A DNA stretch of 64,000 nucleotides from Halocatena halophila (GTDB taxonomy: Archaea; Halobacteriota; Halobacteria; Halobacteriales; Haloarculaceae): assembly GCA_027563145.1 (NCBI GenBank), contig CP071307.1, positions 62,001 through 126,000 on the forward strand. The letters are read 5' to 3'. Position numbers and translations under genes: made by a program. Below the pieces are notes generated by a model that saw only the letters and a program-made list of their open reading frames with translations, searched no databases and was not told where the DNA came from. Numbering within the stretch: the stretch's first letter is position 1; every line of letters starts with the position of its first letter. Shown here one piece after another: positions 1 to 64,000 of this stretch.

Positions 1-1024
1 AGAACCGCTCACTCCACTCACGAGGGTTTGGGAGAATATCATTCTGAGCCATCAGTATCCCTGTAGGTACTTCAACACGTCCCTGGTTCCCCGGGTCGTG
101 GAGTGACTCATAATATAATCGAATCGATGAATTGATTGTTTCAGTCGTCCAGTATATTGTTAGGTTGGTGAGCATTTCGTCCTTAGTGAACGCAGTCTCT
201 ATGTCACCGCCGCAGTCGCTCCAGGCCCGAAACTTCTCGACGATCCACGCTGCAAGTCCTGCCGGGGAATCATTCAACCCGTAGGCAAGAGTTTGCGGTT
301 TCGTTGCGTGTTCCAGTGCATATGCACCTTCTTGTTCTAACCAACGCTGGTTGTCCTCTACGTGTTCTTGCTCTGTCTCCGTCAAGTTCTCGGGCTCTTC
401 ACCCAAATACGGGCTTGTTCCAGCTAAGTGGATTCCGATTACCGACTCTGGATTGCTCAAGCCAAGTTGCTGACTCACGCTGGCACCAAGATCGCTGCCA
501 CGTAGTGCATAGCGATCATAGCCAAGTTCATCAGCCATCAGTGTGGAAAATAAATCAGCTATACGACTGGCGCTCATGCCGCGCTCGGTTGGTCGATCCG
601 AAAAGCCATACCCTGGCAATGATGGGACGACAACATCAAACGAACTGGCTTCCTCATTAATATCCGTTTCAGGATTAGTCAGTAATGGAATGATGTCCAG
701 CATTTGGATGAACGAGCTTGGCCAACCGTGGGTAAGAAGAAGCGGAGTAGGGTTATCACCACTCCCGTGTTCATGAATAAAATGAATGCCGAACCCATCA
801 ACTTCGGCGCGATAGTGGTCAAACTGATTGATTGATTTCTCCTGTTCGCGCCAGTCGAAATCATTCTGCCAGTATTCTATCAACTCCTTCATGTAGCTTA
901 GATTCGTACCATACTCCCACTCCGCCCCCGAAATCTCGTCTGGCCATCGAGTATTCGCGAGGCGCGCTTGCATATCGTCAAGCGTTTCCTGTGGAACGTG
1001 CACGTCAAAGGGGGTTACAGTCAT
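1..1024 (-). CDS. Epoxide hydrolase, N-terminal 341 residues (3' end outside window)
   Basis: An open frame starts at the ATG complementary to 1022-1024 and runs off the left edge. It begins with an epoxide-hydrolase N-terminal segment (PFDVHVP, then RLANTRWPDE), followed by an alpha/beta-hydrolase core with the oxyanion-hole stretch LLTHGWPSSF, then PSLPGYGFSDRP, and the nucleophile elbow GSDLGAS with Asp as nucleophile, as in microsomal-type epoxide hydrolases. By family knowledge it would hydrolyse epoxides to vicinal diols in the cytosol; the substrate is unknown. The C-terminal His region lies outside the window. No same-strand neighbour within about 385 bp. Confidence 0.85.
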   Translation of the reverse strand, partial: MTVTPFDVHVPQETLDDMQARLANTRWPDEISGAEWEYGTNLSYMKELIEYWQNDFDWREQEKSINQFDHYRAEVDGFGIHFIHEHGSGDNPTPLLLTHGWPSSFIQMLDIIPLLTNPETDINEEASSFDVVVPSLPGYGFSDRPTERGMSASRIADLFSTLMADELGYDRYALRGSDLGASVSQQLGLSNPESVIGIHLAGTSPYLGEEPENLTETEQEHVEDNQRWLEQEGAYALEHATKPQTLAYGLNDSPAGLAAWIVEKFRAWSDCGGDIETAFTKDEMLTNLTIYWTTETINSSIRLYYESLHDPGNQGRVEVPTGILMAQNDILPNPREWSERF

Positions 1025-1041
1025 GTTGGTATCTCCGAAAG

Positions 1042-1409
1042 GATCTCAAGTTTCTCATTTTCACGGAACTGAATGTTGGCCAATGGTAATGTACCGAATT
1101 GCGGCGCGTTGACGCTCTGACCTAGTAACTCCGGTTTTTTTTAAATCGCTTCGAGTTGAGTCTTGCTCGGGTAATTGTTTCTCCATAGCTACTAGTAAGG
1201 GAGTCTTCCGGACATAAATATTAGCTAAAATATATTTTAATAGCTGTCAAAGAGCAATCGTTTATCGAGTGTGTTTGTATTGTAGGATTCTATTCATATA
1301 ACCGGTGGTGCAACGGGGTCAGTTTATGTCTTCTGTTGAACGGCGAACAGCGATGCTCTTCGTCCTTGTGGGTTTTTATCATGTATGGGAAAGGCCTTCT
1401 TCTCGAAGG
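1042..1409. other. Intergenic, nothing recognised
   Basis: This stretch contains an AT-rich patch around 1200-1250 that could carry the promoter of the epoxide hydrolase gene. I see no supported gene. Confidence 0.3.
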
Positions 1410-1541
1410 CTACCGCGCACTTGACACCGACAGAACGCAGTAGTTGGACAGACGGCAGGTGTCGCATTCCTCCACATCCCAACGAGCGGGGTGTCCTGCT
1501 TGTCGAAAGGTGAAATGGCTTCGGTTCTGGTAGCCGAGCAT
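1410..1541 (-). CDS. 43-aa Cys-containing small protein, possible zinc finger
   Basis: A 43-codon frame starts 7 bp beyond the stop of the lipase-like gene on the same strand, so the two could be co-transcribed. It has the pattern EECDTCRLSNYC (Cys-x2-Cys-x5-Cys), suggestive of a small zinc-binding protein; haloarchaea encode many micro-proteins of this sort. Only three Cys are visible, so metal binding is uncertain. It could equally be the tail of a degraded gene. Confidence 0.35.
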   Translation of the reverse strand: MLGYQNRSHFTFRQAGHPARWDVEECDTCRLSNYCVLSVSSAR

Positions 1542-1548
1542 GTCTAGC

Positions 1549-2421
1549 TTAGCTGAGATCGTCGTCGATGTACCAGACGCAGCCGGCGTTATAGTCCATA
1601 TACTCGCAGTGATGTTGAATTCGAGACGTCATATCGTGCTCGTACCAGTTCCAGGGCTCGCCGCCTGTTCCGCCGGTATATCCACACGCGTGTCGTCCGA
1701 ACTCGGCGGCCTGATAGATGTCTCCGAGGGTATCATCGTTCTCGCTGTAGTAGTTGTGTGTCTCGTTAGTGCCGTACAAAATTCCGCCGTAAAATCGGTC
1801 ACTGGGCTGTTCGTCCCACACGGCAGCACCAAACAGGTTGACCGAGTTGATGGAGTGACCGTATGTACCCTGGAGGTCCCGAACGCACTCGAGTGCCATC
1901 TTTCCGCCGAGTGAGTGAGCAACGAGGTTCACCGTGACGCCATGGTCCTCCGTAAAGCCATAATCGTCCAGTATCTCGGCGAGATTCTGACCGGCCTCAA
2001 TCGCGTGATCTTTCGCCGAGTACCAATCGTCCCACGAGTCACCAGCGTTCCAATCGCACGCAACGACGTTACCATCGTATCCATTACCTGTGAGATTTCT
2101 GTAGATTTCATACGCGTAGTCACGACCGCCATTCTGATTTGTGAAGCCGTGAATGAAAATAGTCAGGTTGTCAGCATTCCACGGCCAGTTGTGGAAGTTC
2201 CAATTCTCCGGCTCTACTTCCCCAAACCACGACGGACAACTTGGATACGAGTATGGACACTCACCGTCGCCTGCCGCCGCTGGACTACTCACTGCAGCCA
2301 CACCGGCCATCCCGACGACTGTCGCCCCAGCGGTCTTCAAAAGCCAACGCCTACTCACCGGATCCGATGTCGGCGATCCCGATCCGCTCTCCTCTCCACT
2401 ACCCATATCATTACCGGACAT
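1549..2421 (-). CDS. Tat-exported lipase-like alpha/beta hydrolase
   Basis: The start is taken at the ATG at 2419-2421; an in-frame TTG 24 bp upstream lies inside a palindrome and is less likely. Residues about 20-50 form a Tat signal (SRRWLLKTAG, a hydrophobic stretch, then an Ala-rich cleavage region SSPAAAG). The mature protein has IFIHGFTN near an oxyanion position and the nucleophile elbow AHSLGG with the catalytic Ser. It probably acts outside the cell as a folded esterase or lipase. Four to six Cys in the mature part (CPYSYPSC, HHCEY, AGCVW) may form disulfides. The substrate is not deducible. Confidence 0.75.
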   Translation of the reverse strand: MSGNDMGSGEESGSGSPTSDPVSRRWLLKTAGATVVGMAGVAAVSSPAAAGDGECPYSYPSCPSWFGEVEPENWNFHNWPWNADNLTIFIHGFTNQNGGRDYAYEIYRNLTGNGYDGNVVACDWNAGDSWDDWYSAKDHAIEAGQNLAEILDDYGFTEDHGVTVNLVAHSLGGKMALECVRDLQGTYGHSINSVNLFGAAVWDEQPSDRFYGGILYGTNETHNYYSENDDTLGDIYQAAEFGRHACGYTGGTGGEPWNWYEHDMTSRIQHHCEYMDYNAGCVWYIDDDLS

Positions 2422-2427
2422 GAATAT

Positions 2428-2445
2428 TTGAATTGTACAATTCAA
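2428..2445 (-). promoter_or_regulatory. Perfect 18-bp palindrome just upstream of the lipase start
   Basis: TTGAATTGTACAATTCAA is its own reverse complement and ends 6 bp before the ATG of the exported hydrolase. An AT-rich run with TATA-like sequence lies further upstream (about 2490-2520). The position suits a repressor operator; the regulator is unknown. Confidence 0.4.
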
Positions 2446-2555
2446 TCATTATCAAATTAATTGAGAGATAAGTAGAAATTTAACTATTATATTTATATAT
2501 TATATAATAAGAAATACTAACTAAATGAAATATAAGTATTTATTGATGTCAAATG

Positions 2556-2680
2556 CTATGCTAGCCCATGAACTGTCTCGATATCGACCGGAGAGAGCCC
2601 TTCTAGATACTCGCGAGCAGCGGTGAGACGTTTGATTACCTTGGTATCGTCCTTGTCCGCGAGTTGCTCGCGGACTCATC
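2556..2680 (-). pseudogene. Short coding remnant, possibly N-terminal HTH of an IS630-type transposase
   Basis: The minus strand reads REQLADKDDTKVIKRLTAA and continues REYLEGLSPVDIE before a stop. The helix-rich pattern resembles the N-terminal DNA-binding part of haloarchaeal IS630-like transposases. It has no start codon of its own. Identification is tentative. The rest of 2446-2967 shows only the 33-bp motif at 2742 and AT-rich sequence. Confidence 0.25.
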
Positions 2681-2741
2681 CCTTCGTGAGGCCTGGAATC
2701 TTGTTCCTTCCTTTGATGCAAGGCTCAAGTTGCGGCGCTCC

Positions 2742-2774
2742 CTCAAGTTGAGAGTGTCAGTTCCAATCCATGGA
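2742..2774 (+). repeat. Dispersed 33-bp motif, copy 1
   Basis: It matches the pattern CTCAAGTTGnGAA, six variable bases, TTCCAATGCATGGA with few differences. A second partial CTCAAGTTG lies just before it at 2724. Confidence 0.6.
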
Positions 2775-2967
2775 TACGCAATACTCGTCATATCTCGCAT
2801 TCCAATAAAAATTCTATCATCCCTGTGATACTCACTGGTGTCATTATTCTATTACTACAACCCTGATGCCGCCTAGGTGGATTTCTAATGCACAAACAGT
2901 CTCGGAATATACCTTGAACGTCACAATCTTCACGAGACTGGGCAGTGAAAATCTCATCTATCCAACT

Positions 2968-3651
2968 TCAGACAATCACGGACTGGATAATCTTCGCTTC
3001 TGCTCGCTGAAGATGCTCTCCGATCGTTCTTTGTGACAATCCGAGATCTGTCGCCAAGTCACGCTGTGTTACCCGCCGTGGGATGTCGTAGTATCCCGCT
3101 GCGATCGCTGCCTGCATGATCTCTTGTTGACGGTCGGTGAGTCGCTCTGCTGGGTCATCCATGGCTGGCTGATACTCGCCTGCCCGTTCGAGAGTCACGT
3201 CTAATTCGTCAGGGATGCCAGCGATCAGTTGCTGGAGGGCTGCATCCTCACCGAAGAGCGTGAGTTCCATCCCGTCAGCAGTATCTTTTGTCGGCCAGTC
3301 GATACTGATGGCTTCGGTATCGATCAGTTCGTACAGGGCCGTTTCAAGCTCATCAGGCTCGTAGTGCGTATACGCCAGCCACGTCTCACCACCCGTCACG
3401 GTGCAAGAGATGATCTCTGGGTATTCGTCTTCTATCGCTGTGAACCGATCAGCATCGCCTCTGAACCGAGCGATCCCAACAACGGTTCCATCATCGAGGA
3501 GATTGGCATACTGTACCGCTTCCTGGGTCGCGACGAGCGTATCATCGATCCATATCTCACTCAGACCGTCGGCACGTTCCAGCATCTGCTGGTGGCCCTT
3601 CGACCGAAGGTATTCCTCGGTCGGGGCGACAACGATAGTTATGTATCTCAT
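2968..3651 (-). CDS. HTH-10 (Bat-type) transcriptional regulator
   Basis: The 227-residue protein has an N-terminal sensor-like region (about 1-155) and a C-terminal HTH-10 domain: LTDRQQEIMQAAIAAGYYDIPRR followed by a helix-turn-helix (QRDLATDLGLSQRTIGEHLQ) and AEAKII. This layout is typical of haloarchaeal Bat-like regulators. The ligand is unknown. It is divergent from the ABC exporter operon starting at 3915, with about 260 bp between, so it may control it. A paralogue lies at 14744-15391 and a third, broken, at 13757-13856. Confidence 0.85.
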   Translation of the reverse strand: MRYITIVVAPTEEYLRSKGHQQMLERADGLSEIWIDDTLVATQEAVQYANLLDDGTVVGIARFRGDADRFTAIEDEYPEIISCTVTGGETWLAYTHYEPDELETALYELIDTEAISIDWPTKDTADGMELTLFGEDAALQQLIAGIPDELDVTLERAGEYQPAMDDPAERLTDRQQEIMQAAIAAGYYDIPRRVTQRDLATDLGLSQRTIGEHLQRAEAKIIQSVIV

Positions 3652-3754
3652 TATCTTCGTGTTTCACAGACTTAATCGTACTATTCGTTCTCTTTTGAAT
3701 TGTCTCTCTGGATGAAGCGCTACTGACTGTCTCATGCAGGTGCGTAAGAGTGTG

Positions 3755-3910
3755 ATCAAATATAAATCTCCCGCTCATGAGCGGGGTAAACCCCGAGGGA
3801 ACACGGATCCTTCCCCAGCGTGATGGAGACGCGAGAAGCCAACAACGGATGCAACGACTCTCCGAAAGGAGCCACTGCACGACCGGTTCTGAACGAAACG
3901 GAGGAACTGT
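3755..3910 (+). mobile_element. Possible right-end remnant of an IS605/IS1341-type element
   Basis: A perfect palindrome CCCGCTCATGAGCGGG (3770-3785) is followed by sequence that resembles, by eye, the 3' end of haloarchaeal tnpB genes: CCCCGAGGGAACACGGATCC and then GATGGAGACGCGAGAAGCC. No tnpB or tnpA coding sequence remains. The fragment directly abuts the ribosome-binding region of the ABC ATPase gene, so it may have altered its promoter. Confidence 0.35.
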
Positions 3911-3914
3911 GATC

Positions 3915-4958
3915 ATGTCTACCCAAACGACTGAAACATCGAATGTTTCCGCGACGTCGATCACAGCAAAGAACGTCGAACTCACGTACTCGGACGGCAC
4001 CCAAGCGGTGCGCGGCATCGACCTCGAAATCTCCGAGGGTGAGTTCTTCGGATTTTTAGGGCCGAACGGCGCGGGCAAGACCACCGCTATCAAGACGTTC
4101 GTGACGCTGTTACAGCCCACTGCCGGGTCGGTGACTGTCAACGGGTTCGATGTCGTTGACGACCCCCGCGCTGTCCGGACGTCTATCGGCTATATGGCCC
4201 AAGAGACAAGTGTGGACGAGGAGCTCACCGCCCGCGAGAATATCCGCTTTGCCTGCGAGACGTACGGCGTTCCTCGGAGCGAGCGCGCTAGCCGGATCGA
4301 CGACCTGTTAGCCCTCGTCGATCTCGCGGATGTCGCCGACAAGCAGGCCCAAGAATTCTCGGGTGGAATGAAAAAGCGCCTCGACGTGGCGACTGCCTTA
4401 GTGCATGAGCCCGCGCTCGTCTTCCTCGACGAACCCACGACAGGACTGGACCCTCGGGCGCGCAATCGCCTGTGGGAGCACTTTCAGGAGATCAATCAGC
4501 AGGGGACGACGGTGTTTCTCACGACCCAGTACTTGGAGGAGGCCGACGAACTCTGCGATCGCCTGTCGGTGATTCAGGATGGCAAACTCGTCGCTACCGA
4601 TTCGCCAGACGCGCTCAAATCACAGGTCGGCGGCGACATACTCGAAATCACGCTTGCAGATCCGACTGACGAGCAGCGAGCGCACGCCCGAGAAGCCGTC
4701 CGTGAGTCGGGACTGTTCGAGGGAGATACGATTGAATTCACCAACGAGGGCATTGCTATCGCATCAGAGCACGCGCGCCGGGATGGTACTGACCTCCTGT
4801 TTGCGCTGCGAGAAGCGGGCTTCACTGTGACGGGGTTCGACGTTCACTCGCCGACGCTTGATGATGTCTTCCTCGCTATCACCGGCGAGACAGCGAGCGA
4901 CGAGACACCGAACGAACAACAGCCGGACGATCCCGTCCAACCGGAGGTGAATCGATGA
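3915..4958 (+). CDS. ABC transporter ATP-binding protein, DrrA/daunorubicin-resistance type
   Basis: I chose the ATG at 3915 because GGAGG lies 10 bp upstream and homology begins shortly after; an in-frame ATG at 3777 would add IS-derived sequence. Motifs in the roughly 347-residue product: Walker A GPNGAGKTT, Q-loop region, signature FSGGMKKR, Walker B ALVFLDEPTTGLDP, and the H-loop region where QYLEEADELCDR follows TVFLTTQ. The C-terminal extension fits DrrA-type exporters. It would energise drug, lipid or polysaccharide export with the permease whose ATG overlaps its stop codon (ATGA at 4955-4958). Confidence 0.9.
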   Translation: MSTQTTETSNVSATSITAKNVELTYSDGTQAVRGIDLEISEGEFFGFLGPNGAGKTTAIKTFVTLLQPTAGSVTVNGFDVVDDPRAVRTSIGYMAQETSVDEELTARENIRFACETYGVPRSERASRIDDLLALVDLADVADKQAQEFSGGMKKRLDVATALVHEPALVFLDEPTTGLDPRARNRLWEHFQEINQQGTTVFLTTQYLEEADELCDRLSVIQDGKLVATDSPDALKSQVGGDILEITLADPTDEQRAHAREAVRESGLFEGDTIEFTNEGIAIASEHARRDGTDLLFALREAGFTVTGFDVHSPTLDDVFLAITGETASDETPNEQQPDDPVQPEVNR

Positions 4959-5857
4959 GCACAACTGAAACTGAGAGGGCGGTCGAGCAGAGGGCGACTG
5001 GCAACAGCTTCTCCGTCGATGTGTGGATCACTCTCAAGCGCTGGCTGCGGAAAACCCGCCGGAATCCGTTTGTGATATTCGGTGCGCTGATAACACCCAT
5101 CCTTCTCCTCGTGTTGTTCTCTCAGCTGTTCGGGCAGATCACTGGAGACGCTCTCAGGGGAGTGATGGGCACGGATGTTTCGTATGTCACCTACCTCACG
5201 CCAGCCGTCGTCATCCTGATGGCCATGGAGGCAGCGGGCAACTCTGGGATAGGTCTGGTCGATGACATGGAAAACGGCATGTTCGAGAAAGTGCTGGCCT
5301 CACCGACCCATCGTGGAGCGATCTTCCTCGGGAAGGCGCTCTCGGATATGGTACTGATCATAGTCCAGACGGTGATGACGCTCGGGCTTGGGTACGTGGT
5401 GTTGTGGCTCGATTCCGGTGGATCGGTCGGGACATACATCCAGACGAGATTGCTGGGCGTGCTCGGTATCATCGCCATCGTCATCGTGTTTTCACTGGCG
5501 TTTACGGCCTTTTCGAACATCGCTGCGCTCGTGACACAGGACTCGGAATCGACCACCGTCTTGGTGAATCTGCTGCCGTATCCCCTAGTGTTCATGTCGA
5601 ATGCCTTCTTGCCGATCAGTGTCTTGCCGGAGTGGATGCAGGCGGTGGCAACGGTCAATCCGGTCACGTACGGTGTCGGTGCCGCGCGGGCGCTGCTGTT
5701 CGGCCAGGATGTGCTCACTGTGCTCAACGTGACGGCATTTTCTGGCATCTGGAACACCATCGTGCCAGCGGTGGTGGTGCTCGGTGTGCTTGATCTCGTG
5801 CTCGTTGGGATCGCCGTCGCTTTGTTACGACGTGTGTCAAGTTCACAAGCCAGCTGA
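4955..5857 (+). CDS. ABC-2 type transporter permease
   Basis: The 300-residue membrane protein has about six hydrophobic segments (for example FGALITPILLLVLFSQLFG and later IIAIVIVFSLAFTAFSNIAA) and the ABC-2 hallmark in which a conserved loop precedes a proline-rich segment (NAFLPISVLPEWMQAVATVNP). It is translationally coupled to the ATPase by an ATGA overlap. Together they form a two-gene exporter of unknown substrate. An IS remnant starts just after its stop. Confidence 0.9.
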   Translation: MSTTETERAVEQRATGNSFSVDVWITLKRWLRKTRRNPFVIFGALITPILLLVLFSQLFGQITGDALRGVMGTDVSYVTYLTPAVVILMAMEAAGNSGIGLVDDMENGMFEKVLASPTHRGAIFLGKALSDMVLIIVQTVMTLGLGYVVLWLDSGGSVGTYIQTRLLGVLGIIAIVIVFSLAFTAFSNIAALVTQDSESTTVLVNLLPYPLVFMSNAFLPISVLPEWMQAVATVNPVTYGVGAARALLFGQDVLTVLNVTAFSGIWNTIVPAVVVLGVLDLVLVGIAVALLRRVSSSQAS

Positions 5858-5924
5858 TTCACCAAATGGGGGTCGTCAGACTGTCGCCGTTTGCTCGCCC
5901 TCAACCCTGACAGCGCAGGCGATC

Positions 5925-6331
5925 CCCCTTGACGACTTCGTCGCGGTTGTCACGAGCATCGCGCGTTCGTGGTGTGAACGCGCTACGGACTATATTGACA
6001 TCAAGACGCTAGTCTGTGACCTACCGATTGACCGGCGGTTATTTATTATGTCTGGAAAAAGAATGAGATAAACTACCGATCCGTGGGTAACGATGCATGA
6101 TGTGCTGATGGCGATGAAAAAGCGCATTGGTGTAGGCTAGCGCCCGGTTCGTTCCGTGATTTCCTCGTAGAGAGCGGCTGGGCTATCTCCATTTTTTAAA
6201 TAGTATAATTAGCGAATATTCTAAGCTATTCTTACCCAATCTGATTCCAGATATTCGATATTAGTACTTGACCCATATATTAAAAGGTGAAAATACAGTG
6301 ATTCACAGAAATTCTCATCATACCCGATCAC
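5925..6331 (+). mobile_element. Composite remnant of two IS4-like transposase genes
   Basis: The first part (about 5920-6020) encodes PLDDFVAVVTSIARSW and resembles 16090-16190, from one transposase family. The second part (6073-6139) encodes the C-terminal tail DPWVTMHDVL then KKRIGVG and stop, from the family seen in full at 34960-36912. The non-coding 3' flank shared with other copies follows, with its conserved ACAGTGATTCACAGAAATTC. Nothing here is functional. Confidence 0.6.
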
Positions 6332-6364
6332 CTCAAGTTGCGAACGACTGTTCCAATGCAGAGA
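6332..6364 (+). repeat. Dispersed 33-bp motif, copy 2
   Basis: CTCAAGTTGCGAA, a six-base spacer and TTCCAATGCAGAGA. It sits 15-20 bp beyond the IS right-end sequence, as do copies 3 and 6. Confidence 0.6.
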
Positions 6365-6701
6365 ATCGTGCTGATGACAAGTCATAGGGCAGAGCTCCAC
6401 TAGCCTAGTCGGCAGCTGCCAGACGTGAATGAGAGAGGTGGGAGCCCTGAGAAATAGATTCCACCTGCCGTTACACTACTAGTGTGAACCATCACTTATT
6501 ACGTGATAACAGTCTTATCACTGGTGCTGGTCATCTTCGTCAGTGCGTCATGATACGTGTCGATTATCAATCCATAGATTCTGTAGTAGTCGGGTTAATC
6601 CTCCGATCAGTGAGCAGATAATCATAATATTAATACCATCTTAAAATTTTTATAAATAAATACCACAAAGAATTTATTATTATTAGATATAATCTGTAAT
6701 T
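6365..6701. other. Intergenic, promoter region of the SDR gene
   Basis: No coding remnant was recognised. The right half is strongly AT-rich and contains TTTATAAATA at about 6648-6657, some 45 bp before the SDR start, a plausible TATA box. Confidence 0.4.
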
Positions 6702-7481
6702 ATGGGTGTATTAGATCGATTTCGATTGGATGAGAAAACTGCAATTGTAACTGGTGGAAATCGAGGGATTGGACGAGCAATATCGCACGCTCTTGGTGAG
6801 GCGGGCTCGGACATTGTGATTGCAAACCGAGACAAGACCTCGGGCGAACAAGCGGCCACAGAAATCAGAGACGAAATAGGCGTTCAGGCACGCTACATAC
6901 AGACAGACGTAACAAACGAAGACGATATCAAGGATCTTGCAACGCAAGCAGTTAGCGAATTTGAGAGTGTCGATATCCTCGTAAACAACGCAGGAATTGC
7001 TCGCATCTCCAATGCTGAAGATATGGTAGAGATGGAATGGAATGATGTAATTGACACTAATTTAAAAGGCGCCTTTCTTTGCTCGAAGTATATCGGTAAT
7101 AAAATGCTAGAAAGCAATGGAGGGTCGATCGTCAATATCTCTTCGATTTTAGCGTTCCGAGCTGCTCATCCCCAACGAATCATTTCGTATACCGCATCCA
7201 AGGCAGGATTGGAAGGCCTCAAACGTCAGCTTGCGTCTGAGTGGGCGGAAGATGGGGTTCGAGTAAATAATATTAACCCAGGATACATCAGAACTGATTT
7301 AGTAAATCAGGTGTTAGAAAATAGACCTGAACTAGAGGATATTTGGATAGATGAAATGCAGTTTGGCGAAATAGCTACTCCGGAAGCTATTGGGCCCCTA
7401 GCCGTCTATCTTGCTTCCGACGCGTCCGCCTACATGACTGGTACATCGATCGCCATTGATGGAGGGTATCTTGTTGAGTAA
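6702..7481 (+). CDS. Short-chain dehydrogenase/reductase (gluconate 5-dehydrogenase/FabG-like)
   Basis: The 259-residue protein is a classical SDR: nucleotide-binding TGGNRGIGRA (about 19-28), NNAG (about 91), the catalytic NISS serine region, and SYTASKAG carrying the Tyr and Lys of YxxxK. NPGYIRTDL and a C-terminal IDGGY complete the family pattern. It oxidises or reduces a hydroxyl/keto group with NAD(P)(H); the substrate is unknown. It stands alone on the plus strand, facing the rml cluster, and its AT-rich codon use matches that cluster. Confidence 0.85.
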   Translation: MGVLDRFRLDEKTAIVTGGNRGIGRAISHALGEAGSDIVIANRDKTSGEQAATEIRDEIGVQARYIQTDVTNEDDIKDLATQAVSEFESVDILVNNAGIARISNAEDMVEMEWNDVIDTNLKGAFLCSKYIGNKMLESNGGSIVNISSILAFRAAHPQRIISYTASKAGLEGLKRQLASEWAEDGVRVNNINPGYIRTDLVNQVLENRPELEDIWIDEMQFGEIATPEAIGPLAVYLASDASAYMTGTSIAIDGGYLVE

Positions 7482-7800
7482 TCATATTATAGTTGATTGA
7501 AAGTCCGAAAGTGGATCGAAACCGAGACGGCTCCATCAAACAATAGTTTCTCGCGAGCACCGCTTCGATGGATCACATCCTATGATTCTACTACTTCCGT
7601 TTGGATATTTTCATGACAACATCTAGGTCGCAGAAGTTCCTTTGAAAGCGATGATCACATGGGAGATCTGCAGTCTTCATCCGCCGGTGAGAATCCCTGT
7701 AACTTTAATCGTGTAGGGCGTCCGAGTCCGAGCGAACTATAAGCACCGACCAACACCATATTTGTAGTTTTGAAGCATCTCTTGATGGGGCCGTATAAAC
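7482..7800. other. Intergenic between convergent SDR and rmlB
   Basis: The two flanking genes converge here. No gene or clear hairpin terminator was identified. Confidence 0.3.
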
Positions 7801-8721
7801 TTATATATAATATTCGATAGTATCTTGTAGGCCGTCGTCGAATGTCCATTGCGGTTTCCATCCTAATGACTCTATCTTCGACGTTTCGAGCGCATATCTC
7901 TGATCGTGGCCCGCCCGATCCTCGATGAATGTAATCAAATTCTTCGAAGATTCCATCTCGTCAAGAATTCGCCGGGTTACTTCGAGATTTGTGAATCGGT
8001 CGTCTGTCCCGATATTATAGACCTCGCCAACAGTTCCATGTTCGAGCACAGCATAGATTGCTCGGCAATTATCTTTGACATAAATCCACTCTCTAATATT
8101 CAATCCATTGCCGTACAGAGGAAGATGCTTACCCTCAGCTGCACGTGTAATAAATTTAGGAATAAGCTTTTCAATGTGTTGTCGGGGTCCATAGTTGTTG
8201 CATGTTCGTGTGATAACGATAGGGATGTCGTGGGTGGTGTAGTAACTCTGAGCAAGGAGATCTGCCCCAGCTTTCGTTGCAGCGTACGGGTTTCGAGGAG
8301 ATAGACAATCATCTTCGGTGAATCTTCCTTGCTTAATTTGCCCGTACACCTCGTCTGTCGAGATTTGGAGGAACCGGTCTACGCCGACATTGGCAGCGGC
8401 GTTGAGAAGAACTTGTGTTCCTTTAATGTTAGTATTGACAAAGGGTGTTGATTTTTCAATAGACCGATCGACATGTGTCTGGGCAGCGAAATTAACAACT
8501 GCGTCGGCCCGGGTGATTACGTCCGTCACAAGCTCTTGATCGAGAATATCGCCTTGAATGAATTCATGAGATGCGTGGTCTAGGACGTTGGCCAGGTTCT
8601 CTTTCGATCCAGCATAAGTAAGTGCATCAAGGGTGATAACAGAGTGTTCCGTATTTTTGAGCAGATAATGGACAAAGTTCGATCCAATGAACCCTGCTCC
8701 ACCCGCAACTAGTATATACAT
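7801..8721 (-). CDS. rmlB: dTDP-glucose 4,6-dehydratase
   Basis: The extended SDR has GGAGFIGS (7-14), STDEVYG (121-127, Asp123 and Glu124 being the catalytic acid and base of the family) and YAATK (146-150). ITRTCNNYGPRQ and LYGNGLNIREWIYV are RmlB signatures. It converts dTDP-glucose to dTDP-4-keto-6-deoxyglucose in the cytosol. Its start is 19 bp after the stop of the small Cys-rich gene, in one operon with rmlA. At 306 residues it is slightly shorter than bacterial RmlB (about 350). Confidence 0.93.
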   Translation of the reverse strand: MYILVAGGAGFIGSNFVHYLLKNTEHSVITLDALTYAGSKENLANVLDHASHEFIQGDILDQELVTDVITRADAVVNFAAQTHVDRSIEKSTPFVNTNIKGTQVLLNAAANVGVDRFLQISTDEVYGQIKQGRFTEDDCLSPRNPYAATKAGADLLAQSYYTTHDIPIVITRTCNNYGPRQHIEKLIPKFITRAAEGKHLPLYGNGLNIREWIYVKDNCRAIYAVLEHGTVGEVYNIGTDDRFTNLEVTRRILDEMESSKNLITFIEDRAGHDQRYALETSKIESLGWKPQWTFDDGLQDTIEYYI

Positions 8722-8740
8722 GTTTATTATCTATTTTTTA

Positions 8741-8923
8741 TTAGTTGATTTCATAGTCTTGTTTGTTCTTGATGAAGTATTCTTTATCTTCCACTTGAAG
8801 GTCGTCGAACCGAATGACCGTTTCGCACTCCACGCCGGGACACTCCATGACTCGTTTCGCTTCCAGTACATTTCCAGCGATGACTGTTTTACAATTGGAG
8901 CATGTGTGCGTGATTATTCTCAT
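8741..8923 (-). CDS. 60-aa Cys-rich (zinc-ribbon-like) protein within the rml operon
   Basis: The ATG at 8921-8923 overlaps the rmlA stop as ATGA, and rmlB follows 19 bp after its stop, so it is a genuine operon member. It has HTCSNC near the N terminus (Cys-x2-Cys) and ECPGVEC in the middle (Cys-x4-Cys), suitable for binding one zinc ion; the remainder is charged. I do not recognise a named family. A role in regulating or assembling the sugar-nucleotide enzymes is only inference from position. Confidence 0.6.
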   Translation of the reverse strand: MRIITHTCSNCKTVIAGNVLEAKRVMECPGVECETVIRFDDLQVEDKEYFIKNKQDYEIN

Positions 8924-9993
8924 AATTTGAGGTGGGATCTTTCGCCGACAATGAGCCGTCGGCCTTCGGGGAGATGGTTGGTTGAACTCTTGATATTAGT
9001 GTGCCGTCCAATGAGGCTGTCGACGATGCGACCGCTGGCAGTGATCGTAGAATCACCGATGACGACGCTATTTTCAATGTGGGTGTTTCTCAGGACGGAA
9101 TTCGGTCCAATTGAAGTATACGGACCAACATACGCACCAGCTTTAATCGTTGTGTGTTTGGCAATGGAGACTGGTCCGCGAACCACTGCTCCTCCTTCGA
9201 TGATACTTGAGTCGGCAAGCTCGATTCGGCCATAGGTTTCAGCACCATCTTCGATGTGGCCGTTAATTTCTAGATTCTTATCATCAAGAATGAGTCGATT
9301 AGCTTCGAGAATGTCTTCGGGCTTTCCAGTATCCTTCCACCAGCCAGTAACAATATGTGTGTCAATTTTATATCCATCGTCTAGAATATACTGAATCGCA
9401 TCGGTGATTTCAAGCTCTCCCCGAGAGGACGGCTCGAGTCTGTCGATCGCGTCGAAGACAACGGGTGAAAAAACGTAAATCCCAATGAGAGCGAGGTTTG
9501 TGGCAGGATCACTGGGTTTTTCTATTAGCTCTATAATATTCCCATCGCTATCAACCTCTACGATCCCAAAACGATGTGGATTCTCTACTTTTTGTATGGC
9601 AATCCCTGCCCCATAGGTATTGTTTCTGAAGCTTTCTACAAGGTCACAAATTCCTGTTTTAAGAATATTGTCTCCAAGGTACATTACAAAGTCCTCACCA
9701 TCAACGAAATCCCTTGCACATCCTACCGCGTGAGCAAGACCGAGGGGATTTCCTTGGAGAATATAAGTGATGTCAACCCCATATTCTTCACCATTTCCAA
9801 TAAGATTCTGAATTTCATCACAGCCAGAATTTCCAAGGACGATACCAATTTCTCGTATCTCGACATTCTTGAGGTCCTCAATTGCGTACTCAAGAACTGG
9901 TTTGTTGGCAACGGGAATCAGCTGCTTGGGTCCCGTATGTGTAATGGGACGTAACCGTGACCCAGTTCCACCTGCTAGTATAATGGCTTTCAT
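8920..9993 (-). CDS. rmlA: Glucose-1-phosphate thymidylyltransferase, long archaeal form
   Basis: The 357-residue protein starts with the nucleotidyltransferase signature LAGGTGSRLRPITHTGPKQL followed by PVANKPV. It has YLGDN near residue 95, EKP, and a C-terminal left-handed beta-helix-like part with hexapeptide-type repeats (about 245-350). It makes dTDP-glucose from dTTP and glucose-1-phosphate, feeding RmlB. It is first in a three-gene operon. The long C-terminal domain is usual in archaeal homologues, although UDP-sugar use cannot be excluded. Confidence 0.9.
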   Translation of the reverse strand: MKAIILAGGTGSRLRPITHTGPKQLIPVANKPVLEYAIEDLKNVEIREIGIVLGNSGCDEIQNLIGNGEEYGVDITYILQGNPLGLAHAVGCARDFVDGEDFVMYLGDNILKTGICDLVESFRNNTYGAGIAIQKVENPHRFGIVEVDSDGNIIELIEKPSDPATNLALIGIYVFSPVVFDAIDRLEPSSRGELEITDAIQYILDDGYKIDTHIVTGWWKDTGKPEDILEANRLILDDKNLEINGHIEDGAETYGRIELADSSIIEGGAVVRGPVSIAKHTTIKAGAYVGPYTSIGPNSVLRNTHIENSVVIGDSTITASGRIVDSLIGRHTNIKSSTNHLPEGRRLIVGERSHLKL

Positions 9994-10311
9994 TCTATAA
10001 TAATATGAAATAGATGAATAAATAAATTCCGATAGAATATAGAAGGAATATAGCGAGGTGGTGCTGGCCCCATGCTTTACTCGATAGTTAAATATAAATA
10101 CATAATTACAAAATTATACCATCTATTTAATAATCTATAATTGTATTGAAATTTAATAAATAAAAATACTATGAATAAAATTACACCAAGGAAAATTATC
10201 ATACTAACAGATTGTTTTCCCTCATGTTAATTTTATTAAATATAATTATTAATTTAATTTTTTATATATTTATGATAAGTTTTTAATAGTTATAGAGTTA
10301 ATTTCTATTGG
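9994..10311. other. AT-rich divergent promoter region
   Basis: The 318 bp between divergent rmlA and the DegT-fold gene are extremely AT-rich, with several TATA-like runs (around 10085-10150 and 10255-10290). I see no gene. Confidence 0.4.
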
Positions 10312-11517
10312 ATGTATCTTGGAGAATATCGCGTTCACTACGCAATGGCAAAGTATGACGAACAGGAACGGCAAGCTGTTAGTGATGTCCTTGATCACCC
10401 CAAACTCCTTGTCGGTGGGCCGTACACAGACGAGTTACAACAACGAGTTTCAACCCAATTCGGGAAGGATCACGGCGTTTTGGTGAATTCTGGATCGTCG
10501 GCAAATCTGGTAGCAACAGAATTACTAGATCTTCCGACAGGGTCGGAGGTCATCACGCCCCTCGTGACGTTCTCTACGACGGTTGCCCCCCTCGTTCAGA
10601 AGGGTCTTGTTCCAGTATTCGTCGATATTGGTCTCGGCGATTATCAGCTAGATATCGATCAAGTTCGTGAAGCAATTTCCGAGGATACCGGTGCACTGAT
10701 GGTTCCGTCCTTACTCGGAAATATCCCGGATTATCCGCAGCTCCGGGAGATAGCCAATGATCACGATATCTATCTAGTTGAGGACTCTGCTCACACGGTA
10801 GGTGCGACAATCCAAGGCCAACCGACCGGTGAGTTCACAGATATAACCACCACGAGTTTCTACGGAGCCCACGTCATCACCACTTTCGGTACGGGTGGTA
10901 TGGTTTCGGTCAATGATGACCGCTGGATGCGTCGGGCAAAGAAATTCCGTGGTTGGGGCCGTGCCTCAGCGGTAGAAGAAGAGAACAACATCAATGACCG
11001 GTTAGAAACAGTCTTAGATGGAACCCAATATGATTCGAAGTTCGTTTTCGATGAATTGGGGTATAATCTCATCGCAACTGAGGCCAGCGCCGCGTTCGGT
11101 GTCGAACAGGTCAAAAAGCTACCCAAATTCGCTGATCAGCGGCGGTATATCTTTTCCCAACTGTGCGATTTCTTTAGCGAGTATGAAGAGTGGTTCGTTC
11201 TTCCTTCACAACGGCCAGATGTGACGACCTGTTGGCTGGCGTTTCCTCTCACTATTCGGGAAGCGGCTCCATTCAGTAGAGGTGAGATCGTGAAGCATTT
11301 GGAGCGAAATCGGATCCAAACCCGTCCGCTCTGGTCAGGGAATCTTCTCAAACATCCGGCGTTCGAATCTATCGATGCTCGACTACCCTTTGAGGACTAT
11401 CCAAATGCGAACCATGTGATGGAAAACAGTCTGGTAATCGGTACGCATCAGGCCATGGATGACGACGATGTAAACTATGTAAAAACAACGTTCGAGCGAT
11501 TCTTCGAACAACTGTAA
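10312..11517 (+). CDS. DegT/DnrJ/EryC1-fold PLP enzyme with His at the lysine site; probable sugar 3-dehydratase
   Basis: The 401-residue protein has the aminotransferase fold-type I architecture: NSGSSANLVA (about 59-68), VEDSAH with the PLP-ring Asp158, and SFYGAHVITTFGTGGMV. In aminotransferases the residue after SFxxx is the PLP lysine; here it is His187, as in the 3-dehydratases RfbH/E1 (CDP sugars), ColD (GDP) and SpnQ (TDP). Such enzymes use PMP to remove the C3 hydroxyl of a 4-keto-6-deoxy sugar. Facing rmlA-rmlB, it could act on dTDP-4-keto-6-deoxyglucose toward a 3,6-dideoxy sugar; this is inference. The Cys motif for a 2Fe-2S cluster of E1 is not obvious. Confidence 0.75.
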   Translation: MYLGEYRVHYAMAKYDEQERQAVSDVLDHPKLLVGGPYTDELQQRVSTQFGKDHGVLVNSGSSANLVATELLDLPTGSEVITPLVTFSTTVAPLVQKGLVPVFVDIGLGDYQLDIDQVREAISEDTGALMVPSLLGNIPDYPQLREIANDHDIYLVEDSAHTVGATIQGQPTGEFTDITTTSFYGAHVITTFGTGGMVSVNDDRWMRRAKKFRGWGRASAVEEENNINDRLETVLDGTQYDSKFVFDELGYNLIATEASAAFGVEQVKKLPKFADQRRYIFSQLCDFFSEYEEWFVLPSQRPDVTTCWLAFPLTIREAAPFSRGEIVKHLERNRIQTRPLWSGNLLKHPAFESIDARLPFEDYPNANHVMENSLVIGTHQAMDDDDVNYVKTTFERFFEQL

Positions 11518-11639
11518 TATTTGTTTACGTTGTATCTTATTAAAATCCATAGCTAGGGGATACTATCGCTGTAGAAATTACCATTCTAGGTAATTCGATT
11601 ACCTCGTGATTCTAACACTGATAGTTGCACAACCAAGTG
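11518..11639. other. Short intergenic gap
   Basis: Nothing recognised apart from decayed sequence leading into the following IS remnant. Confidence 0.3.
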
Positions 11640-12465
11640 GTACGCTATGAAGATATTACGTGGAACGTAGCTGGCCAAAACTACAATACCCACCTAATCG
11701 GAATTGAACACGGGGATCACGTCGAGAGAACGACGTTCACTAGCCCGCTAGCGTGGTTCAGGCACGACGCCCATCCTGCCGTAGAAGCGTTGACAAGTGC
11801 AAAGCTCTTGTCGGCAAATCAGAATCGCAGAGCGATTCTGATGACGTTGTCAGATTCCGTTGAAATCTGACTGCTAACCGAGCTTCGCTCGGTGACGTTG
11901 ACGAATTCGGAAATCTCGTTCGCCAGCCTGAAATCACTGATATTTAGTACCATTCATCAGCTAGTGTCCATTGCACTCTACCCTCCGCCCGTTAGAGGAA
12001 TCAAAAGATGATCCCATCCAACGAGAGATTCTTCAGCGAGCAGACGAGCTCACGGCGGAGGCCTAACCTCGCATTTTTCCAGCGTTCTCCCTCGACCGTG
12101 CGGAACGAGCGTCAATAACGGAGGATGCATTCTGGGAGTTACAGACGACCTTGGGTTGGGCGAGAACCTGTGTGCAAACGAGGGAATCCGGAGTTTTCTC
12201 ACTGAATCGACGCGGAGGCAGGCCTCCCCTCGGACTCATTCATCGTCATCACCTTCGCCAATTCTCGATTGAATCGATTTGGGAGATGCACCATGAGATG
12301 ATGCAGCGCCTCCTGGCTGAAACAACGAGCCGGTCGCACTTTCTTGGTGCTGTGTCCGTCGCAATCGATACGACGGAGGGGAGTCCGTTTACTGGCGATC
12401 GGACTGGTCACGAAGACGGAATCATCGGGACAAAGGAGGATAACAACGAGTACTCGCCAGTGTAG
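11640..12465 (+). mobile_element. Degraded IS4-like transposase gene, central part
   Basis: Compared with the near-complete copy at 34960-36912, this contains WFRHDAH (from the N-terminal region), then after a deletion REILQRADELTAEA with a stop inside, DAFWELQTTLG, HRHHLRQFSIES, AIDTTEGSPFTGD (first catalytic Asp) and EDNNEYSPV before a stop. The 5' end and the whole C-terminal half are missing. Several frames are interrupted. Confidence 0.75.
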
Positions 12466-12663
12466 CCGTTCAGGACCGCGGGCGGTCACTGGGTGAGATC
12501 GGGTGTCAGCTGGTGGGTCGTGACCGTAGCACTGCTTCGCTACGGAACAGGTACTGGTTCGCGTCCACGCGCGGCGCGTAGGACCTGTTCTCGCCGTCGA
12601 TGGCGAGCTCCACCAGGTCAAATTCTCGGGGGTTTATGCACAGGTAACCTGAATATATCAAAT

Positions 12664-13650
12664 ATGGATGAAATAGAATTGGTCGGTGATCACTACGAGT
12701 TGGGACGGCAATACGGGCAGATCCTCGACGACGTCGGGTTTGCTCCGGAGCCCCTCTCGACGGAGAAACGCGAGTTCGTTCGTGACTGCGAGCCGGCGGT
12801 GGAAGAACATACACCGTATCTCCGTGAGGAACTCCGCGGTCTCGCGGACGCCGGCGACTGGGATCTCGAACGGATCGAAGCGATGCCGCTCGCTCTGGGC
12901 TACGAGGCCGGGTGTTCGGTGATCGCCGTCTCGGGTGAACACACCGTCGACGGAAACCCCCGGTTCGGCCGCAACTACGACTTCTTTGAATCGTTCGGGG
13001 ACTTCTCGGAACTGTACCGGACGCGCCCGCCCGACCACCTCGCCAGTGTCGGGTGTTCGGATCACTGGGTCGGTCGGCACGACGGGATCAACGAGGCGGG
13101 GGTGGCGATCGGACACACGTTCGTTCCGAATGACGGCTCCGAACCGGGCATCATGTTCGGCCTCGCCGCTCGCGCGGTCCTCGATACCTGTCGGACGGTC
13201 GATGACGCGGTGTCTTTCCTCGAACGCATCCCCCACGCGCGGAACACGAACTTCTTGGTCGCAGATGCCGCTGGTGACATCGCCTCGATCGAAGCGAGCC
13301 CAGAGGCAGTCGCGACGACGCGACCGACCAACGGGTTTGGTGCCGTCACGAATCACTTCCAGTCCGAATCGATGCTCGAGTACGAACGCAGAGAGGAGCG
13401 AACCGAGAGCAGCGAAACTCGGCTCGAAAACCTCGACGGCTGGTTCGACACGCAACGGGATGGATTCGACACGGCCGACGTTCAGCGCGTCCTCACGGAC
13501 CCCGAGAACGGGGTCTGCTCGTGTGCCGACGGGAACGAGGACGATCCGATCCTCACTCTCTGGTCGTGGGCCGTGACGCCCGGTGGGACGCCTAGTATGC
13601 TCGCGAAGGGGTCGCCAACCGATGTGGGATACGAATCGGTCGACCTCTGA
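12664..13650 (+). CDS. C45-family acyltransferase/hydrolase (NTN hydrolase)
   Basis: The start is set at the ATG at 12664; the upstream in-frame extension reads as non-homologous. Early residues DHYELGRQYGQIL, then ALGYEAGCSVIAVSG with a Cys placed like the autoproteolytic nucleophile of acyl-CoA:6-APA acyltransferase (family C45), and later RNYDF and NEAGVAIGHTF match that family. The about 328-residue product would be self-processed and hydrolyse or transfer an amide-linked acyl group. The gene is GC-rich against AT-rich IS remnants on both sides, suggesting separate acquisition. No partner gene is visible. Confidence 0.8.
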   Translation: MDEIELVGDHYELGRQYGQILDDVGFAPEPLSTEKREFVRDCEPAVEEHTPYLREELRGLADAGDWDLERIEAMPLALGYEAGCSVIAVSGEHTVDGNPRFGRNYDFFESFGDFSELYRTRPPDHLASVGCSDHWVGRHDGINEAGVAIGHTFVPNDGSEPGIMFGLAARAVLDTCRTVDDAVSFLERIPHARNTNFLVADAAGDIASIEASPEAVATTRPTNGFGAVTNHFQSESMLEYERREERTESSETRLENLDGWFDTQRDGFDTADVQRVLTDPENGVCSCADGNEDDPILTLWSWAVTPGGTPSMLAKGSPTDVGYESVDL

Positions 13651-13756
13651 ATCGTACTGCCGTCTCCGGTGTCTGTGTGATTGCTGGTCTAGCTCTCTCT
13701 GACAATCGATCGATTGTCATTTCACGTAAGGTCTCCCATCACTAATGGCCCCGCGT

Positions 13757-13856
13757 TCACACGACTACAGAACGGATGATCTTCGCTTCGATCCGTCGGA
13801 GATGGTCGCCGATCGTCCCTCGTGAAACTCCGAGCTCGGCCGTCAAGTTCGAGGTA
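13757..13856 (-). pseudogene. C-terminal tail of an HTH-10 regulator
   Basis: The minus strand reads LTAELGVSRGTIGDHLRR followed by IEAKIIRSVVV and a stop, the end of an HTH-10 domain like that at 2968-3651. The gene is cut exactly where an IS C-terminal fragment begins at about 13857. Confidence 0.7.
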
Positions 13857-14267
13857 GCTACAAGCAGGTTCAGCGGTTCATGGCGAAAACGACTTCGAAA
13901 GACTTCGTCCTCCGATTTTTCTACTTTGCGTTCGCCTGCTTGCTGTATTCGCTCTGGCGGTTAGTCGACCACCTGGTACAGGTGTTCTTCACGGACACCT
14001 GCGGAGACGATCCGTGGGTAACGATGCACGATGTGCTTACATCACTGAAAAAGCGCACTGGCGTAGGATAGTGTCCCGTTCGTTCCGTGATTTCCTAGCA
14101 GAGAGAGCGGCTGGGCTATCTCCATTTTTCAAAATAGTACAATTGGAGAATATTCTTAGCTATTCATCCGCTACTCGATTCCAAATTGGCGATATTAGTG
14201 CTTGGTTCATACTCTGTATGGGTACAAAATACAATGATTCTCAGAAAGTTTCAACTACTGGATACTC
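13857..14267 (+). mobile_element. IS4-like element, C-terminal transposase fragment plus right flank
   Basis: The frame reads YKQVQRFMAKTTSKDF, FYFAFACLLYSLWRLVDHL and ends DVLTSLKKRTGVG with a stop at 14071. About 195 bp of the 3' non-coding flank shared with copies at 6140, 20150 and 36740 follow. It is 5'-truncated at the junction with the broken HTH-10 gene. Confidence 0.8.
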
Positions 14268-14557
14268 CTCAAGTTGAGAAGGTCAGTTCCAATGCATGGA
14301 ATCCACTCCTCACAGGACTGGTAGAATTTGTCATTGGAGTTGTTCTATTAGGCCTTGCTAGCAAGAGAATTTTTGGAATCGGTCAAGTTGGGTCACCACC
14401 TGGCTTTCTCCAACCACTTACTAGCGTAGGGATTCCAGTAGACACACTCTTTCCGTGGGTTGTTTTAATCTTCCAGATACTAATAGGTTTAGCCGCTGTT
14501 TATAGTGGAATAGATAGCTTTCGTGATGTTAGACGGATAAGACAAGCTTCAAAATAA
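14186..14557 (+). CDS. Chimeric membrane ORF: IS flank fused to a 2-TM protein
   Basis: The frame is open from inside the IS right flank through the 33-bp motif at 14268 into a region with clear membrane-protein character: GLVEFVIGVVLLGLAS and later WVVLIFQILIGLAAVY, ending RRIRQASK. The C-terminal about 85 residues are probably the remaining part of a real membrane gene whose 5' end was replaced. Whether it is expressed is unknown. No family recognised. Confidence 0.4.
   Translation: MAILVLGSYSVWVQNTMILRKFQLLDTPQVEKVSSNAWNPLLTGLVEFVIGVVLLGLASKRIFGIGQVGSPPGFLQPLTSVGIPVDTLFPWVVLIFQILIGLAAVYSGIDSFRDVRRIRQASK
14268..14300 (+). repeat. Dispersed 33-bp motif, copy 3
   Basis: This is an exact match to the consensus halves. 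AGTTGA within it pairs with TCAACT of the IS right end 15 bp upstream. Confidence 0.65.
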
Positions 14558-14585
14558 GACGGCGATTCTCAACTTCTTCCACGCC

Positions 14586-14618
14586 CTCAAGTTGCGAATA
14601 TTGATTCCAATGCATCAG
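14586..14618 (+). repeat. Dispersed 33-bp motif, copy 4
   Basis: CTCAAGTTGCGAA, spacer, TTCCAATGCATCAG. It is followed by about 110 bp (14612-14725) that recur at 47690-47790. Confidence 0.6.
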
Positions 14619-14743
14619 AGGTCGGCTAGTTAGATTTGTCATGCATAACTATCAGAGAAATTTAGACTATCGGTATAGATTTCGAGCCAAGCCGTGCATG
14701 AGCAATCTACCTGCCCGACTTCTAAAACAGTATGCGAGTGCTT

Positions 14744-15391
14744 TCACTTCACCACTTCCTGCATCACCCTTGCTTCGGCCTTTCGGAGATGCTCGGCGAC
14801 TGTACCTCGCGAGAGTTCGAGTTTGGCCGCGAGATCACGCTGACCAGCCTTCCGAGGGAGATCATAATATCCTTCATTGATTGCAGCGCGCACGACCTCA
14901 ATTTGACGGTCTGTCAGGTGCCATGCGGGATCGCGCATTCCGGGATGGTAGTCCCCCGTTTTTTCAATCGTCACGTCTACAATTTCGGAGAGATCCGCGA
15001 CGACGTGTTGGAGAGATATGTCTTCACCGAGGAGCGTAAGTTGAAACCCCCGATCGGTATATCTGACTGGCCAGTCCACAGTAATCTTATGAGTATCGAT
15101 GATGTCGATGAGCGCCGTGTCGAGGGTTCCGGGATTCAAGTGTATGTATACAAACCCTGTTTCGCTCGTGGGTATGACCGACACATCTCCCAGCTCTGAC
15201 GTGCATCTCGTAAACCGTTCGATATCGCCAGTGAGTCGGACCAACTCGACAGCAGTTCCATCATCGAGCGGATTGAGATCATAGATCTCTTCATATGTTG
15301 CGATCACTTCGTCAGCTACCTGTACTTGTCTCAGTTCGTTGAATGTCTGGTGAGCGTCACTTGGGTCGATGATCAGGGCCACATATCTCAT
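14744..15391 (-). CDS. HTH-10 (Bat-type) transcriptional regulator
   Basis: The 215-residue protein is a paralogue of the one at 2968-3651: the same MRYV/ITLI-type start, a variable sensor region, then LTDRQIEVVRAAINEGYYDLPRK and an HTH (QRDLAAKLELSRGTVAEHLR) with KAEARVM. It is divergent from the membrane protein gene at 15523, 131 bp away, so that gene is a plausible target. The effector is unknown. Confidence 0.85.
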   Translation of the reverse strand: MRYVALIIDPSDAHQTFNELRQVQVADEVIATYEEIYDLNPLDDGTAVELVRLTGDIERFTRCTSELGDVSVIPTSETGFVYIHLNPGTLDTALIDIIDTHKITVDWPVRYTDRGFQLTLLGEDISLQHVVADLSEIVDVTIEKTGDYHPGMRDPAWHLTDRQIEVVRAAINEGYYDLPRKAGQRDLAAKLELSRGTVAEHLRKAEARVMQEVVK

Positions 15392-15522
15392 AAATTAACT
15401 CTCAATGATGTGTGTAAAGCAGCGTATCTCATATCTCACTCGATATTGCAGGACATATACTCTTAAACTTGCCGAGCATGCATGGCAGTAACTCCACACA
15501 CTCCCGTCCGCATTAGTTAGGT

Positions 15523-16059
15523 ATGAACGATCTGATTTACGTCGCTATCATCGGCTGTGAGATTGGGTTCTGGGTCGTGCTTCTTGCAGGGCTCTCCACT
15601 CGATATTTCCTCGGTCAGCAACGGCTGAGTACAGTGCTACTGGCAGGCGTCCCGCTTGTTGATTTGCTTTTACTGATGTTTACTGTAATCGACCTCAGTA
15701 ATGGGGGAACTGCAACCTCTGCCCATGGGTTAGCCGCGATATATATCGGATTTTCTGTCGCTTTTGGCCATCGCCTAATCCGCTGGGCCGATGAACGATT
15801 CTCCTACTGGTTCGCTGATGGTCCACCACCCACAAAACCACCGAAGACGGGTCGAGCGCACGCTCAACATGAACGCCATCAGTGGGGACGGCACTTTCTT
15901 GCTTGGATAATCGGCTGCGCTCTGCTTCTCGGGGCTGTTGCACTCATAGGTAATTTTGACAGGACGAGAGTGTTAACGGAGATGGCAAAATTATGGAGTG
16001 TCATCCTTGCGATCGATTTTGTCTGGTCATTCAGCTACACGATCTGGCCCAAGGGATAG
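15523..16059 (+). CDS. Integral membrane protein of unknown function
   Basis: The 178-residue protein has about five hydrophobic segments: residues 3-25, 37-58, 66-85, 125-145 and 157-173, with a hydrophilic charged loop (GPPPTKPPKTGRAHAQ) in between. It resembles conserved haloarchaeal membrane proteins but I cannot name a family. It is divergently paired with an HTH-10 regulator. Confidence 0.7.
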   Translation: MNDLIYVAIIGCEIGFWVVLLAGLSTRYFLGQQRLSTVLLAGVPLVDLLLLMFTVIDLSNGGTATSAHGLAAIYIGFSVAFGHRLIRWADERFSYWFADGPPPTKPPKTGRAHAQHERHQWGRHFLAWIIGCALLLGAVALIGNFDRTRVLTEMAKLWSVILAIDFVWSFSYTIWPKG

Positions 16060-16089
16060 GAGTGTCTCACGTGAGAATGGGAGGAGCAG

Positions 16090-16618
16090 ATGATCATCTC
16101 GACGGATTCGTTGCGGATGTCACGACCATCGCGCAGTCACAGTGCGAGCAGTGGGAGAGATACGACGACATCGAGATGCTGATCTGCCATTCCCGATCGA
16201 TCATCTCACGTTCGCTCCACACGATGTGTCCGCTCCGTACGCGGGACCGTACCCAATGTCGGTCCACGTTCGAGCCGGCCTGCTCGCGGAGATCAACGGC
16301 TAGGATGAAACCGCCCTCTACGACTACCTCAGAGAACACCTTTGCTGCGTCAGAATCCCGGCTTCAAGACGCTTCCGAACCAATCAACGTTCTGGCGTGC
16401 ATGGAACGAACGCTTCAGCGAGAAACTCCGCGATGCCGTACAGGAGTGTGCTGACGTGATTGTGATGGCTGCGCGTGCCTGCAAGGTCCCGCTTCCCGAC
16501 TGGATCGACCCACCGCTACCAGATCGGGAAGCTTTCCGTGTCGGAGATTCGCTCGATGGGTCGGTCTTTGCGACCATCGACGTAATCAAGGGCTTCCCAT
16601 TCACGGCGAGCAAGTTCT
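16090..16618 (+). mobile_element. Degraded N-terminal half of an IS4-like transposase (second family)
   Basis: Fragments in several frames: LDGFVADVTTIAQSQ, ETALYDYLREH, LPNQSTFWRAWNERFSE, VQECADVIVMAARACKVPLP and, after an internal deletion, FATIDVIKGFPFT (first catalytic Asp region). It ends at CTCAAGTTGAGG, which contains the first half of the dispersed motif. Non-functional. Confidence 0.7.
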
Positions 16619-16622
16619 CAAG

Positions 16623-16892
16623 TTGAGGTGCGCTCTGTGCGAATTTCATCTCCACGCAACACTCGGTGAAATCGTCCTTGATCATCCAGCTGTTGTTTCG
16701 CTGTTCCACAACCACGGGCTCGATCTTCGATCAGTGCCGCGATGGGAGCTTGACTTCTGTTTCGATGAGCAATACGTCAAACGCATATCTGAGGACTCAC
16801 TTCGTGGGCGAGTCGTGGTATCATGCGACAACGAGATGCTCGAACTCACACTCGGTGAGACAGGCACGGTAATTAACACATCTCATTACTAA
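16623..16892 (+). pseudogene. C-terminal domain of a haloarchaeal ArsR-like regulator (DUF7351-type)
   Basis: The frame reads CALCEFHLHATLGEIVLDHP, then VVSLFHNHGLDL, PRWELDFCFDE and ELTLGETGTV. This matches the C-terminal effector half of haloarchaeal winged-helix proteins with a zinc-finger-like centre. The HTH half is missing: the sequence begins directly at the end of an IS remnant, so this is a 5'-truncated gene even though a start codon happens to exist. Confidence 0.55.
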
Positions 16893-16941
16893 GCTGATTG
16901 GATGTGTTACTCGCAACCCGAGCCCAAACGACGATGCCAAA

Positions 16942-16974
16942 TCCATGCATCGATATCAACATTCGCAACTTGAG
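16942..16974 (-). repeat. Dispersed 33-bp motif, copy 5 (minus)
   Basis: Read on the minus strand: CTCAAGTTGCGAA, spacer, and a diverged second half ending GATGCATGGA. It separates the truncated regulator from the PHP gene. Confidence 0.5.
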
Positions 16975-17196
16975 GCGCACTCGTAGAGCACGTGAAGCGG
17001 ATGCCCAAAGTATTTCTTGGAACAAGTGACCGTCTGGAGGATGAGAGAGACAACAAACAGATTATAGAGCATAATACAGAATTTGCACTATCAGTTATCA
17101 TTGTAGCATATATGAAACTATGTGATATGATGAGTGATGTTCTTGTACTCTGTCCAAAATTCTCTCGTAATACTACTTTCTGAATCATTTATAGAA

Positions 17197-17395
17197 ATGG
17201 CTGAATCTACAACTATCGTTGATTCGTCTGCTAAATATTCCTCTCCAATGGAAGAAATAGAACGCAGTATTGACGGTGCTATGTATTTCAAAGCCGACCT
17301 TCATGTTCACCCACCCGGTTCGCACGACTATAATGCTGATATTTCTGCCAATGAGTTAGTGGATTCTTTCCTTGATGAAGGATTGGACTTGGTTA
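17197..17395 (+). pseudogene. PHP-domain phosphoesterase, first about 65 residues only
   Basis: From the ATG at 17197 the frame gives KADLHVHPPGSHDYNAD and LVDSFLDEGLDLV, the first metal-binding motif (DLHVH) and the start of the second strand of a PHP domain. At about 17390 the homology stops abruptly and the 3' end of the convergent nitrile hydratase operon begins. The rest of the gene was lost at this junction. Confidence 0.65.
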
Positions 17396-17788
17396 GTGGT
17401 CGTGATTGTGGGTATGTGTGTGGGCGTGGTCGACGCCGACGACGAACTCCGAGGCGTCGCGTTCGCCCGACTCGAATTCCCCTATCCGACGGTCGAGTAC
17501 ATCTCCACGCAACACGCCTTTGTCGTACAACAGCTGTTCCGCCGCCTCAAGCCAGTGGCGGTAGTAGACATCTTCGATGTCCTCATCGTCCGCGGTATCT
17601 GCCGATTCGATTGCCTCGATCAGCCGCGCCTGGAACTCATTCCACTCGAAGAATCCCTGCCGGTAGAGTGTCACCACGGTCGCGAACGCACGCGCCTGCC
17701 ACGGCGCGTCGAACGAGAGGTCACCTCCACGCTCGGGAAACTCTTCGCGCTCCCGCAGGTCAGCAATGATCTCGTCGAGATCAGTCAT
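17393..17788 (-). CDS. Nitrile hydratase activator/accessory protein, His-tailed
   Basis: The 131-residue protein has the NHase accessory pattern FDAPWQARAFATVVTLYRQG, WNEFQARLIEAI and YYRHWLEAAEQLL, which is also homologous to the N-terminal domain of the beta subunit. It ends in a His-rich tail (HAHTHTHNHDH), suited to metal binding. Activators of Co-type NHases deliver the metal to the alpha subunit and support Cys oxidation. Its ATG overlaps the alpha stop (ATGA). The TAA stop lies right at the junction with the truncated PHP gene, so the natural end may have been a little different. Confidence 0.85.
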   Translation of the reverse strand: MTDLDEIIADLREREEFPERGGDLSFDAPWQARAFATVVTLYRQGFFEWNEFQARLIEAIESADTADDEDIEDVYYRHWLEAAEQLLYDKGVLRGDVLDRRIGEFESGERDASEFVVGVDHAHTHTHNHDH

Positions 17789-18432
17789 AGCTCCTCCACA
17801 TGCTTGGTACCCAGCCGTTCGACCCCGATCATCGAATCCCGCGTGACGAGTGCCGTGAGGTCGGATTCGCTCATCCCGTCCGTCCCCACGGGTCGGCGGG
17901 GGAGCACCATGTAGCGAACCTCGGCGCTCGTGTCACGGACCCGTATCTCCACGTCGGCGTCAACGTCGACGCCGAACGCCTCGCGTAACGTTTGCCGGGG
18001 CGATTTAACGATCTTCGAGCGATACGGCGGTGACTTGTACCACGTCGGTGGTAGCCCGAGCACGGGCCACGGATAGCATGAGCAGAGTGTGCAAACGACG
18101 ACATTGTGAACATCGTCGGTGTTCTCCACGACGACGATATCCGTCCCTTCTGGTCCCGTGTAACCGAACGCCTCGGCGATCGCGGCCGAGCCGTCCTCAA
18201 GTAGCCATTCGCGGTACTCGGCGTCGACCCACGCTCTGGCGACGACCTCTGCGCCGTTCTGTGGACCGATCTCGTCCTCGTAGAGGCTCATGACCTCGTC
18301 GATCTGGTCGGTCGTGAGCAGTTCCTCCTCGATCAGATACGACTGGAGGGCACGTGCCCGTGCCTGCGGATCGGCGTCTCTCGGTACTGGATGTTCGTTC
18401 CCGTTCTCGTCCGGGGTCTGGTCTTGGCTCAT
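17785..18432 (-). CDS. nthA: Nitrile hydratase alpha subunit, Co-type
   Basis: I start at the ATG at 18430-18432, overlapping the preceding stop; the product is 215 residues. The metal site is VCTLCSCYPW with Cys114, Cys117, Ser118 and Cys119; Thr at 115 is typical of cobalt enzymes (Ser in iron enzymes). The flanking YKSPPYRSKIV and REAFG motifs and the C-terminal RYMVLPRRPVGT fit the family. Together with beta it hydrates nitriles to amides in the cytosol. No amidase gene is present in the window. Confidence 0.92.
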   Translation of the reverse strand: MSQDQTPDENGNEHPVPRDADPQARARALQSYLIEEELLTTDQIDEVMSLYEDEIGPQNGAEVVARAWVDAEYREWLLEDGSAAIAEAFGYTGPEGTDIVVVENTDDVHNVVVCTLCSCYPWPVLGLPPTWYKSPPYRSKIVKSPRQTLREAFGVDVDADVEIRVRDTSAEVRYMVLPRRPVGTDGMSESDLTALVTRDSMIGVERLGTKHVEEL

Positions 18433-18722
18433 GGTTGTAGTCGTTCGTTCTCGACGTCTCGCATGTCGTCGGGCTTGAGCGCACTCTCCCAGAGGTCGAT
18501 GTAGACTGCCTGGTTCGATTCGGAGTCCTCCCAGAGCTCGCTGGGGTCGAACCGGACGGAGTACAGGAACTCCGACTCGGCCGTGTCCGGCGGGAAGTAT
18601 TCTCCGTGGACGCACTCAACGATGCCACTCGCATTCTGGGCGTAGTCGGGTCGACGTTTGTAGCCCTGGGAAACCTCTCCTACCACAACCCGGTCCCGTG
18701 GCTCGAAGGCGGGATCGTTCAT
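18429..18722 (-). CDS. Stand-alone nitrile hydratase beta C-terminal domain (SH3-like)
   Basis: This 97-residue protein is homologous to residues about 130-223 of the upstream beta subunit: FEPRDRVVV against FEAGDNVVV, RRPDYAQNASGIVECVHGEY against RCPRYVRRAQGTVARVDGG, and YSVRFDPSELW then AVYIDLWES against YHVRFDAAELW then AVYVDLWES. It has no N-terminal helical domain. Both its ends overlap neighbours by ATGA, so it is not debris. In thiocyanate hydrolase the beta chain is split into two subunits, one equivalent to this domain; here it exists in addition to a full beta. Confidence 0.8.
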   Translation of the reverse strand: MNDPAFEPRDRVVVGEVSQGYKRRPDYAQNASGIVECVHGEYFPPDTAESEFLYSVRFDPSELWEDSESNQAVYIDLWESALKPDDMRDVENERLQP

Positions 18723-19390
18723 GGGGGCACCAGGTAGCTTTCCCAGAGGTCGACATACACCGCATTGTTTCCCTCGGCATCGGCGCCCCAGAGTTCAGCA
18801 GCGTCGAATCGGACGTGGTAGACTGGTTCCACGATCTTCCCCTCCCCGTGGGGGCTCGCATTGGGCAGCGAGAAGCCTCCGTCCACGCGTGCGACGGTTC
18901 CCTGGGCGCGGCGGACGTACCTCGGACATCGGGTGTGTCCCCCAGGGTGGCTGTTCTTCACGACCACGTTGTCTCCCGCTTCGAAGGCCGGCGTGACCGA
19001 CTCGTCTCGCCTTGATGAGCGATTCTCGTGGGACGCACGCATCGCTTCGACGACATTGGAGTCGAACCGTTCGGGCAGGTCGTCGTCGAACTCTCGGGCC
19101 GTGCCCAGCGCGTCGATCCGCTCGCGTAATTCGTCGGCATCGATGGTCCCTTTCTCCGTGAAGAGTTTCTCCATGGCGACGAGCCAGTGCTCGTAGTAGC
19201 TCGACCCGAGGTAGTAGGCCGGATCCATGCGTTCGATCGCATGCCGGAATTCGTCGACGTTGTACTCGCTATCCGCGAACTGCATCGCGAACACCCGCTC
19301 CTCCCACACCTCGTGAAAGATCGGTTCGTCCTCCTCTCGCTCGACGGGACCCATGCCGTCCATCCCGCCGAGATCGTGTATCCCGTCCAT
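18719..19390 (-). CDS. nthB: Nitrile hydratase beta subunit
   Basis: The 223-residue protein begins MDGIHDLGGMDGMGPV, the hallmark NHase beta start. Next come the helical N-terminal domain (WEERVFAMQF; YYEHWLVAMEKLF) and the SH3-like C-terminal domain (GDNVVVKNSHPGGHTRCPRY, AVYVDLWESYLVPP). It is first in the operon. A TATA-like TTTAAGATA lies at 19410-19418, about 25 bp before the ATG, suggesting a leaderless or nearly leaderless transcript. The operon is visibly GC-rich compared with both flanks. Confidence 0.92.
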   Translation of the reverse strand: MDGIHDLGGMDGMGPVEREEDEPIFHEVWEERVFAMQFADSEYNVDEFRHAIERMDPAYYLGSSYYEHWLVAMEKLFTEKGTIDADELRERIDALGTAREFDDDLPERFDSNVVEAMRASHENRSSRRDESVTPAFEAGDNVVVKNSHPGGHTRCPRYVRRAQGTVARVDGGFSLPNASPHGEGKIVEPVYHVRFDAAELWGADAEGNNAVYVDLWESYLVPP

Positions 19391-19471
19391 GAGAACGTCT
19401 ACTACGAACTATCTTAAAGTAATGTCGTACGAACAGATGGCTCGGACCGGCAACCTGACTTCGCCCACCCG

Positions 19472-20336
19472 TTACCCGAGGGCCACGGGTGATGCTTGAT
19501 GCTCGGCCAGTCCGGAAGGGCGATACTCTAGTGGAGATTGTCACGGATCTCCTCGAGTCTGCCGAAGATTTGATTCAGATCGAGCGTGTGTTGATGGATC
19601 GCGAGTTCGACAGCCAGCACGTCCTGGAGAGGATCGTTGAGCGTGGTTACGAGTACCTTCTCCCGAAGCGTAAACAGACGAGCAAAAAGGCCGTTGCCGG
19701 CCGGATGGAGAACCACGGAGTTGAGACGACGGTCAACAAGCGTATGCTTCACCTTGGAAAGAACGAATGGCACGAGACCCATCTACTGTACTTACCCAAG
19801 AGAGAATTTTCAGGCCAGATTGAGGAGAGTCACGAACGATACGTGGTGTTCATGTCGTCAGGACCGTGACAGGGACCGTTGAAGGCCGAGTAAGTTTCTA
19901 TAGCAACCGTTGGAAGATCGAGATCGGCTACAAGCATGTTAAGCGGTTCATGGCGAAAACGACCTCAAAGGACTTCGTGCTGCGGTTTTTCTACTTTGCG
20001 TTTGCTTGCTTGCTGTACTCGTTGTGGCGGCTAATCGACCATCTGGTGCAGGTGTTTTTCACGGACACCTACGGCGATGTCCCGTAGGTGACGATGCACG
20101 ATGTGCTTACCTCGCTGAAAAAGCGCACTGGCGTAGGCTAGCGCCCCGTTCGTTCCGTGATTTCCTGATAGAGAGTGCGGCTGGGCTACCCCACTTTACA
20201 AAATAGTACAATTAATGAATATTCTCGGCTATCTTTACTTAATATTATACCAACTAGGGAGCTTTAGCACATTATTCATGCATCAAATACGAGAATAATA
20301 CAGTGATCAACAGAAATTCTCAACTGGTGGTGCATG
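19472..20336 (+). mobile_element. IS4-like element, C-terminal half with frameshifts and right flank
   Basis: 19489-19869 encodes VRKGDTLVEIVTDLL, VLMDREFDSQHV (second catalytic Asp), then a stop. 19866-20087 continues YSNRWKIEIGYKHVKRFMAK, which keeps the Y-x2-R-x3-E-x6-K signature of IS4-type transposases, but a TAG replaces the Trp of DDPWVTM. The 3' flank extends to about 20336. The left junction (about 19470) lies 80 bp upstream of the nitrile hydratase start. Confidence 0.8.
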
Positions 20337-20369
20337 GGCAAGTTGAGAAGGTCTTTTCCAATGCATATA
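20337..20369 (+). repeat. Dispersed 33-bp motif, copy 6
   Basis: The first half AAGTTGAGAA pairs perfectly over 9 bp with TTCTCAACT of the IS right end, leaving a 15-base loop. The second half is TTCCAATGCATATA. The 3' end of the EamA gene follows. Confidence 0.65.
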
Positions 20370-20392
20370 CTGGACTTCTATTCAGATATCAT

Positions 20393-21298
20393 TCAAGAGA
20401 TCTGCATTTCCTCCCGTAGCTCGTCATATTTCACCACTGAGAATCCAACGATGATAGCCAGGAAACCAAGAAGTACAGACACTGTAATTTGTTCGTGTAG
20501 CAGTATCCATCCGTTTATCGCAGCGAAGAGAGGGGCAACGTACCCAATGAGATTGATCTGAACAGGTCCGATACGATCGAGGAGGGTAAAATAGATGAGA
20601 TACCCCACACCGGCGGCCACAACCGATAAATAGCCCAGTGCAGCGAGTGCAACGGGCGACCAGACGACTGTATTCAGCGATTCTTTGGGAAGCCCAGCGC
20701 TCGTAACGTGAAGTATGACCGCACCAATAAGCATCATCCACGCCTGCATCGATTGAACCGGAATCGATGTGGGATAGCGCTTGGTGAGGACCGCTCCGAG
20801 AGCAAACGCCCCAGCAGCAAGAAACACCAACCCAACTCCTCGTATATCAGCAGTGACGAGTGTTCGTGATGTGGGATTAGCAATGAGCGTCGTTCCAAAG
20901 ACACCGAAACAGATCCCGACGACCTCATTCCAGGAGAGGTTGTCGCTAGATAACAGAAAACTCGAAAAAACGGCTGCCAACACTGGATCGAGACTGACGA
21001 TAATACTTGCCACCGCGCTGGTAACGTATTGTTGGCCAATGAACAGCAATGCGTGGTGAGCGGCGACAAATAGTACTCCCCCAACAAAAACTTCGATCCA
21101 TTCTGCCCGTGACGATGGCCACCACTGGTTAGTTGAGACGATGGCATAGCCGAGCATTACTACCCCAGCAATATCGAAGCGAACAGCTGCGAGTAACACT
21201 GGCGGAATATACGGGAGGGCTGCTCGAGTGGCAACGAACGAGCTCCCCCAGAGGAGTGCCAGGAGGATGAACAGTCCTGCTGTACGATATCGAGTCAT
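20393..21298 (-). CDS. EamA/DMT-family transporter
   Basis: The 301-residue protein has ten predicted hydrophobic segments arranged as two EamA repeats. The first begins LFILLALLWGSSFVATRAAL with the typical WGxxF motif. The second half contains VQINLIGYVAPLFAAINGWILL. It is an inner-membrane drug/metabolite exporter or permease of unknown substrate. The last about 60 residues are duplicated at 27109-27297. Confidence 0.88.
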   Translation of the reverse strand: MTRYRTAGLFILLALLWGSSFVATRAALPYIPPVLLAAVRFDIAGVVMLGYAIVSTNQWWPSSRAEWIEVFVGGVLFVAAHHALLFIGQQYVTSAVASIIVSLDPVLAAVFSSFLLSSDNLSWNEVVGICFGVFGTTLIANPTSRTLVTADIRGVGLVFLAAGAFALGAVLTKRYPTSIPVQSMQAWMMLIGAVILHVTSAGLPKESLNTVVWSPVALAALGYLSVVAAGVGYLIYFTLLDRIGPVQINLIGYVAPLFAAINGWILLHEQITVSVLLGFLAIIVGFSVVKYDELREEMQIS

Positions 21299-21361
21299 TG
21301 AAGATCGATTTCCAGGTGTTGATTGAATCGCGCTATTCAGTGGAATATGATTCCTTGAGGA

Positions 21362-21640
21362 TCAGTCTACCGAAAGAGTAAGCGAAAGCAGATCAGCACC
21401 TTGATTTTCTTCTACTGCTTGGATGAGTTCTCCACCGCTGGTGAGTGGCTCCATTCGATCAAAATCTCTTGTGAGCTGTCGGTCCTCTGTTGGTGGTGGG
21501 ATCTTGCCTCGGATAGTCTCGTAGACAGTCTTTGAGACGGGTGATAGCTTCTCTGAGCCGCGTATTTCGGCCGCCTGTGTTGCAGCCATCAGCTCAAAGT
21601 CGAGTATTTTTTGAACGTAATCAACAATTGAATGCTCACA
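21362..21640 (-). pseudogene. C-terminal fragment of an aromatic amino acid (histidine/phenylalanine-type) ammonia-lyase
   Basis: The frame reads VQKILDFELMAATQAAEIRG, then LSPVSKTVYETIRGKIPP and EDRQLTRDF, resembling the C-terminal helical part of HutH/PAL proteins. The N-terminal three-quarters, including the MIO Ala-Ser-Gly, are missing. Homology stops at the 33-bp motif copy 7, through which the frame happens to remain open upstream. Confidence 0.55.
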
Positions 21641-21669
21641 AGTTGTGACTGTTGATTCCAGTGCATGGA
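21637..21669 (+). repeat. Dispersed 33-bp motif, copy 7
   Basis: CACAAGTTGTGAC, spacer, TTCCAGTGCATGGA. It forms the truncation point of the ammonia-lyase remnant. Confidence 0.55.
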
Positions 21670-21763
21670 TTTCGCATTTATATAAGATACGAGATATTCT
21701 ATTCCACGTACTTCCCGGCCTGTCGGTATGCACACTCACCGTTCAATGATATACTTTTTGACA

Positions 21764-22084
21764 CTACCTACGTGGATCAGCATCATCGCCGAAGCCACTC
21801 CCATACGTTTCGAGCACTTCCGTAACAGTGACTTCGTAGGCGTCGTACCACTCGGACCACCGTTGTTTTGCCTGTTTGTGATCAGGATCTGCTCCAAACG
21901 ATTCGAGTGCGTCCAGCGACTCCCAATAATAGACGACGAGCACCTCGTCACTCTCCGGAGCGTTCCACGTTCGTTTGCCCAGATACCCATCAGTGTCCTC
22001 GGCAGCCGTCTGTATCACGTCGTTTAATTCGTGGAATTCACTGTCGTACTCTCCCGGATCGAGGCGAAATGTAACGAGATACAT
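21764..22084 (-). CDS. Antibiotic-biosynthesis-monooxygenase (ABM) fold protein
   Basis: I start at the ATG at 22082-22084 (MYLVTFRLDPGEYDSEFH), where homology begins; an upstream in-frame ATG would add unrelated residues. The about 106-residue protein has the ABM dimeric alpha/beta-barrel pattern: GYLGKRTWNAPESDEVLVVY, YWESLDALESF and KQAKQRWSEWYDAY. Such proteins are small oxygenases or stress-associated. It is divergent from the methionine gamma-lyase-like gene. A decayed copy lies at 47190-47382. Confidence 0.75.
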   Translation of the reverse strand: MYLVTFRLDPGEYDSEFHELNDVIQTAAEDTDGYLGKRTWNAPESDEVLVVYYWESLDALESFGADPDHKQAKQRWSEWYDAYEVTVTEVLETYGSGFGDDADPRR

Positions 22085-22348
22085 TGGTGTGAGTATACTC
22101 ATCACGAGGATAAGACGATTCTCTTCTAGGTATAGGGTGACCCGAAATGAACGTTCGGTCGCATTCTCGTCTACAACTATCTGGCCATTACTAGATACTA
22201 TGTAAGCCATCTCTTGCGCCGTTTTGATTGTACAGTTCCACCAAGATCTGCAGATCTAAGTATCGGTGCTGGGAATTCTTGCTATGGGCTCTTCGATTGT
22301 ATCGTCGATGTGTACTATCACGAAACTGTGTTTCACGGTGATCCGCCA

Positions 22349-23512
22349 ATGACGAACCACGACAATCCATTCCAGGATGCCGGCTTTGAGACTCTTGCAG
22401 TCGGGGCGGCCGCGACGAACAGAGAAACGAGCGACGTTATTCCACCAGTCCATCTCTCGAGTACATTCGAATGGAGGAGTGGTGGAATTGAGCACGAATA
22501 CTCTCGTGAGAGTAACCCGACGCGAGTTGCTCTCGAGGAGCAATTAGCTCGTCTCGAAGGCGGCGAGCACGGGTTGGCATTCGCTTCGGGGATGGCAGCC
22601 ATCTCGACGACAATGTTGTCGTTAGTTCCGCCGGGGGGTCACCTTGTCTCCTCAGAGTCGCTCTACAGTGGAACGGAGAAATTGCTCACGAAGTTCGTTG
22701 CCGGACACCTCGGCGTCGATGTCGAGTTCGTCGATGCTCGCGATCCAGAAAACGTCGCAGCGGCGGTCAATTCGGAGACGGACCTGATCTGGGCAGAAAC
22801 ACCGACGAATCCACTGATGCGTCTGTGTGATATCCGTGCGATTGCCGATATCGCCGACAATCACGGCGTGCCGTTCGGTGTCGACAGTACGTTCGCAAGC
22901 CCGTATTTCCAGGCTCCGCTCGAACTGGGTGCTGACATTGCTGTCCACAGCACGACCAAGTACCTCAACGGACACTCTGACTCGATCGGTGGTGCTGTCA
23001 TCACCGACGACGATGGGATCTACGAAGCCCTGGCGTTTTCCCAGCAAATCGGGCTCGGAAATATGCTCTCACCGTTCGACTGTTATCTTGTCGGACGAGG
23101 AATCAAGACATTACCGGCACGGATGGAACACCACGAGGAGAACGCGATGGCGGTCGCTCGGTTCCTCGAATCTCACGACCGGGTTGACAGTGTCTACTAT
23201 CCGGGTCTCGAAAGTCATCCACAACACGAGCTTGCGACCGAACAGATGTCGGGATACAGTGGCATGCTTGCTTTCGAGTTTGACGGGACGGCTGACGAAC
23301 TCGAGGCGTTCATCGAGGGGCTTGAGATGTTCTCCCCTGGAGCAAGCCTCGGTGGTGTCGAAAGTCTCATCGAAGCTCCGTCGCTGATGATCCCCGACCA
23401 GGTCAGCCACGGGGCGGCTACCGCGGAGATCCCCGATTCACTGGTTAGGATTTCTGTTGGTATCGAAGATGTCGATGATCTCTGTGAAGATCTCCAATCG
23501 GCGCTACCGTAG
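22349..23512 (+). CDS. Methionine gamma-lyase/cystathionine gamma-synthase family PLP enzyme
   Basis: The ATG at 22349 gives a 387-residue Cys/Met-metabolism PLP enzyme. Motifs: EYSRESNPTRVALEEQLARL (substrate and PLP phosphate region), FASGMAAI, WAETPTNPL, DSTFASPY with the PLP Asp, HSTTKYLNGHSDSIGG with the PLP Lys, and C-terminal SLGGVESLIEAPS. It could run gamma-elimination of methionine or homocysteine or gamma-replacement in transsulfuration; sequence alone does not decide. The last about 55 codons recur as decayed copies at 49228-49440 and 55436-55608. Confidence 0.88.
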   Translation: MTNHDNPFQDAGFETLAVGAAATNRETSDVIPPVHLSSTFEWRSGGIEHEYSRESNPTRVALEEQLARLEGGEHGLAFASGMAAISTTMLSLVPPGGHLVSSESLYSGTEKLLTKFVAGHLGVDVEFVDARDPENVAAAVNSETDLIWAETPTNPLMRLCDIRAIADIADNHGVPFGVDSTFASPYFQAPLELGADIAVHSTTKYLNGHSDSIGGAVITDDDGIYEALAFSQQIGLGNMLSPFDCYLVGRGIKTLPARMEHHEENAMAVARFLESHDRVDSVYYPGLESHPQHELATEQMSGYSGMLAFEFDGTADELEAFIEGLEMFSPGASLGGVESLIEAPSLMIPDQVSHGAATAEIPDSLVRISVGIEDVDDLCEDLQSALP

Positions 23513-23696
23513 GTGTATTTCCCTTTCTATCCATCTGTTTTGATGCTACGTTTTCTAACCTCTGCTATATCATTCTATAATATTTGACTCTTTTCGCGGG
23601 GCTTCCCCTGATCTGCAGACGTATGGTTATTTTTCACCACATCATATTATACTATAAATAACCACAATCTATACCAATTTTGCTGAAGAAGCGACT

Positions 23697-23852
23697 ATGC
23701 CGTCAACGGTCGCCTCCAAACAGGCTGTGTTTCAAACGATTGAAGGTTCTTCTGACTTCTACTGGCCGTACTACCGTGATCCAGAGATCGAGCTCACGAG
23801 TAACGACCTCGAAGCGTTCGAACACGACGTTCACCGATTGTTTGCGAGTTAA
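23697..23852 (+). mobile_element. IS4-like transposase, 51-residue N-terminal fragment
   Basis: The intact frame MPSTVASKQAVFQTIEGSSD through DFYWPYYRDPEIEL to HRLFAS ends in TAA. It equals the N terminus of the transposases at 35016 and 55257. Everything downstream is missing. The upstream 150 bp match the sequence upstream of the 55257 copy, because both belong to a duplicated segment. Confidence 0.75.
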
Positions 23853-24102
23853 CTATCTCGAGCGACAGTAGTACAGTAGTCATCGATGGAAAAGGTAACG
23901 AGTGTCTGGAACGCTGTGTCAGGATAGTCAGTCGAGAATTCGAACGCCCCCGGGGCTTGAACTGTAATCGGGTGTGGGGTATCCACCGCTTCGTTCGACT
24001 TCAGGCTACTTCTATCTCGACATAAACATGTTTTTCAGACAGTGGTTACTCTGGCTTTCAGTCTCTCGACTACATTTGACGACGTTTTTCGTCAGGTTGG
24101 GC
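23853..24102 (-). other. Orphan coding-like fragment
   Basis: On the minus strand about 50 codons around 23855-24000 read like protein (SNEAVDTPHPITVQAPGAFE, then FQTLVTFSIDD) and end at TAG or TAA near the IS fragment. No start or family recognised; probably the tail of a gene cut by rearrangement. Confidence 0.2.
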
Positions 24103-25056
24103 TCACTGTGTCCTGTCTTCAGTGAGCATTCTGTCCGACTCCCACGTTTCCACGACATGGTCAAGCCCTGTCTTGTACGTCGGATAGCTGGGTTCCCATT
24201 CAGTTGCAGTTCGAAGCTTCTCATTGGATGTCACCATCGGCGTTGTGAGAAGATTCACTTGTGCATCTCTCATTGCCTGGCGTGCTTTTGTTTCCGAGAT
24301 CCACTCCGGAGCGGGTGCGTCAAGTCGCTCAGCGAGGGCAGTAGAGAACGCAGCCATGGTGACTGGTTCGTCATCAGTGACGTGCCACACTCCACTGAGA
24401 TGTTCTTCTGCAGCAGCGACGAATCCACTGGCAGCATCACTCACATGAACCCGAGAGATGTCTGCGGCCTCTGAGCCCTTGATCAGTGGTTTATTGTCCT
24501 GGATGAGGTCCTGTCCGTGTGCCAGGGTGTGATATGCATCTGGTGCGTAAAAATAACCACACCGGAGGACACCGACGTCGAAGTTGTACTGTCCGCCAGC
24601 CTCCCTGGAGATATCTTCAGCGTCTGCTGCAGATTGTGTTGATGGGTCTGGATGGCGGGCCGACTCTTCATCGAACGGGGTTCCATCGGGTGGGCGAGAA
24701 ACCCAGACGATACTCTGTTGGAGGTACTGGTCTGCACCGACGGTGGCTGCTGCCGTGGTGAGTGTCTGGGTGCCTTCACGTCGGACTCGGTCGTTGAGTT
24801 CCCATCTCTCGGGTGACGGGTCTTCCGTTGGAATTGCTGTCGCCGCATGGATGACGACGTCGGCCCCCTTTGCGGCGCGAACGACTGACTCTTCGTCGAA
24901 GAGGTCTCCTCGTCGGGGAGTACCACCACACGATTCGACGATCGTGTCCCCGCGTTCGTCTCGGGTCAGGCCCACCGCTGTGTGGCCGGTATCTGCGAAC
25001 TGTGTGATGAGTCGTCGTCCCAGTACCCCCGTTGCTCCGGCAATGAATATTTGCAT
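24103..25056 (-). CDS. NAD-dependent epimerase/dehydratase family protein (atypical SDR)
   Basis: The 317-residue protein begins MQIFIAGATGVLGRRLITQF, the GxxGxxG Rossmann motif of extended SDRs, and has ADVVIHAAT near residue 65 and a Tyr-rich central part (GYFYAPDAY). It probably acts on a nucleotide sugar or small metabolite; the exact reaction is unknown. It starts 3 bp after the stop of the Rid-family gene, so the two form an operon. Confidence 0.8.
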   Translation of the reverse strand: MQIFIAGATGVLGRRLITQFADTGHTAVGLTRDERGDTIVESCGGTPRRGDLFDEESVVRAAKGADVVIHAATAIPTEDPSPERWELNDRVRREGTQTLTTAAATVGADQYLQQSIVWVSRPPDGTPFDEESARHPDPSTQSAADAEDISREAGGQYNFDVGVLRCGYFYAPDAYHTLAHGQDLIQDNKPLIKGSEAADISRVHVSDAASGFVAAAEEHLSGVWHVTDDEPVTMAAFSTALAERLDAPAPEWISETKARQAMRDAQVNLLTTPMVTSNEKLRTATEWEPSYPTYKTGLDHVVETWESDRMLTEDRTQ

Positions 25057-25059
25057 AAG

Positions 25060-25443
25060 TTATTTCACCGCTGTCGGTTTAATCTCTACTAACAGTTCTG
25101 GGAATGCTAGGCGCTCTATCCCGAGCAGCGTGCAGCTCGGTTTGTCGAACTGATCGGAGAGCAGGTCCCAATTCTCAATGAGCCGATCGACGTCTGTCGT
25201 ATAGCAGTCGATCTGTACGACGTCCTCCAGATCAAAGCCAGCTTCGTTGAGAACGACTTCGATGTTCTCTAGCACTGTGATCGTTTGTGCACGTATGTCG
25301 TCGGGATGAACCGGATTGCCATCTGCATCCATCGCCGTCTGGCCAGCACAATACAAAACCCTGTCAGCATCTGTGATCTCGACTGCCTGGGAATATCCGA
25401 ATTCGTCCTGCCATTCCCAGGGATCGATATGTTGTTGGCTCAT
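25060..25443 (-). CDS. Rid/YjgF/YER057c family protein
   Basis: The 127-residue protein has the Rid-fold motifs ITDADRVLYCAGQTAMDADG, TITVLENIEVVLNEAG and ERLAFPELLVEIKPTAV. By eye, the Arg of archetypal RidA that binds the imine carboxylate (in PARSC) is replaced, the local sequence being DKPSCTLLG. It may therefore belong to one of the Rid subfamilies without proven deaminase activity. It is first in an operon with the SDR at 24103-25056. Confidence 0.85.
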   Translation of the reverse strand: MSQQHIDPWEWQDEFGYSQAVEITDADRVLYCAGQTAMDADGNPVHPDDIRAQTITVLENIEVVLNEAGFDLEDVVQIDCYTTDVDRLIENWDLLSDQFDKPSCTLLGIERLAFPELLVEIKPTAVK

Positions 25444-25714
25444 TGGCTTTCGTTCGCGAGTGTCTGTTTTGATCGTCCAGATTGTACCATTGTATACTAA
25501 CCAATTGCTTGGTGTGTAGTAACTGTTTCCTGAAAATTATTCCAGTAACAGATAAAGGCACGCAGTTGTCGAAATTCAAGAGATCTATGAGAGAAATATT
25601 GTGGCCACATTGTATTATTCATATTATAAATGAGATGTTATCAGCTATCATTTCACGCCTGTATTCTCCATGTAGGGATTCGGAATTTGGTTGAGAGACT
25701 AGCACATAGGGTCT
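25444..25714. other. Intergenic, nothing recognised
   Basis: An AT-rich stretch upstream of the Rid gene. No coding remnant recognised. Confidence 0.3.
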
Positions 25715-25915
25715 GTGTGGTTGAGTGACGAGTCAGACGATTCCGCCGAACACGAGACTTGCGTGGCTGTCGAGCTCGGTGGACTCAGCGTCGAACCGCA
25801 GGGAGACACGCTCGCCGAGGCCGAAGGCGCGTTCTATCGGGTGTGGGAGCACGTGATGGATGACGCTGACCAGATGTCGGCCGCAATGCGCGAGCGACTT
25901 GGCGGCCTGCAGTGA
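25715..25915 (+). CDS. Small acidic haloarchaeal protein, unknown
   Basis: The 66-codon frame (GTG start; MWLSDESDDSAEHE, then AVELGGLSVEPQGDTLAEAE and VWEHVMDDADQMSAAMRERL) has haloarchaeal acidic composition and GC-rich codon use unlike the AT-rich sequence before it. I do not recognise the family. It is probably a remnant of an acquired GC-rich segment that continues into 25958. Confidence 0.4.
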   Translation: MWLSDESDDSAEHETCVAVELGGLSVEPQGDTLAEAEGAFYRVWEHVMDDADQMSAAMRERLGGLQ

Positions 25916-25957
25916 CGCACGCGCTTGGTGGCGTCCTCCAACCGCAGTGAGAAACCC

Positions 25958-26122
25958 ATGTCGAACGAAGACAACACATACCTGGTGGAGTACTGGATCG
26001 ATGCCGAAGCGGAATCGGGCTCTGCTATTCCCCATCTATCAACGAGTTGGGGGTGTGCTAGGACACCCCTACATCTTGACTGCCAAACTGCTGAGAGTTC
26101 AGGACGCTTGCTGGTACCTTAG
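25958..26122 (+). pseudogene. Small protein, truncated after about 30 codons
   Basis: From the ATG at 25958 the frame reads MSNEDNTYLVEYWIDAEAES, then haloarchaeal-like character is lost around 26040. It may be the second gene of the small pair begun at 25715, broken by rearrangement. Confidence 0.3.
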
Positions 26123-26183
26123 CAGTCGTCCCTCCAAGGTCCCCTAAGACGTTCGTGAGGACGACGACGAGTGGTGGCTGTAG

Positions 26184-26400
26184 TCACAAAAAACTGGTAA
26201 CAGCCGCGATCGAGGTGACAACCGAGATGGCTCCGAGAGCAGAGACGCCGTTATTCGCGACCCAATTATCGTACGAAAGTGGCGAAAACCGTAGCTTCCA
26301 ATCCGAAAACGGGAGCAGTGGCTACAATCCGCCTGCTGTCACAACATCACCAAGCATGTGCGTGACGATTGCTCCAGCACCGATCGATAGGTACTAGTGC
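26184..26400 (-). pseudogene. Fragment of a membrane-bound metal-dependent hydrolase (YdjM/DUF457-like)
   Basis: The minus strand reads GAGAIVTHMLGDVVTAGG, an in-frame TAG, then PLLPFSDWKLRFSPLSYDN and ANNGVSALGAISVVTS to a stop. HMLGD followed by PL-PFSD is characteristic of this haloarchaeal membrane family. The N-terminal part is absent and the internal stop confirms decay. Confidence 0.6.
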
Positions 26401-26499
26401 TAAATGATTATTGGCTGACTTCTATAAAATTATTTCCTAACAGTATATAAAAATTTTTATTTGTACAATATTTATATGAATGGAGATATTATTTAATCT

Positions 26500-26946
26500 A
26501 TGATCGATGGGCTTTTCGAAGAAGTTTCAATTGGTGAAACGCATGAAGCTAGTAGCTATACGGTTGAGAAGGAGGAGATGCTCTCATTCGCTGAGAAGTA
26601 TGACCCTCAACCGTTTCACGTAAATGAGGAGGCAGCTAAGGACTCGATATTTGGGGGCCTCGTTGCGAGCGGTCTCTATACGTATGGGATCACCCAAAAG
26701 ATGGCCGTTCACAATATTGTCAATGGTGCTGAACTTCGGGGTGCGATCGGTATCGATAACCTACGCTGGAAACAGCCTGTACGACCTGAAGATATCCTCT
26801 CAATAAAGATTGAGCCAGTGGACAAAGAGCCCCAGAGCGACGATATTGGGATTGTCAGTATGAGTACGCAAACTATCAATCAGGACAATGAAGAAGTGTT
26901 CACTGGTGTCATGCTATTGCGATATCAACGGACTGGTGAGGCTTAA
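26500..26946 (+). CDS. MaoC-like hot-dog dehydratase
   Basis: The 148-residue protein has the MaoC pattern FEEVSIGETHEASSYTVEKE, FAEKYDPQPFHVNEEAAKDS (the Asp and His of the R-hydratase motif) and FGGLVASGLYT. It probably hydrates an enoyl-CoA or a related thioester in the cytosol. A TATA-like sequence lies at 26468-26475. A paralogue of similar length lies 2.5 kb away on the other strand (29471-29935). Confidence 0.85.
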   Translation: MIDGLFEEVSIGETHEASSYTVEKEEMLSFAEKYDPQPFHVNEEAAKDSIFGGLVASGLYTYGITQKMAVHNIVNGAELRGAIGIDNLRWKQPVRPEDILSIKIEPVDKEPQSDDIGIVSMSTQTINQDNEEVFTGVMLLRYQRTGEA

Positions 26947-27053
26947 TGTACCAACAAGTGGGTAAACGCGAGTGGGGGCAAATCATCATCTTAGCACAGT
27001 ACGTTCAACAAGGGAATCAAAATAATGAATAAGAAAACAACTATGACTGCCAC

Positions 27054-27086
27054 TTCACGTTGAGACCATCTGTTCCAATGTTTGGA
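27054..27086 (+). repeat. Dispersed 33-bp motif, copy 8 (diverged)
   Basis: TTCACGTTGAGAC, spacer, TTCCAATGTTTGGA. It is followed by the duplicated EamA 3' segment, the same order as at 20337. Confidence 0.5.
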
Positions 27087-27108
27087 TTTGACGTCTATTC
27101 AGATGTCA

Positions 27109-27297
27109 TTCAGTGGGTCGTATTTCCTCTCTTAGTTCGCCAAATTTCACCACTGAGAATCCAACGATGATAGCCAGGAAACCAAGAAGTACTGTCTCTG
27201 TAATTCGTTCGTGTAGCAGTATCCATCCGTTTATCGCAGCGAAGATAGGGGCAACGTACCCAATGAGATTGATCTGAACAGGTCCGATACGATCAAG
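27109..27297 (-). pseudogene. EamA transporter, C-terminal copy
   Basis: The minus strand encodes LDRIGPVQINLIGYVAPIFA and GFLAIIVGFSVVKFGELREE, nearly identical to the end of the intact gene at 20393-21298. The copy is cut at 27298, where an IS remnant begins. Confidence 0.8.
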
Positions 27298-27298
27298 G

Positions 27299-27861
27299 TG
27301 TGTGTCACCTCCCTCTGTATACTTGCGGCTGAGAATGGCGTGTCCGTTCCGGTGAGTAAAACCCGCTCGCTTGAGACTGACCTCCCACCGTTGGAGGAGC
27401 CAGATGATGAGCCCTCCCAACGAGAGTTTCTGCAACGAGCAGACGAACTCACAGCGGAGGCCCAGCGTCGCATTTTTCCAGCGTTTTCGCTTAATCGTTC
27501 GGAACAGGCATCGATTCCGGAGGATGCGTTCTGGGAGTTACAGACGACCTTGGGTTAGGCGAGAATCTGTGTGCGAATGAAGGGGCTCGGAGTTTTCTCA
27601 CTGAATCGACGCACAATCAGCCCCCTCGGACACATTCATCGCCATCACCTTCGCCAATTTTTGATCGAATCGATTCGGGAGGTGTACCATGAGGCGATGC
27701 AGCGGCTCTTGGCTGAAACAACGAGTCGCTCGCATTTTCTTGGTGCGGCATCTGACACGATCGATACGATGGAGGCGAGTCTGTTTACTGATGACCGGAC
27801 GGGTCACGAAGACGAAATCCTCGGGACAAAAATGATTAACGCTCGCCCAGTCCGGAATTGA
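27299..27861 (+). mobile_element. IS4-like transposase, central fragment with frameshifts
   Basis: In shifting frames it reads REFLQRADELTAEAQRRIFP, AFSLNRSEQASIPEDAFWEL, then HRHHLRQFLIESIREVYHEA and FLGAASDTIDTMEASLF, and stops after ARPVRN. It corresponds to residues about 100-280 of the copy at 35156-36734. Both ends are missing. Confidence 0.75.
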
Positions 27862-28010
27862 GATTCGCTTGTTAGTATCATAACAAATATTCCCAACTCG
27901 GTGACGATCTTACTTGACTACCAAATGACAATATAAATATTTTTGGTGCATTTCTTCAGACATCCCTCGATCTTGGTATTGATTATATTGATTTGTGAAT
28001 CCGGTTTTCA

Positions 28011-28382
28011 TCATCGCTCAACTTCATCAAGCAGTGTGATCCCTCGTTCTACAATTGCTTCGGTGATGAACAGACTTGTCTCTGTTTGGAGGGCCTTCAT
28101 CTGTTCAGTTGCTACTGATTTCTTTACTTCTCCGTGAGCGTATGAGAGGACAATAACACCCATTGACCCATGAACTTCGACACCAAGAGATTCGCCAGCG
28201 TCTCTCGCTGCGAGATCATCAGATAGTAGTACGGCCGAGCGTTCAGCTGCTACCGCAAGAGCGGCTGTTTCGCCCGGATCCAAATCAATGGGAATCTCTT
28301 CATCTTCCTCACTCTCAACGATATCGTATTCAATATGAGTAAGTGCAGACGGTACCGTACCCACTTTGAGCTCTTCATACAC
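28011..28382 (-). CDS. PIN-like protein (DUF3368 type), probable toxin, N-terminus uncertain
   Basis: The frame contains DLDPGETAALAVAAERSAVL, LSDDLAARDAGESLGVEVHG and SMGVIVLSYAHGEV, the acidic core of DUF3368 PIN-like proteins (VapC-related). Homology continues upstream of the only ATG (DALHLLSVVDELIVPKTVYE, to about 28450) and the first catalytic Asp region looks frameshifted, so this may be a 5'-damaged gene. No antitoxin is visible beside it. A second fragment of the same family lies at 46705-46862 and a third at 53305-53373. Confidence 0.6.
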   Translation of the reverse strand: MYEELKVGTVPSALTHIEYDIVESEEDEEIPIDLDPGETAALAVAAERSAVLLSDDLAARDAGESLGVEVHGSMGVIVLSYAHGEVKKSVATEQMKALQTETSLFITEAIVERGITLLDEVER

Positions 28383-28589
28383 TGTCTTCGGAACAATTAG
28401 CTCATCAACTACAGACAGTAAATGAAGCGCGTCGATTTCATCGAATGAATTACCGTATCCCGAAGCTTCTAACGCCAGGTGGCGAGCTTCATCGCTCTGG
28501 ATGTTGGTGACCCCCGCAATGAGTCTATGGAAAACACCGCGAGCATACGTTGCTTAATCCGCCCCTCATCCGACTACGTACCCATCATC

Positions 28590-29435
28590 TCACCAGTCGC
28601 TAAACAGAGTTGGTGGGTGTCGTGAGGAAATATCGGATACGAAGTCCCGAATGGCATGAGTCACTGGGTCAGGGCGTTCGACTGGCGCACTGTGGCCGGC
28701 ATCGGAGACCAGAACCTGGTGTGCATGGGGAAGTGCGTTGAGCATGGACGATGTGCGCTCAGGGACGATCGCGCTATTTTCCTCTCCATGGATAGATAAG
28801 ATCGGAACTGTGATATTAGATAGAGCCGCTGTGAAGTCGGGCCGATCGAGCCACGAATGGATTTCATGGTAGACAGCCTCACCGGGATATGTGCGCCATC
28901 GGTCAACCCAGTGGTTAACCAGACCGGGATTCTCTGAGAGAGTCGTCGTCCCGAACATATTGTGACGAGCAATATCAAGTAGTGATGGAGTAGATGTTCC
29001 CTGATCACGCACCTGTGCTGCGTAGTGGCTGTACTGCTCTTGTTCGCTTTCGGTGTGAGGTTCAGCCATGCTGTTAATCAGAATGATCCCCTTGACGTGC
29101 TCTGGATAGCGGTTTGCAAAGCGCAACGCCATGAATCCCCCCATCGATGTCCCTACGAGCACAATCGATTCGATATCGAGTGCATCGAGGAGTGCAGCGA
29201 GATCGTCAGCGAGAGCACACAGATCGTATGGACCCTTATACCGGTCCGTTCGAGCCCGAAGATCATAGGTGATGGTCCGATACGTCTCCGAGAGCGCCAA
29301 CTGCTGGGGCGTAAAGAGCGTCCGATCCATCAGCATGCCATGGGCGAATACAACTGGCGGTCCCTCACCCAGATCTGTACAAACGGTGTCTGGCCGCGCT
29401 CGATACCGTTCTACGGATTGATTTTTTTCAGTCAT
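28590..29435 (-). CDS. Alpha/beta hydrolase
   Basis: The 281-residue protein has the oxyanion-hole sequence VVFAHGMLMDRTLFTPQQ, the nucleophile elbow GTSMGGFMALRFAN, a late Asp (SIHGEENSAIVPE) and the catalytic His in DAGHSAPVERPD. It is a cytosolic esterase, lactonase or C-C hydrolase; the substrate is unknown. It lies 36 bp after the MaoC-like gene on the same strand, so the two are probably one operon. Confidence 0.88.
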   Translation of the reverse strand: MTEKNQSVERYRARPDTVCTDLGEGPPVVFAHGMLMDRTLFTPQQLALSETYRTITYDLRARTDRYKGPYDLCALADDLAALLDALDIESIVLVGTSMGGFMALRFANRYPEHVKGIILINSMAEPHTESEQEQYSHYAAQVRDQGTSTPSLLDIARHNMFGTTTLSENPGLVNHWVDRWRTYPGEAVYHEIHSWLDRPDFTAALSNITVPILSIHGEENSAIVPERTSSMLNALPHAHQVLVSDAGHSAPVERPDPVTHAIRDFVSDISSRHPPTLFSDW

Positions 29436-29470
29436 ATATTAGTATGGCGTAGTGGAATGCTGTTTTACCA

Positions 29471-29935
29471 TCACTTGCTTTCTTTTTCATCAGTATCCGA
29501 CCGTATCTGATATATTACTGATAATATCAACGACATCACTTCAATATCGTTCTGATTGAAGGTGGTCATTTCAAACTTTATAAGCCCATGAGTAGCGTCA
29601 TTCGGCTTTTTCTCCACGACTTCGGCTGTCATAGAGAGCGTATCTCCAGGACGAACAGGATGGTTCCAACGTAGTTTGTCGCCACCGATTGCACCCATAG
29701 CTCGGGAGTCATGGAAAACATTCTCGACAACCAATCGTTGACTAATGGCTGCCGTGTGGAGGCCGCTCGCGACGAGACCACCAAATAGTGATTCTTCAGC
29801 AGCTGCCGGGTCTATGTGAAACGACTGTGGATCGTACTGTGTGGCAAACGAGAGCATCTCCTCTTTCTCAACCGAATAACTACCAAATTCGTGTGTATCA
29901 CCTACTGAGATATCCTCGAAATATTCACCTCTCAT
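29471..29935 (-). CDS. MaoC-like hot-dog dehydratase
   Basis: The 154-residue paralogue of the protein at 26500: FEDISVGDTHEFGSYSVEKE, FATQYDPQSFHIDPAAAEES and FGGLVASGLHTA. It lies upstream of the alpha/beta hydrolase in a two-gene operon and is preceded by an extremely AT-rich promoter region (29936-30045). A hydration step on a CoA or thioester intermediate is likely. Confidence 0.87.
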   Translation of the reverse strand: MRGEYFEDISVGDTHEFGSYSVEKEEMLSFATQYDPQSFHIDPAAAEESLFGGLVASGLHTAAISQRLVVENVFHDSRAMGAIGGDKLRWNHPVRPGDTLSMTAEVVEKKPNDATHGLIKFEMTTFNQNDIEVMSLILSVIYQIRSDTDEKESK

Positions 29936-30044
29936 AATTACGTTAAATTCTACGTGTAAATAAGTCTTGTTATAGAAATATAATTTATATAATTTATATA
30001 ATTAAATTATAAATATAGAATTTTAATATAGATTATTCGAATGA

Positions 30045-30513
30045 GTTATTTAATTGAACGCGTACTCGAACGGTTCGGGGGCAGGCTTCGGCGGGATCTC
30101 GACGCCCGCGAGGACAGTCACTTCGAAGTAGTCGCTGATGCCAAGCGACTCGATCTTTGCGTCCTGCGTATCCAGCCCTCCGTTCGTCACGAGTCCGAGC
30201 CTGTATCGGTCGTCGAGTTGGCTGAAGCTGCCTCAGCACTTGGTGTGAACTCCACGGACGACTCATGGCGCTCGGCGTGGATGGCTGAGGCGACCGCAAT
30301 GCCGACCTGGGGCTCCCGATCTGCTTCCTCGGCGAGTTCTTCGCAGTCACGGTAGTAGTGGTACGTCAGGCTCGCGCTGTGACCGTAGGCATCGCTCTTT
30401 GCCTAGAGGTCCGACACCGAGAGGAACGGTTCGATCCCAACCCGATCGAAAGCTGCGTTGAGGGCATCGGCTGTGTGCAGAGCGTGCTGTCGAGGTCGAA
30501 CTCGGATCTGCTC
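30045..30513 (-). pseudogene. HAD-superfamily hydrolase, frameshifted
   Basis: Pieces in three minus frames: FDLDSTLC (motif I), DALNAAFDRVGIEPFLSVSD then an in-frame stop, HYYRDCEELAEEADREP, LDDRYRLGLVTNGGLDTQDA (motif II) and ESLGISDYFEVTVLAGVEIP with KPAPEPFEYA (motif III). The gene has at least two frameshifts and a stop and lacks its 3' end. Confidence 0.65.
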
Positions 30514-30816
30514 ATAGCTTGGTTCAAGGAGGCCTCCAATTTAGCATTCTCATCGCGACTCCCAGAGTGCAGATTTCGTCGGTTCTCAATGAACTCGATT
30601 CAGGAGTCAGCAACCGATTGTTGGCGCAGTCGCTGGGGTTTGCTCAACCAGTATCCAAGTACACGAGTGCGTCAGTGGACCGATTTGGGGGAGTTGTCGA
30701 CATCTCCACGCATGAACTGCTGGAATGGCACTGCTGCTCGTCGTCGACTGATTCAGACGGATTCGATTGATAGGCACCGACTACCAAAGAAGATAGCAAG
30801 TATACTGTGAGATAGA
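30514..30816. other. Decayed sequence, unidentified
   Basis: A plus-strand frame (30519-30770) reads VLNELDSGVSNRLLAQSLGF and continues AQPVSKYTSASVDRFGG, which looks like the remains of a helix-turn-helix domain. Part of it (about 30596-30665) resembles, on the opposite strand, 49005-49090. No reliable identification. Confidence 0.2.
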
Positions 30817-31092
30817 ATGACGACAGAATGGGATACCGTTAGTTTCGTGCTCGCCTCGACGTATCGAGAAGATGTACTCCGAAATCTTGTGTCCGGGCCA
30901 TCAACTCCATCACAGATTGCATCAGAAACAGACCACTCAATGTCACACATCTCACGGGCGTTAAGCGAATTACGAGACCACGAACTAATCGAGCTACTTG
31001 TGTCCGAAGATCGGAGAAAAGATCGTGTGTATGGAAGTACTGAGATGGGTGCCGAAATCTGGAATACAATTCGAACCGAAAATTTTGCATAA
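30817..31092 (+). CDS. Winged-helix transcriptional regulator, 91 aa
   Basis: A single MarR/ArsR-like winged-helix domain: SFVLASTYREDVLRNLVSGP, TPSQIASETDHSMSHISRAL as recognition helices, and LRDHELIELLVSEDRRKDRV as the wing. It is typical of small haloarchaeal DNA-binding proteins. It stands alone and its target is unknown. Confidence 0.8.
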   Translation: MTTEWDTVSFVLASTYREDVLRNLVSGPSTPSQIASETDHSMSHISRALSELRDHELIELLVSEDRRKDRVYGSTEMGAEIWNTIRTENFA

Positions 31093-31507
31093 ATCCCGTC
31101 AAATACAGAAAAATAGTCCACTTTGATTTCTGTTAGTATCGGCGGGGAAGCTACACTAACGATGTTGTTGCTTAGGTCCGACTGCTGATTAGATAGGAGT
31201 ATCTAAAGCGTCAGACACACAATGATGCCACAAACTGACGGTCAACACGAATCGCGAACTGAAACACGACAGCGACGCCTGTGGGATCAAGTGAACGAGG
31301 CCGATCTCACTCGAACTCTGATTTCCTAGTATGCTCACGGTCTTCCCCCCTCCGACATTGATGACGACACTATCCGGTCTTATCATGGTCTGCTTTTATC
31401 GGAGCCATTCGTCTAGATACAATCTAAGTCATCGTTTGCGACCCTTCGACTGTACAACTACACCAATATCTGCAGATCTACGTATCGAAAGCGACGTTGG
31501 AATTGAT
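31093..31507. other. Non-coding/decayed region with a short duplicated block
   Basis: A 35-codon frame at 31222-31329 (MMPQTDGQHESRTETRQRRL) is the only coding-like part and is unsupported. The block at about 31425-31500, with CTGTACAACT and ATCTGCAGATCTACGTATCG, is similar to 22205-22260 just upstream of the methionine gamma-lyase-like gene. Confidence 0.3.
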
Positions 31508-32896
31508 TCAGTTCTCGGAGTCTAGATCGGAATCATCGAGTGGGTACGTAACTTGAGTTGTACAGAGAAAGTCTTCGAATGAGAGGTTTCGATCAAGCTG
31601 GTTTCCACCCCACGTACCAGCACCCAGTGAGTATGCATCGGTAAGTCCATTGTCGGCACTCATTCCGACAGCGAAGCCTTGCTGATTAACACCGATACGA
31701 CAGACGTTGATCTCATGCCCCATCGCAAAGGCCCTCTCATGACTCCTCGTATGGACGGTACACGAGTGACCAGTCCCTTCATAATCTAGGATTTCCTTCG
31801 TAATTTTCAGTGCCTTTTGAAATGTATTTGCCTGATATACTGTGATAATTGGGGCAATTTTCTCTCCCGAAAGCGGATAATTTTTTCCAATTTCTGTCTG
31901 CTCTACGATGAGAAACTCTGTTGTATCTGGGATGTCGATGGCTGCGTGGTCGGCAATAACACTTGGTGGTCTAGCTATCACTGACCGATCGAGTGAGCCG
32001 TCTGGAAACAATGTCTGTTCGATTGCTGTTGTTTCATCCACTGAACAGTGGTAGCCATTCTCGGCCTTGAGTAGATTCAGCAGCGGTGAATAGATATCGG
32101 TGTGAGCAACGAGGACACTCTCACTGACACAGGGAGTCCCGTAATCAAACGCCGTTCCGGTGGCGATCTGCCGGCCCGCCCGCTTGAGGTTGGCCGTCTC
32201 GTCCACAATAACGACGAGATTTCCTTGTCCAACGCAGTAGTTTGGGGTGCCTGACTGCTGGCCTGCCTCTACGTTGCTACTAGAGCCAGTAACTTGTACC
32301 ATGTCGGCCCGCTGCATGAGTTCGTTCGCCCGATCTCGGTTTGCAGGCCGTGGAACGAATGTGACCAGATCGCGGGGGGCACCTACTTTATCGAGTTGAT
32401 CTCGGATGTATTCGATCGTGCAATATGCCGATTGTATACAATGTGGTGACACCGAAATGATAACCGCATTGCGTCCTTTCACAGCCAGCATTACAACGTT
32501 CATGATTGTTGGACCAGGGTTTGTTGATGGAACGAATGCTCCAATAACACCGACAGGTTTTGCAATTTCGATAACTCCCGGACGATCGCTCTCACGCACA
32601 CCAACAGATGGTTTACCGAGAAGGTCGGCAAGAATGCACCGGCTCCCGTATCGGAGCTTTTTATATTTATCCGCTACGTTTCCAAACCCTGTTTCTTCGT
32701 ATGTCGTCCGGGCAATATCTCTGGCATGATGATCCTGATAGATTGCCCAGCCAATCTCTTCAACTAGTGTATCAACCTGTGACTGGTCGCAATCCGAAAT
32801 GCGTTTTTTGGCAGAGATAGCATCGGAGAGCAAACCGTCGATCACCACCTCTGGGGGACGGTCATCGCGAGGAGGATTGTTCTTGGACGCAGTCAT
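31508..32896 (-). CDS. CoA-acylating aldehyde dehydrogenase
   Basis: The 462-residue protein belongs to the acylating branch (EutE/PduP/SauS-like): KPVGVIGAFVPSTNPGPTIM, VTGSSSNVEAGQQSG in the nucleotide site, and the catalytic Cys in FDYGTPCVSES. It would convert an aldehyde plus CoA and NAD(P) to acyl-CoA. The aldehyde is unknown. In the expected upstream position lies only the 3' end of an alcohol dehydrogenase gene. A near-identical but broken copy lies at 58988-60313. Confidence 0.82.
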   Translation of the reverse strand: MTASKNNPPRDDRPPEVVIDGLLSDAISAKKRISDCDQSQVDTLVEEIGWAIYQDHHARDIARTTYEETGFGNVADKYKKLRYGSRCILADLLGKPSVGVRESDRPGVIEIAKPVGVIGAFVPSTNPGPTIMNVVMLAVKGRNAVIISVSPHCIQSAYCTIEYIRDQLDKVGAPRDLVTFVPRPANRDRANELMQRADMVQVTGSSSNVEAGQQSGTPNYCVGQGNLVVIVDETANLKRAGRQIATGTAFDYGTPCVSESVLVAHTDIYSPLLNLLKAENGYHCSVDETTAIEQTLFPDGSLDRSVIARPPSVIADHAAIDIPDTTEFLIVEQTEIGKNYPLSGEKIAPIITVYQANTFQKALKITKEILDYEGTGHSCTVHTRSHERAFAMGHEINVCRIGVNQQGFAVGMSADNGLTDAYSLGAGTWGGNQLDRNLSFEDFLCTTQVTYPLDDSDLDSEN

Positions 32897-33067
32897 TGGT
32901 GGTTGGGAATGGTTCTAAAAATCTCTCAATAGTGTTTTAAATTCCTCAATTCACGCATGGAATATTAATCAGGAGGAGAGACTATAAAAACACTTTGGAT
33001 TCGGTAGATATATCATGGGTTAATAGATTGGAATAGAGTTCACCATTCTGAATTATTACTGGAACGC

Positions 33068-33388
33068 TCATTCGAAGTCTACTAGGGGTTTGGTGACCCC
33101 ATCCGTTTTGGTTTCCATGAGATGGAAGGCCTCATCGACCGCCTCAAATTTGAATTCGTGTGTTGACATCCTGGTCGGATCGACTCTATCTCGTTCGAGT
33201 AGTCGGAGGAGACGCTGAAGCCGGAGCCGACCGACCAGCACAGAGAGTGGTGACGATATCTATCTCGGCCATCCCTAGGCCCCACTCAGCGCGGGGAATA
33301 GGAATATGTTTTCCCTCGCCGTGGTAACCAACCCCGGAGATCGTTCCCCCTGGTTTGGTTACCTTGATGCAGTTCTCGAACGTGACTG
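33068..33388 (-). pseudogene. Secondary alcohol dehydrogenase, 3'-terminal remnant
   Basis: The minus strand matches the end of the intact gene at 60519-61571: NCIKVTKPGGTISGVGYHGE, then RVEWGLGMAE, a frameshift in the LRRLLRLLERDRVDPTRM region, and VTKPLVDFE. The upstream two-thirds were replaced by an IS fragment at about 33388. Confidence 0.8.
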
Positions 33389-33892
33389 CATTGTCAGCTC
33401 GACCGGAATCGGAGGCGCCGAAGACAGTCTCTCGAGCGTGCTGGACGTGGGTTCGTATCTGTTCGTCCGTAAATTCAGCACTCTCGCGCTCCCGGAGACC
33501 TGCCTTCGACTCACCACGTGCCGTGGTGGCTGGAGATCCAGTGCGTCGTCGTTCTCATAGGCTGCCTCAACGAGTCGCTCGCTCACCGAAAGGATCGTCC
33601 GCTTCACCTCTTCCGAGAGGGCTGTGTCACAGGGGGCCGTGAGCATTTGGTGGGTTGGAGCCGTATTGTAGGGGCCAAATTTCACTGGATCGAAGCCGAG
33701 CCGTATAGATCGGTTTTCTGTCGAGAGGTCCTCGTAGAGTCCGTTCCACGAGAGGCCAGCGAGTTCGCGGCAGAACAACGCCCGATCGATCGGCCCAGCG
33801 TCGTATGTCCGTGACCGAAACTCCTTGTCGACCGTCTCGTTGAGGATCCGTGTCACTGGGATCGCTTGTACGACCCTGACGAGCGCGGCACC
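33388..33892 (-). mobile_element. IS4-like transposase N-terminal fragment (second family)
   Basis: The minus strand reads ALFCRELAGLSWNGLYEDLS, GFDPVKFGPYNTAPTHQML, ILSVSERLVEAAYENDDALD and, after a frameshift, TDEQIRTHVQHARETVFGAS. This matches the N-terminal region of haloarchaeal IS4-like transposases of the kind whose C-terminal part is left at 44702-45071. It is fused to the alcohol dehydrogenase remnant. Confidence 0.65.
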
Positions 33893-33925
33893 CTCTAGTT
33901 GAGAAGGTCGGTTCCAATGCATGGA
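33893..33925 (+). repeat. Dispersed 33-bp motif, copy 9
   Basis: CTCTAGTTGAGAA, spacer, TTCCAATGCATGGA, immediately outside the transposase fragment. Confidence 0.6.
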
Positions 33926-33955
33926 TTCGATATATTCTTATCATGGCCCTGGTAT

Positions 33956-33986
33956 TCAAGTTGGACCGTCGCTCCCAATGCAGTGA
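33956..33986 (+). repeat. Dispersed 33-bp motif, copy 10 (diverged)
   Basis: TTCAAGTTGGACC, spacer, CCCAATGCAGTGA. It lies 30 bp after copy 9. Confidence 0.4.
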
Positions 33987-34151
33987 TTGAACAGTTGTGA
34001 TGGTAGGGGAGTCGCTATATCATTGGCTCATTTGACGAAATATTGGAATGAATTTGACCCCTACGATTTCAAAAGATGTTACATTCATGGTTGTGTGGGT
34101 CACGTTATTATTAACAGAACGACATAATTTAATATTAACTACGGTAGTAGT

Positions 34152-34700
34152 ATGGGTATGGAGAAAGAGATGGTTGCTAGTGGCGATCGGTTGATAACAC
34201 GACGAACGGCGCTCAGATCGATGGCTGGGATTGCAAGTGCTGGTATTGGAGCCCTGAGTCTCTCGGATCGAGCTACGGCAAAGTCTGTGGGGGAGTATGT
34301 AATTCTGCACTGGTCTGGTCGCGTTCTTGATTATAATGGCACAGAGCCCACCGCCGATGCGAATCTCACTCTAGGCGAACGATACAGCCCGTCCTCTCAG
34401 CGATGGATAATCGATCAGGATAGTGGAGAAAACTACTATATTAAACTTCCTGGCACGGATTTAGTGCTCGATCTCAGTCAATGGAGGGGTGATGATGATA
34501 TCTATTTGGAACGCTTAGATAATTTCCCATCCCAACGCTGGCAATTTGAGGAGCACAGTGCCGGTGGGTACTATATTGTCAATGAGAGATCGGATGCAGT
34601 CCTTGATGTGGACAAGGGATTGATGGATAAAGGTACTACTGTGGTACAACAAGAAATGGTCGTGGTAGACAGCCAACGGTGGGCGTTCCTCCCGTTCTAG
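34152..34700 (+). CDS. Tat-exported ricin-B-type beta-trefoil lectin domain protein
   Basis: The 182-residue protein begins with a Tat signal (TRRTALRSMAGIASAGIGAL, then an Ala-containing cleavage region near ATAKS). The mature about 135 residues carry three trefoil repeats each ending in Q-x-W-type SQRW: SQRWIIDQDSGENYYI, SQRWQFEEHSAGGYYI and SQRWAFLPF, with LDL and LDV between. It is a single carbohydrate-binding module without an attached enzyme, presumably secreted folded. No operon partner is present. Confidence 0.78.
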   Translation: MGMEKEMVASGDRLITRRTALRSMAGIASAGIGALSLSDRATAKSVGEYVILHWSGRVLDYNGTEPTADANLTLGERYSPSSQRWIIDQDSGENYYIKLPGTDLVLDLSQWRGDDDIYLERLDNFPSQRWQFEEHSAGGYYIVNERSDAVLDVDKGLMDKGTTVVQQEMVVVDSQRWAFLPF

Positions 34701-34959
34701 CCGTGTTGTGAACGGTCGAGATTTGGTATCTCAGTATGATTGTCCGACGGAAAGAACCGAAATTCGATCTCCTACTGTTAGATGGGAAGTAGTCCTTGTT
34801 CCGTTCACTCTCCGTTCGAATTGCTACTATTGGGGCCAAATACATCGACGGAAACAGTATGTCTAGTACTCTTCATCCCCAATTTCAGACATACCGAACC
34901 ATTCTGTTCGGTATCCATTGGTACTCTAGTCCTGTTCGATTCGAAGTAGAGCCACATAT
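34701..34959. other. Intergenic, nothing recognised
   Basis: No gene seen between the lectin gene and the IS element. Confidence 0.3.
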
Positions 34960-36912
34960 TTTCTTTCTATTGTAGCTTGATGTAATCGACCACTATCTAT
35001 ACGCCCTTTGATGATATGGTGGCTATGTCAGTAACGGTTACATCCAAACGCTCAGTTTTTCGGATGATTGCTGATACTCGGACTATCACTGGCCGTACTA
35101 CCGTAATCCAGATACTGAATGCACGGCTGAGGATCTCTAAACGTTCGAACATGATGTGCACCGACTCGCCAGTACGTGGTTCAAGCACGACGCCCATGAT
35201 GACGTAGAAGCATTCATCAGCTGGTGTCCGCTGTACCACCTCGATTTCAGTCCGCATGACGCATACCCATCGTGGCACGCGAAGACGAAGCCAGCTGTTC
35301 CGATGATTCGTGCACTGATGGTGATGGAGCTCCACGGGTGGGAGTACGAAACAGCGTTGGTGGGTCATCTTAATGCCCAACCAAGTCTCGTCGACGCTCT
35401 GGGATTTGACAACGTCCCAGTCCAGTCGACAATTTGGCGGGCTCGCCACGAGCGATTTAGCGACGAGTTGCTCCGCTCGATCGAGGAGTGTGTCGCCTCC
35501 ATTCGTCTACTTGCGGGTGAGAATAGCGTGTCCGTCCCGGTGCGAAAAACCTGTTCGCTTAAGACCGATCTCCAACCGTTGGAGGGGTCAGATGCTGCTC
35601 CCACGCAACGAGAGATTCTGCAGCGAGCAGACGAACTCACAGCGGAGGCCCAGCGCCGCATTTTTCCAGCGTTTTCACTTAATCGTACCGAACAGGCATC
35701 AATACCGGAGAATGCGTTCTGGGAGTTACAGACGTACCTTGGTTTGGGGGAAAATCTCTGTGCGAACGAGGGAGCCCGGAGTTTTCTCACTGAATCAACG
35801 CGCAAGCAGACCCCACTTGGCCACACTCATCGCCATCACCTTCGCCAATTTTCGATCGAATCAATCCGGGAGATGTACCACGAAGCGATGCAGCGGCTCT
35901 TGGCCGAAACAACAAGCCGGTCGCACTTTCTTGGTGCCGCATCGGTGGCGATCGATACGACGGAATCGAGTCCGTTTACTGGCGACGGGCTACGAGGACG
36001 AAATCCCCGGGACAAAGGAGGATACCAACGAGTACGCGTATCAGTGGGCGTCGATCCAGACGGTTGGCCGAGGGCTACGGATCATGCTTGACGTTCGGCC
36101 AGTCCGGAAAGGCGATACACTTGTGGAGATTGTCACAGACCTGCTTGATTCAGCCGAAGAGCTGATTCAGATCGAGCGTGTGCTGATGGACCGAGAGTTC
36201 GACAGCCAACATGTTCTGGAAAGGATCGTCGAGCGTGGTTACGAGTACCTCGTTCCGAAGCGTAAACAGACGAGTGAGAAAGCCGTTGCATGCCGGATGG
36301 AGAAACATGGAGTAGAGACGACGGTCAACAAACGTGGGCTCCATCTTGGAAAGAACGAGTGGCACCAGACCCATCTACTGTACTTACCAAAGGAAGAGTA
36401 CACCGGCCCGATTGAGGAGGGCCACGAACGATATGTCGTGTTCATGTCGTCAGAACCGGTGACGGGGACCGTTGAAGGCCGAGTTAGCTTCTATAGTAAT
36501 CGTTGGGAGATCGAGATAGGCTACAAGCAGGTCAAGCGGTTCATGGCGAAGACGACCTCAAAGGACTTCGTGCTGCGGTTTTTCTACTTCGCGTTCGCCT
36601 GCTTGCTATACTCGCTCTGGCGATTGATCGACCATCTGGTACAGGTGTTCTTCACGGACACCTACGGCGATGATCCATGGGTGACGATGCACGATGTACT
36701 CACGTCGATGAAAAAGCGCACTGGCGTAGGCTAGCGCCCCGTACGTCCCGTGATTTCCTGGCAGAGAGAGCGGCTGGGCTATCTCCATTATTCAAAATAG
36801 TACGATTGGCGAAGATTCTCAGCTATTCTTGCTTCATTCGATACCAAATAGTGGATATTAGCACTTGATTCGCATACTAAATAGGCGAATAATACAGTCA
36901 TACACAGAAATT
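34960..36912 (+). mobile_element. Near full-length IS4-like element, transposase broken by frameshifts
   Basis: This is the most complete copy of the family repeated through the window. The transposase starts near 35022 (MSVTVTSKRSVFRM), shifts frame around 35080, has a TAA near 35132, continues 35156-35990 (ASTWFKHDAHDDVEAF through AIDTTESSPFTGD, first Asp), shifts again near 35985, and runs to 36734 (VLMDREFDSQHV second Asp; YSNRWEIEIGYKQVKRF, a perfect Y-x2-R-x3-E-x6-K signature; end KKRTGVG). The right flank ends near AGAAATTCTCAACT at about 36910. The left end is not sharply defined. It is probably inactive. Confidence 0.8.
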
Positions 36913-37611
36913 CTCAACTACCTGGACACCCATTTGATATAGCGACATGAAGTTTATGGATAGTTGTTTGCTGGTGTAGATGGGCTGAGGTGGTGAAAAT
37001 TGGCGAATTGGGGGCAAACTGAATCACTTCGTTTTACGCCAATAATACGCACTGGATCCACCTACCACCACGCCCTCCGACAAGCACGGAACATAGATCC
37101 AGCAGAGACCGGTGCTACCCCCGGAATATCGGACTCCAACCGCAACGATCAGGAGGTGGTCATGTGGAGCGGTGTATCTCAAAAAATCGGAGAACGATGA
37201 GTAGGCCGAGCACAATGCAATGATCAAACGATGCTGATTGAAAGCAAGGGCTGACTCGAGACGGGGACACCACCGAATGGCCAAGCGTGCGCTCGATCGG
37301 TGGTGGGGGTGATGGCCAGAGCTGTTCTATAATCGAACTAACTGCAACATGGCGATCATAGTCTGAGAAACGGTTGAATCGGTTGAATTCGAATGAAATT
37401 GGCTCCGATGGTCAGTATTTCTATAGTCACGTATCGCGTAGCATGCTTGTGGGTCTCTTCGCCACCAATGGGTATCACAGCCGCGCAGCTCGAAGACCTA
37501 GCCTGCATTTCGGCCTAGAGCGACCCTCGCTCACGCAACGCGCCGATAGACGCGATGACGAACAGATGGACTAACTGGCTACGGAGTGACACCACGTCAG
37601 GAGACACACGT
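36913..37611. other. 700 bp without a recognised gene
   Basis: A minus-strand frame at 37024-37284 has some hydrophobic character (HDHLLIVAVGVRYSGG) but no recognisable family or start; it may be decayed coding sequence. The last about 100 bp are the upstream region of the DUF899 gene. Confidence 0.25.
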
Positions 37612-38340
37612 ATGACACAACCAGATTCCGACCTCCCGAGGGTCGTCTCACGCGATGAATGGCGAGAAGCACGCACCGAACTCCTCGAAAAGGAGAAAGA
37701 ACTCACCCAAAAGCGCGACGAACTCAACGCCGAGCGCCGGCAGTTGCCGATGGTCGAGATCGACAAGAATTACGTCTTTGAGGGTCCTGATGGTGAAGTG
37801 AGCCTGCTCGATCTGTTCGAGGGGCGTCGACAGCTCATCGTCTATCACTTCATGTTCGACCCGGAGTGGGATGCGGGCTGCAAAGTCTGTTCGCTCCTGG
37901 CGGACAACATCGGACACCTCTCGCACCTGCACGCCCTGGATACGTCGTTGGTGATGGTCTCCCGTGCCCCCTACGACAAACTCGAACAGTATCGGTCGCG
38001 TATGGGCTGGTCCGTCCCCTGGTACTCTTCGTACGGCACCGATTTCAACTACGACTTTCACGTGACCCTCGACGCATCACACGGCTCTATCGAGCACAAC
38101 TATCGAGATTTCACCGAGCTCGCCAGCAATGGATCGACCGAGGCACACGGGACGAGTGTCTTTCTTCGTGATGGTGACGACATCTACCACACGTATTCGT
38201 CGTACGAACGCGGTAACGGACTGCTCGTCGGCACCTTCAACTATCTCGACCTCACACCGCTTGGTCGACACGAGCATCGGCCAGCTGATCAGGATACAGA
38301 CGGAAACTGGCTCCGTCGGCACGACGAGTACGATGAGTGA
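37612..38340 (+). CDS. DUF899 family (thioredoxin-like fold) protein
   Basis: I start at the ATG at 37612 (MTQPDSDLPRVVSRDEW). The about 242-residue protein has a charged N-terminal helix (LLEKEKELTQKRDELNAERR) and the DUF899 core LIVYHFMFDPEWDAGCKVCS, SRAPYDKLEQYRSRMGW and SYGTDFNYDFHVT. GCKVC occupies the CxxC position of thioredoxins. Function is unknown; a redox role is inferred from the fold. Confidence 0.82.
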   Translation: MTQPDSDLPRVVSRDEWREARTELLEKEKELTQKRDELNAERRQLPMVEIDKNYVFEGPDGEVSLLDLFEGRRQLIVYHFMFDPEWDAGCKVCSLLADNIGHLSHLHALDTSLVMVSRAPYDKLEQYRSRMGWSVPWYSSYGTDFNYDFHVTLDASHGSIEHNYRDFTELASNGSTEAHGTSVFLRDGDDIYHTYSSYERGNGLLVGTFNYLDLTPLGRHEHRPADQDTDGNWLRRHDEYDE

Positions 38341-38464
38341 AAGTATGAGCTAGGTCATTCCCACGTCCGTCATTTAGGCTTGCGTCCCGATCGTCGTACG
38401 GAATATGGTAGTGAAACTGATCGAATAGTGTATAAACAGAATATTGCTATATCATTTCCCCTGC

Positions 38465-38640
38465 TCTGATGATCCCTTACTTCGGAGTGTGGTTTTCTGT
38501 AAATGGGTTTTATTCAGGTAGGTGGTGTCGGAACTTGCGAATTCTTCGCACGAGAAGGCCTCTATCGGTGTGCTACTAGCTCTGAAAAACTGACCATCTA
38601 TACCAGTGATGAACTGGAAGATCCGATCTAGTTAGAATTC
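38465..38640. repeat. About 175-bp block also present at 47510-47690
   Basis: The sequence from GATGATCCCTTACTTCGGAG through GGCCTCTATCGGTGTGCTAC to GATCCGATCTAGTT recurs at 47510-47690 in the same orientation with scattered mismatches. This copy overlaps the last codons of the recombinase gene. No coding function is seen in either. Confidence 0.7.
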
Positions 38641-39353
38641 TGGTCAGCAAGCGGTCGAAGGTTTTTCTTCCCAGCCTCAACCTGAGCCCGCTCAATCCGC
38701 CACTGATCGTTATCGAACGGGATGTCGTAGTTTTCTTCTGCCCGCTGGAGGATACTGCGCATTTTTGACGGTGGTATTTCGAAAAATCTCGCCGTAGATC
38801 GCTTCTCACGGCCCTTTCGAACCTCCCGGATGAAATTCTGGGCACGGACGTACTCGCTCGGCACTTGCTGCAGAAAGCCGTCTTCAACAGTGTAGCCGAA
38901 TGGGGGCCGTCCAACTCGCTTTCCTTTGGCAATTGCACCGTCAATACCTTCTTGAACGCGTGAGCGGATCATTTTCCGCTCTGCGTCAGCGAACACCATC
39001 ATCATGTTCAGCATCATCTCAGCCATCCAGTCATCTTGATCGACCGTTCCAATCGGTTGGTTCACAAGATCGATATCGACATCGTGTTCTCGCAACTCTT
39101 CGACGAAGCCTGCGAGATCTGCGAACGACCGTCCGAGACGATCGAGTTCGTGGGCGACCACGAGGTCATACTCCGTCACGTGCGCACGTAGGCGTTGATA
39201 CTCCTCACGAGAGGTCGACGCCCCACTTTCACCGAGATCGCAGTACCAATCGAGTTCAGAGTCCGACTCTCCGTACGCCTCGCGAATGGCGCGCATTTGT
39301 CGTTCTTCGTTCTGGTCGTCAGTAGAAACTCGGACGTAAGCGGCAATCTTCAT
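38628..39353 (-). CDS. Serine recombinase (resolvase/invertase family)
   Basis: The 241-residue protein starts MKIAAYVRVSTDDQNEERQM with catalytic Ser10. It contains LDWYCDLGESGAS, AHELDRLGRSFADLA (Arg-rich active-site helix) and MLNMMMVFADAERKMIRSRV (the long E-helix). A C-terminal HTH-like region follows (GREKRSTARFFEIPPSKMRS). It would cut and rejoin DNA at paired sites. No partner element ends are obvious, but the 38465-38640 repeat touches its 3' end. Confidence 0.88.
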   Translation of the reverse strand: MKIAAYVRVSTDDQNEERQMRAIREAYGESDSELDWYCDLGESGASTSREEYQRLRAHVTEYDLVVAHELDRLGRSFADLAGFVEELREHDVDIDLVNQPIGTVDQDDWMAEMMLNMMMVFADAERKMIRSRVQEGIDGAIAKGKRVGRPPFGYTVEDGFLQQVPSEYVRAQNFIREVRKGREKRSTARFFEIPPSKMRSILQRAEENYDIPFDNDQWRIERAQVEAGKKNLRPLADQNSN

Positions 39354-39387
39354 GGGTCAACTGGGTACCCTAACAACACCGGCCAGC

Positions 39388-39398
39388 TATATATAAAG
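39388..39398 (-). promoter_or_regulatory. TATA box of the serine recombinase gene
   Basis: TTTATATATAG on the minus strand lies about 35-45 bp upstream of the ATG, the usual distance for a short-leader archaeal transcript. Confidence 0.5.
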
Positions 39399-39619
39399 AA
39401 TGAGGGTTTTCTGGGCACTGCCAAAAACAACTGTTTTTCACGGCAGTCCAAGCCTATCCAACACATCAATTCGCCACGCAAGGCCATTTCTAAGGGTTGC
39501 TTCCCTATCTTACGTATGTCTGAGGATATCATATTCAGACCCTTCAACACAATCTCCTATATCCACCGTTGTTGATGGCACTCATGAATGTAGCAATAGA
39601 CCGCTCATACAGAGGCTTT

Positions 39620-40048
39620 TCAGTCGGAACGTTCTGGCGGTAGGCGTGTGTACCACCACGCCCAGAGGATCAAGATCCCTTGCAGTGGAAGTCGTGCCCA
39701 AGTCGCTTTCCGAATGATGTCGGTTGCCCAGTCAGGTCCCACATCGGTTGCCATATCGTTTGTCGCCATATGTATGTTTACTGGGAAGACTGCAATAAGG
39801 AGTGCAATAAGGCCCCAGGCAGACAGTCGTCGCGTCCGCTGGATCATCACTCCGATTCCAAGGACGATCTCTGCAATTCCAGAGACGTAGACCAAGAAGA
39901 GCGGACGCGGAAACTGAGAGGGAATTACCCGTTCATAGGTCTTCGGGACGATAAAGTGTAATAGCCCCGCCACAGTATAGAAAAATCCCATCACGTAGAC
40001 AAGTGGATAGTTGAATTGCCTCATGCTGGTGTCGATCTCATCACTCAT
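39620..40048 (-). CDS. DoxX-like membrane protein
   Basis: I start at the ATG at 40046-40048 (MSDEIDTSMRQFNYPLVYVM). The 142-residue product has four hydrophobic segments: VMGFFYTVAGLLHFIVP, LFLVYVSGIAEIVLGIGVMI, AWGLIALLIAVFPVNIHMA and LPLQGILILWAWWYT. The FPVNIHMA motif is characteristic of this DoxX-like subfamily. Its function is unknown. Confidence 0.8.
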   Translation of the reverse strand: MSDEIDTSMRQFNYPLVYVMGFFYTVAGLLHFIVPKTYERVIPSQFPRPLFLVYVSGIAEIVLGIGVMIQRTRRLSAWGLIALLIAVFPVNIHMATNDMATDVGPDWATDIIRKATWARLPLQGILILWAWWYTRLPPERSD

Positions 40049-40208
40049 ACCATTGGTAGAGCCCTGGCACTGAAGACAGTACTCCATTCGTACATCGGCA
40101 CTCGGCTTCAGTACTCTGGGTTCGGCCAATTTATATCCTATATGCAAGATAACTCTCAATAGGTCTGGATTGAAATAAAAAGACGCAATCCAACGTATCT
40201 CGTTCGCC

Positions 40209-41015
40209 TTACTGTTCGACAATAAACTCGCTGGCCGCCGCTCGCACGTCCTCCATCGATTTGGGCTCGTCGAATGCATCAGGGAACGGTACCTCCCCTG
40301 TGAGGAGGTTCAGATAGGAGGCATGGCGGGCTTCGACCGTCGCGATCGTTGCGCCCGCTGTCTGAAGCTCACCGCTGTCGATGAGTGCGATCGCTCCGTC
40401 GTACGCTGACACGCCGAGATTCTCGAATGTTCGGGCGAGTGCGAAGTAGTCCTCTACAGTATCGAGAGGAAATTCGAATTCTAGCCCGGAAACCGGCTCA
40501 CCACCGAGGTCATTGATAACCGTAGTGAGCTGTTCGACGTGCGTTTGTTCGTGGTCCCTGATGCGGTTGAAATAGTCGTACGTCGACGACTGCAGTTCCT
40601 TCCCAAGACGCTTGGCCGCCGCTGAGTTCTCGATCTCACACTCACTGAACTTCTCCTGGCCACACGTGTAGAACGTTGCTTCCAACTGCTCAAGCGTCAG
40701 TGCATAGTTCAGCACATCGATATCCGTTACGGAATCGTTGTCTTCCTTCGCCGAAAACGCTGTCCGAGGTTCGTCGTTTGTCGAGTGGAGACTTCCTGCT
40801 GTGGGATCGCTTCCAGCAACCGAGAGCATACTTAGTCCGACGCCAGCGCTCGCTGTCGTACGGAGAAACGCCCGTCGATTCAGCGCACCCTCAACACGCT
40901 CTAGAATGGCATCTACCGATGTGCCATCCGTGTTCCGAGAATCAGCAGGACAGCTATCGGAGTCAGTACACTGGTCATCTTCGTTCGCTCGCTCGGTGGT
41001 GGTGTCTTTTGTCAT
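40209..41015 (-). CDS. Tat-targeted ferritin-like domain protein
   Basis: From the ATG at 41013-41015 the 268-residue protein has an acidic head, a Tat signal (NRRAFLRTTASAGVGLSML) and a ferritin-like four-helix domain: ALTLEQLEATFY, RIRDHEQTHVEQLTTVI (E-x2-H), FENLGVSAYDGAIAL and VEARHASYLNLL (E-x2-H). These supply a di-metal site pattern. It is exported folded, perhaps metal-loaded, and may protect against oxidative stress (inference). It is a paralogue of the double-domain protein next door. Confidence 0.82.
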   Translation of the reverse strand: MTKDTTTERANEDDQCTDSDSCPADSRNTDGTSVDAILERVEGALNRRAFLRTTASAGVGLSMLSVAGSDPTAGSLHSTNDEPRTAFSAKEDNDSVTDIDVLNYALTLEQLEATFYTCGQEKFSECEIENSAAAKRLGKELQSSTYDYFNRIRDHEQTHVEQLTTVINDLGGEPVSGLEFEFPLDTVEDYFALARTFENLGVSAYDGAIALIDSGELQTAGATIATVEARHASYLNLLTGEVPFPDAFDEPKSMEDVRAAASEFIVEQ

Positions 41016-41208
41016 AGTTGTCTGTGAGCTGCATAAACAACTACGGTAATAAATAGAAGAGAATGACGCGACTACCACCTTGTAGCCTCCGTTTACCACC
41101 CGAAACGTAGTAAGAGGGTGGAAAGTGAAGCCAACCCGTTGGATAAAGCGTTATACTGCCTAGAAATATTTACATGACTTCTTGACACCCAGCCACAGAA
41201 TGGCTGTG

Positions 41209-42558
41209 TTACTGTTCGACGATGAACTGACCGGCGATTTCTGTGACCTCCTTCATTGATTTGGCCTCGTCGAAGCCCTTCGGGAACGGCAGCTCACTGT
41301 TGAGTTCATTGAGGAAGCCCGCGTGACGGGCCTCAACACTCTGGATCGATGCAGCGGCTTTGAATACTTTGTCGTTCGAGACGGCCGGTCCTGCCCCAAG
41401 ATACGCGGCCACACCGGTGTTTTCGAGAGCCTGGGCCACACCGAGGAATTCGGCAGGTGTTTCGTAGCCGAAGTCGTATTTAGCTTCACTGACCGGCTTG
41501 CCACCGAGTTTCTTGACGGTTTCAGTGATTGTGTCGACGTGGGCTTTCTCGTGGTCGCGAATCGCACCTAGTCGCGACGGCACGGTACTGATAACCTCTT
41601 TGTCCCCGAAGCGACAGAACACCGCGTTTTCGAGCTCGTCGTCACTGAATTCCTTGAGTCCATCACGGTAGAAGGCGTATTCGAGATGTTCGAGGGTTAG
41701 CGCGTAGTTCAACACGTCGAGGTCGCTGGTTCCGTCGTCGGTTTTGCGTTCGGGTGTCTGTTTCTTCTTGTTGCTTTCTCCGTTCTTCTTGTCTTTCGTA
41801 CTGTTATCCTCACCCGAAGCGGCGATGAACTGCCCAGCAATCTCAAGTACTTCATCCATCGATTTGGCCTTGTCAAACGCGTTGGGGAACGGCGAACTGG
41901 TGTTGACGAGGTTGAGGAAGCTTGCATGACGGGCTTCAACGGTGTGAATTGAGAGTGCTGCCTCCAGAACCGCATTGCTCACGATATCCGGTGCCGCCCC
42001 TGCGTAGGCAGCGACGCCAGTGTTTTCGAGAGCTTTTCCGGTTGCGAGGAATTTGCTCGGGGATTCATAGCCGAATGTATACTCGGCTTCGCTTACTGGC
42101 TCGCCGCCGAGATCTTTTACCGTCTTCGTGATCGCATCAACGTGTGCCTTCTCATTGTCGCGGATCTCTGCGAGATACTCTGGTACTTCCCGACGTACCG
42201 TCTCGCCAAAGCCATCGAGCGCCTTCGCTTCCTTCAACTCGTCGTCGCTAAACTCCTTGAGACCATCGCGGTAGAAGGCGTATTCGAGGTGTTCGAGTGT
42301 CAGCGCGTAATTCAGGACAGTAATATCTGGGGTTTTCTTGTCCTGTGCGGCTGATTTGTTGGTCCCACTCTGTGCTTGCTGCGACCCGCCGGACCCTGCC
42401 AAGTGCGCCAATCCACCGCTTGCATTCCCCAGGAGCGCCGTGCTTCCAATGGCAGCCGCGCCGGTGAGCATGGCTCGTCGGGTGGCTGTTTGACTACGAT
42501 GTTGAGGTGGCTGGTCGTCTGTGTCGTCGTTGGGTTCGTTTTTCGTGTTCGCGGTCAT
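41209..42558 (-). CDS. Tat-targeted protein with two tandem ferritin-like domains
   Basis: From the ATG at 42556-42558 the 449-residue protein has a Tat signal (TRRAMLTGAAAIGSTALLG), then domain 1 (about 75-235) and domain 2 (about 275-448), separated by a Lys-rich linker (KDKKNGESNKKKQTPERK). Both domains share LNYALTLEHLEYAFYRDG, an E-x2-H in the EKAHVD helix, LENTGVAAY and VEARHA. High similarity between the halves points to recent internal duplication. It is 190 bp upstream of the single-domain gene on the same strand. Confidence 0.82.
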   Translation of the reverse strand: MTANTKNEPNDDTDDQPPQHRSQTATRRAMLTGAAAIGSTALLGNASGGLAHLAGSGGSQQAQSGTNKSAAQDKKTPDITVLNYALTLEHLEYAFYRDGLKEFSDDELKEAKALDGFGETVRREVPEYLAEIRDNEKAHVDAITKTVKDLGGEPVSEAEYTFGYESPSKFLATGKALENTGVAAYAGAAPDIVSNAVLEAALSIHTVEARHASFLNLVNTSSPFPNAFDKAKSMDEVLEIAGQFIAASGEDNSTKDKKNGESNKKKQTPERKTDDGTSDLDVLNYALTLEHLEYAFYRDGLKEFSDDELENAVFCRFGDKEVISTVPSRLGAIRDHEKAHVDTITETVKKLGGKPVSEAKYDFGYETPAEFLGVAQALENTGVAAYLGAGPAVSNDKVFKAAASIQSVEARHAGFLNELNSELPFPKGFDEAKSMKEVTEIAGQFIVEQ

Positions 42559-42741
42559 GATTCGGTAGTTAATTTCCATCAACACTACCAATTTCACCCA
42601 CACCTACCTGGTATGAGAAGTTTTTCCGAATTCTCACCCAAATTCGTCCCACATTCAAATTGATAGAGACTGACTACACACCAGAGACGAATCTTACCAC
42701 GTCACGTGGTGCTTTCTGTAACTGCTATGTCAAACAAGACC

Positions 42742-43044
42742 TCAATCCCAGGTGACCCACGTAAGAAAAGCGAGTCCGATGAATTCGAATAACCGAAGAA
42801 GCGTCATCATGCGCTGGGCAATCGTCGGAATTTGGGTGACCCACACGTGAAGCACCGGGTCAAGCATGTAGAAATAGAACGCGAGTGCGTTTTCAACAAA
42901 GAGAAAACTAGCAAATAGGACGAAGCCAAGGGTATGTTTCGATCGGAATTGCCAGTAATTCCGGCCCCAGACCACACCAAGCAGGCCTAGTAAGACGAGA
43001 TTCAGCGCGATCAGCACACGCGCTCCCTCTACCCAAAGTGTCAT
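42742..43044 (-). CDS. Small membrane protein paired with a winged-helix regulator
   Basis: The 100-residue protein has three hydrophobic segments (LIALNLVLLGLLGVVWG; TLGFVLFASFLFVENALAFY; LLRLFEFIGLAFLTWVTW). It follows the winged-helix gene at 43100 by 55 bp on the same strand, a pairing often seen in haloarchaea. Function unknown. Confidence 0.7.
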   Translation of the reverse strand: MTLWVEGARVLIALNLVLLGLLGVVWGRNYWQFRSKHTLGFVLFASFLFVENALAFYFYMLDPVLHVWVTQIPTIAQRMMTLLRLFEFIGLAFLTWVTWD

Positions 43045-43099
43045 CTATCTCTCCTAAGGACGTCAGGAAGGTTATGTTCTTTCCCAAATTCAACCATTG

Positions 43100-43375
43100 T
43101 TACGTCACCTGTTCACAGATCTGTTCGATCAACTCCCAGTGCGCGCGAGCTTGCTCGGTCGGGAGATAGATCGCACCGTACTCAGTCCCACTCCGTGTAA
43201 CGATTCCGTTCTCCTGGAGTACATCAAGGTGGTGTCGTATCGTCTTATAATCGAGCTCAAGCGTTTCAGCGAGCTGATTGGCGTTACGTGGCTGTTCATC
43301 GATCGTCTGGAGAATCCGTGCGCGGTTTGAACCCCCACGCGTGCCGGTCAACACGTACCACAGCACGGACTCCAT
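43100..43375 (-). CDS. Winged-helix (ArsR-like) transcriptional regulator
   Basis: I start at the ATG at 43373-43375 (MESVLWYVLTGTRGGSNRAR). The 91-residue protein has ILQTIDEQPRNANQLAETLE, the recognition helix LDYKTIRHHLDVLQENGIV and the wing TRSGTEYGAIYLPTEQ. It probably regulates itself and the membrane protein downstream. The frame is open upstream but without homology. Confidence 0.8.
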   Translation of the reverse strand: MESVLWYVLTGTRGGSNRARILQTIDEQPRNANQLAETLELDYKTIRHHLDVLQENGIVTRSGTEYGAIYLPTEQARAHWELIEQICEQVT

Positions 43376-43676
43376 GCTAATCCCACTATTGCGATCCCTC
43401 CTGTAAACTGTATCGAAGTCCACATGCCAACCCAGCTTGACGATATTCACGACCATTCTTATTGCCTTATATACTGACGGATACGACCTATATACATCCA
43501 TAAGATTATTAATCATTTATCAATTAAGAGCAGTTATTATTTAGTCATAAAAATTATTCTATTTTTTAGATAATGTGGTATATATGTGCCTATCATCTAT
43601 ATTATTATAACACTTAGTTCATATAATTGAAAAATGTGCAGAATTCGTAACTCCTAGCAGAACATAGAAACAGCTC
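43376..43676. other. AT-rich intergenic region
   Basis: Several TATA-like runs (about 43470-43500 and 43545-43625) are compatible with promoters for the winged-helix gene and the small membrane protein gene. No gene seen. Confidence 0.35.
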
Positions 43677-43802
43677 ATGCGCATCTCAACCATCGTCATC
43701 GTTTTCGGGGTCGTTCTGTTCGTTCTCCCCTTCCCAGGAACGTTCATAGTAGGAGCGCTCGTGATCCTCACCGGAGCAATCGCCAGATGGCATGGGTCGT
43801 GA
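43677..43802 (+). CDS. 41-aa single-helix membrane micro-protein
   Basis: MRISTIVIVFGVVLFVLPFP continues GTFIVGALVILTGAIARWHG to a TGA. It is two short hydrophobic stretches around a conserved FPGTF turn. Very similar micro-proteins occur widely in haloarchaea, which supports a real gene. The function is unknown. Confidence 0.6.
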   Translation: MRISTIVIVFGVVLFVLPFPGTFIVGALVILTGAIARWHGS

Positions 43803-43973
43803 GCACGGACCTTACAAACATTAGATCGCTGCGGGGCATCAGTAGTTTGTCTTAGGACGCATTACTCGCTCGCTAAAACAGAACCGACGATCAGATACAG
43901 TTTGTAGCGACATCTAGCAACCAACAGAGGTGAGCTGAGGCGACCCCATTCGTGGCGAGTGGGTGGATTACCC

Positions 43974-44340
43974 TGTCTCGTCCTCACGATGGTCAGGAAT
44001 GTCAGCACCTATCCCCTCAATCGCTGTATGAATGTCGTCCATTGGTGGAGTTGTCCGGGGTCACGTCGATCGGATGTGAACCGATCCAGGTGTAGCGGAT
44101 TGTTTGATTGTGATCGGTGAGAAAGCATGACCGATGAGCCCTGGGGAGGAGCTTGAACAATCGATACCGAACCCCGTAGGCTTCGGCGATCGCTCGGCCG
44201 ATACCACGCGAGGAGCCAGTCACGATCGCAACGTCGTGCTGGAGTGGCTTCGCTACATGGCTGTCGTCTGCTAGCGTCGCTTTCTCACTATCTGCATTCT
44301 TACGTGTCATTGATTGAATCTCGACCATAGGACCGTTATT
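43974..44340 (-). pseudogene. Chimera of an SDR N-terminus and a redoxin C-terminus
   Basis: One open minus frame first reads VAIVTGSSRGIGRAIAEAYG, the start of a short-chain dehydrogenase. It then switches at about 44175 to FKLLPRAHRSCFLTDHNQTI and RYTWIGSHPIDVTPD, resembling the C-terminal part of AhpC/TSA-type redoxins, and after a frameshift PPMDDIHTAIEGIGADIPDH. Both genes are broken and fused here. The redoxin assignment is tentative. Confidence 0.45.
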
Positions 44341-44401
44341 CGGGCTTTTTACCCTCGATCGTTGCCGAGACGATGTACTGTTCGAGGTCGTCTTTTTCAG
44401 C

Positions 44402-44700
44402 GGGCTCATTCCCGGTCTTCCAGCACGTCCCGAGTACTTCCTCGGGATTCCCTTCGCAGGTGGCTTCCTTACCCGGTACGTTGGTACCCGAACGAAGGGC
44501 AAACAGTGGTATGACGAGCAGTTCATCCCGAAAATCGATCCGTTGACGCTGGTCGCGCTGCTGTTCACCGTGATCGTGATGTTCGCCACCCAAGGCGGCA
44601 ACATCGTCGCCGCGCCGGGTGACGTTCTGTTGATCGCAGTACCGCTGACGATCTACTTCGTCGTGATGTTCCTCGTCAGCTTCGGGATGTGCCACACGGC
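44402..44700 (+). pseudogene. ACR3-type arsenite efflux permease, internal fragment
   Basis: An open plus frame encodes GIPFAGGFLTRYVGTRTKGK, WYDEQFIPKIDPLTLVALLF, TVIVMFATQGGNIVAAPGDV and LTIYFVVMFLVSFG, matching the middle of ACR3 permeases. Both ends are missing: the left joins the SDR/redoxin chimera and the right an IS fragment. Confidence 0.75.
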
Positions 44701-44701
44701 T

Positions 44702-45071
44702 ACTATAATCGCGTCCATACAGGCAGCATCATGTACCATCAATGGAGCAAGAGAATGCCTATGCCGTCTTCGCTACCAATCGAGACGTGCCGTTGGATCG
44801 GGTCCAAGAAATCACTAGGCAATACACCAAGCGCTGGCAGATCGAAAACGAGTACAAGACGATCAAACAGCACTTTCTACCAACGGTCGCCTCAACTGAT
44901 TATCGGATCCAATTCCTGTACTTTGTAATCGGCGTCACCATGTACAGCGTCTGGCGGGTGACAAACCTGCTGTTCCGAAACGCTATCTCTGTGCATCTGG
45001 GTGAGAAACCACCGATTCCGGCGAGGGAGTTCGTCGAAACCCTCACTTTTTGCACCATTCCAGTAGATTGA
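44702..45071 (+). mobile_element. IS4-like transposase C-terminal fragment (second family)
   Basis: From about 44742: FATNRDVPLDRVQEITRQ, YTKRWQIENEYKTIKQH (Y-x2-R-x3-E-x6-K signature with the catalytic Glu), FLPTVASTDYRIQFLYFVIG and KPPIPAREFVETL to a stop. The N-terminal half and the first two Asp regions are missing. Confidence 0.75.
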
Positions 45072-45273
45072 AAGAACTGCGGCGATAATGGTACGCTTGA
45101 TCCCGAACTGCTGGACTCACTCATTGGCTATTGTTTCTAAGTCCTAGTGTTGACCACTAACGATGACTGCATTGGAAACACTCTCACCAATGGATCGACT
45201 GCTTCATATTCCGTGAAAATAGGTGACGGGGACCGACTCCTTTGTTAAATCCATCAAACTCCGAACCTATGAA
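45072..45273. other. Intergenic, nothing recognised
   Basis: No coding sequence recognised. Confidence 0.3.
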
Positions 45274-45678
45274 CTAGGACGGGCCCGGGTCCTGCCTGTG
45301 CGAGAGATACGCCGTCAGATCAGTTGTCGTGATGACACCGATCACGCCGTCAGTCTCGTCAACGACCGGGATATGATGGAAGCCATTCTCAAGCATCATA
45401 TCCGCTATGGTCCGAATGGACTCGTTCGCAGTGGTCGTCGTAATTGTCGTACTCATGAATGCGGCTACAGTCGTGTCTGGGTCACTGTCGCCCTCTGCGA
45501 CGACGCGGATGAAATCAGTGGCAGTGAGGATTCCTTCAAGATGATCGTTGTCGTCGATGACAATCACCGAGCCGATACCGTGTTTGAGCATCAGTCCCCC
45601 AGCCTCCCGTAGTGACGTGTCGACGCCTACGGTGTGTACCGGTGAAGACATAAGACTCCCGACAAAGACATCGTCCAT
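45274..45678 (-). CDS. CBS-domain pair protein
   Basis: From the ATG at 45676-45678 (MDDVFVGSLMSSPVHTVGVD) the 134-residue product consists of two CBS motifs: SLREAGGLMLKHGIGSVIVI then LEGILTATDFIRVV, and SIRTIADMMLENGFHHIPVV then VIGVITTTDLTAYL. Such pairs bind adenosyl ligands and regulate partner proteins; no partner is adjacent. The frame is open further upstream without homology. Confidence 0.85.
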   Translation of the reverse strand: MDDVFVGSLMSSPVHTVGVDTSLREAGGLMLKHGIGSVIVIDDNDHLEGILTATDFIRVVAEGDSDPDTTVAAFMSTTITTTTANESIRTIADMMLENGFHHIPVVDETDGVIGVITTTDLTAYLSHRQDPGPS

Positions 45679-45920
45679 CTGAAACTGTGCGGCCTGCCCG
45701 AGAATAAGAGTTGCCACTGAATGTCCTCGTTCCACTGATTCGCCTTTTTGATTCGTCTTGGTTGTCGATAGGACATATCGCAAGCACGCTGACGGACCTC
45801 ATCGATCCGATCATCGTGCCACAAAGACGGTCACATCTATCCACTCCGTCTCCGACACAAGGAGATACGACGCCCGATGACGACCCACCACGTGATAGAT
45901 AGATTTGTCTTCGTGATGGA

Positions 45921-46667
45921 TTACAGGTACGCTGCGTCCCAACGGGTCGCCTTGCGTAGGTTCCCACATTGATTACACTCGATATGTCCCATCGAATCCA
46001 TAGCGTTGTCCGTTGTATCACAGTTCGAGCAGTACCAGCCGTAGAGCTGCGTTCGGTCTTGCTTCAGATACGACGGGTGGAACGGCCCGGTTGACCCCCG
46101 AGAACTCTCCTCGAAGTCAACGTATAACTGTTCGCCATCGGTCGCTGTCCGCGGTGCTAATTCGCCGGGGGCAGTCCCTTCCTCACCATAAACGTTCTCA
46201 ACGTGGGCGTTGCCAGCGATCATTATCGTCCGGTCGTAGAGTTGCTCGAAGCCGTGGGTCCCATAGAAGTGGTTGCCCGCCTCGTTCTCAGCCAAAACCA
46301 ATCCTGTTATCCGATCGGTGCCACGCTCTGTGAGCATGTCTCGGGTTGCATCGAAGAGTTCCGTGGCGATGTGTCGGCCACGATGCTCGGGAGCGACGTG
46401 CAGCCACAGGATCCGTCCTTTGTCGTCCGTTTCGACAATGTGGCTCTGGGAAAAGCCGACGACATCGTCCTCGTCGGCCGCGACAAGAAACACCATTTCG
46501 TCACTGTCGAGGTAGTCATCGAACGCGTCTGCTGCATACCACTCCTCAATAGCTGTCTCGATCGTCTCATCACCAAGAACAGCATACGACGCCGCTAACG
46601 ACTCGCGGGCGATGTGTCGCACTGAATCGATATCTGCTGAATCAAGCGGTCGAATCTCCATATACAT
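45921..46667 (-). CDS. GNAT acetyltransferase with C-terminal zinc ribbon
   Basis: The 248-residue protein has a GNAT domain (about 1-150; IRPLDSADIDSVRHIARESL, then the acetyl-CoA loop HVAPEHRGRHIATELFDAT and NEAGNHFYGTHGFEQL). A C-terminal extension follows with WYCSNC and IECNQCGN, two Cys-x2-Cys knuckles of a zinc ribbon (about 210-235). It could acetylate an amine or protein substrate. This fused architecture is known in haloarchaea. Confidence 0.85.
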   Translation of the reverse strand: MYMEIRPLDSADIDSVRHIARESLAASYAVLGDETIETAIEEWYAADAFDDYLDSDEMVFLVAADEDDVVGFSQSHIVETDDKGRILWLHVAPEHRGRHIATELFDATRDMLTERGTDRITGLVLAENEAGNHFYGTHGFEQLYDRTIMIAGNAHVENVYGEEGTAPGELAPRTATDGEQLYVDFEESSRGSTGPFHPSYLKQDRTQLYGWYCSNCDTTDNAMDSMGHIECNQCGNLRKATRWDAAYL

Positions 46668-46704
46668 CTGTGGTCGTGAAACCGGATAAACACCCGCCTT
46701 CCTC

Positions 46705-46862
46705 CAGTGTGTTTGGATCCGGGGGAAACAGTCGCTTTTGCGGTAGCAGCTGAATACTCAGCTGTACTATCATATGATGATCTCGCAGCGAGAGACGCTG
46801 GCGAATCTCCTGGTATCGAAGTTCACGGATCAATCGGCGTTATTGTCCTCGCCACACTCGCG
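46705..46862 (+). pseudogene. PIN-like DUF3368 fragment
   Basis: The plus frame reads CLDPGETVAFAVAAEYSAVL, SYDDLAARDAGESPGIEVHG and SIGVIVLATLAE, a diverged copy of the core of the protein at 28011-28382. It has neither start nor natural end. Confidence 0.6.
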
Positions 46863-46867
46863 GAGAG

Positions 46868-47189
46868 AAACCATGCAACATATCGTCTGAGACATATTCC
46901 CCTCTATTGAATACCGCAACTATCCTTGATATATTATTATAAGATAGATGTCTATATTAAATACTATCTATACTTACTGATGAAGGTTCGGAAAAATCTT
47001 CCCGATATCAAAGAGAGGTGCGGAACAAGCAGATTCAAAAGAGGGATTCAGGCAATTGTAGCGGAATAAATCACGGATTAGCGAAAAAACAATAAACTTC
47101 CTCCAGCCTCTCTGCTGCCGTCGCCCACGAACCCATCGGTTGGCCTGTCCTGATGGTTAAGCACGGGACGCTCGGCACTAAGGTTCGCT
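46868..47189. other. Decayed AT-rich region
   Basis: Nothing recognised. Confidence 0.25.
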
Positions 47190-47382
47190 GGAGAGTGACG
47201 AGGTGCTCGTCGTCTATTATTGGAGATCGCTAGATGCACTCGAATCGTTCAGGGCAGATACTAACTACAAGCGGGTGAAACAGCGGTAGATTGAATGATA
47301 CACGCCTACGAAATCATTGTTTCTGAAGTGCTTGAAACGTATGGGAGTGGCTTCAAGAATGACGCTGACCAACACAGATAGT
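47190..47382 (+). pseudogene. Decayed copy of the ABM-fold gene
   Basis: The sequence reads SDEVLVVYYWRSLDALESF, then KRVKQR, a stop, and after a frameshift EVLETYGSGF. It corresponds to the last two-thirds of the intact gene at 21764-22084. Confidence 0.7.
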
Positions 47383-47472
47383 GCCAATAATAAGAATGGA
47401 CGAGGGGGGGTCTCTACCGACATCAGAGAGACACTTGGAATATAGAATCCCAAGCATTAAATGGATACAAAA

Positions 47473-47505
47473 TCCATGCATTGGAACCCACGTTCACAAC
47501 TTATG
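47473..47505 (-). repeat. Dispersed 33-bp motif, copy 11 (minus)
   Basis: Read on the minus strand: CATAAGTTGTGAA, spacer, TTCCAATGCATGGA. Confidence 0.55.
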
Positions 47506-47509
47506 GGCA

Positions 47510-47790
47510 CCGCTGATGACCCTTACTTCGGGGTGTGGCTTTCTGTAAATGGGTTTTACTCACGTAGGTGGTAGTGGAATTTGCGAATTCTTAGCATGAG
47601 AAGACCTCTATCGGTGTGCTACTTATTCTGAGAAATTGACCAAGAATTCCAGAGACGGTCTGGAAAATTCGATCTAGTTCTCGGAGGTCGGCTATCTATA
47701 TTTATCATGTATAAGCATCTACGAAATTTAGACTACCGGTGTAGATTTCAAATCCAGTTTTGTATAAATAATTTACCTACCTGACCTTAG
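47510..47790 (+). repeat. Mosaic of two duplicated non-coding blocks
   Basis: 47510-47690 matches 38465-38640. 47690-47790 matches 14612-14725 (AGGTCGGCTA, GAAATTTAGACTA and CTACCTGnCCGAC shared). The order differs from the source loci, so the block is a patchwork of rearranged pieces. No gene. Confidence 0.65.
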
Positions 47791-47977
47791 AGAGTGAGTC
47801 ATGGATTTTTAATCGCACAGATACACTCAGCCGGTGCTATCCATACGATACAGAGAATATAAACAATGATATAATGATGTGACTATTCTCAACCAGTGAT
47901 TGTACAATCAACACACCGCCACTTGTTCTCGCCAGCACCACAGTCACTGACTCGACCCCACAGCCAGATGGTCGGTT

Positions 47978-48676
47978 ATGAATAGTGTGTTACTTGCAAC
48001 GCTCGCTGTGCTGGCCCTGATCGATAGCACGAGTATCGGTACGCTGATCATTCCCATTTGGTTGCTCCTACAGCCTGGACGCGTCGCGATCGGTCGCTTC
48101 CTCGCGTATCTGGCGACGATTACCTGCTTTTACTTCGTGATCGGCGTCGCACTCATGCTAGGGGCAGGCTCACTGGCCACGTCTCTTGCCGGCAACCTCG
48201 ACAGATCAATGACACTCTATCTCCAACTGGCCATTGGGAGTGGATTGATCGCGGTGGCCGCCTACTTCTGGATCAAACGGAAACTGCAGGGCTCAGCCGA
48301 CAGAACCGAACGCTGGCGGACGCGGGTAGCCAACCGATCGTCGTCCGTCGCCAGTCTCATGGGACTTGCGCTGCTTGCCGGTGTATTGGAACTTACCATG
48401 ATGCTACCCTATCTGGGCGCAATCGGGACCCTCACGACATCGGATATCGGTTGGTCGTTGCGAGTCCTCATGCTGGCAGCGTATACTCTCATTATGATAG
48501 TTCCTGCAGTAGTGCTTCTCGCCGTCCGAATCCTCTTACATGACCAGATAGATCCGTGGCTGAAGCGCCTCAGCAAGCGGATTACCAAAGAGATTGATGA
48601 AGCAACCGTATGGGTGCCAGCAGCTGTGGGATTTCTTGCTGCGGCTGGTGCTGCGACTGACCTTGGATGGGTGTGA
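47978..48676 (+). CDS. GAP-family (LysE-superfamily-like) membrane protein
   Basis: The 232-residue protein has six hydrophobic segments, beginning LLATLAVLALIDSTSIGTLI with a polar DSTSIGT in the first helix, as in GAP/Sap (sulfolipid-addressing) proteins. Later ones are ATITCFYFVIGVALMLGAG and LMGLALLAGVLELTMMLPYL. It is probably a small-molecule or lipid exporter. It stands alone. Confidence 0.72.
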   Translation: MNSVLLATLAVLALIDSTSIGTLIIPIWLLLQPGRVAIGRFLAYLATITCFYFVIGVALMLGAGSLATSLAGNLDRSMTLYLQLAIGSGLIAVAAYFWIKRKLQGSADRTERWRTRVANRSSSVASLMGLALLAGVLELTMMLPYLGAIGTLTTSDIGWSLRVLMLAAYTLIMIVPAVVLLAVRILLHDQIDPWLKRLSKRITKEIDEATVWVPAAVGFLAAAGAATDLGWV

Positions 48677-48929
48677 GCGTCCCCGTCTGGAACCGACGAT
48701 ACTCAGCTGAAGGCAGGCAGGTGGGTTTCATACACAACGGAACTGAAGTCGGCCCAGTAGATTGTTCATATACATCTGTGTCATCATCAGGAAGGTGAGA
48801 ATCGCTGTTTTATTTCCTCGATTAATGCATGACCTTTCCCCAATAATGGCCAAATCAGTAGCGATTCATCCATATATTTTCTACATTATTCCATAATAAT
48901 ATTTTGGAATTCAAGGGGTAGACCCATAG
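48677..48929. other. Intergenic, nothing recognised
   Basis: An AT-rich tail and no gene. Confidence 0.3.
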
Positions 48930-49050
48930 CTCCCCAACCCCAATTCGATTTTTCATCGACGTAAGCACATCATGCATCGTTATCCACGGATCATCCCCGT
49001 AGGCATCCGGAAGAATACTTGGACAAAGTAGTTGAGCAACCCCAAGCGAT
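48930..49050 (-). mobile_element. IS4-like transposase, last about 40 codons
   Basis: The minus strand reads DAYGDDPWITMHDVLTSMKN and RIGVG, the C terminus of the family at 34960-36912. The region up to 49227 is unidentified. Confidence 0.6.
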
Positions 49051-49227
49051 TGCGCCAGTGATCATTTGCTGGTTCCCTTGTCGAGTTCATGGAGCAACAC
49101 GACCGCTTTCTCAGAGTTGTCGTTCGGAGGGAGATTTCCCACAGCACCAACTTTGAGTCCGAACGGTGGCCGACCGTGCCACTAACCTGGTCGCACCAGT
49201 ATAGGTGCTACTACGCAGAAGAAAAGC

Positions 49228-49440
49228 GGAACCGCACCTACGGCAGTGCCGATTGGAGGTCCTCACAGAGATCATCCACATCTTCGGGACCGACAGATAT
49301 CCGAACCAGCGACTCGGGGATCTCCGCAGTGGCCGCCCCATGGCTGACCTAGTCGGGGATCATCAGCGACCGAGCCTCAATGAGGTTCTCGACGCCACCG
49401 AGACCTGCTCCAGGAGTAAACCATCTCAAGCCCATTGATG
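49228..49440 (-). pseudogene. Decayed copy of the methionine gamma-lyase-like 3' end
   Basis: On the minus strand, in shifting frames, the sequence follows the end of the intact gene (23300-23512): AFINGLEM, SLIEARSLMIPD-like, and GDPRVAGSDICRSRRCG as a frameshifted version of the last 30 codons, ending at the CTCCAATCGGC block. Confidence 0.65.
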
Positions 49441-49509
49441 AACGCCTCGAGAACGTATTCGGGCATCTTGATTTACAGATTTTGACGGAGACAGTGAAGC
49501 CAGGGGCAG

Positions 49510-50283
49510 TCAGTCTGCCGCCTGTCCGCCGTCGACCGGGATCGTGTGTCCGGTTATGTACGAGGCATCGGACGAACAGAGAAACGCCACGACGCCAGCC
49601 ATCTCCTCGGGGTCGGCAATGCGATCCATCGGAACGTCAGTCATCGCCGACGTATCGAACGGCAGTGATCGCGGATCTGTGTCGCCGCCTGCGGTGTTCG
49701 CTTGGATATTCGTCTTCGTTGGGCCGGGAGCGATCGCGTTGATCCGGATACCTCTCGTGGCGTACTCAAGGGCAACAGATTTGGTCAGGCCAACGACGCC
49801 ATGTTTGCTCGCAGAATAACTAGAAAGTCCGCCCATCCCGGCCAGCGCGGACTCCGAGGCCGTATTCACGATAACGCCGCTTCCTTGTTCTTCCATGATA
49901 GGTAGCTCGGCTTTCATACACGCCCAGACACCCTTCAGGTTGACGTCGAGGAGCTGGTCCCAGTCACTCTCTTCAATGTCAGTCACGTCCGAAAAGCCCG
50001 TGAGGATACCGGCGTTGTTGTGCGCGATGTCGAGACCGCCGTAGGTGTCGACCGCGACGTCGACCATTCGTTCGACTGACGCCGTGTCAGAAACGTCGAG
50101 GTCGACGAAGACCGCGTCACCGCCAGCAGCTTCGATCAGATCGACCGTTTCGTGGCCAGTTTCTTCGACGATATCTGCGACGACGATGTTTGCTCCCTCC
50201 TCGGCAAACCGCTGTGCCGATGCGCGTCCAATACCTGATCCTGCTCCCGTTACAACGGCTGTCTTTCCGTCTAATCCGTTCAT
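49510..50283 (-). CDS. Short-chain dehydrogenase in the P450 operon
   Basis: I start at the ATG at 50281-50283, which overlaps the P450 stop as ATGA. The 257-residue classical SDR has TGAGSGIGRASAQRF, ADIVEETG, HNNAGIL, the NTASESALAGMGGLSS serine and SYSASKHGVV with the Tyr/Lys pair, and the C-terminal GHTIPVDGGQ. It probably oxidises an alcohol made by the P450 or reduces a related ketone. It is likely controlled by the divergent TetR protein. Confidence 0.9.
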   Translation of the reverse strand: MNGLDGKTAVVTGAGSGIGRASAQRFAEEGANIVVADIVEETGHETVDLIEAAGGDAVFVDLDVSDTASVERMVDVAVDTYGGLDIAHNNAGILTGFSDVTDIEESDWDQLLDVNLKGVWACMKAELPIMEEQGSGVIVNTASESALAGMGGLSSYSASKHGVVGLTKSVALEYATRGIRINAIAPGPTKTNIQANTAGGDTDPRSLPFDTSAMTDVPMDRIADPEEMAGVVAFLCSSDASYITGHTIPVDGGQAAD

Positions 50284-51494
50284 GATCGTACCTCGTAGTG
50301 ACACGTGAGCGATTCGAGACCGTACAGACTATGTATCGGCTGTAGATCAGTCAACTCCGCCTCGACGGTATCGAATCGGTCGAGAAGCAGTTCGAACGCG
50401 ATATCTGCTTCGATTCGTGCAAGGGGCGCACCTAAACAGTAGTGAATACCCGTTCCAAACGCAATATGACGATTCGGACGTCGCTCTGGGCGGAACGCTT
50501 CGGGTGCATCGAAGCGTTCTGGATCGCGGTTTGCAGCACCGAGCCATCCCGTTATGATGTCTCCAGCCTGAATGTACTGTCCGTTCAATTCGACGTCCTC
50601 GACAGCGATACGGTCTAACGATTGGATCGGTGATCGATATCGGAGTACCTCTTCGATCGCCTGTTTGCGATCGATAGCTCCTGTTCGAATTGCGTCGGTG
50701 ATCCCCTGTTCTTCGAAGCACCAGAGGGCGTTCGTAAGGAGGTTTGTCGTCGTAATGTTCCCTGCGAGGAGAAGGAGCATGCAGAATCCGATTTGTTCGT
50801 CTCTGGTTAGCTCTTCGGTCGTCGCCGCAAGCGTAATGAGATCGTTCCCAGTGCCGTTTTGCCGCTCCTCGAGTAATGTGGCAAAATACCGTCCCATCTC
50901 CTGTTGAGCCTGTTGACGCTGTTCTCGGACCCGTTTCACTGCAGCGGCCGATCTCTCTTCAGGCCGTGCAACGAGTGCGTCAGACCAGTCTTTGAACTGA
51001 TCCCGGCGTTCCGGAGGAATTCCCAGGAGTTCGGCAATAACGATCACTGGAAGGGGAACAGCAAAGTCGTCGACGAAGTCGAATGTTGTGCCGTCGATCT
51101 GATCCAGCAGTGCTTTCGTCAACTCCTCGATTCGAGGCTGGTATTCCCGCAGCGTCCCTGGTTGGAACCGGTCATTGACGAATCCCCGTAGTCGGTTATG
51201 GTCAGGTGGATCGACACTTATCATCGTCCGAAGTATCGATCCACCGTCTTCCGTGTCGTTTGCTGAGTCTGTGCCCATCCGGGACCTATCAGACGTAAAT
51301 ACGTCGTGATCGGTGAGCACACGGTTGACATCGTCATATCGAAAGAGATCCCACCGCTCTCGCTGCTCATCGAAATGGACGGGTGATTCTCGACGCATTG
51401 TTGCATACCACTCGAATGGCTCCAATCGTCCCTCTCGACTGCGTATCGCCTTCGGTAGTTGGCCTTTATCAACGACCGAGTCTGATGACGACAT
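50280..51494 (-). CDS. Cytochrome P450
   Basis: The 404-residue soluble P450 has the I-helix LLLLAGNITTTNLLTNAL, the K-helix EEVLRYRSP (E-x2-R), RRPNRHIAFGTGIHYCLGAP with haem-ligand Cys353, and the meander region in between. It follows the bacterial class I layout; no ferredoxin or reductase gene is adjacent. It would mono-oxygenate a hydrophobic substrate. The start codon lies 5 bp from a TetR operator-like palindrome, so expression is probably repressible. Confidence 0.92.
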   Translation of the reverse strand: MSSSDSVVDKGQLPKAIRSREGRLEPFEWYATMRRESPVHFDEQRERWDLFRYDDVNRVLTDHDVFTSDRSRMGTDSANDTEDGGSILRTMISVDPPDHNRLRGFVNDRFQPGTLREYQPRIEELTKALLDQIDGTTFDFVDDFAVPLPVIVIAELLGIPPERRDQFKDWSDALVARPEERSAAAVKRVREQRQQAQQEMGRYFATLLEERQNGTGNDLITLAATTEELTRDEQIGFCMLLLLAGNITTTNLLTNALWCFEEQGITDAIRTGAIDRKQAIEEVLRYRSPIQSLDRIAVEDVELNGQYIQAGDIITGWLGAANRDPERFDAPEAFRPERRPNRHIAFGTGIHYCLGAPLARIEADIAFELLLDRFDTVEAELTDLQPIHSLYGLESLTCHYEVRS

Positions 51495-51498
51495 AAAC

Positions 51499-51514
51499 TG
51501 AATGAACGTTCAGC
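51499..51514 (-). promoter_or_regulatory. Operator-like palindrome at the P450 start
   Basis: CTGAATGAACGTTCAG, an interrupted dyad with the perfect core TGAACGTTCA, lies 4 bp upstream of the P450 ATG. The same CTGAATGAACGTT occurs inverted at 51687-51704. Confidence 0.6.
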
Positions 51515-51686
51515 AAGTATCAATCTTTCCTTCGATATAGATGGGGACAGTGTGGTCTGGTGATCTACCCTGGAACACCGATATATGCGGAAGGAATGGC
51601 CTGCTGCTTCGATCTCGTTCGATTCCAGACAGTACCAAACTGCTCCTCATCGAGCCTCCCAACCGTCGAGCGAATGATTTATACCG

Positions 51687-51704
51687 ACTAAACGTTCATT
51701 CAGT
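51687..51704 (+). promoter_or_regulatory. Second operator-like site, tetR side
   Basis: ACTAAACGTTCATTCAGT is an imperfect 18-bp dyad and shares 13 bp with the site at the P450 start. A TATA-like TTTATA lies just upstream (51678-51683), so a bound repressor would cover the transcription start. Confidence 0.6.
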
Positions 51705-51706
51705 AC

Positions 51707-51805
51707 ATGGTGAGGGCCTCACTTCGGGACACCCCACAGATCGCTACACCCTTGGGTACGGACGTCACCGAACTGGACAGACGCAGCGAGTATACTTCGA
51801 ACTAA
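51707..51805 (+). CDS. Possible 32-codon leader ORF before tetR
   Basis: An ATG immediately after the operator opens a 32-codon frame (MVRASLRDTPQIATPLGTDV) whose TAA is 2 bp before the TetR ATG. It could be a leader peptide on a leaderless transcript, or chance. Confidence 0.2.
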   Translation: MVRASLRDTPQIATPLGTDVTELDRRSEYTSN

Positions 51806-51807
51806 CA

Positions 51808-52416
51808 ATGATCACCAGTTCATCCGACGAGAGATGGAGTACCGCCCAAGTGGAGATCATGCAGGCAACCTATCGAGCATTACTCGAACATGGTTACGCT
51901 GACCTGTCGATCTCGCGTATCGCAGACGAACTCGACAAATCGAAGGCCGCACTCTACTACCACTACGACTCGAAGGACGATCTCCTCGTCGCATTTCTCG
52001 AGTTCGCCGTCGACAAATTCGAGGCGACGATCGGTACGGAAACCGGATCGGATCCCAACGACGACCTCGAACATGTAATCGAAAAGATCATTCCTCTCCG
52101 GCCCAGCGAAGAAGAGCGACACCTCCGGGAGGTGATGGTCGGCCTCCGCTCACAAGCCGTAACGAACGTAGCCTTCCGCGAACAGTTCACCCGGCTTGAC
52201 GAGCAGATTGTGACAACTACAGAGGAGATTATCGAGCGAGGGATCGACGAAGGAGCATTTCGTGACGTCGATCCGACGCGAATCGCAGAGCACATTCAAG
52301 CTACGATCAACGGCACGATGTACGCACGGGCGACGACCGACCGGGAGAACGCGGCGACGGCGACACGGGTTTCGCTCTTGTCGTACATCGACTCCGAACT
52401 GCGGCGTCACCAGTGA
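51808..52416 (+). CDS. TetR-family transcriptional repressor
   Basis: From the ATG at 51808 the 202-residue protein has the TetR N-terminal HTH: MQATYRALLEHGYADLSISR, IADELDKSKAALYYHYDSKD, then LLVAFLEFAVDKFEA. The C-terminal ligand domain is of the AcrR/FadR-like type. It is divergent from the P450-SDR operon with matching operator-like sites at both promoters, so autoregulation and operon control are likely. The inducer is unknown. Confidence 0.9.
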   Translation: MITSSSDERWSTAQVEIMQATYRALLEHGYADLSISRIADELDKSKAALYYHYDSKDDLLVAFLEFAVDKFEATIGTETGSDPNDDLEHVIEKIIPLRPSEEERHLREVMVGLRSQAVTNVAFREQFTRLDEQIVTTTEEIIERGIDEGAFRDVDPTRIAEHIQATINGTMYARATTDRENAATATRVSLLSYIDSELRRHQ

Positions 52417-52711
52417 GCTGACGACGACCTCGTCGACGAGTCCGGTGAGACAGGGTTTCTCCACATCGCCCGTAAGGGTGCGTGGGAGTCTGCGACTAAC
52501 GTGGGCAGATATGCCAGTCTCGAGCGCCAGCATCAACACCTCGGTACCGTCGAGATCTCGTCCTCGACAAACGAGAGTGTCGACGGGCGGTCGAGCACTA
52601 CCAGGATGTGACCGAAGAGATGGTCAAGCGGAGCGGCCAGCAGGTTAAGAAGAGCTCGATATGGATACAGTACCGTTTATCCCTCCGTGATCTCCTCAAC
52701 GGTGCTCCGAT
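52417..52711 (+). other. Decayed coding sequence, unidentified
   Basis: The plus strand reads DDDLVDESGETGFLHIARKG and YASLERQHQHLGTVEI, then in another frame VEHYQDVTEEMVKRSG. It may be the remains of one or two oxidoreductase genes, but I cannot assign a family. Confidence 0.25.
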
Positions 52712-52918
52712 TCATTGCATAGTGTGTTTAGTGGAGTCATCGCCGTAGGTGTCCGTGAAGAACACCTGTACCAGGTAGTCGACTAACGGCCAGAGCGAAT
52801 ACAGCAAGCAGGCGAACGCAAAGTAGAAAAATCGGAGGACGAAGTCCTTTGAGATCGTTTTCGCCATGAACCGCTTAACATGCTTATAGCCTATCTCGAT
52901 CTCCCAACGGTCACTCAT
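52712..52918 (-). mobile_element. IS4-like transposase C-terminal fragment
   Basis: The minus strand reads RWEIEIGYKHVKRFMAKTIS, FVLRFFYFAFACLLYSLWPL and FFTDTYGDDSTKH. It keeps the R-x3-E-x6-K part of the signature and lost the natural end. Confidence 0.75.
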
Positions 52919-53052
52919 TCTGGATCATCCATAGTGGAATCACCGAAGGCGACATTCCTCCAACCGAATTTTAGCACGCTATAGAAAGTCAAGAACTATC
53001 TCCTTTCAAACCATTCGCAGATATTTAAGCCATTGTAATCAATTGTATAAAC

Positions 53053-53290
53053 ATGGCTACGGACCTCACCGAACGGGTTCAAGAAATTGCAAAAGAGAGA
53101 GAGAGATGTTCTCGAGTCGAAAATTCTTGAGCAGGCACTGGAACGTGGTGTGGAAGATCTCTGGATAGACCTTGTCCTCTCCAGATATATAGACGACGAA
53201 ATCAATCGAGAAACAGCAATTGGCCTTGTCGGACGAAACCATCTCAAGCGTGCAGAACGCGAACTTCAGGCTGTCGAAGACGATATATAG
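53053..53290 (+). pseudogene. UPF0175-like antitoxin gene, out of frame by a (GA)6 tract
   Basis: From the ATG at 53053 the frame is MATDLTERVQEIAKERER and then meets a tract of six GA dinucleotides (about 53095-53106), after which translation stops within eight codons. In the next frame homology continues: DVLESKILEQALERGVEDLW, LSRYIDDEINRETAIGLVGR and KRAERELQAVEDDI. One additional GA would restore a single 80-codon frame. The family is normally paired with a PIN-like toxin, whose truncated start follows. Confidence 0.55.
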
Positions 53291-53304
53291 TGGGGATTGG
53301 ATGC

Positions 53305-53373
53305 GTGATTGCTGCAGTCGCTGATACAGGCCCGATACTTCACTTGTTATATCCACATTACCAAGTGGTATGA
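53305..53373 (+). pseudogene. Truncated DUF3368 PIN-like toxin start
   Basis: A GTG start gives VIAAVADTGPILHLLYPHY and then a stop. ADTGPILHL contains the first catalytic Asp of this family. Only 22 residues remain, 14 bp after the antitoxin. Confidence 0.5.
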
Positions 53374-53424
53374 AGATTGAATAGTATAGTGGTATTACAG
53401 TATCTTTAGTTACGGGGCACTCTC

Positions 53425-53568
53425 CTATTCGGTAGCAAGCTCTTTGTAAATTTCCTCGTGTTCATCAAGATCCTGCCGTCCAAGGAACCGGATGAGATAC
53501 TGCCGTGCCTCCTCATGAGACATCTCATTCGGGATCTTAGGCTGGTCATTTTCGGTGGCCATACTCAT
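53425..53568 (-). CDS. 47-aa protein coupled to the Doc-like gene
   Basis: MSMATENDQPKIPNEMSHEE continues ARQYLIRFLGRQDLDEHEEI and ends YKELATE. Its ATG overlaps the Doc stop (ATGA). It is acidic and helical. It may be the antitoxin or a regulator of the Doc-like protein, although antitoxin genes more often precede the toxin. Confidence 0.55.
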   Translation of the reverse strand: MSMATENDQPKIPNEMSHEEARQYLIRFLGRQDLDEHEEIYKELATE

Positions 53569-54116
53569 TTTTCATTACGAGAGGTGTCGTCATAACCATT
53601 CGGTTCGCGTGTTACATCGTCAGCAGAGTCATACACGGAATCCTTAGAGAGATGATCTATGCCTTCGATACGTGACAGCCAGAGGTTGATAGTCGCCTCG
53701 TATTCTGGTGCAAGTGGCTCCGTGTGCTCTTGCAGATAGACAATCACGTTGTCGTCATCAACACTGGTTTCATCTGTCGCGAGGGCTTTCAGAATCTCTT
53801 TGATTGTCCGATCGTAGTCGAAACGGAGGCCGTTCAAAGCGTAGAAGATCCGGGTCGACATCAGTGCCGTACGCTTGTTGCCATCAACGAATGGATGATT
53901 CGCTGCAATGAGTCGAAGTAGCTGAAATGCCTTTTCGTGGATCGAATCGGGAACATGACCGAAATGTCCCTCTTTGATATGTTCAACGGTGTATTCGATA
54001 TCGCCTGGTGAGGAGATGCCAGCCGCTGTGTCTACGTTTGACTCCACGATTAGCTCGTGAATGGCGTGTATGTCAGTAGCGGATAAATAGATGATTGACT
54101 CGGTGTCCTCGTCCAT
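53565..54116 (-). CDS. doc: Fic/Doc-family protein (Doc-like toxin)
   Basis: The 183-residue protein has the Fic fold motif HPFVDGNKRTAL (His74, Asp78, Asn80, Arg82), in the Doc form with NKR, preceded by EKAFQLLRLIAANHP. Doc proteins phosphorylate EF-Tu/EF1A in bacteria; the target here is unknown. A C-terminal extension of about 60 residues (ending EPNGYDDTSRNEK) is longer than in phage P1 Doc. It is translationally coupled to a 47-aa gene. Confidence 0.85.
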   Translation of the reverse strand: MDEDTESIIYLSATDIHAIHELIVESNVDTAAGISSPGDIEYTVEHIKEGHFGHVPDSIHEKAFQLLRLIAANHPFVDGNKRTALMSTRIFYALNGLRFDYDRTIKEILKALATDETSVDDDNVIVYLQEHTEPLAPEYEATINLWLSRIEGIDHLSKDSVYDSADDVTREPNGYDDTSRNEK

Positions 54117-54419
54117 TATCGATATTCTGTGTTACAGTACTATCTAACCACTGCTTTTGGTAGGTGAGTTCCATATGGCTCGCGTTGAGATTTAAGGATG
54201 TAACCGAATTGGAGTCGTGTGGAACGAATACGAACCCATACACTGAGTTCGCCGTTTGCAACTAGGGGCTAAATTTTCATAATTATTATTTAATTCACAT
54301 CTAAGGTGGCGTCTTTCACATCAAAATTTATTAATTGGACAAATATCCAGTAATAGAAATGAGTAGATAGATCAGAACTAGATATATCACTCACAGGTAC
54401 GCATGCTCACCTTCTTCCG
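54117..54419. other. AT-rich intergenic region
   Basis: Upstream region of the Doc-like gene; no gene seen. Confidence 0.3.
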
Positions 54420-55257
54420 CCTGATACTTTTGTTCATGTAATCCTCCTTACTACCTGTAAACGGACTCGATTCCGTCGTATCGATCGCGACCAACACAGC
54501 ACCAAGAAAGTGAGACCGACTCGTTGTTTCTCAGCCAAGAAGCGCTGCATCGCAACATAGTGTGTTCGTAGCGAGTGAGAAGACAACGACGGGAATTGAT
54601 AGCAGTCAGCATGAAGTTGAGTGGATCATCGATTCGGGCCTCCGCTGTGTGTTCGTCTGCTCACTGACGAATTTCTCGTTGGGTCGGACTATCTTCTGGT
54701 TCCTCTAACGGGCGGAGGTCAGTCTCAAGTGAACTGGAGTTACTCCCGGAGCAGACACACCGTTCTCAGCCGCAAGTATACAGAGGGAGGCGACACACTC
54801 CTCGATCGGAGCAGTTCATCGGTAAATCCCTCGTGGCGAGTCCGCCAAATCGTCGACTGGGTAGGGATATTCTCAAATCCCAGAGTGTCGACGAGACCTG
54901 GTCGGGCATCGAGATAGCCTACCAGTGCTGTTTCGTACTCCCACCCATGGAGCTCTATCACCATCAGTGCACGAATCATCGGAACAGCCGGCTTCGTCTT
55001 CGCGTGCCGCGATGGATGGACGTCATGCGGACTAAAATCGAGATGGTGCAGCGGACACCAGCCGATAAACGCTTCCACGTCCTTGTGGGCGTCGTGCTTG
55101 AACCACTCGCAAGCAAGTCGGTGAACATCGTATTCGAATGCTTTGAGGACACTAATCGTGTACTCGGTCTCTGTGTCACGTAATACGGCCAGTAGAAGTC
55201 AGAAGAGTCTGCAATCGTTTGAAACACAGCCTGTTTGGAGGCAACCGTTGATGACAT
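54420..55257 (-). mobile_element. IS4-like element, 5' half, decayed
   Basis: On the minus strand the transposase starts at 55257 (MSSTVASKQAVFQTIADSSD, then FYWPYY and a frameshift). It continues in other frames with WFKHDAH, MEAFIGWCPLHHLDFSPHDV, LVGYLDARPGLVDTLGFENI, further decay, and LAEKQRVGLTFLGAVLVAID with SSPFTG near 54440. The 3' half is missing. Confidence 0.75.
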
Positions 55258-55435
55258 AGTCGCTTCTTCAGCAAAATTGGTATAGACTGTGCTTATTTAT
55301 AACTAGTCATCCTGTGATAAAAAATAGCCACACTTCTGCAGATCAAGGAAAGATCCACGGAAAGAATCAAATATTATGGAATGATACAGCAGAGATCAGA
55401 AAACGTAGCATCGAAACAGATGGATAGAAGGGGAG

Positions 55436-55608
55436 ATACATCTACGGTAGCGCCGATTGGAGGTCTTCACAGAGATCATCGACATCTTCGATACCGACAG
55501 AAATCCGAACCAGCGAATCTCCGCAGTGGTCGATCCGTGGCAGACCTAGTCGGGGATCATCAGCGACGGAGCTTCAATGAGACTCTCGCACACTTCGGCT
55601 CTTGTACC
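55436..55608 (-). pseudogene. Methionine gamma-lyase-like 3' end, second decayed copy
   Basis: The minus strand carries SLIEAPSLMIPD, a stop, CHGSTTAEIR and the ISVGIEDVDDLCEDL region with a frameshift. It is followed by the same 150 bp that separate the intact lyase from the IS fragment at 23697. With 54700-55435 it is an inverted copy of 23340-23850. Confidence 0.75.
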
Positions 55609-55905
55609 ACGCCATAGACACAACCAATATTGTTATAATTGAGGTATTTTTGTAGATAGATACATAGTGATTGATTAGGGACAAGTACAATTTAGTGTGG
55701 AGAATTTCGGTGAACTGACATGGCATTCTCATTTCCATCTTAGAATATTAGATAAAAACAAAATATTTATGGTTTTATAATCTCAATCAGTATATTAATA
55801 TATTATTTATCAATCTTATAATCATATATTTATTATTAACTATATATAATTTAATCTAGATTATAGATTGATTAAAGTGCTATAATATAGCATTATAATG
55901 TGGCT
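55609..55905. other. AT-rich promoter region of the GMC operon
   Basis: Very AT-rich with repeated TATA-like sequence (55770-55890). No gene. Confidence 0.4.
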
Positions 55906-57051
55906 ATGTCGGATAACCACGGAGAAGATGTCAGTCGGAGAGTACTGATGAAAGGATTGGGTGGGCTTGCGATGGTATCGCTGTCGAATAGAACAGCAGC
56001 CACATCCTGGGAGTCGCTTGTTGACTCCTCAGAGATCGACCCACACACAAATGATACGTATCAATCCCTCGTGGACGTCATCCTGCCTGAAACCCCGGCG
56101 TTAGAGGAGGAGTTTGGTCCCAATCACGTTCCCGGAGCACTCAATATAGGACTGGATCAGTATGTGATCTGGCAGTTGGATCACTGTTGTGAAGTTCGTC
56201 TTGAACGGCTTGCTCACCCATCAAACATCGAACCACTACAATTGCCCGACAAGATGATGGATCCCCAGCTGTTCGAAATCGTACTCGACACCAGTAACGT
56301 ATCGTCGGATCTTGCGGCTGTAAACGAGATTGCTCCAGTCGATCTGACGACAGTGCTCCCGAACTTCGCCACGCTGGAAGAAGCGCTTGAGTTCGGGGCA
56401 GTCGAGCAATTCGAGATCATGATTGATAATGATCTCTCGGCCGACGAATCCGGCCCAGCGACGTTTGCGCGAACCGTTAAAACGCCGAATGAAACGTTCG
56501 AGCAGACCATCCAGAGCTTTCCGTACGCGTCGTTGCTATCGTTGGTGTGGGATATCGTTGCCGCCGATGCAATCGCCAGCCCGAACACTGGGATCGAATT
56601 GTCGACCACGTCACAGCAGATCGATAGTGGTGGAGGGACGTTCACTCAGCTATTGGGGAAGGACAGGCTCCGTGCACTGTGGCGCATCATCGATACGGAG
56701 CTCCTCACAGAGCTTGCACCACTGCTGTCGGTGTTCGTACCGCGACCCGGTATCCTGCGATACATCCTGATGATGCTCAATGCACTCTCTGGATTCGGCT
56801 ACTACTCAGAATGGGCGGGATACGGCGAGAGTAAAACCGCACCACCTACCAGGCGTGAACTGACGACGCCACCCGACGAGATACAGGGACACAGTCAAAC
56901 AGGGTATCCAGGACCGGCTGCGGGGTATGCGATCGACTGGGAGCATCTTATCGATGGCGGATTTGATGATCCACCCGCATCAGAACTGAAACTTCCGGAC
57001 GATCTCACCGGAGGAGACGTTATCGGGGAGATTGGTGGTGGTGCTGAATGA
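55906..57051 (+). CDS. Tat-exported gluconate 2-dehydrogenase subunit 3-like protein
   Basis: The ATG at 55906 follows an in-frame GTG at 55900. The protein starts with a Tat motif (SRRVLMKGLGGLAMVSL), then YQSLVDVILPETPAL, a hallmark of the small subunit of membrane gluconate dehydrogenase-like complexes, and ends with a Gly-rich tail. At about 381 residues it is longer than usual (about 180-250). It overlaps the GMC gene (ATG at 57048 inside its stop), so it likely carries the flavoprotein to the membrane through its Tat signal. Confidence 0.72.
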   Translation: MSDNHGEDVSRRVLMKGLGGLAMVSLSNRTAATSWESLVDSSEIDPHTNDTYQSLVDVILPETPALEEEFGPNHVPGALNIGLDQYVIWQLDHCCEVRLERLAHPSNIEPLQLPDKMMDPQLFEIVLDTSNVSSDLAAVNEIAPVDLTTVLPNFATLEEALEFGAVEQFEIMIDNDLSADESGPATFARTVKTPNETFEQTIQSFPYASLLSLVWDIVAADAIASPNTGIELSTTSQQIDSGGGTFTQLLGKDRLRALWRIIDTELLTELAPLLSVFVPRPGILRYILMMLNALSGFGYYSEWAGYGESKTAPPTRRELTTPPDEIQGHSQTGYPGPAAGYAIDWEHLIDGGFDDPPASELKLPDDLTGGDVIGEIGGGAE

Positions 57052-58775
57052 TGTCCACTCCCGATGTTGTCGTAATCGGGGCCGGAGCTGACGGCCCCGC
57101 CTGTGCGGCCCGGCTCGCACGCAAGCACGGACTGGATGTGCTCATTCTCGAAGCCGGTCCGTGGCACGGCAACGACCAGTGGCCTGAACCTCACAGCAAG
57201 GCCGGTGGAACTGAGAGTTCCTCACCCACAGACCTGAACGGGAAGTTGCTCGACGAGCAGCTCACAGCCCTCGAGGCAGCGAGCATCGATCGCATCGGTG
57301 GCATGTTCCGTCTGGGACCAGCCAATCTCGATCGACCACCGTGGATGCGAACGATCCATCAAAACGCACTCACCTGGCATGTCAATGCCGTCGGTGGCAC
57401 GTCGTTGTCCTCATTCAACAACTATCCCCGAGCGTATCCCCATGCCATCAACGAACAGGACCACTGGCCGATCGATTACGAGGAGTTGGTTCCTTACTAT
57501 CAACACAATGAAATGGTCACCAATGTCCAGCAGGCCCCAATCACAGCAAAACACCAACCATTTCTTCGAGGAGCCGAGGAGGTTGGCTTTGAGCGCAGCG
57601 AGACACTCAACGTCACCGATACGGGGTATCGTCCGCTTCCCAATGCCATCACTGCACCGCCCGAGGAACTGAACGCTGAATATGATGGATCGTTCAGCTA
57701 CGAGGATGGATTCCGCGGAAACTCATTGATTGCCGATGAGTTCATGGGGTCACCAACCCCCACTGATGCACCGGTCGATGAGAAGGCACGGAAATCAAGC
57801 AACGTCAGCTGGGTACCACGAGCATTGGCAGCCACGGACGAACCCGAGATGGGCAACGTCGCGATACGGCCCAACACAGCCGTGACCACTATCACTATCG
57901 AGGGTGGCGAAGCGACTGGTGTCGAGTATCGAAACACATGGTCGGGAGATACAGGAACAGTTACAGCAGATGTCGTCGTGCTTGCCGCTGGCACTATCGA
58001 ATCCCCACGACTGTGGCTTAACTCCGGGTTGCCCGATGACGGTTGGGTGGGTAAAGGGCTTACCACACACTGGTTCGACTGGATTGTCGGGGTATTCCCA
58101 GATGACGTCCTCAAAGATCTCACTGGACAGCCCGAATTCAGGCCGTACGCTGGAGATGCTGGCGCTGTAATGGTCGACAAGCCGGGCACAGGATGCATCA
58201 AGGATGCTACAGGACCAGCCGGGGTGACCTCATTGGCATGCTATCTGCTTAGCCAAGCAGGATACAGCTTCGACACCGATGTCGATCCGGATGAGCCGTG
58301 GGATGGTCGCGGATACCTCGTCGGCACGGAACTGAAACGGAAGATGGCACGCTACAAACAGACGACTTCATTATTCATCTACACGGATGATCTTCCCCGC
58401 CAAAGCAACGGTGTCACGCTCGATTCGGGGTTCAGTGATGAGCACGGACCCGTCGCCCAGGTTTCTTGGACACCACATCCCGATGACAGTGCCAAGCGCG
58501 ACGAACTCGCACGCATGGGAGCTCACATCCTCCGAGCGGCTGGTGCCGAGTACGTCCATCGGGTTGATTGGGCACCACTTCTGACATTTGCACAATCATC
58601 GCTGGGAATGGGACGGGTACTCGATGCGAACGCCGAGGCAAAGAACGTTCCTCGCCTCTTTGTCGCCGACCATTCTGCCTTGCCAAACTGTCTAGGGGGA
58701 CCCGCACCGACGAACACTGGGCAGGCGCTTGCATTGCGAACTGCCGATCGGATTGCCCAACTCTATTTCCAATAA
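57048..58775 (+). CDS. GMC-family FAD-dependent oxidoreductase
   Basis: The 575-residue protein has the FAD-binding start DVVVIGAGADGPACAARLAR, LILEAGPWHG, VGGTSLSSFNNYPRAYPHAI, VVLAAGTIESPRLWLNSG and the C-terminal LPNCLGGPAPTNTGQALALR. It has no signal peptide and is probably exported with the Tat-tagged partner. It would oxidise a sugar or alcohol and pass electrons to the respiratory chain; the substrate is unknown. Confidence 0.87.
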   Translation: MMSTPDVVVIGAGADGPACAARLARKHGLDVLILEAGPWHGNDQWPEPHSKAGGTESSSPTDLNGKLLDEQLTALEAASIDRIGGMFRLGPANLDRPPWMRTIHQNALTWHVNAVGGTSLSSFNNYPRAYPHAINEQDHWPIDYEELVPYYQHNEMVTNVQQAPITAKHQPFLRGAEEVGFERSETLNVTDTGYRPLPNAITAPPEELNAEYDGSFSYEDGFRGNSLIADEFMGSPTPTDAPVDEKARKSSNVSWVPRALAATDEPEMGNVAIRPNTAVTTITIEGGEATGVEYRNTWSGDTGTVTADVVVLAAGTIESPRLWLNSGLPDDGWVGKGLTTHWFDWIVGVFPDDVLKDLTGQPEFRPYAGDAGAVMVDKPGTGCIKDATGPAGVTSLACYLLSQAGYSFDTDVDPDEPWDGRGYLVGTELKRKMARYKQTTSLFIYTDDLPRQSNGVTLDSGFSDEHGPVAQVSWTPHPDDSAKRDELARMGAHILRAAGAEYVHRVDWAPLLTFAQSSLGMGRVLDANAEAKNVPRLFVADHSALPNCLGGPAPTNTGQALALRTADRIAQLYFQ

Positions 58776-58987
58776 TGGATAGTCGTTTAAGATATCTAGA
58801 ATGGCATACGCTTGTGAGTGTACGCAAGACCCCCATATCATCAATTTTTGTGTGTCAAAATCAAAGCTGCTAAGCAGCGATTCATATTTATGCGCTGATT
58901 CTGGGCTAACATTTCATTTCGTGTTATGAATCCGTCGTGATCGTACTCTCAAAAGCGTTGGCCAATAATAAGAGATAATACACGACG
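58776..58987. other. Intergenic between convergent genes
   Basis: Nothing recognised. Confidence 0.3.
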
Positions 58988-60313
58988 TTACTCGACAATA
59001 TCGTCGTTGGAGTCGATTGAGCTCTCAGGATCTATATCTGAATCATCGAGTGGGTACGTAACTTGAGTTGTACAGAGAAAGTCTTCGAATGAAAGATTTT
59101 GATCAAGTTGGTTTCCACCCCACGGACCAGCACCCAGTGAGTATGCGGCGGTAAGTCCATTGTCGGCACTCATTCCGACAGCGAAGCCTTGCTGATTAAC
59201 ACCGATACGACAGACGTTGATCTCATGCCCCATCGCCCCAGCTCGTTCATGACTCCTCGTATGGACGGTACAGGAGTGACCTGTGCCTTCATAATCTAGG
59301 ATTTGCTTCGTCATTTCCAGTGCGTTCCGAAATGTGCTTGCTCGATATACTGTGATGATTGGGGCAATTTTCTCTCCTGAAAGCGGATTGGTCTTCCCGA
59401 TTCCTGTCTGCTCTACGATGAGAAATTCTGTTTCATCTGGGATGTCGATGGCTGCGTGGTCGGCAATAACGCTTGGTGATTTAGCGATCACCGAGCGATC
59501 GAGTGAGCCATCTGGAAACAATGTCTGTTCGATTGCTATCGTTTCATTCTCTGAACAGTGGTAGCCATTCTCTGCTTCGAGTAAATTCAACAGCGGTGAA
59601 TAGATGCCGGTGTGAGCAACGAGGACACTCTCACTGACATAGGGAGTCCCGTGATCAAACGCCGTGCCGGTGGCGATCTGCCGGCCTGCCCGCTCAAGAT
59701 TGGCCGTTTCGTCTACAATAACGACGAGATTTCCTTGTCAACGCAGTGGTTCGGGGTCCCAGACTGCTGGCCTGCATCGACATTGGTCCTAGAGCCAGTA
59801 ACTTGTACCATATCGGCCTGCTGCATGAGTTCGTTCGCCCGATCTCGGTTCGCGGGCGGTGGAACGAGTGTAACCAGATCGCGGGGTGCACCAACCCTGT
59901 CGAGTTGATCACGGATGTATTCGATCGTGCAATATGCTGACTACATACAATGTGGTGACACCGAAATGATGATCGCATTGCGCCCTTTCACGGCCAGCAT
60001 TACGGCGTCCATAATTGTTGGACCAGGGTTTGCCGAGAAGATCCGCAAGAATGCACTTGCTGCCGTATCGGAGCTTTTTATACTTGTCCGCTATGCTCCC
60101 AAACCCTGTTTCTTCGTATGTCGTCCGGGCAATTGTCCTAGCATGATGATCCTGATAGATTGCCCATCCAATCTCTTCAACTAGTGTATCAATCTGTGAC
60201 TGGTCGTAATCCGAAATGCGTTTTTTGGCAGAGGTAGCATCGGAGAGCAAACCGTCGATCACCACCTCTGGGGGACGGTCATCGCGAGGAGGATTGTTCT
60301 TGGACGCAGTCAT
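58988..60313 (-). pseudogene. Acylating aldehyde dehydrogenase, decayed second copy
   Basis: Nearly identical to 31508-32896 with three defects: a deletion of roughly 95 bp near 60033 (KPVGVIGAF region lost, between short GGTTT repeats), a 1-bp deletion near 59738, and the catalytic Cys codon changed to Tyr (GTPYVSES instead of GTPCVSES). The C-terminal 200 codons are open. It sits directly downstream of the intact alcohol dehydrogenase gene. Confidence 0.88.
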
Positions 60314-60518
60314 TGGTTGGAGGCGTGTCTAATAGCTCAAATATTCCTTTAATCGCTCATATCGCACGCATGGAAAGCTAGTTTAGGGAAAAAAGGCCAT
60401 AGGCGTTTTAATTTCGTCAAATATATCCATAGTCAAAAAATTTAAAAATATTGAATTAATATAAAGAATTTGGAGAATGCACACCAGGTCAGCAAAGATT
60501 AAATCACCGCCTATACTC

Positions 60519-61571
60519 TTACTCGAAATCTACGAGTGGCTTGATGACCCCATCTTTTTTAGTATCCATGAGATGGAAGGCATCATCAACCGAATCAAAT
60601 TTGAATTCGTGTGTTGTCATCCGGGTTGGATCGACTTTCCCTCGCTTGAGTAATCGGAGGAGACGGCGAAGCCGGAGGCGACCACCAGGACAGAGTGCGG
60701 TGACGATGTCCTTCTCGGCCATCCCAAGACCCCACTCAACGCGAGGGATAGGGATGTGTTCACCCTCTCCATGGTAGCCAACCCCGGAGATCGTTCCCCC
60801 TGGTCTGGTTACCTTGATACAGTTTTCGAACGTGGCCTTCGATCCCACCGCTTCGATAGCAGCATCGACTCCCTCGCCGTCAGTCAGCTCCATGATTGTG
60901 TCAACCGTATCTCCTTCGGTGTAGTCTAACGTTTCATCTGCGCCATAGAACTCGGCTAGCTCTTGTCGATTCGTGCTCCGATCAACTGCAATAATATAGC
61001 CTGCACCGCAGAGAGCAGCACCCTTTGTTGCCATCAGCCCAACCGGCCCTTGCCCAAAGACCACCACCGTTCCTCCAATAGGAATATCGGCTCGTTCAGC
61101 TCCACTAAATCCAGTAGACATCATATCTGTAACATAAACTGCGGCCTCATCACTAACGTCTGGCGGGATGGATGCCATATTCGCGTCGGCATCATTCACG
61201 TGGACGTACTCGGCGAAGACACCATCTTTTAAGTTTGTGAACTTCACCCCACCGAGTGGTTCCGTTGATTGTGATGGATGGCCATTCTGAGCTGCCAGCG
61301 AATCCCAGTCGGGAGTGACCGCACCGACAGCCACACGATCACCTGGTTTGAATCTCTCAACATTGTCCCCAATCTCTTCAACAATACCGACAGCTTCGTG
61401 TCCGAGTGTGAGATCTTCTTTCTCACCAAGTCCACCGGAGACGGTGTGGACATCGGAGGTGCAAACGAGCCCTTTCGTTGGTTTGAGGAGTGCGTCGTCC
61501 GGACCGATTTCTGGACGTGGTTTTTCCATAAAACCAGTCTCTCCAATCGAATGCATTACATATGATTTCAT
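60519..61571 (-). CDS. Zinc-dependent secondary alcohol dehydrogenase (TbADH type)
   Basis: I start at the ATG at 61569-61571 (MKSYVMHSIGETGFMEKPRP). The 350-residue protein follows the NADP(H) secondary-ADH family closely: CTSDVHTV (Zn Cys37 region), LGHEAVGIVEEIG (Zn His and Glu), TPDWDSL, DGVFAEYVHVNDADANMA (third Zn ligand Asp), MMSTGFSGAE, the Rossmann VVVFGQGPVGLMATKGA, and CPGGRLRLRRLLRLL. It interconverts secondary alcohols and ketones (or aldehydes) with NADP(H). It lies 81 bp after the ThDP gene on the same strand. Confidence 0.88.
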   Translation of the reverse strand: MKSYVMHSIGETGFMEKPRPEIGPDDALLKPTKGLVCTSDVHTVSGGLGEKEDLTLGHEAVGIVEEIGDNVERFKPGDRVAVGAVTPDWDSLAAQNGHPSQSTEPLGGVKFTNLKDGVFAEYVHVNDADANMASIPPDVSDEAAVYVTDMMSTGFSGAERADIPIGGTVVVFGQGPVGLMATKGAALCGAGYIIAVDRSTNRQELAEFYGADETLDYTEGDTVDTIMELTDGEGVDAAIEAVGSKATFENCIKVTRPGGTISGVGYHGEGEHIPIPRVEWGLGMAEKDIVTALCPGGRLRLRRLLRLLKRGKVDPTRMTTHEFKFDSVDDAFHLMDTKKDGVIKPLVDFE

Positions 61572-61652
61572 ATTTAATCTAATAGTATATAATACTCCAA
61601 CCAACTTAAATTATTCTATTACTATAATATAATTAATTTAATAATATTGCGA

Positions 61653-63341
61653 TTAATCCTGGACAAGAATATCAACTACACTTGGTTCATCATCATTAAT
61701 TGCTTGCTTCAATCTTTGTTCGAGTTCATCGGTAGTCTCGATCCGATACCCCTTCACACTATAACTCTCAGCGTTGTCTGTGAACGAAATGGATGGCTGA
61801 AAATCCATCCCAACAAAAGAGTAATCAGATACGTTACCACCAAGCATCGCGGCAGTCCCTTCCTTGAGTATCTGATAACTTTGGTTATTTGGGATAACTA
61901 CTGTGAAATTGATATCTTTGTGTGCCGCTGTGTATATCGCATGGGGATAATAGAGATATGACCCATCACCTATAAATCCGAGTACAGTTATCGGAGCGTC
62001 TGTTTCTCGTGCAGCAATCGCCGCACCAATAGTAGCTGGAAGACCGTACCCAAGGCCACCACTTTTATTTCCAATATATTGTTTATGATCGAGCGACCAT
62101 CGATTTAAAAGCACATATTTCGAAGTTACACTTTCATCGACAATATATGGATCAGAAACAATGGCTTGTAATGTATCAACGAGGTCGGCCTTTGACGGAC
62201 GATTGTTGTGTTCATTATTGTTTTCTGTTCGAGCGATCATTGAAGACCGAATCTCCCGAACTGTGGCTTTAGACCGTTCTACTCGACTAGAACGCTCTTC
62301 CTGCGACAAATTATCATCAACAATCGCCGCAATTTCTATAAGGCTACACTCGATGTTGCCAAGCACAGTTGCATCGGTAAGTGCATTTTTACCAACTTCC
62401 CATACATCATTGCTTATATGAATACAAACAGTGTCCCGTTCGATAAGATTCCCCTCATATTTTGTTGCCGTAGTATTTGTTGAACAACCGATAAAGACGA
62501 GCGTATCGGTATCCAAGACTGCTTTTGTTAAGGCCTCATCAATGGGTATAAATGATGCCCATAGATCATGTTCAGTGGGGAAGCCTATCTCACCGGTGTA
62601 GTATTCGCCATAAACACGTGCACCACTCACTTCAGCTAGACGAACGGCTGTCTCAACAGCGCCTTCACCCGAGCGGGCTACCTGATCGCCGATTATGAAT
62701 ACAGGATTATCTGCATCTATGAGCAAATCAGCAGCATGTTCTATCTGCTGATAGTCCCCCAATCCAAGTTCCGGAATCGCACCAAGACGTTCTGGCCATT
62801 CATCCGTTTCAGCCAGTGTCACATCAAGTGGAAGACTCAGGAATACTGGTCCAGTTGGGGGAGTGAGTGCGATTCGAAACGCCCGCCTGAGCATTGTTGG
62901 AAATGCTGAAACATCAAGTACTTCCGCGCTCCACTTTGTGAACTGCTGAGCTAAGTTGACGAGATCACCAGACAGTATCGGTTCATGGTGTCGATAATCC
63001 GTACTGTGATTTCCGGCTGTCACGACAAGGGGAACCCCAGCCATCTGTGCACCATACAGATTGCCGAGACCATGAGCAAGTCCTGGTAAGACATGGAGAT
63101 TGACGACACCAACCGGAATGGTATCCTCATCACCATAATATCGGAGTGTTGAGGCGTAGCCACTTGCCATTCCGACCGCGATATCTTCGTGGAGACCAAG
63201 CACATACTCGATGTTACTTTCAGCAATCGCCTGAATCACGGGTAATTCAGTTGTTCCAGGATTTCCAAATACATGCGTAACCCCGTATTCCTCAAGAATA
63301 TCAACAAATAGATCGGCCCCAGTGTAACTGCTATTTTCCAT
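61653..63341 (-). CDS. ThDP-dependent decarboxylase, benzoylformate decarboxylase-like
   Basis: The 562-residue protein has the three-domain ThDP layout. The N-terminal HVFGNPGTTELPVIQAI and GLHEDIAVGMASGYA carry the activating Glu, and VVNLHVLPGLAHGLGN has the His at the position of benzoylformate decarboxylase His70. The C-terminal GGLGYGLPATIGAAIA and FIGDGSYLYY through PNNQSY form the ThDP/Mg motif. It most likely decarboxylates a 2-oxo acid to an aldehyde; the substrate is not proven. It is followed by alcohol and (broken) aldehyde dehydrogenase genes. Confidence 0.85.
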   Translation of the reverse strand: MENSSYTGADLFVDILEEYGVTHVFGNPGTTELPVIQAIAESNIEYVLGLHEDIAVGMASGYASTLRYYGDEDTIPVGVVNLHVLPGLAHGLGNLYGAQMAGVPLVVTAGNHSTDYRHHEPILSGDLVNLAQQFTKWSAEVLDVSAFPTMLRRAFRIALTPPTGPVFLSLPLDVTLAETDEWPERLGAIPELGLGDYQQIEHAADLLIDADNPVFIIGDQVARSGEGAVETAVRLAEVSGARVYGEYYTGEIGFPTEHDLWASFIPIDEALTKAVLDTDTLVFIGCSTNTTATKYEGNLIERDTVCIHISNDVWEVGKNALTDATVLGNIECSLIEIAAIVDDNLSQEERSSRVERSKATVREIRSSMIARTENNNEHNNRPSKADLVDTLQAIVSDPYIVDESVTSKYVLLNRWSLDHKQYIGNKSGGLGYGLPATIGAAIAARETDAPITVLGFIGDGSYLYYPHAIYTAAHKDINFTVVIPNNQSYQILKEGTAAMLGGNVSDYSFVGMDFQPSISFTDNAESYSVKGYRIETTDELEQRLKQAINDDEPSVVDILVQD

Positions 63342-63632
63342 AATTCCGTGCTCGATTGTTTATGACTGGGGAATGGCAAACGAATATTGTCGAAGGACAC
63401 GCAGATCTACTTCCAAGAGTATGCTTTACTATTCTTCTATCATTGCTTAATGAACGAAGACCTGTTTGACGAGGCTGTTGAATCCATGCCATAGTATAAC
63501 TAATATTCCTTAGTTGAAATACTTTTCTAAATTATTTATACTATTAATTTTAAAATAATAGAAAAATATATAAATTGGTTGGGAATTTTCTACTGCAGTC
63601 TCAATATGATAATTTCTATACTATTAAAAATA
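63342..63632. other. AT-rich promoter region
   Basis: AT-rich sequence with TATA-like runs (63510-63570) upstream of the ThDP gene. No gene. Confidence 0.4.
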
Positions 63633-64000
63633 TTAATTGCGTCTATCTGCGTATTCATCAGGTAATTCCTGCGGAGCACAATTGATGATATCTTCTCTTT
63701 CAGTACCAACATCTTCCATAAAGGTGATCTCGGCAGGCTCATCCATAATCAATTTTGGATATGTTGGTCCTTGATCACGGTATTGACGCATTTCGTCAAG
63801 ATGATTGTTCTGATAGCAAATAGTTAATTCCGGGTTTTGTTTGATCCACTGAGGGAAGAAGACAACGCCATGTGTTTGGCGTTCGGTAAGATCATAGGTG
63901 ACACTAACACTCGTCCCAGTTGGTTCATCCCAATAAATTTTAAAGATATTATCAGTTAACTTTGTGATGGAGACATCTTGATTTCGTACCCATCTACCAC
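63633..64000 (-). CDS. padC: Phenolic acid decarboxylase, C-terminal part (start outside window)
   Basis: The last about 122 codons of a gene entering from the right: ITKLTDNIFKIYWDEPTGTS, HGVVFFPQWIKQNPELTICY, QNNHLDEMRQYRDQGPTYPK, then EITFMEDVGTEREDIINCAP and TAA. This matches PadC-type phenolic acid decarboxylases (WTEPTGTDV, ITVCYQN and YPK motifs) through their C-terminal half. Such enzymes decarboxylate ferulic, p-coumaric or caffeic acid to vinylphenols. It is co-oriented with the ThDP gene 292 bp downstream. Confidence 0.82.
   Translation of the reverse strand, partial: GRWVRNQDVSITKLTDNIFKIYWDEPTGTSVSVTYDLTERQTHGVVFFPQWIKQNPELTICYQNNHLDEMRQYRDQGPTYPKLIMDEPAEITFMEDVGTEREDIINCAPQELPDEYADRRN

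Follow-up and report, generated by a model that had tools for sequence, protein, structure and literature searches.

Why should an operon that encodes a complete beta subunit of nitrile hydratase (NHase) also carry, as a separate gene, a further carboxy-terminal half of that subunit? The question is raised by a locus of Halocatena halophila, within the 64,000-nucleotide stretch of DNA that was analysed (contig CP071307.1, positions 62,001 to 126,000; hereafter the window), where four minus-strand genes follow one another in the 5′ to 3′ order beta, half-beta, alpha and activator (Table 1). An earlier note on this DNA had read them as a four-gene NHase operon with ATGA joints, and the gene coordinates and all three 4-base overlaps were confirmed.

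A Co-type operon with one gene more

Table 1. Features of the NHase operon, in positions of the window.
Feature	Position	Strand	Description
NHase beta subunit	18719..19390	(-)	223 aa, intact; PF21006 and PF02211, TIGR03888 passed
Half-beta, stand-alone NHase beta C-terminal SH3-like domain	18429..18722	(-)	97 aa; YKRRPDYAQNA motif; Arg23 is the Arg157 equivalent
NHase alpha subunit	17785..18432	(-)	215 aa; PF02979, TIGR01323; metal motif CTLCSC
NHase activator (accessory protein)	17393..17788	(-)	131 aa; PF21006, TIGR03889; His-rich tail; Gln at Arg52 position
ATGA overlap, beta/half-beta joint	18719..18722	(-)	4 bases
ATGA overlap, half-beta/alpha joint	18429..18432	(-)	4 bases
ATGA overlap, alpha/activator joint	17785..17788	(-)	4 bases
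Putative promoter, TTTAAG ~28 bases upstream of the beta ATG	19391..19425	(-)	Predicted from sequence

By prediction from the alpha, beta and activator models and motifs, the operon is a Co-type nitrile hydratase. The activator gene directly follows alpha and its product passed the NCBIfam model TIGR03889 with 83.3 bits (cut-off 46), while the Thr in the metal motif of alpha, which is present in single copy in the genome, is what we take to be the mark of the Co type. The beta subunit has the equivalents of both Arg52 and Arg157, the first as Arg49, aligned with the Arg of DEFRH in P. putida 3qxe_B (residue 52 by count), and the second within HTRCPRY; we take Arg52 of Pseudonocardia to be the same residue as the DEFRH Arg. 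The position of TTTAAG before the beta ATG presumably fits the leaderless transcripts of haloarchaea. A transposase-like ORF (window 19489-19869; DDE_Tnp_1, 22.6 bits, cut-off 23) precedes the beta start by about 100 bases.

In Co-type operons of the beta-alpha-activator kind (layout B in the available text of PMC7193024, and the plasmid records of Rhodococcus rhodochrous BX2, Tistrella and Parageobacillus) the same three proteins occur in the same order, whereas the window operon adds a stand-alone beta C-domain between beta and alpha. Full beta plus half-beta appears in none of the six NHase-type layouts reviewed in that text, which also describes the genes of thiocyanate hydrolase as a cluster of four, for three subunits and an activator. 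The ScNHase of Streptomyces canus (AnhD, AnhE, AnhA) likewise has a stand-alone beta C-half, AnhE of 11.35 kDa, likened to ours by description rather than by sequence, but there beta exists only as the halves AnhD and AnhE, the N-half AnhD doubling as activator, and no activator gene is recognised, whereas the window operon has a full beta and an activator (PMC7329996, available text). The thiocyanate hydrolase of Thiobacillus thioparus (PDB 2dd4) also comes from four genes, and our half-beta model resembles the fold of its chain 2dd4_A. To our knowledge it has no full beta but only one made of two chains, in contrast to the full 223-aa beta of the window operon, and we know of no full-length beta in toyocamycin nitrile hydratase ToyJKL, a three-chain NHase with a split beta.

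Judged by its sequences, the window operon is not a thiocyanate hydrolase. The suggestion that it might be an intermediate towards that enzyme did not hold up: alpha passed the NHase alpha model TIGR01323 (273 bits, cut-off 249.85) and failed the SCNase gamma model TIGR03887 (173 bits, cut-off 291.45; both NCBIfam), and the half-beta groups with haloarchaeal betas, in a tree without an SCNase row. The statement that both halves of beta are encoded separately as well as fused is true in Pfam form, the activator matching the beta N-half at E 7e-07, but resemblance to the beta N-half is normal for the activator of a Co-type NHase and the half-beta alone is unusual. Similarly, the His-rich tail that had been pointed out in the activator is real (its C-terminal end reads HAHTHTHNHDH) but not peculiar to this operon, since at least 15 of 40 haloarchaeal activators, counted by eye, have four or more His beyond the matched part. 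What appears to be new at the sequence level is a full beta together with a stand-alone half-beta in one NHase operon, beta, alpha and activator being an already known set. The earlier note knew of no description of the layout, and we too found no published account of beta, half-beta, alpha and activator together among open-licence PMC papers.

Fold, distribution and selection of the half-beta

The half-beta matches a single Pfam family, PF02211 (E 2.6e-16, 60.3 bits, gathering cut-off 27.7), and in a single pairwise comparison 40 of 89 residues (45%) were identical to beta residues 134-222 (E 2e-18). Its AF2 model (mean pLDDT 82.7) has 29 PDB matches at E ≤ 0.001, all of them NHase beta or thiocyanate hydrolase chains, with TMq of 0.72-0.79 and rmsd of 1.6-2.2 against NHase beta chains; it is thus predicted to share the fold of the NHase beta C-domain. 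The fold of 2dd4_A was matched at TMq 0.77, and no sequence match of the window half-beta with this chain was found at E ≤ 1. A chance ORF is ruled out by the PF02211 match, the likeness to beta and a homologue in another genus.

That homologue belongs to G398, an 80% complete genome in which beta (241 aa) and half-beta (112 aa) lie on one strand, 4 bases apart. They are followed by a CbtA-type gene (L089 3940-4659, PF09490; probable cobalt transporter) and then, on the opposite strand, by alpha and activator, the CbtA-type gene separating the two NHase gene pairs. The half-beta therefore stays with beta even when alpha and activator sit elsewhere. In a Rahnella plasmid record, NHase is followed by CbtB and CbtA genes.

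Among the 51 haloarchaeal genomes with a beta C domain (a union by hand of overlapping genome sets, some genomes incomplete), an adjacent stand-alone C domain was found in three: that of the window, that of a sister species and G398. In a draw of 391 class-mates, alpha and the beta C domain each occurred in 31 genomes, and the window's genome alone had an adjacent second stand-alone C domain; the two C domains of G256 lie within two complete betas on two contigs. The search of the family to which the window's genome belongs was keyed on alpha, which an orphan half-beta could escape, and gave alpha in 15 of 146 genomes; the ten newly met ones were profiled for PF02211, with a second adjacent C domain in G403 and G398. 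G403 and G391 were treated as one genome, their contig number and coordinates being identical. Further groups (18/170, 11/125 and 4/10) and the genus of G398 (1/32, G398 itself) yielded no new half-beta. No hidden half-beta was found in G026, G311 and G131, where a long gap separates beta and alpha, the ORFs in these gaps being unrelated by eye, and at these loci tblastn with the half-beta gave no second place and PF02211 one match per genome. A haloarchaeal search for the same gene order, as had been proposed, thus found the half-beta beside beta in the sister species and G398 and found it absent from 48 of the 51 genomes; homologous operons without the 97-aa gene, which the earlier note would have counted against its reading if no function were lost, indicate that the half-beta is not generally needed.

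With the half-beta as query, plasmid records gave 41 tblastn places in 40 records, ten of which were examined without finding the four-gene layout; nine of the ten have an alpha match beside a beta with both halves. In the Rhizobium NIBRBAC000502774 record the two beta halves are in different frames, and in the Ensifer NER9 record alpha is in two frames. The plasmid of Neorhizobium sp. EC2-8 has a lone SH3-like beta C-domain gene (L088 4926-5228, 303 bases including the stop; one of two tblastn places in this record), which had no alpha match up to 5 kb away; up to 15 kb away the PLSDB tables, which are incomplete, annotate no alpha.

The half-beta proteins of the sister species and the window being identical, there are two distinct half-beta proteins. 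Compared with 45 haloarchaeal beta C domains, both keep R25, P27, Y29, G35, P47, Y73, V75, W83, L108 and E110 and both replace P20, H23, T24, C26, R31 and Y112 (alignment columns). The common replacements (H to Y/F, T to K, C to R and R to Q/E) fall on sites that are invariant or nearly so in the 45 betas. Indeed, KRRPDY in the half-beta stands where betas have HTRCPRY, and the H-T-R that is invariant in all 45 has become Y-K-R and F-K-R, with Arg alone kept. Counted on the alignment, this Arg is residue 157 of 1ugp_B, and the title of the PDB match 9d6k names a BR157A mutant. Pseudonocardia beta has Ala at the Thr site and Arg at the Cys site, so that two of the replaced sites are not fixed in bacteria.

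A gene that adjoins beta in both layouts, with core residues kept and changes beside the active-site Arg, could encode a structural third subunit of the finished alpha-beta enzyme, acting in salt stability or oligomer size rather than in maturation. The 48 haloarchaeal genomes without a half-beta, whose NHases presumably work in salt, argue against this, and we consider it unlikely, if still a serious candidate.

The sister species, Halobacteriales archaeon YIM A00013 (L061, in G391), allowed a comparison of substitutions. Its half-beta differs from that of the window by 5 synonymous and no replacement changes (dN/dS 0.00), for which the neutral chance is 0.0005-0.002 for kappa 1-8. The other genes showed 12 synonymous and 10 replacement changes in beta (stop set aside; dN/dS 0.23), 12 and 7 in alpha (0.18) and 5 and 6 in the activator (0.34), and the contrast of the half-beta with these three was not significant (Fisher p 0.07). 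On account of the sister-species substitutions and of the diverged homologue in another genus, the half-beta looks like a separate protein that is maintained by selection, as had been claimed from the ATGA overlaps, now on more than the overlaps alone.

The sister beta (L061 4333-5004; the same gene in L091) is interrupted by an in-frame stop at codon 63, whereas the frames of half-beta, alpha and activator are open. Genuine decay or a mistake in the assembly could explain the stop, and the NHase locus may be decaying in this species. A block of about 5.2 kb that holds the operon (window 14297-19517) is common to both species; just outside it the sister DNA matches repeats at other places of the window, which are probably insertion sequences, and within the block dS is 0.06-0.09 in the operon as against 0.015-0.027 in four neighbouring ORFs. 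The broken sister beta, the rarity and long branches of the half-beta and the broken appearance of NHase genes elsewhere in haloarchaea (one stop in alpha of G407; beta of G131 aligned in two frames) would suit a leftover duplicate heading for loss, kept in frame by chance and by the operon overlap. Such a leftover is improbable in our judgement, set against the five synonymous and no replacement changes and an open homologue in another genus that shares the replacements. The half-beta is probably a true added part of the enzyme or of its assembly, because it is found in another genus too.

A probable single old origin

The two distinct half-betas form one clade (support 99/97) with long branches, and trees constrained to pair each half-beta with its own beta were rejected (p-AU 0.0112 and 0.0069). 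The half-beta tree rules out a recent duplication of the window's beta alone as the source. When 12 bacterial rows were added, which left out AnhE, ToyL and SCNase, the half-betas grouped with haloarchaeal betas on one side (99/99), and an origin from a bacterial split beta is not supported by this set. Whether the half-betas branch before the 45 haloarchaeal betas or inside them made little difference (p-AU 0.464). The N-terminus of the G398 half-beta (GLPPREA) resembles the linker that precedes the C domain in the beta of Pseudonocardia (GGLPASREV); this gives a weak hint of a copied 3′ part of beta.

The alpha tree, which covers 40 loci in 39 of the 51 genomes, unites the three carriers in one clade (99/91), with G198/G452, which have no half-beta, as its sister. 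Both a single gain in the carrier clade and an older gain followed by losses fit these data, and the half-beta, rare as it is, appears to be a genuine part that was added to a Co-type NHase operon once. In 19 of the 40 haloarchaeal NHase loci (L002, L005, L008, L010-L013, L015-L019, L021, L023, L027, L028, L072, L073 and L075) the alpha and activator matches end at one stop codon in one frame, a natural alpha-activator fusion, and in the alpha tree these fusions are not confined to a single branch.

What the half-beta may do

Could the activator and the half-beta together stand in for beta? Activity requires both Arg52 and Arg157 of beta, which bind the oxidised cysteines (PMC7587978, available text), and the salt bridges of these two residues are considered the driving force of subunit swapping (PMC7193024, available text). 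The Arg52 column has Arg in 40 of 40 betas (40 of the 45, with G214, G247, G364, G403 and G514 left out by a start/length filter); of 40 activators, 38 have Gln there and two have Arg. The window operon has no stand-alone N-half other than its activator, which is among those with Gln. A beta-free enzyme is thus unlikely, the activator being without the Arg at position 52 that is needed for activity; a complex engaging the Arg157 side only is possible.

The three-chain catalytic enzyme of alpha, activator and half-beta that the earlier note had suggested is consequently disfavoured. In such an enzyme the half-beta would replace beta, after the manner of thiocyanate hydrolase or ScNHase and with another substrate, alongside the normal alpha-beta enzyme; both Pfam halves of beta are indeed encoded apart, ScNHase is functional with a split beta whose AnhD is also its activator (PMC7329996, available text), the sister species has an interrupted beta next to three open genes, and the G398 half-beta matches the thiocyanate hydrolase alpha chain 2dd4_A by sequence at E 6.9e-5, a rank below its NHase matches. 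However, besides the Gln at the Arg52 position, the His of HTR is missing from both half-betas, activator and half-beta are non-adjacent in both layouts and beta is intact in two of the three carriers, and we regard this enzyme as very improbable.

The computations support homology, the predicted fold, one origin, purifying selection and a place next to beta in two layouts. We give about an even chance to the explanation that a Co-type NHase clade copied the 3′ part of beta and so gained the half-beta, a dedicated additional subunit or assembly factor; its role in NHase assembly is what we infer. The half-beta would go back to a single old event in which the 3′ half of a haloarchaeal beta gene was duplicated. 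It would be made together with beta and take part in NHase assembly, either as a place-holder or as an accessory subunit. As a guess, its SH3-like face might dock where the beta C-domain meets the metal loop of alpha, and the kept Arg157 equivalent would act on the oxidised cysteines. The half-beta would do so either next to the activator while cobalt is being loaded or on a beta that alpha has not yet reached. The complex would be a maturation or holding state and not a second active enzyme, since the pair of activator and half-beta is without the Arg of position 52 and the His of HTR. A more specific and rather doubtful version makes the half-beta a maturation clamp: with the N-half-like activator it would form a two-piece mimic of beta around alpha, offering Arg157 only to the newly oxidised cobalt-cysteine loop, and would hold alpha loaded but inactive until the true beta takes over. 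If this version is true, the mimic might be the only partner left to alpha in the sister species with its interrupted beta.

Cobalt loading by the activator and the handover of alpha to beta have been argued from few bacterial enzymes. An operon with a whole beta and an altered, separate C-half would offer a natural test of which half of beta meets alpha and when, and of whether contact from the Arg157 side is enough to engage the modified cysteines. The practical stake is modest, in that NHase is used industrially and the way it matures matters for its expression. For the family, besides the splitting of beta seen in ScNHase and SCNase and its fusion to alpha in the eukaryotic NHase, the half-beta would represent a third route, in which half of a subunit is copied and the whole is kept.
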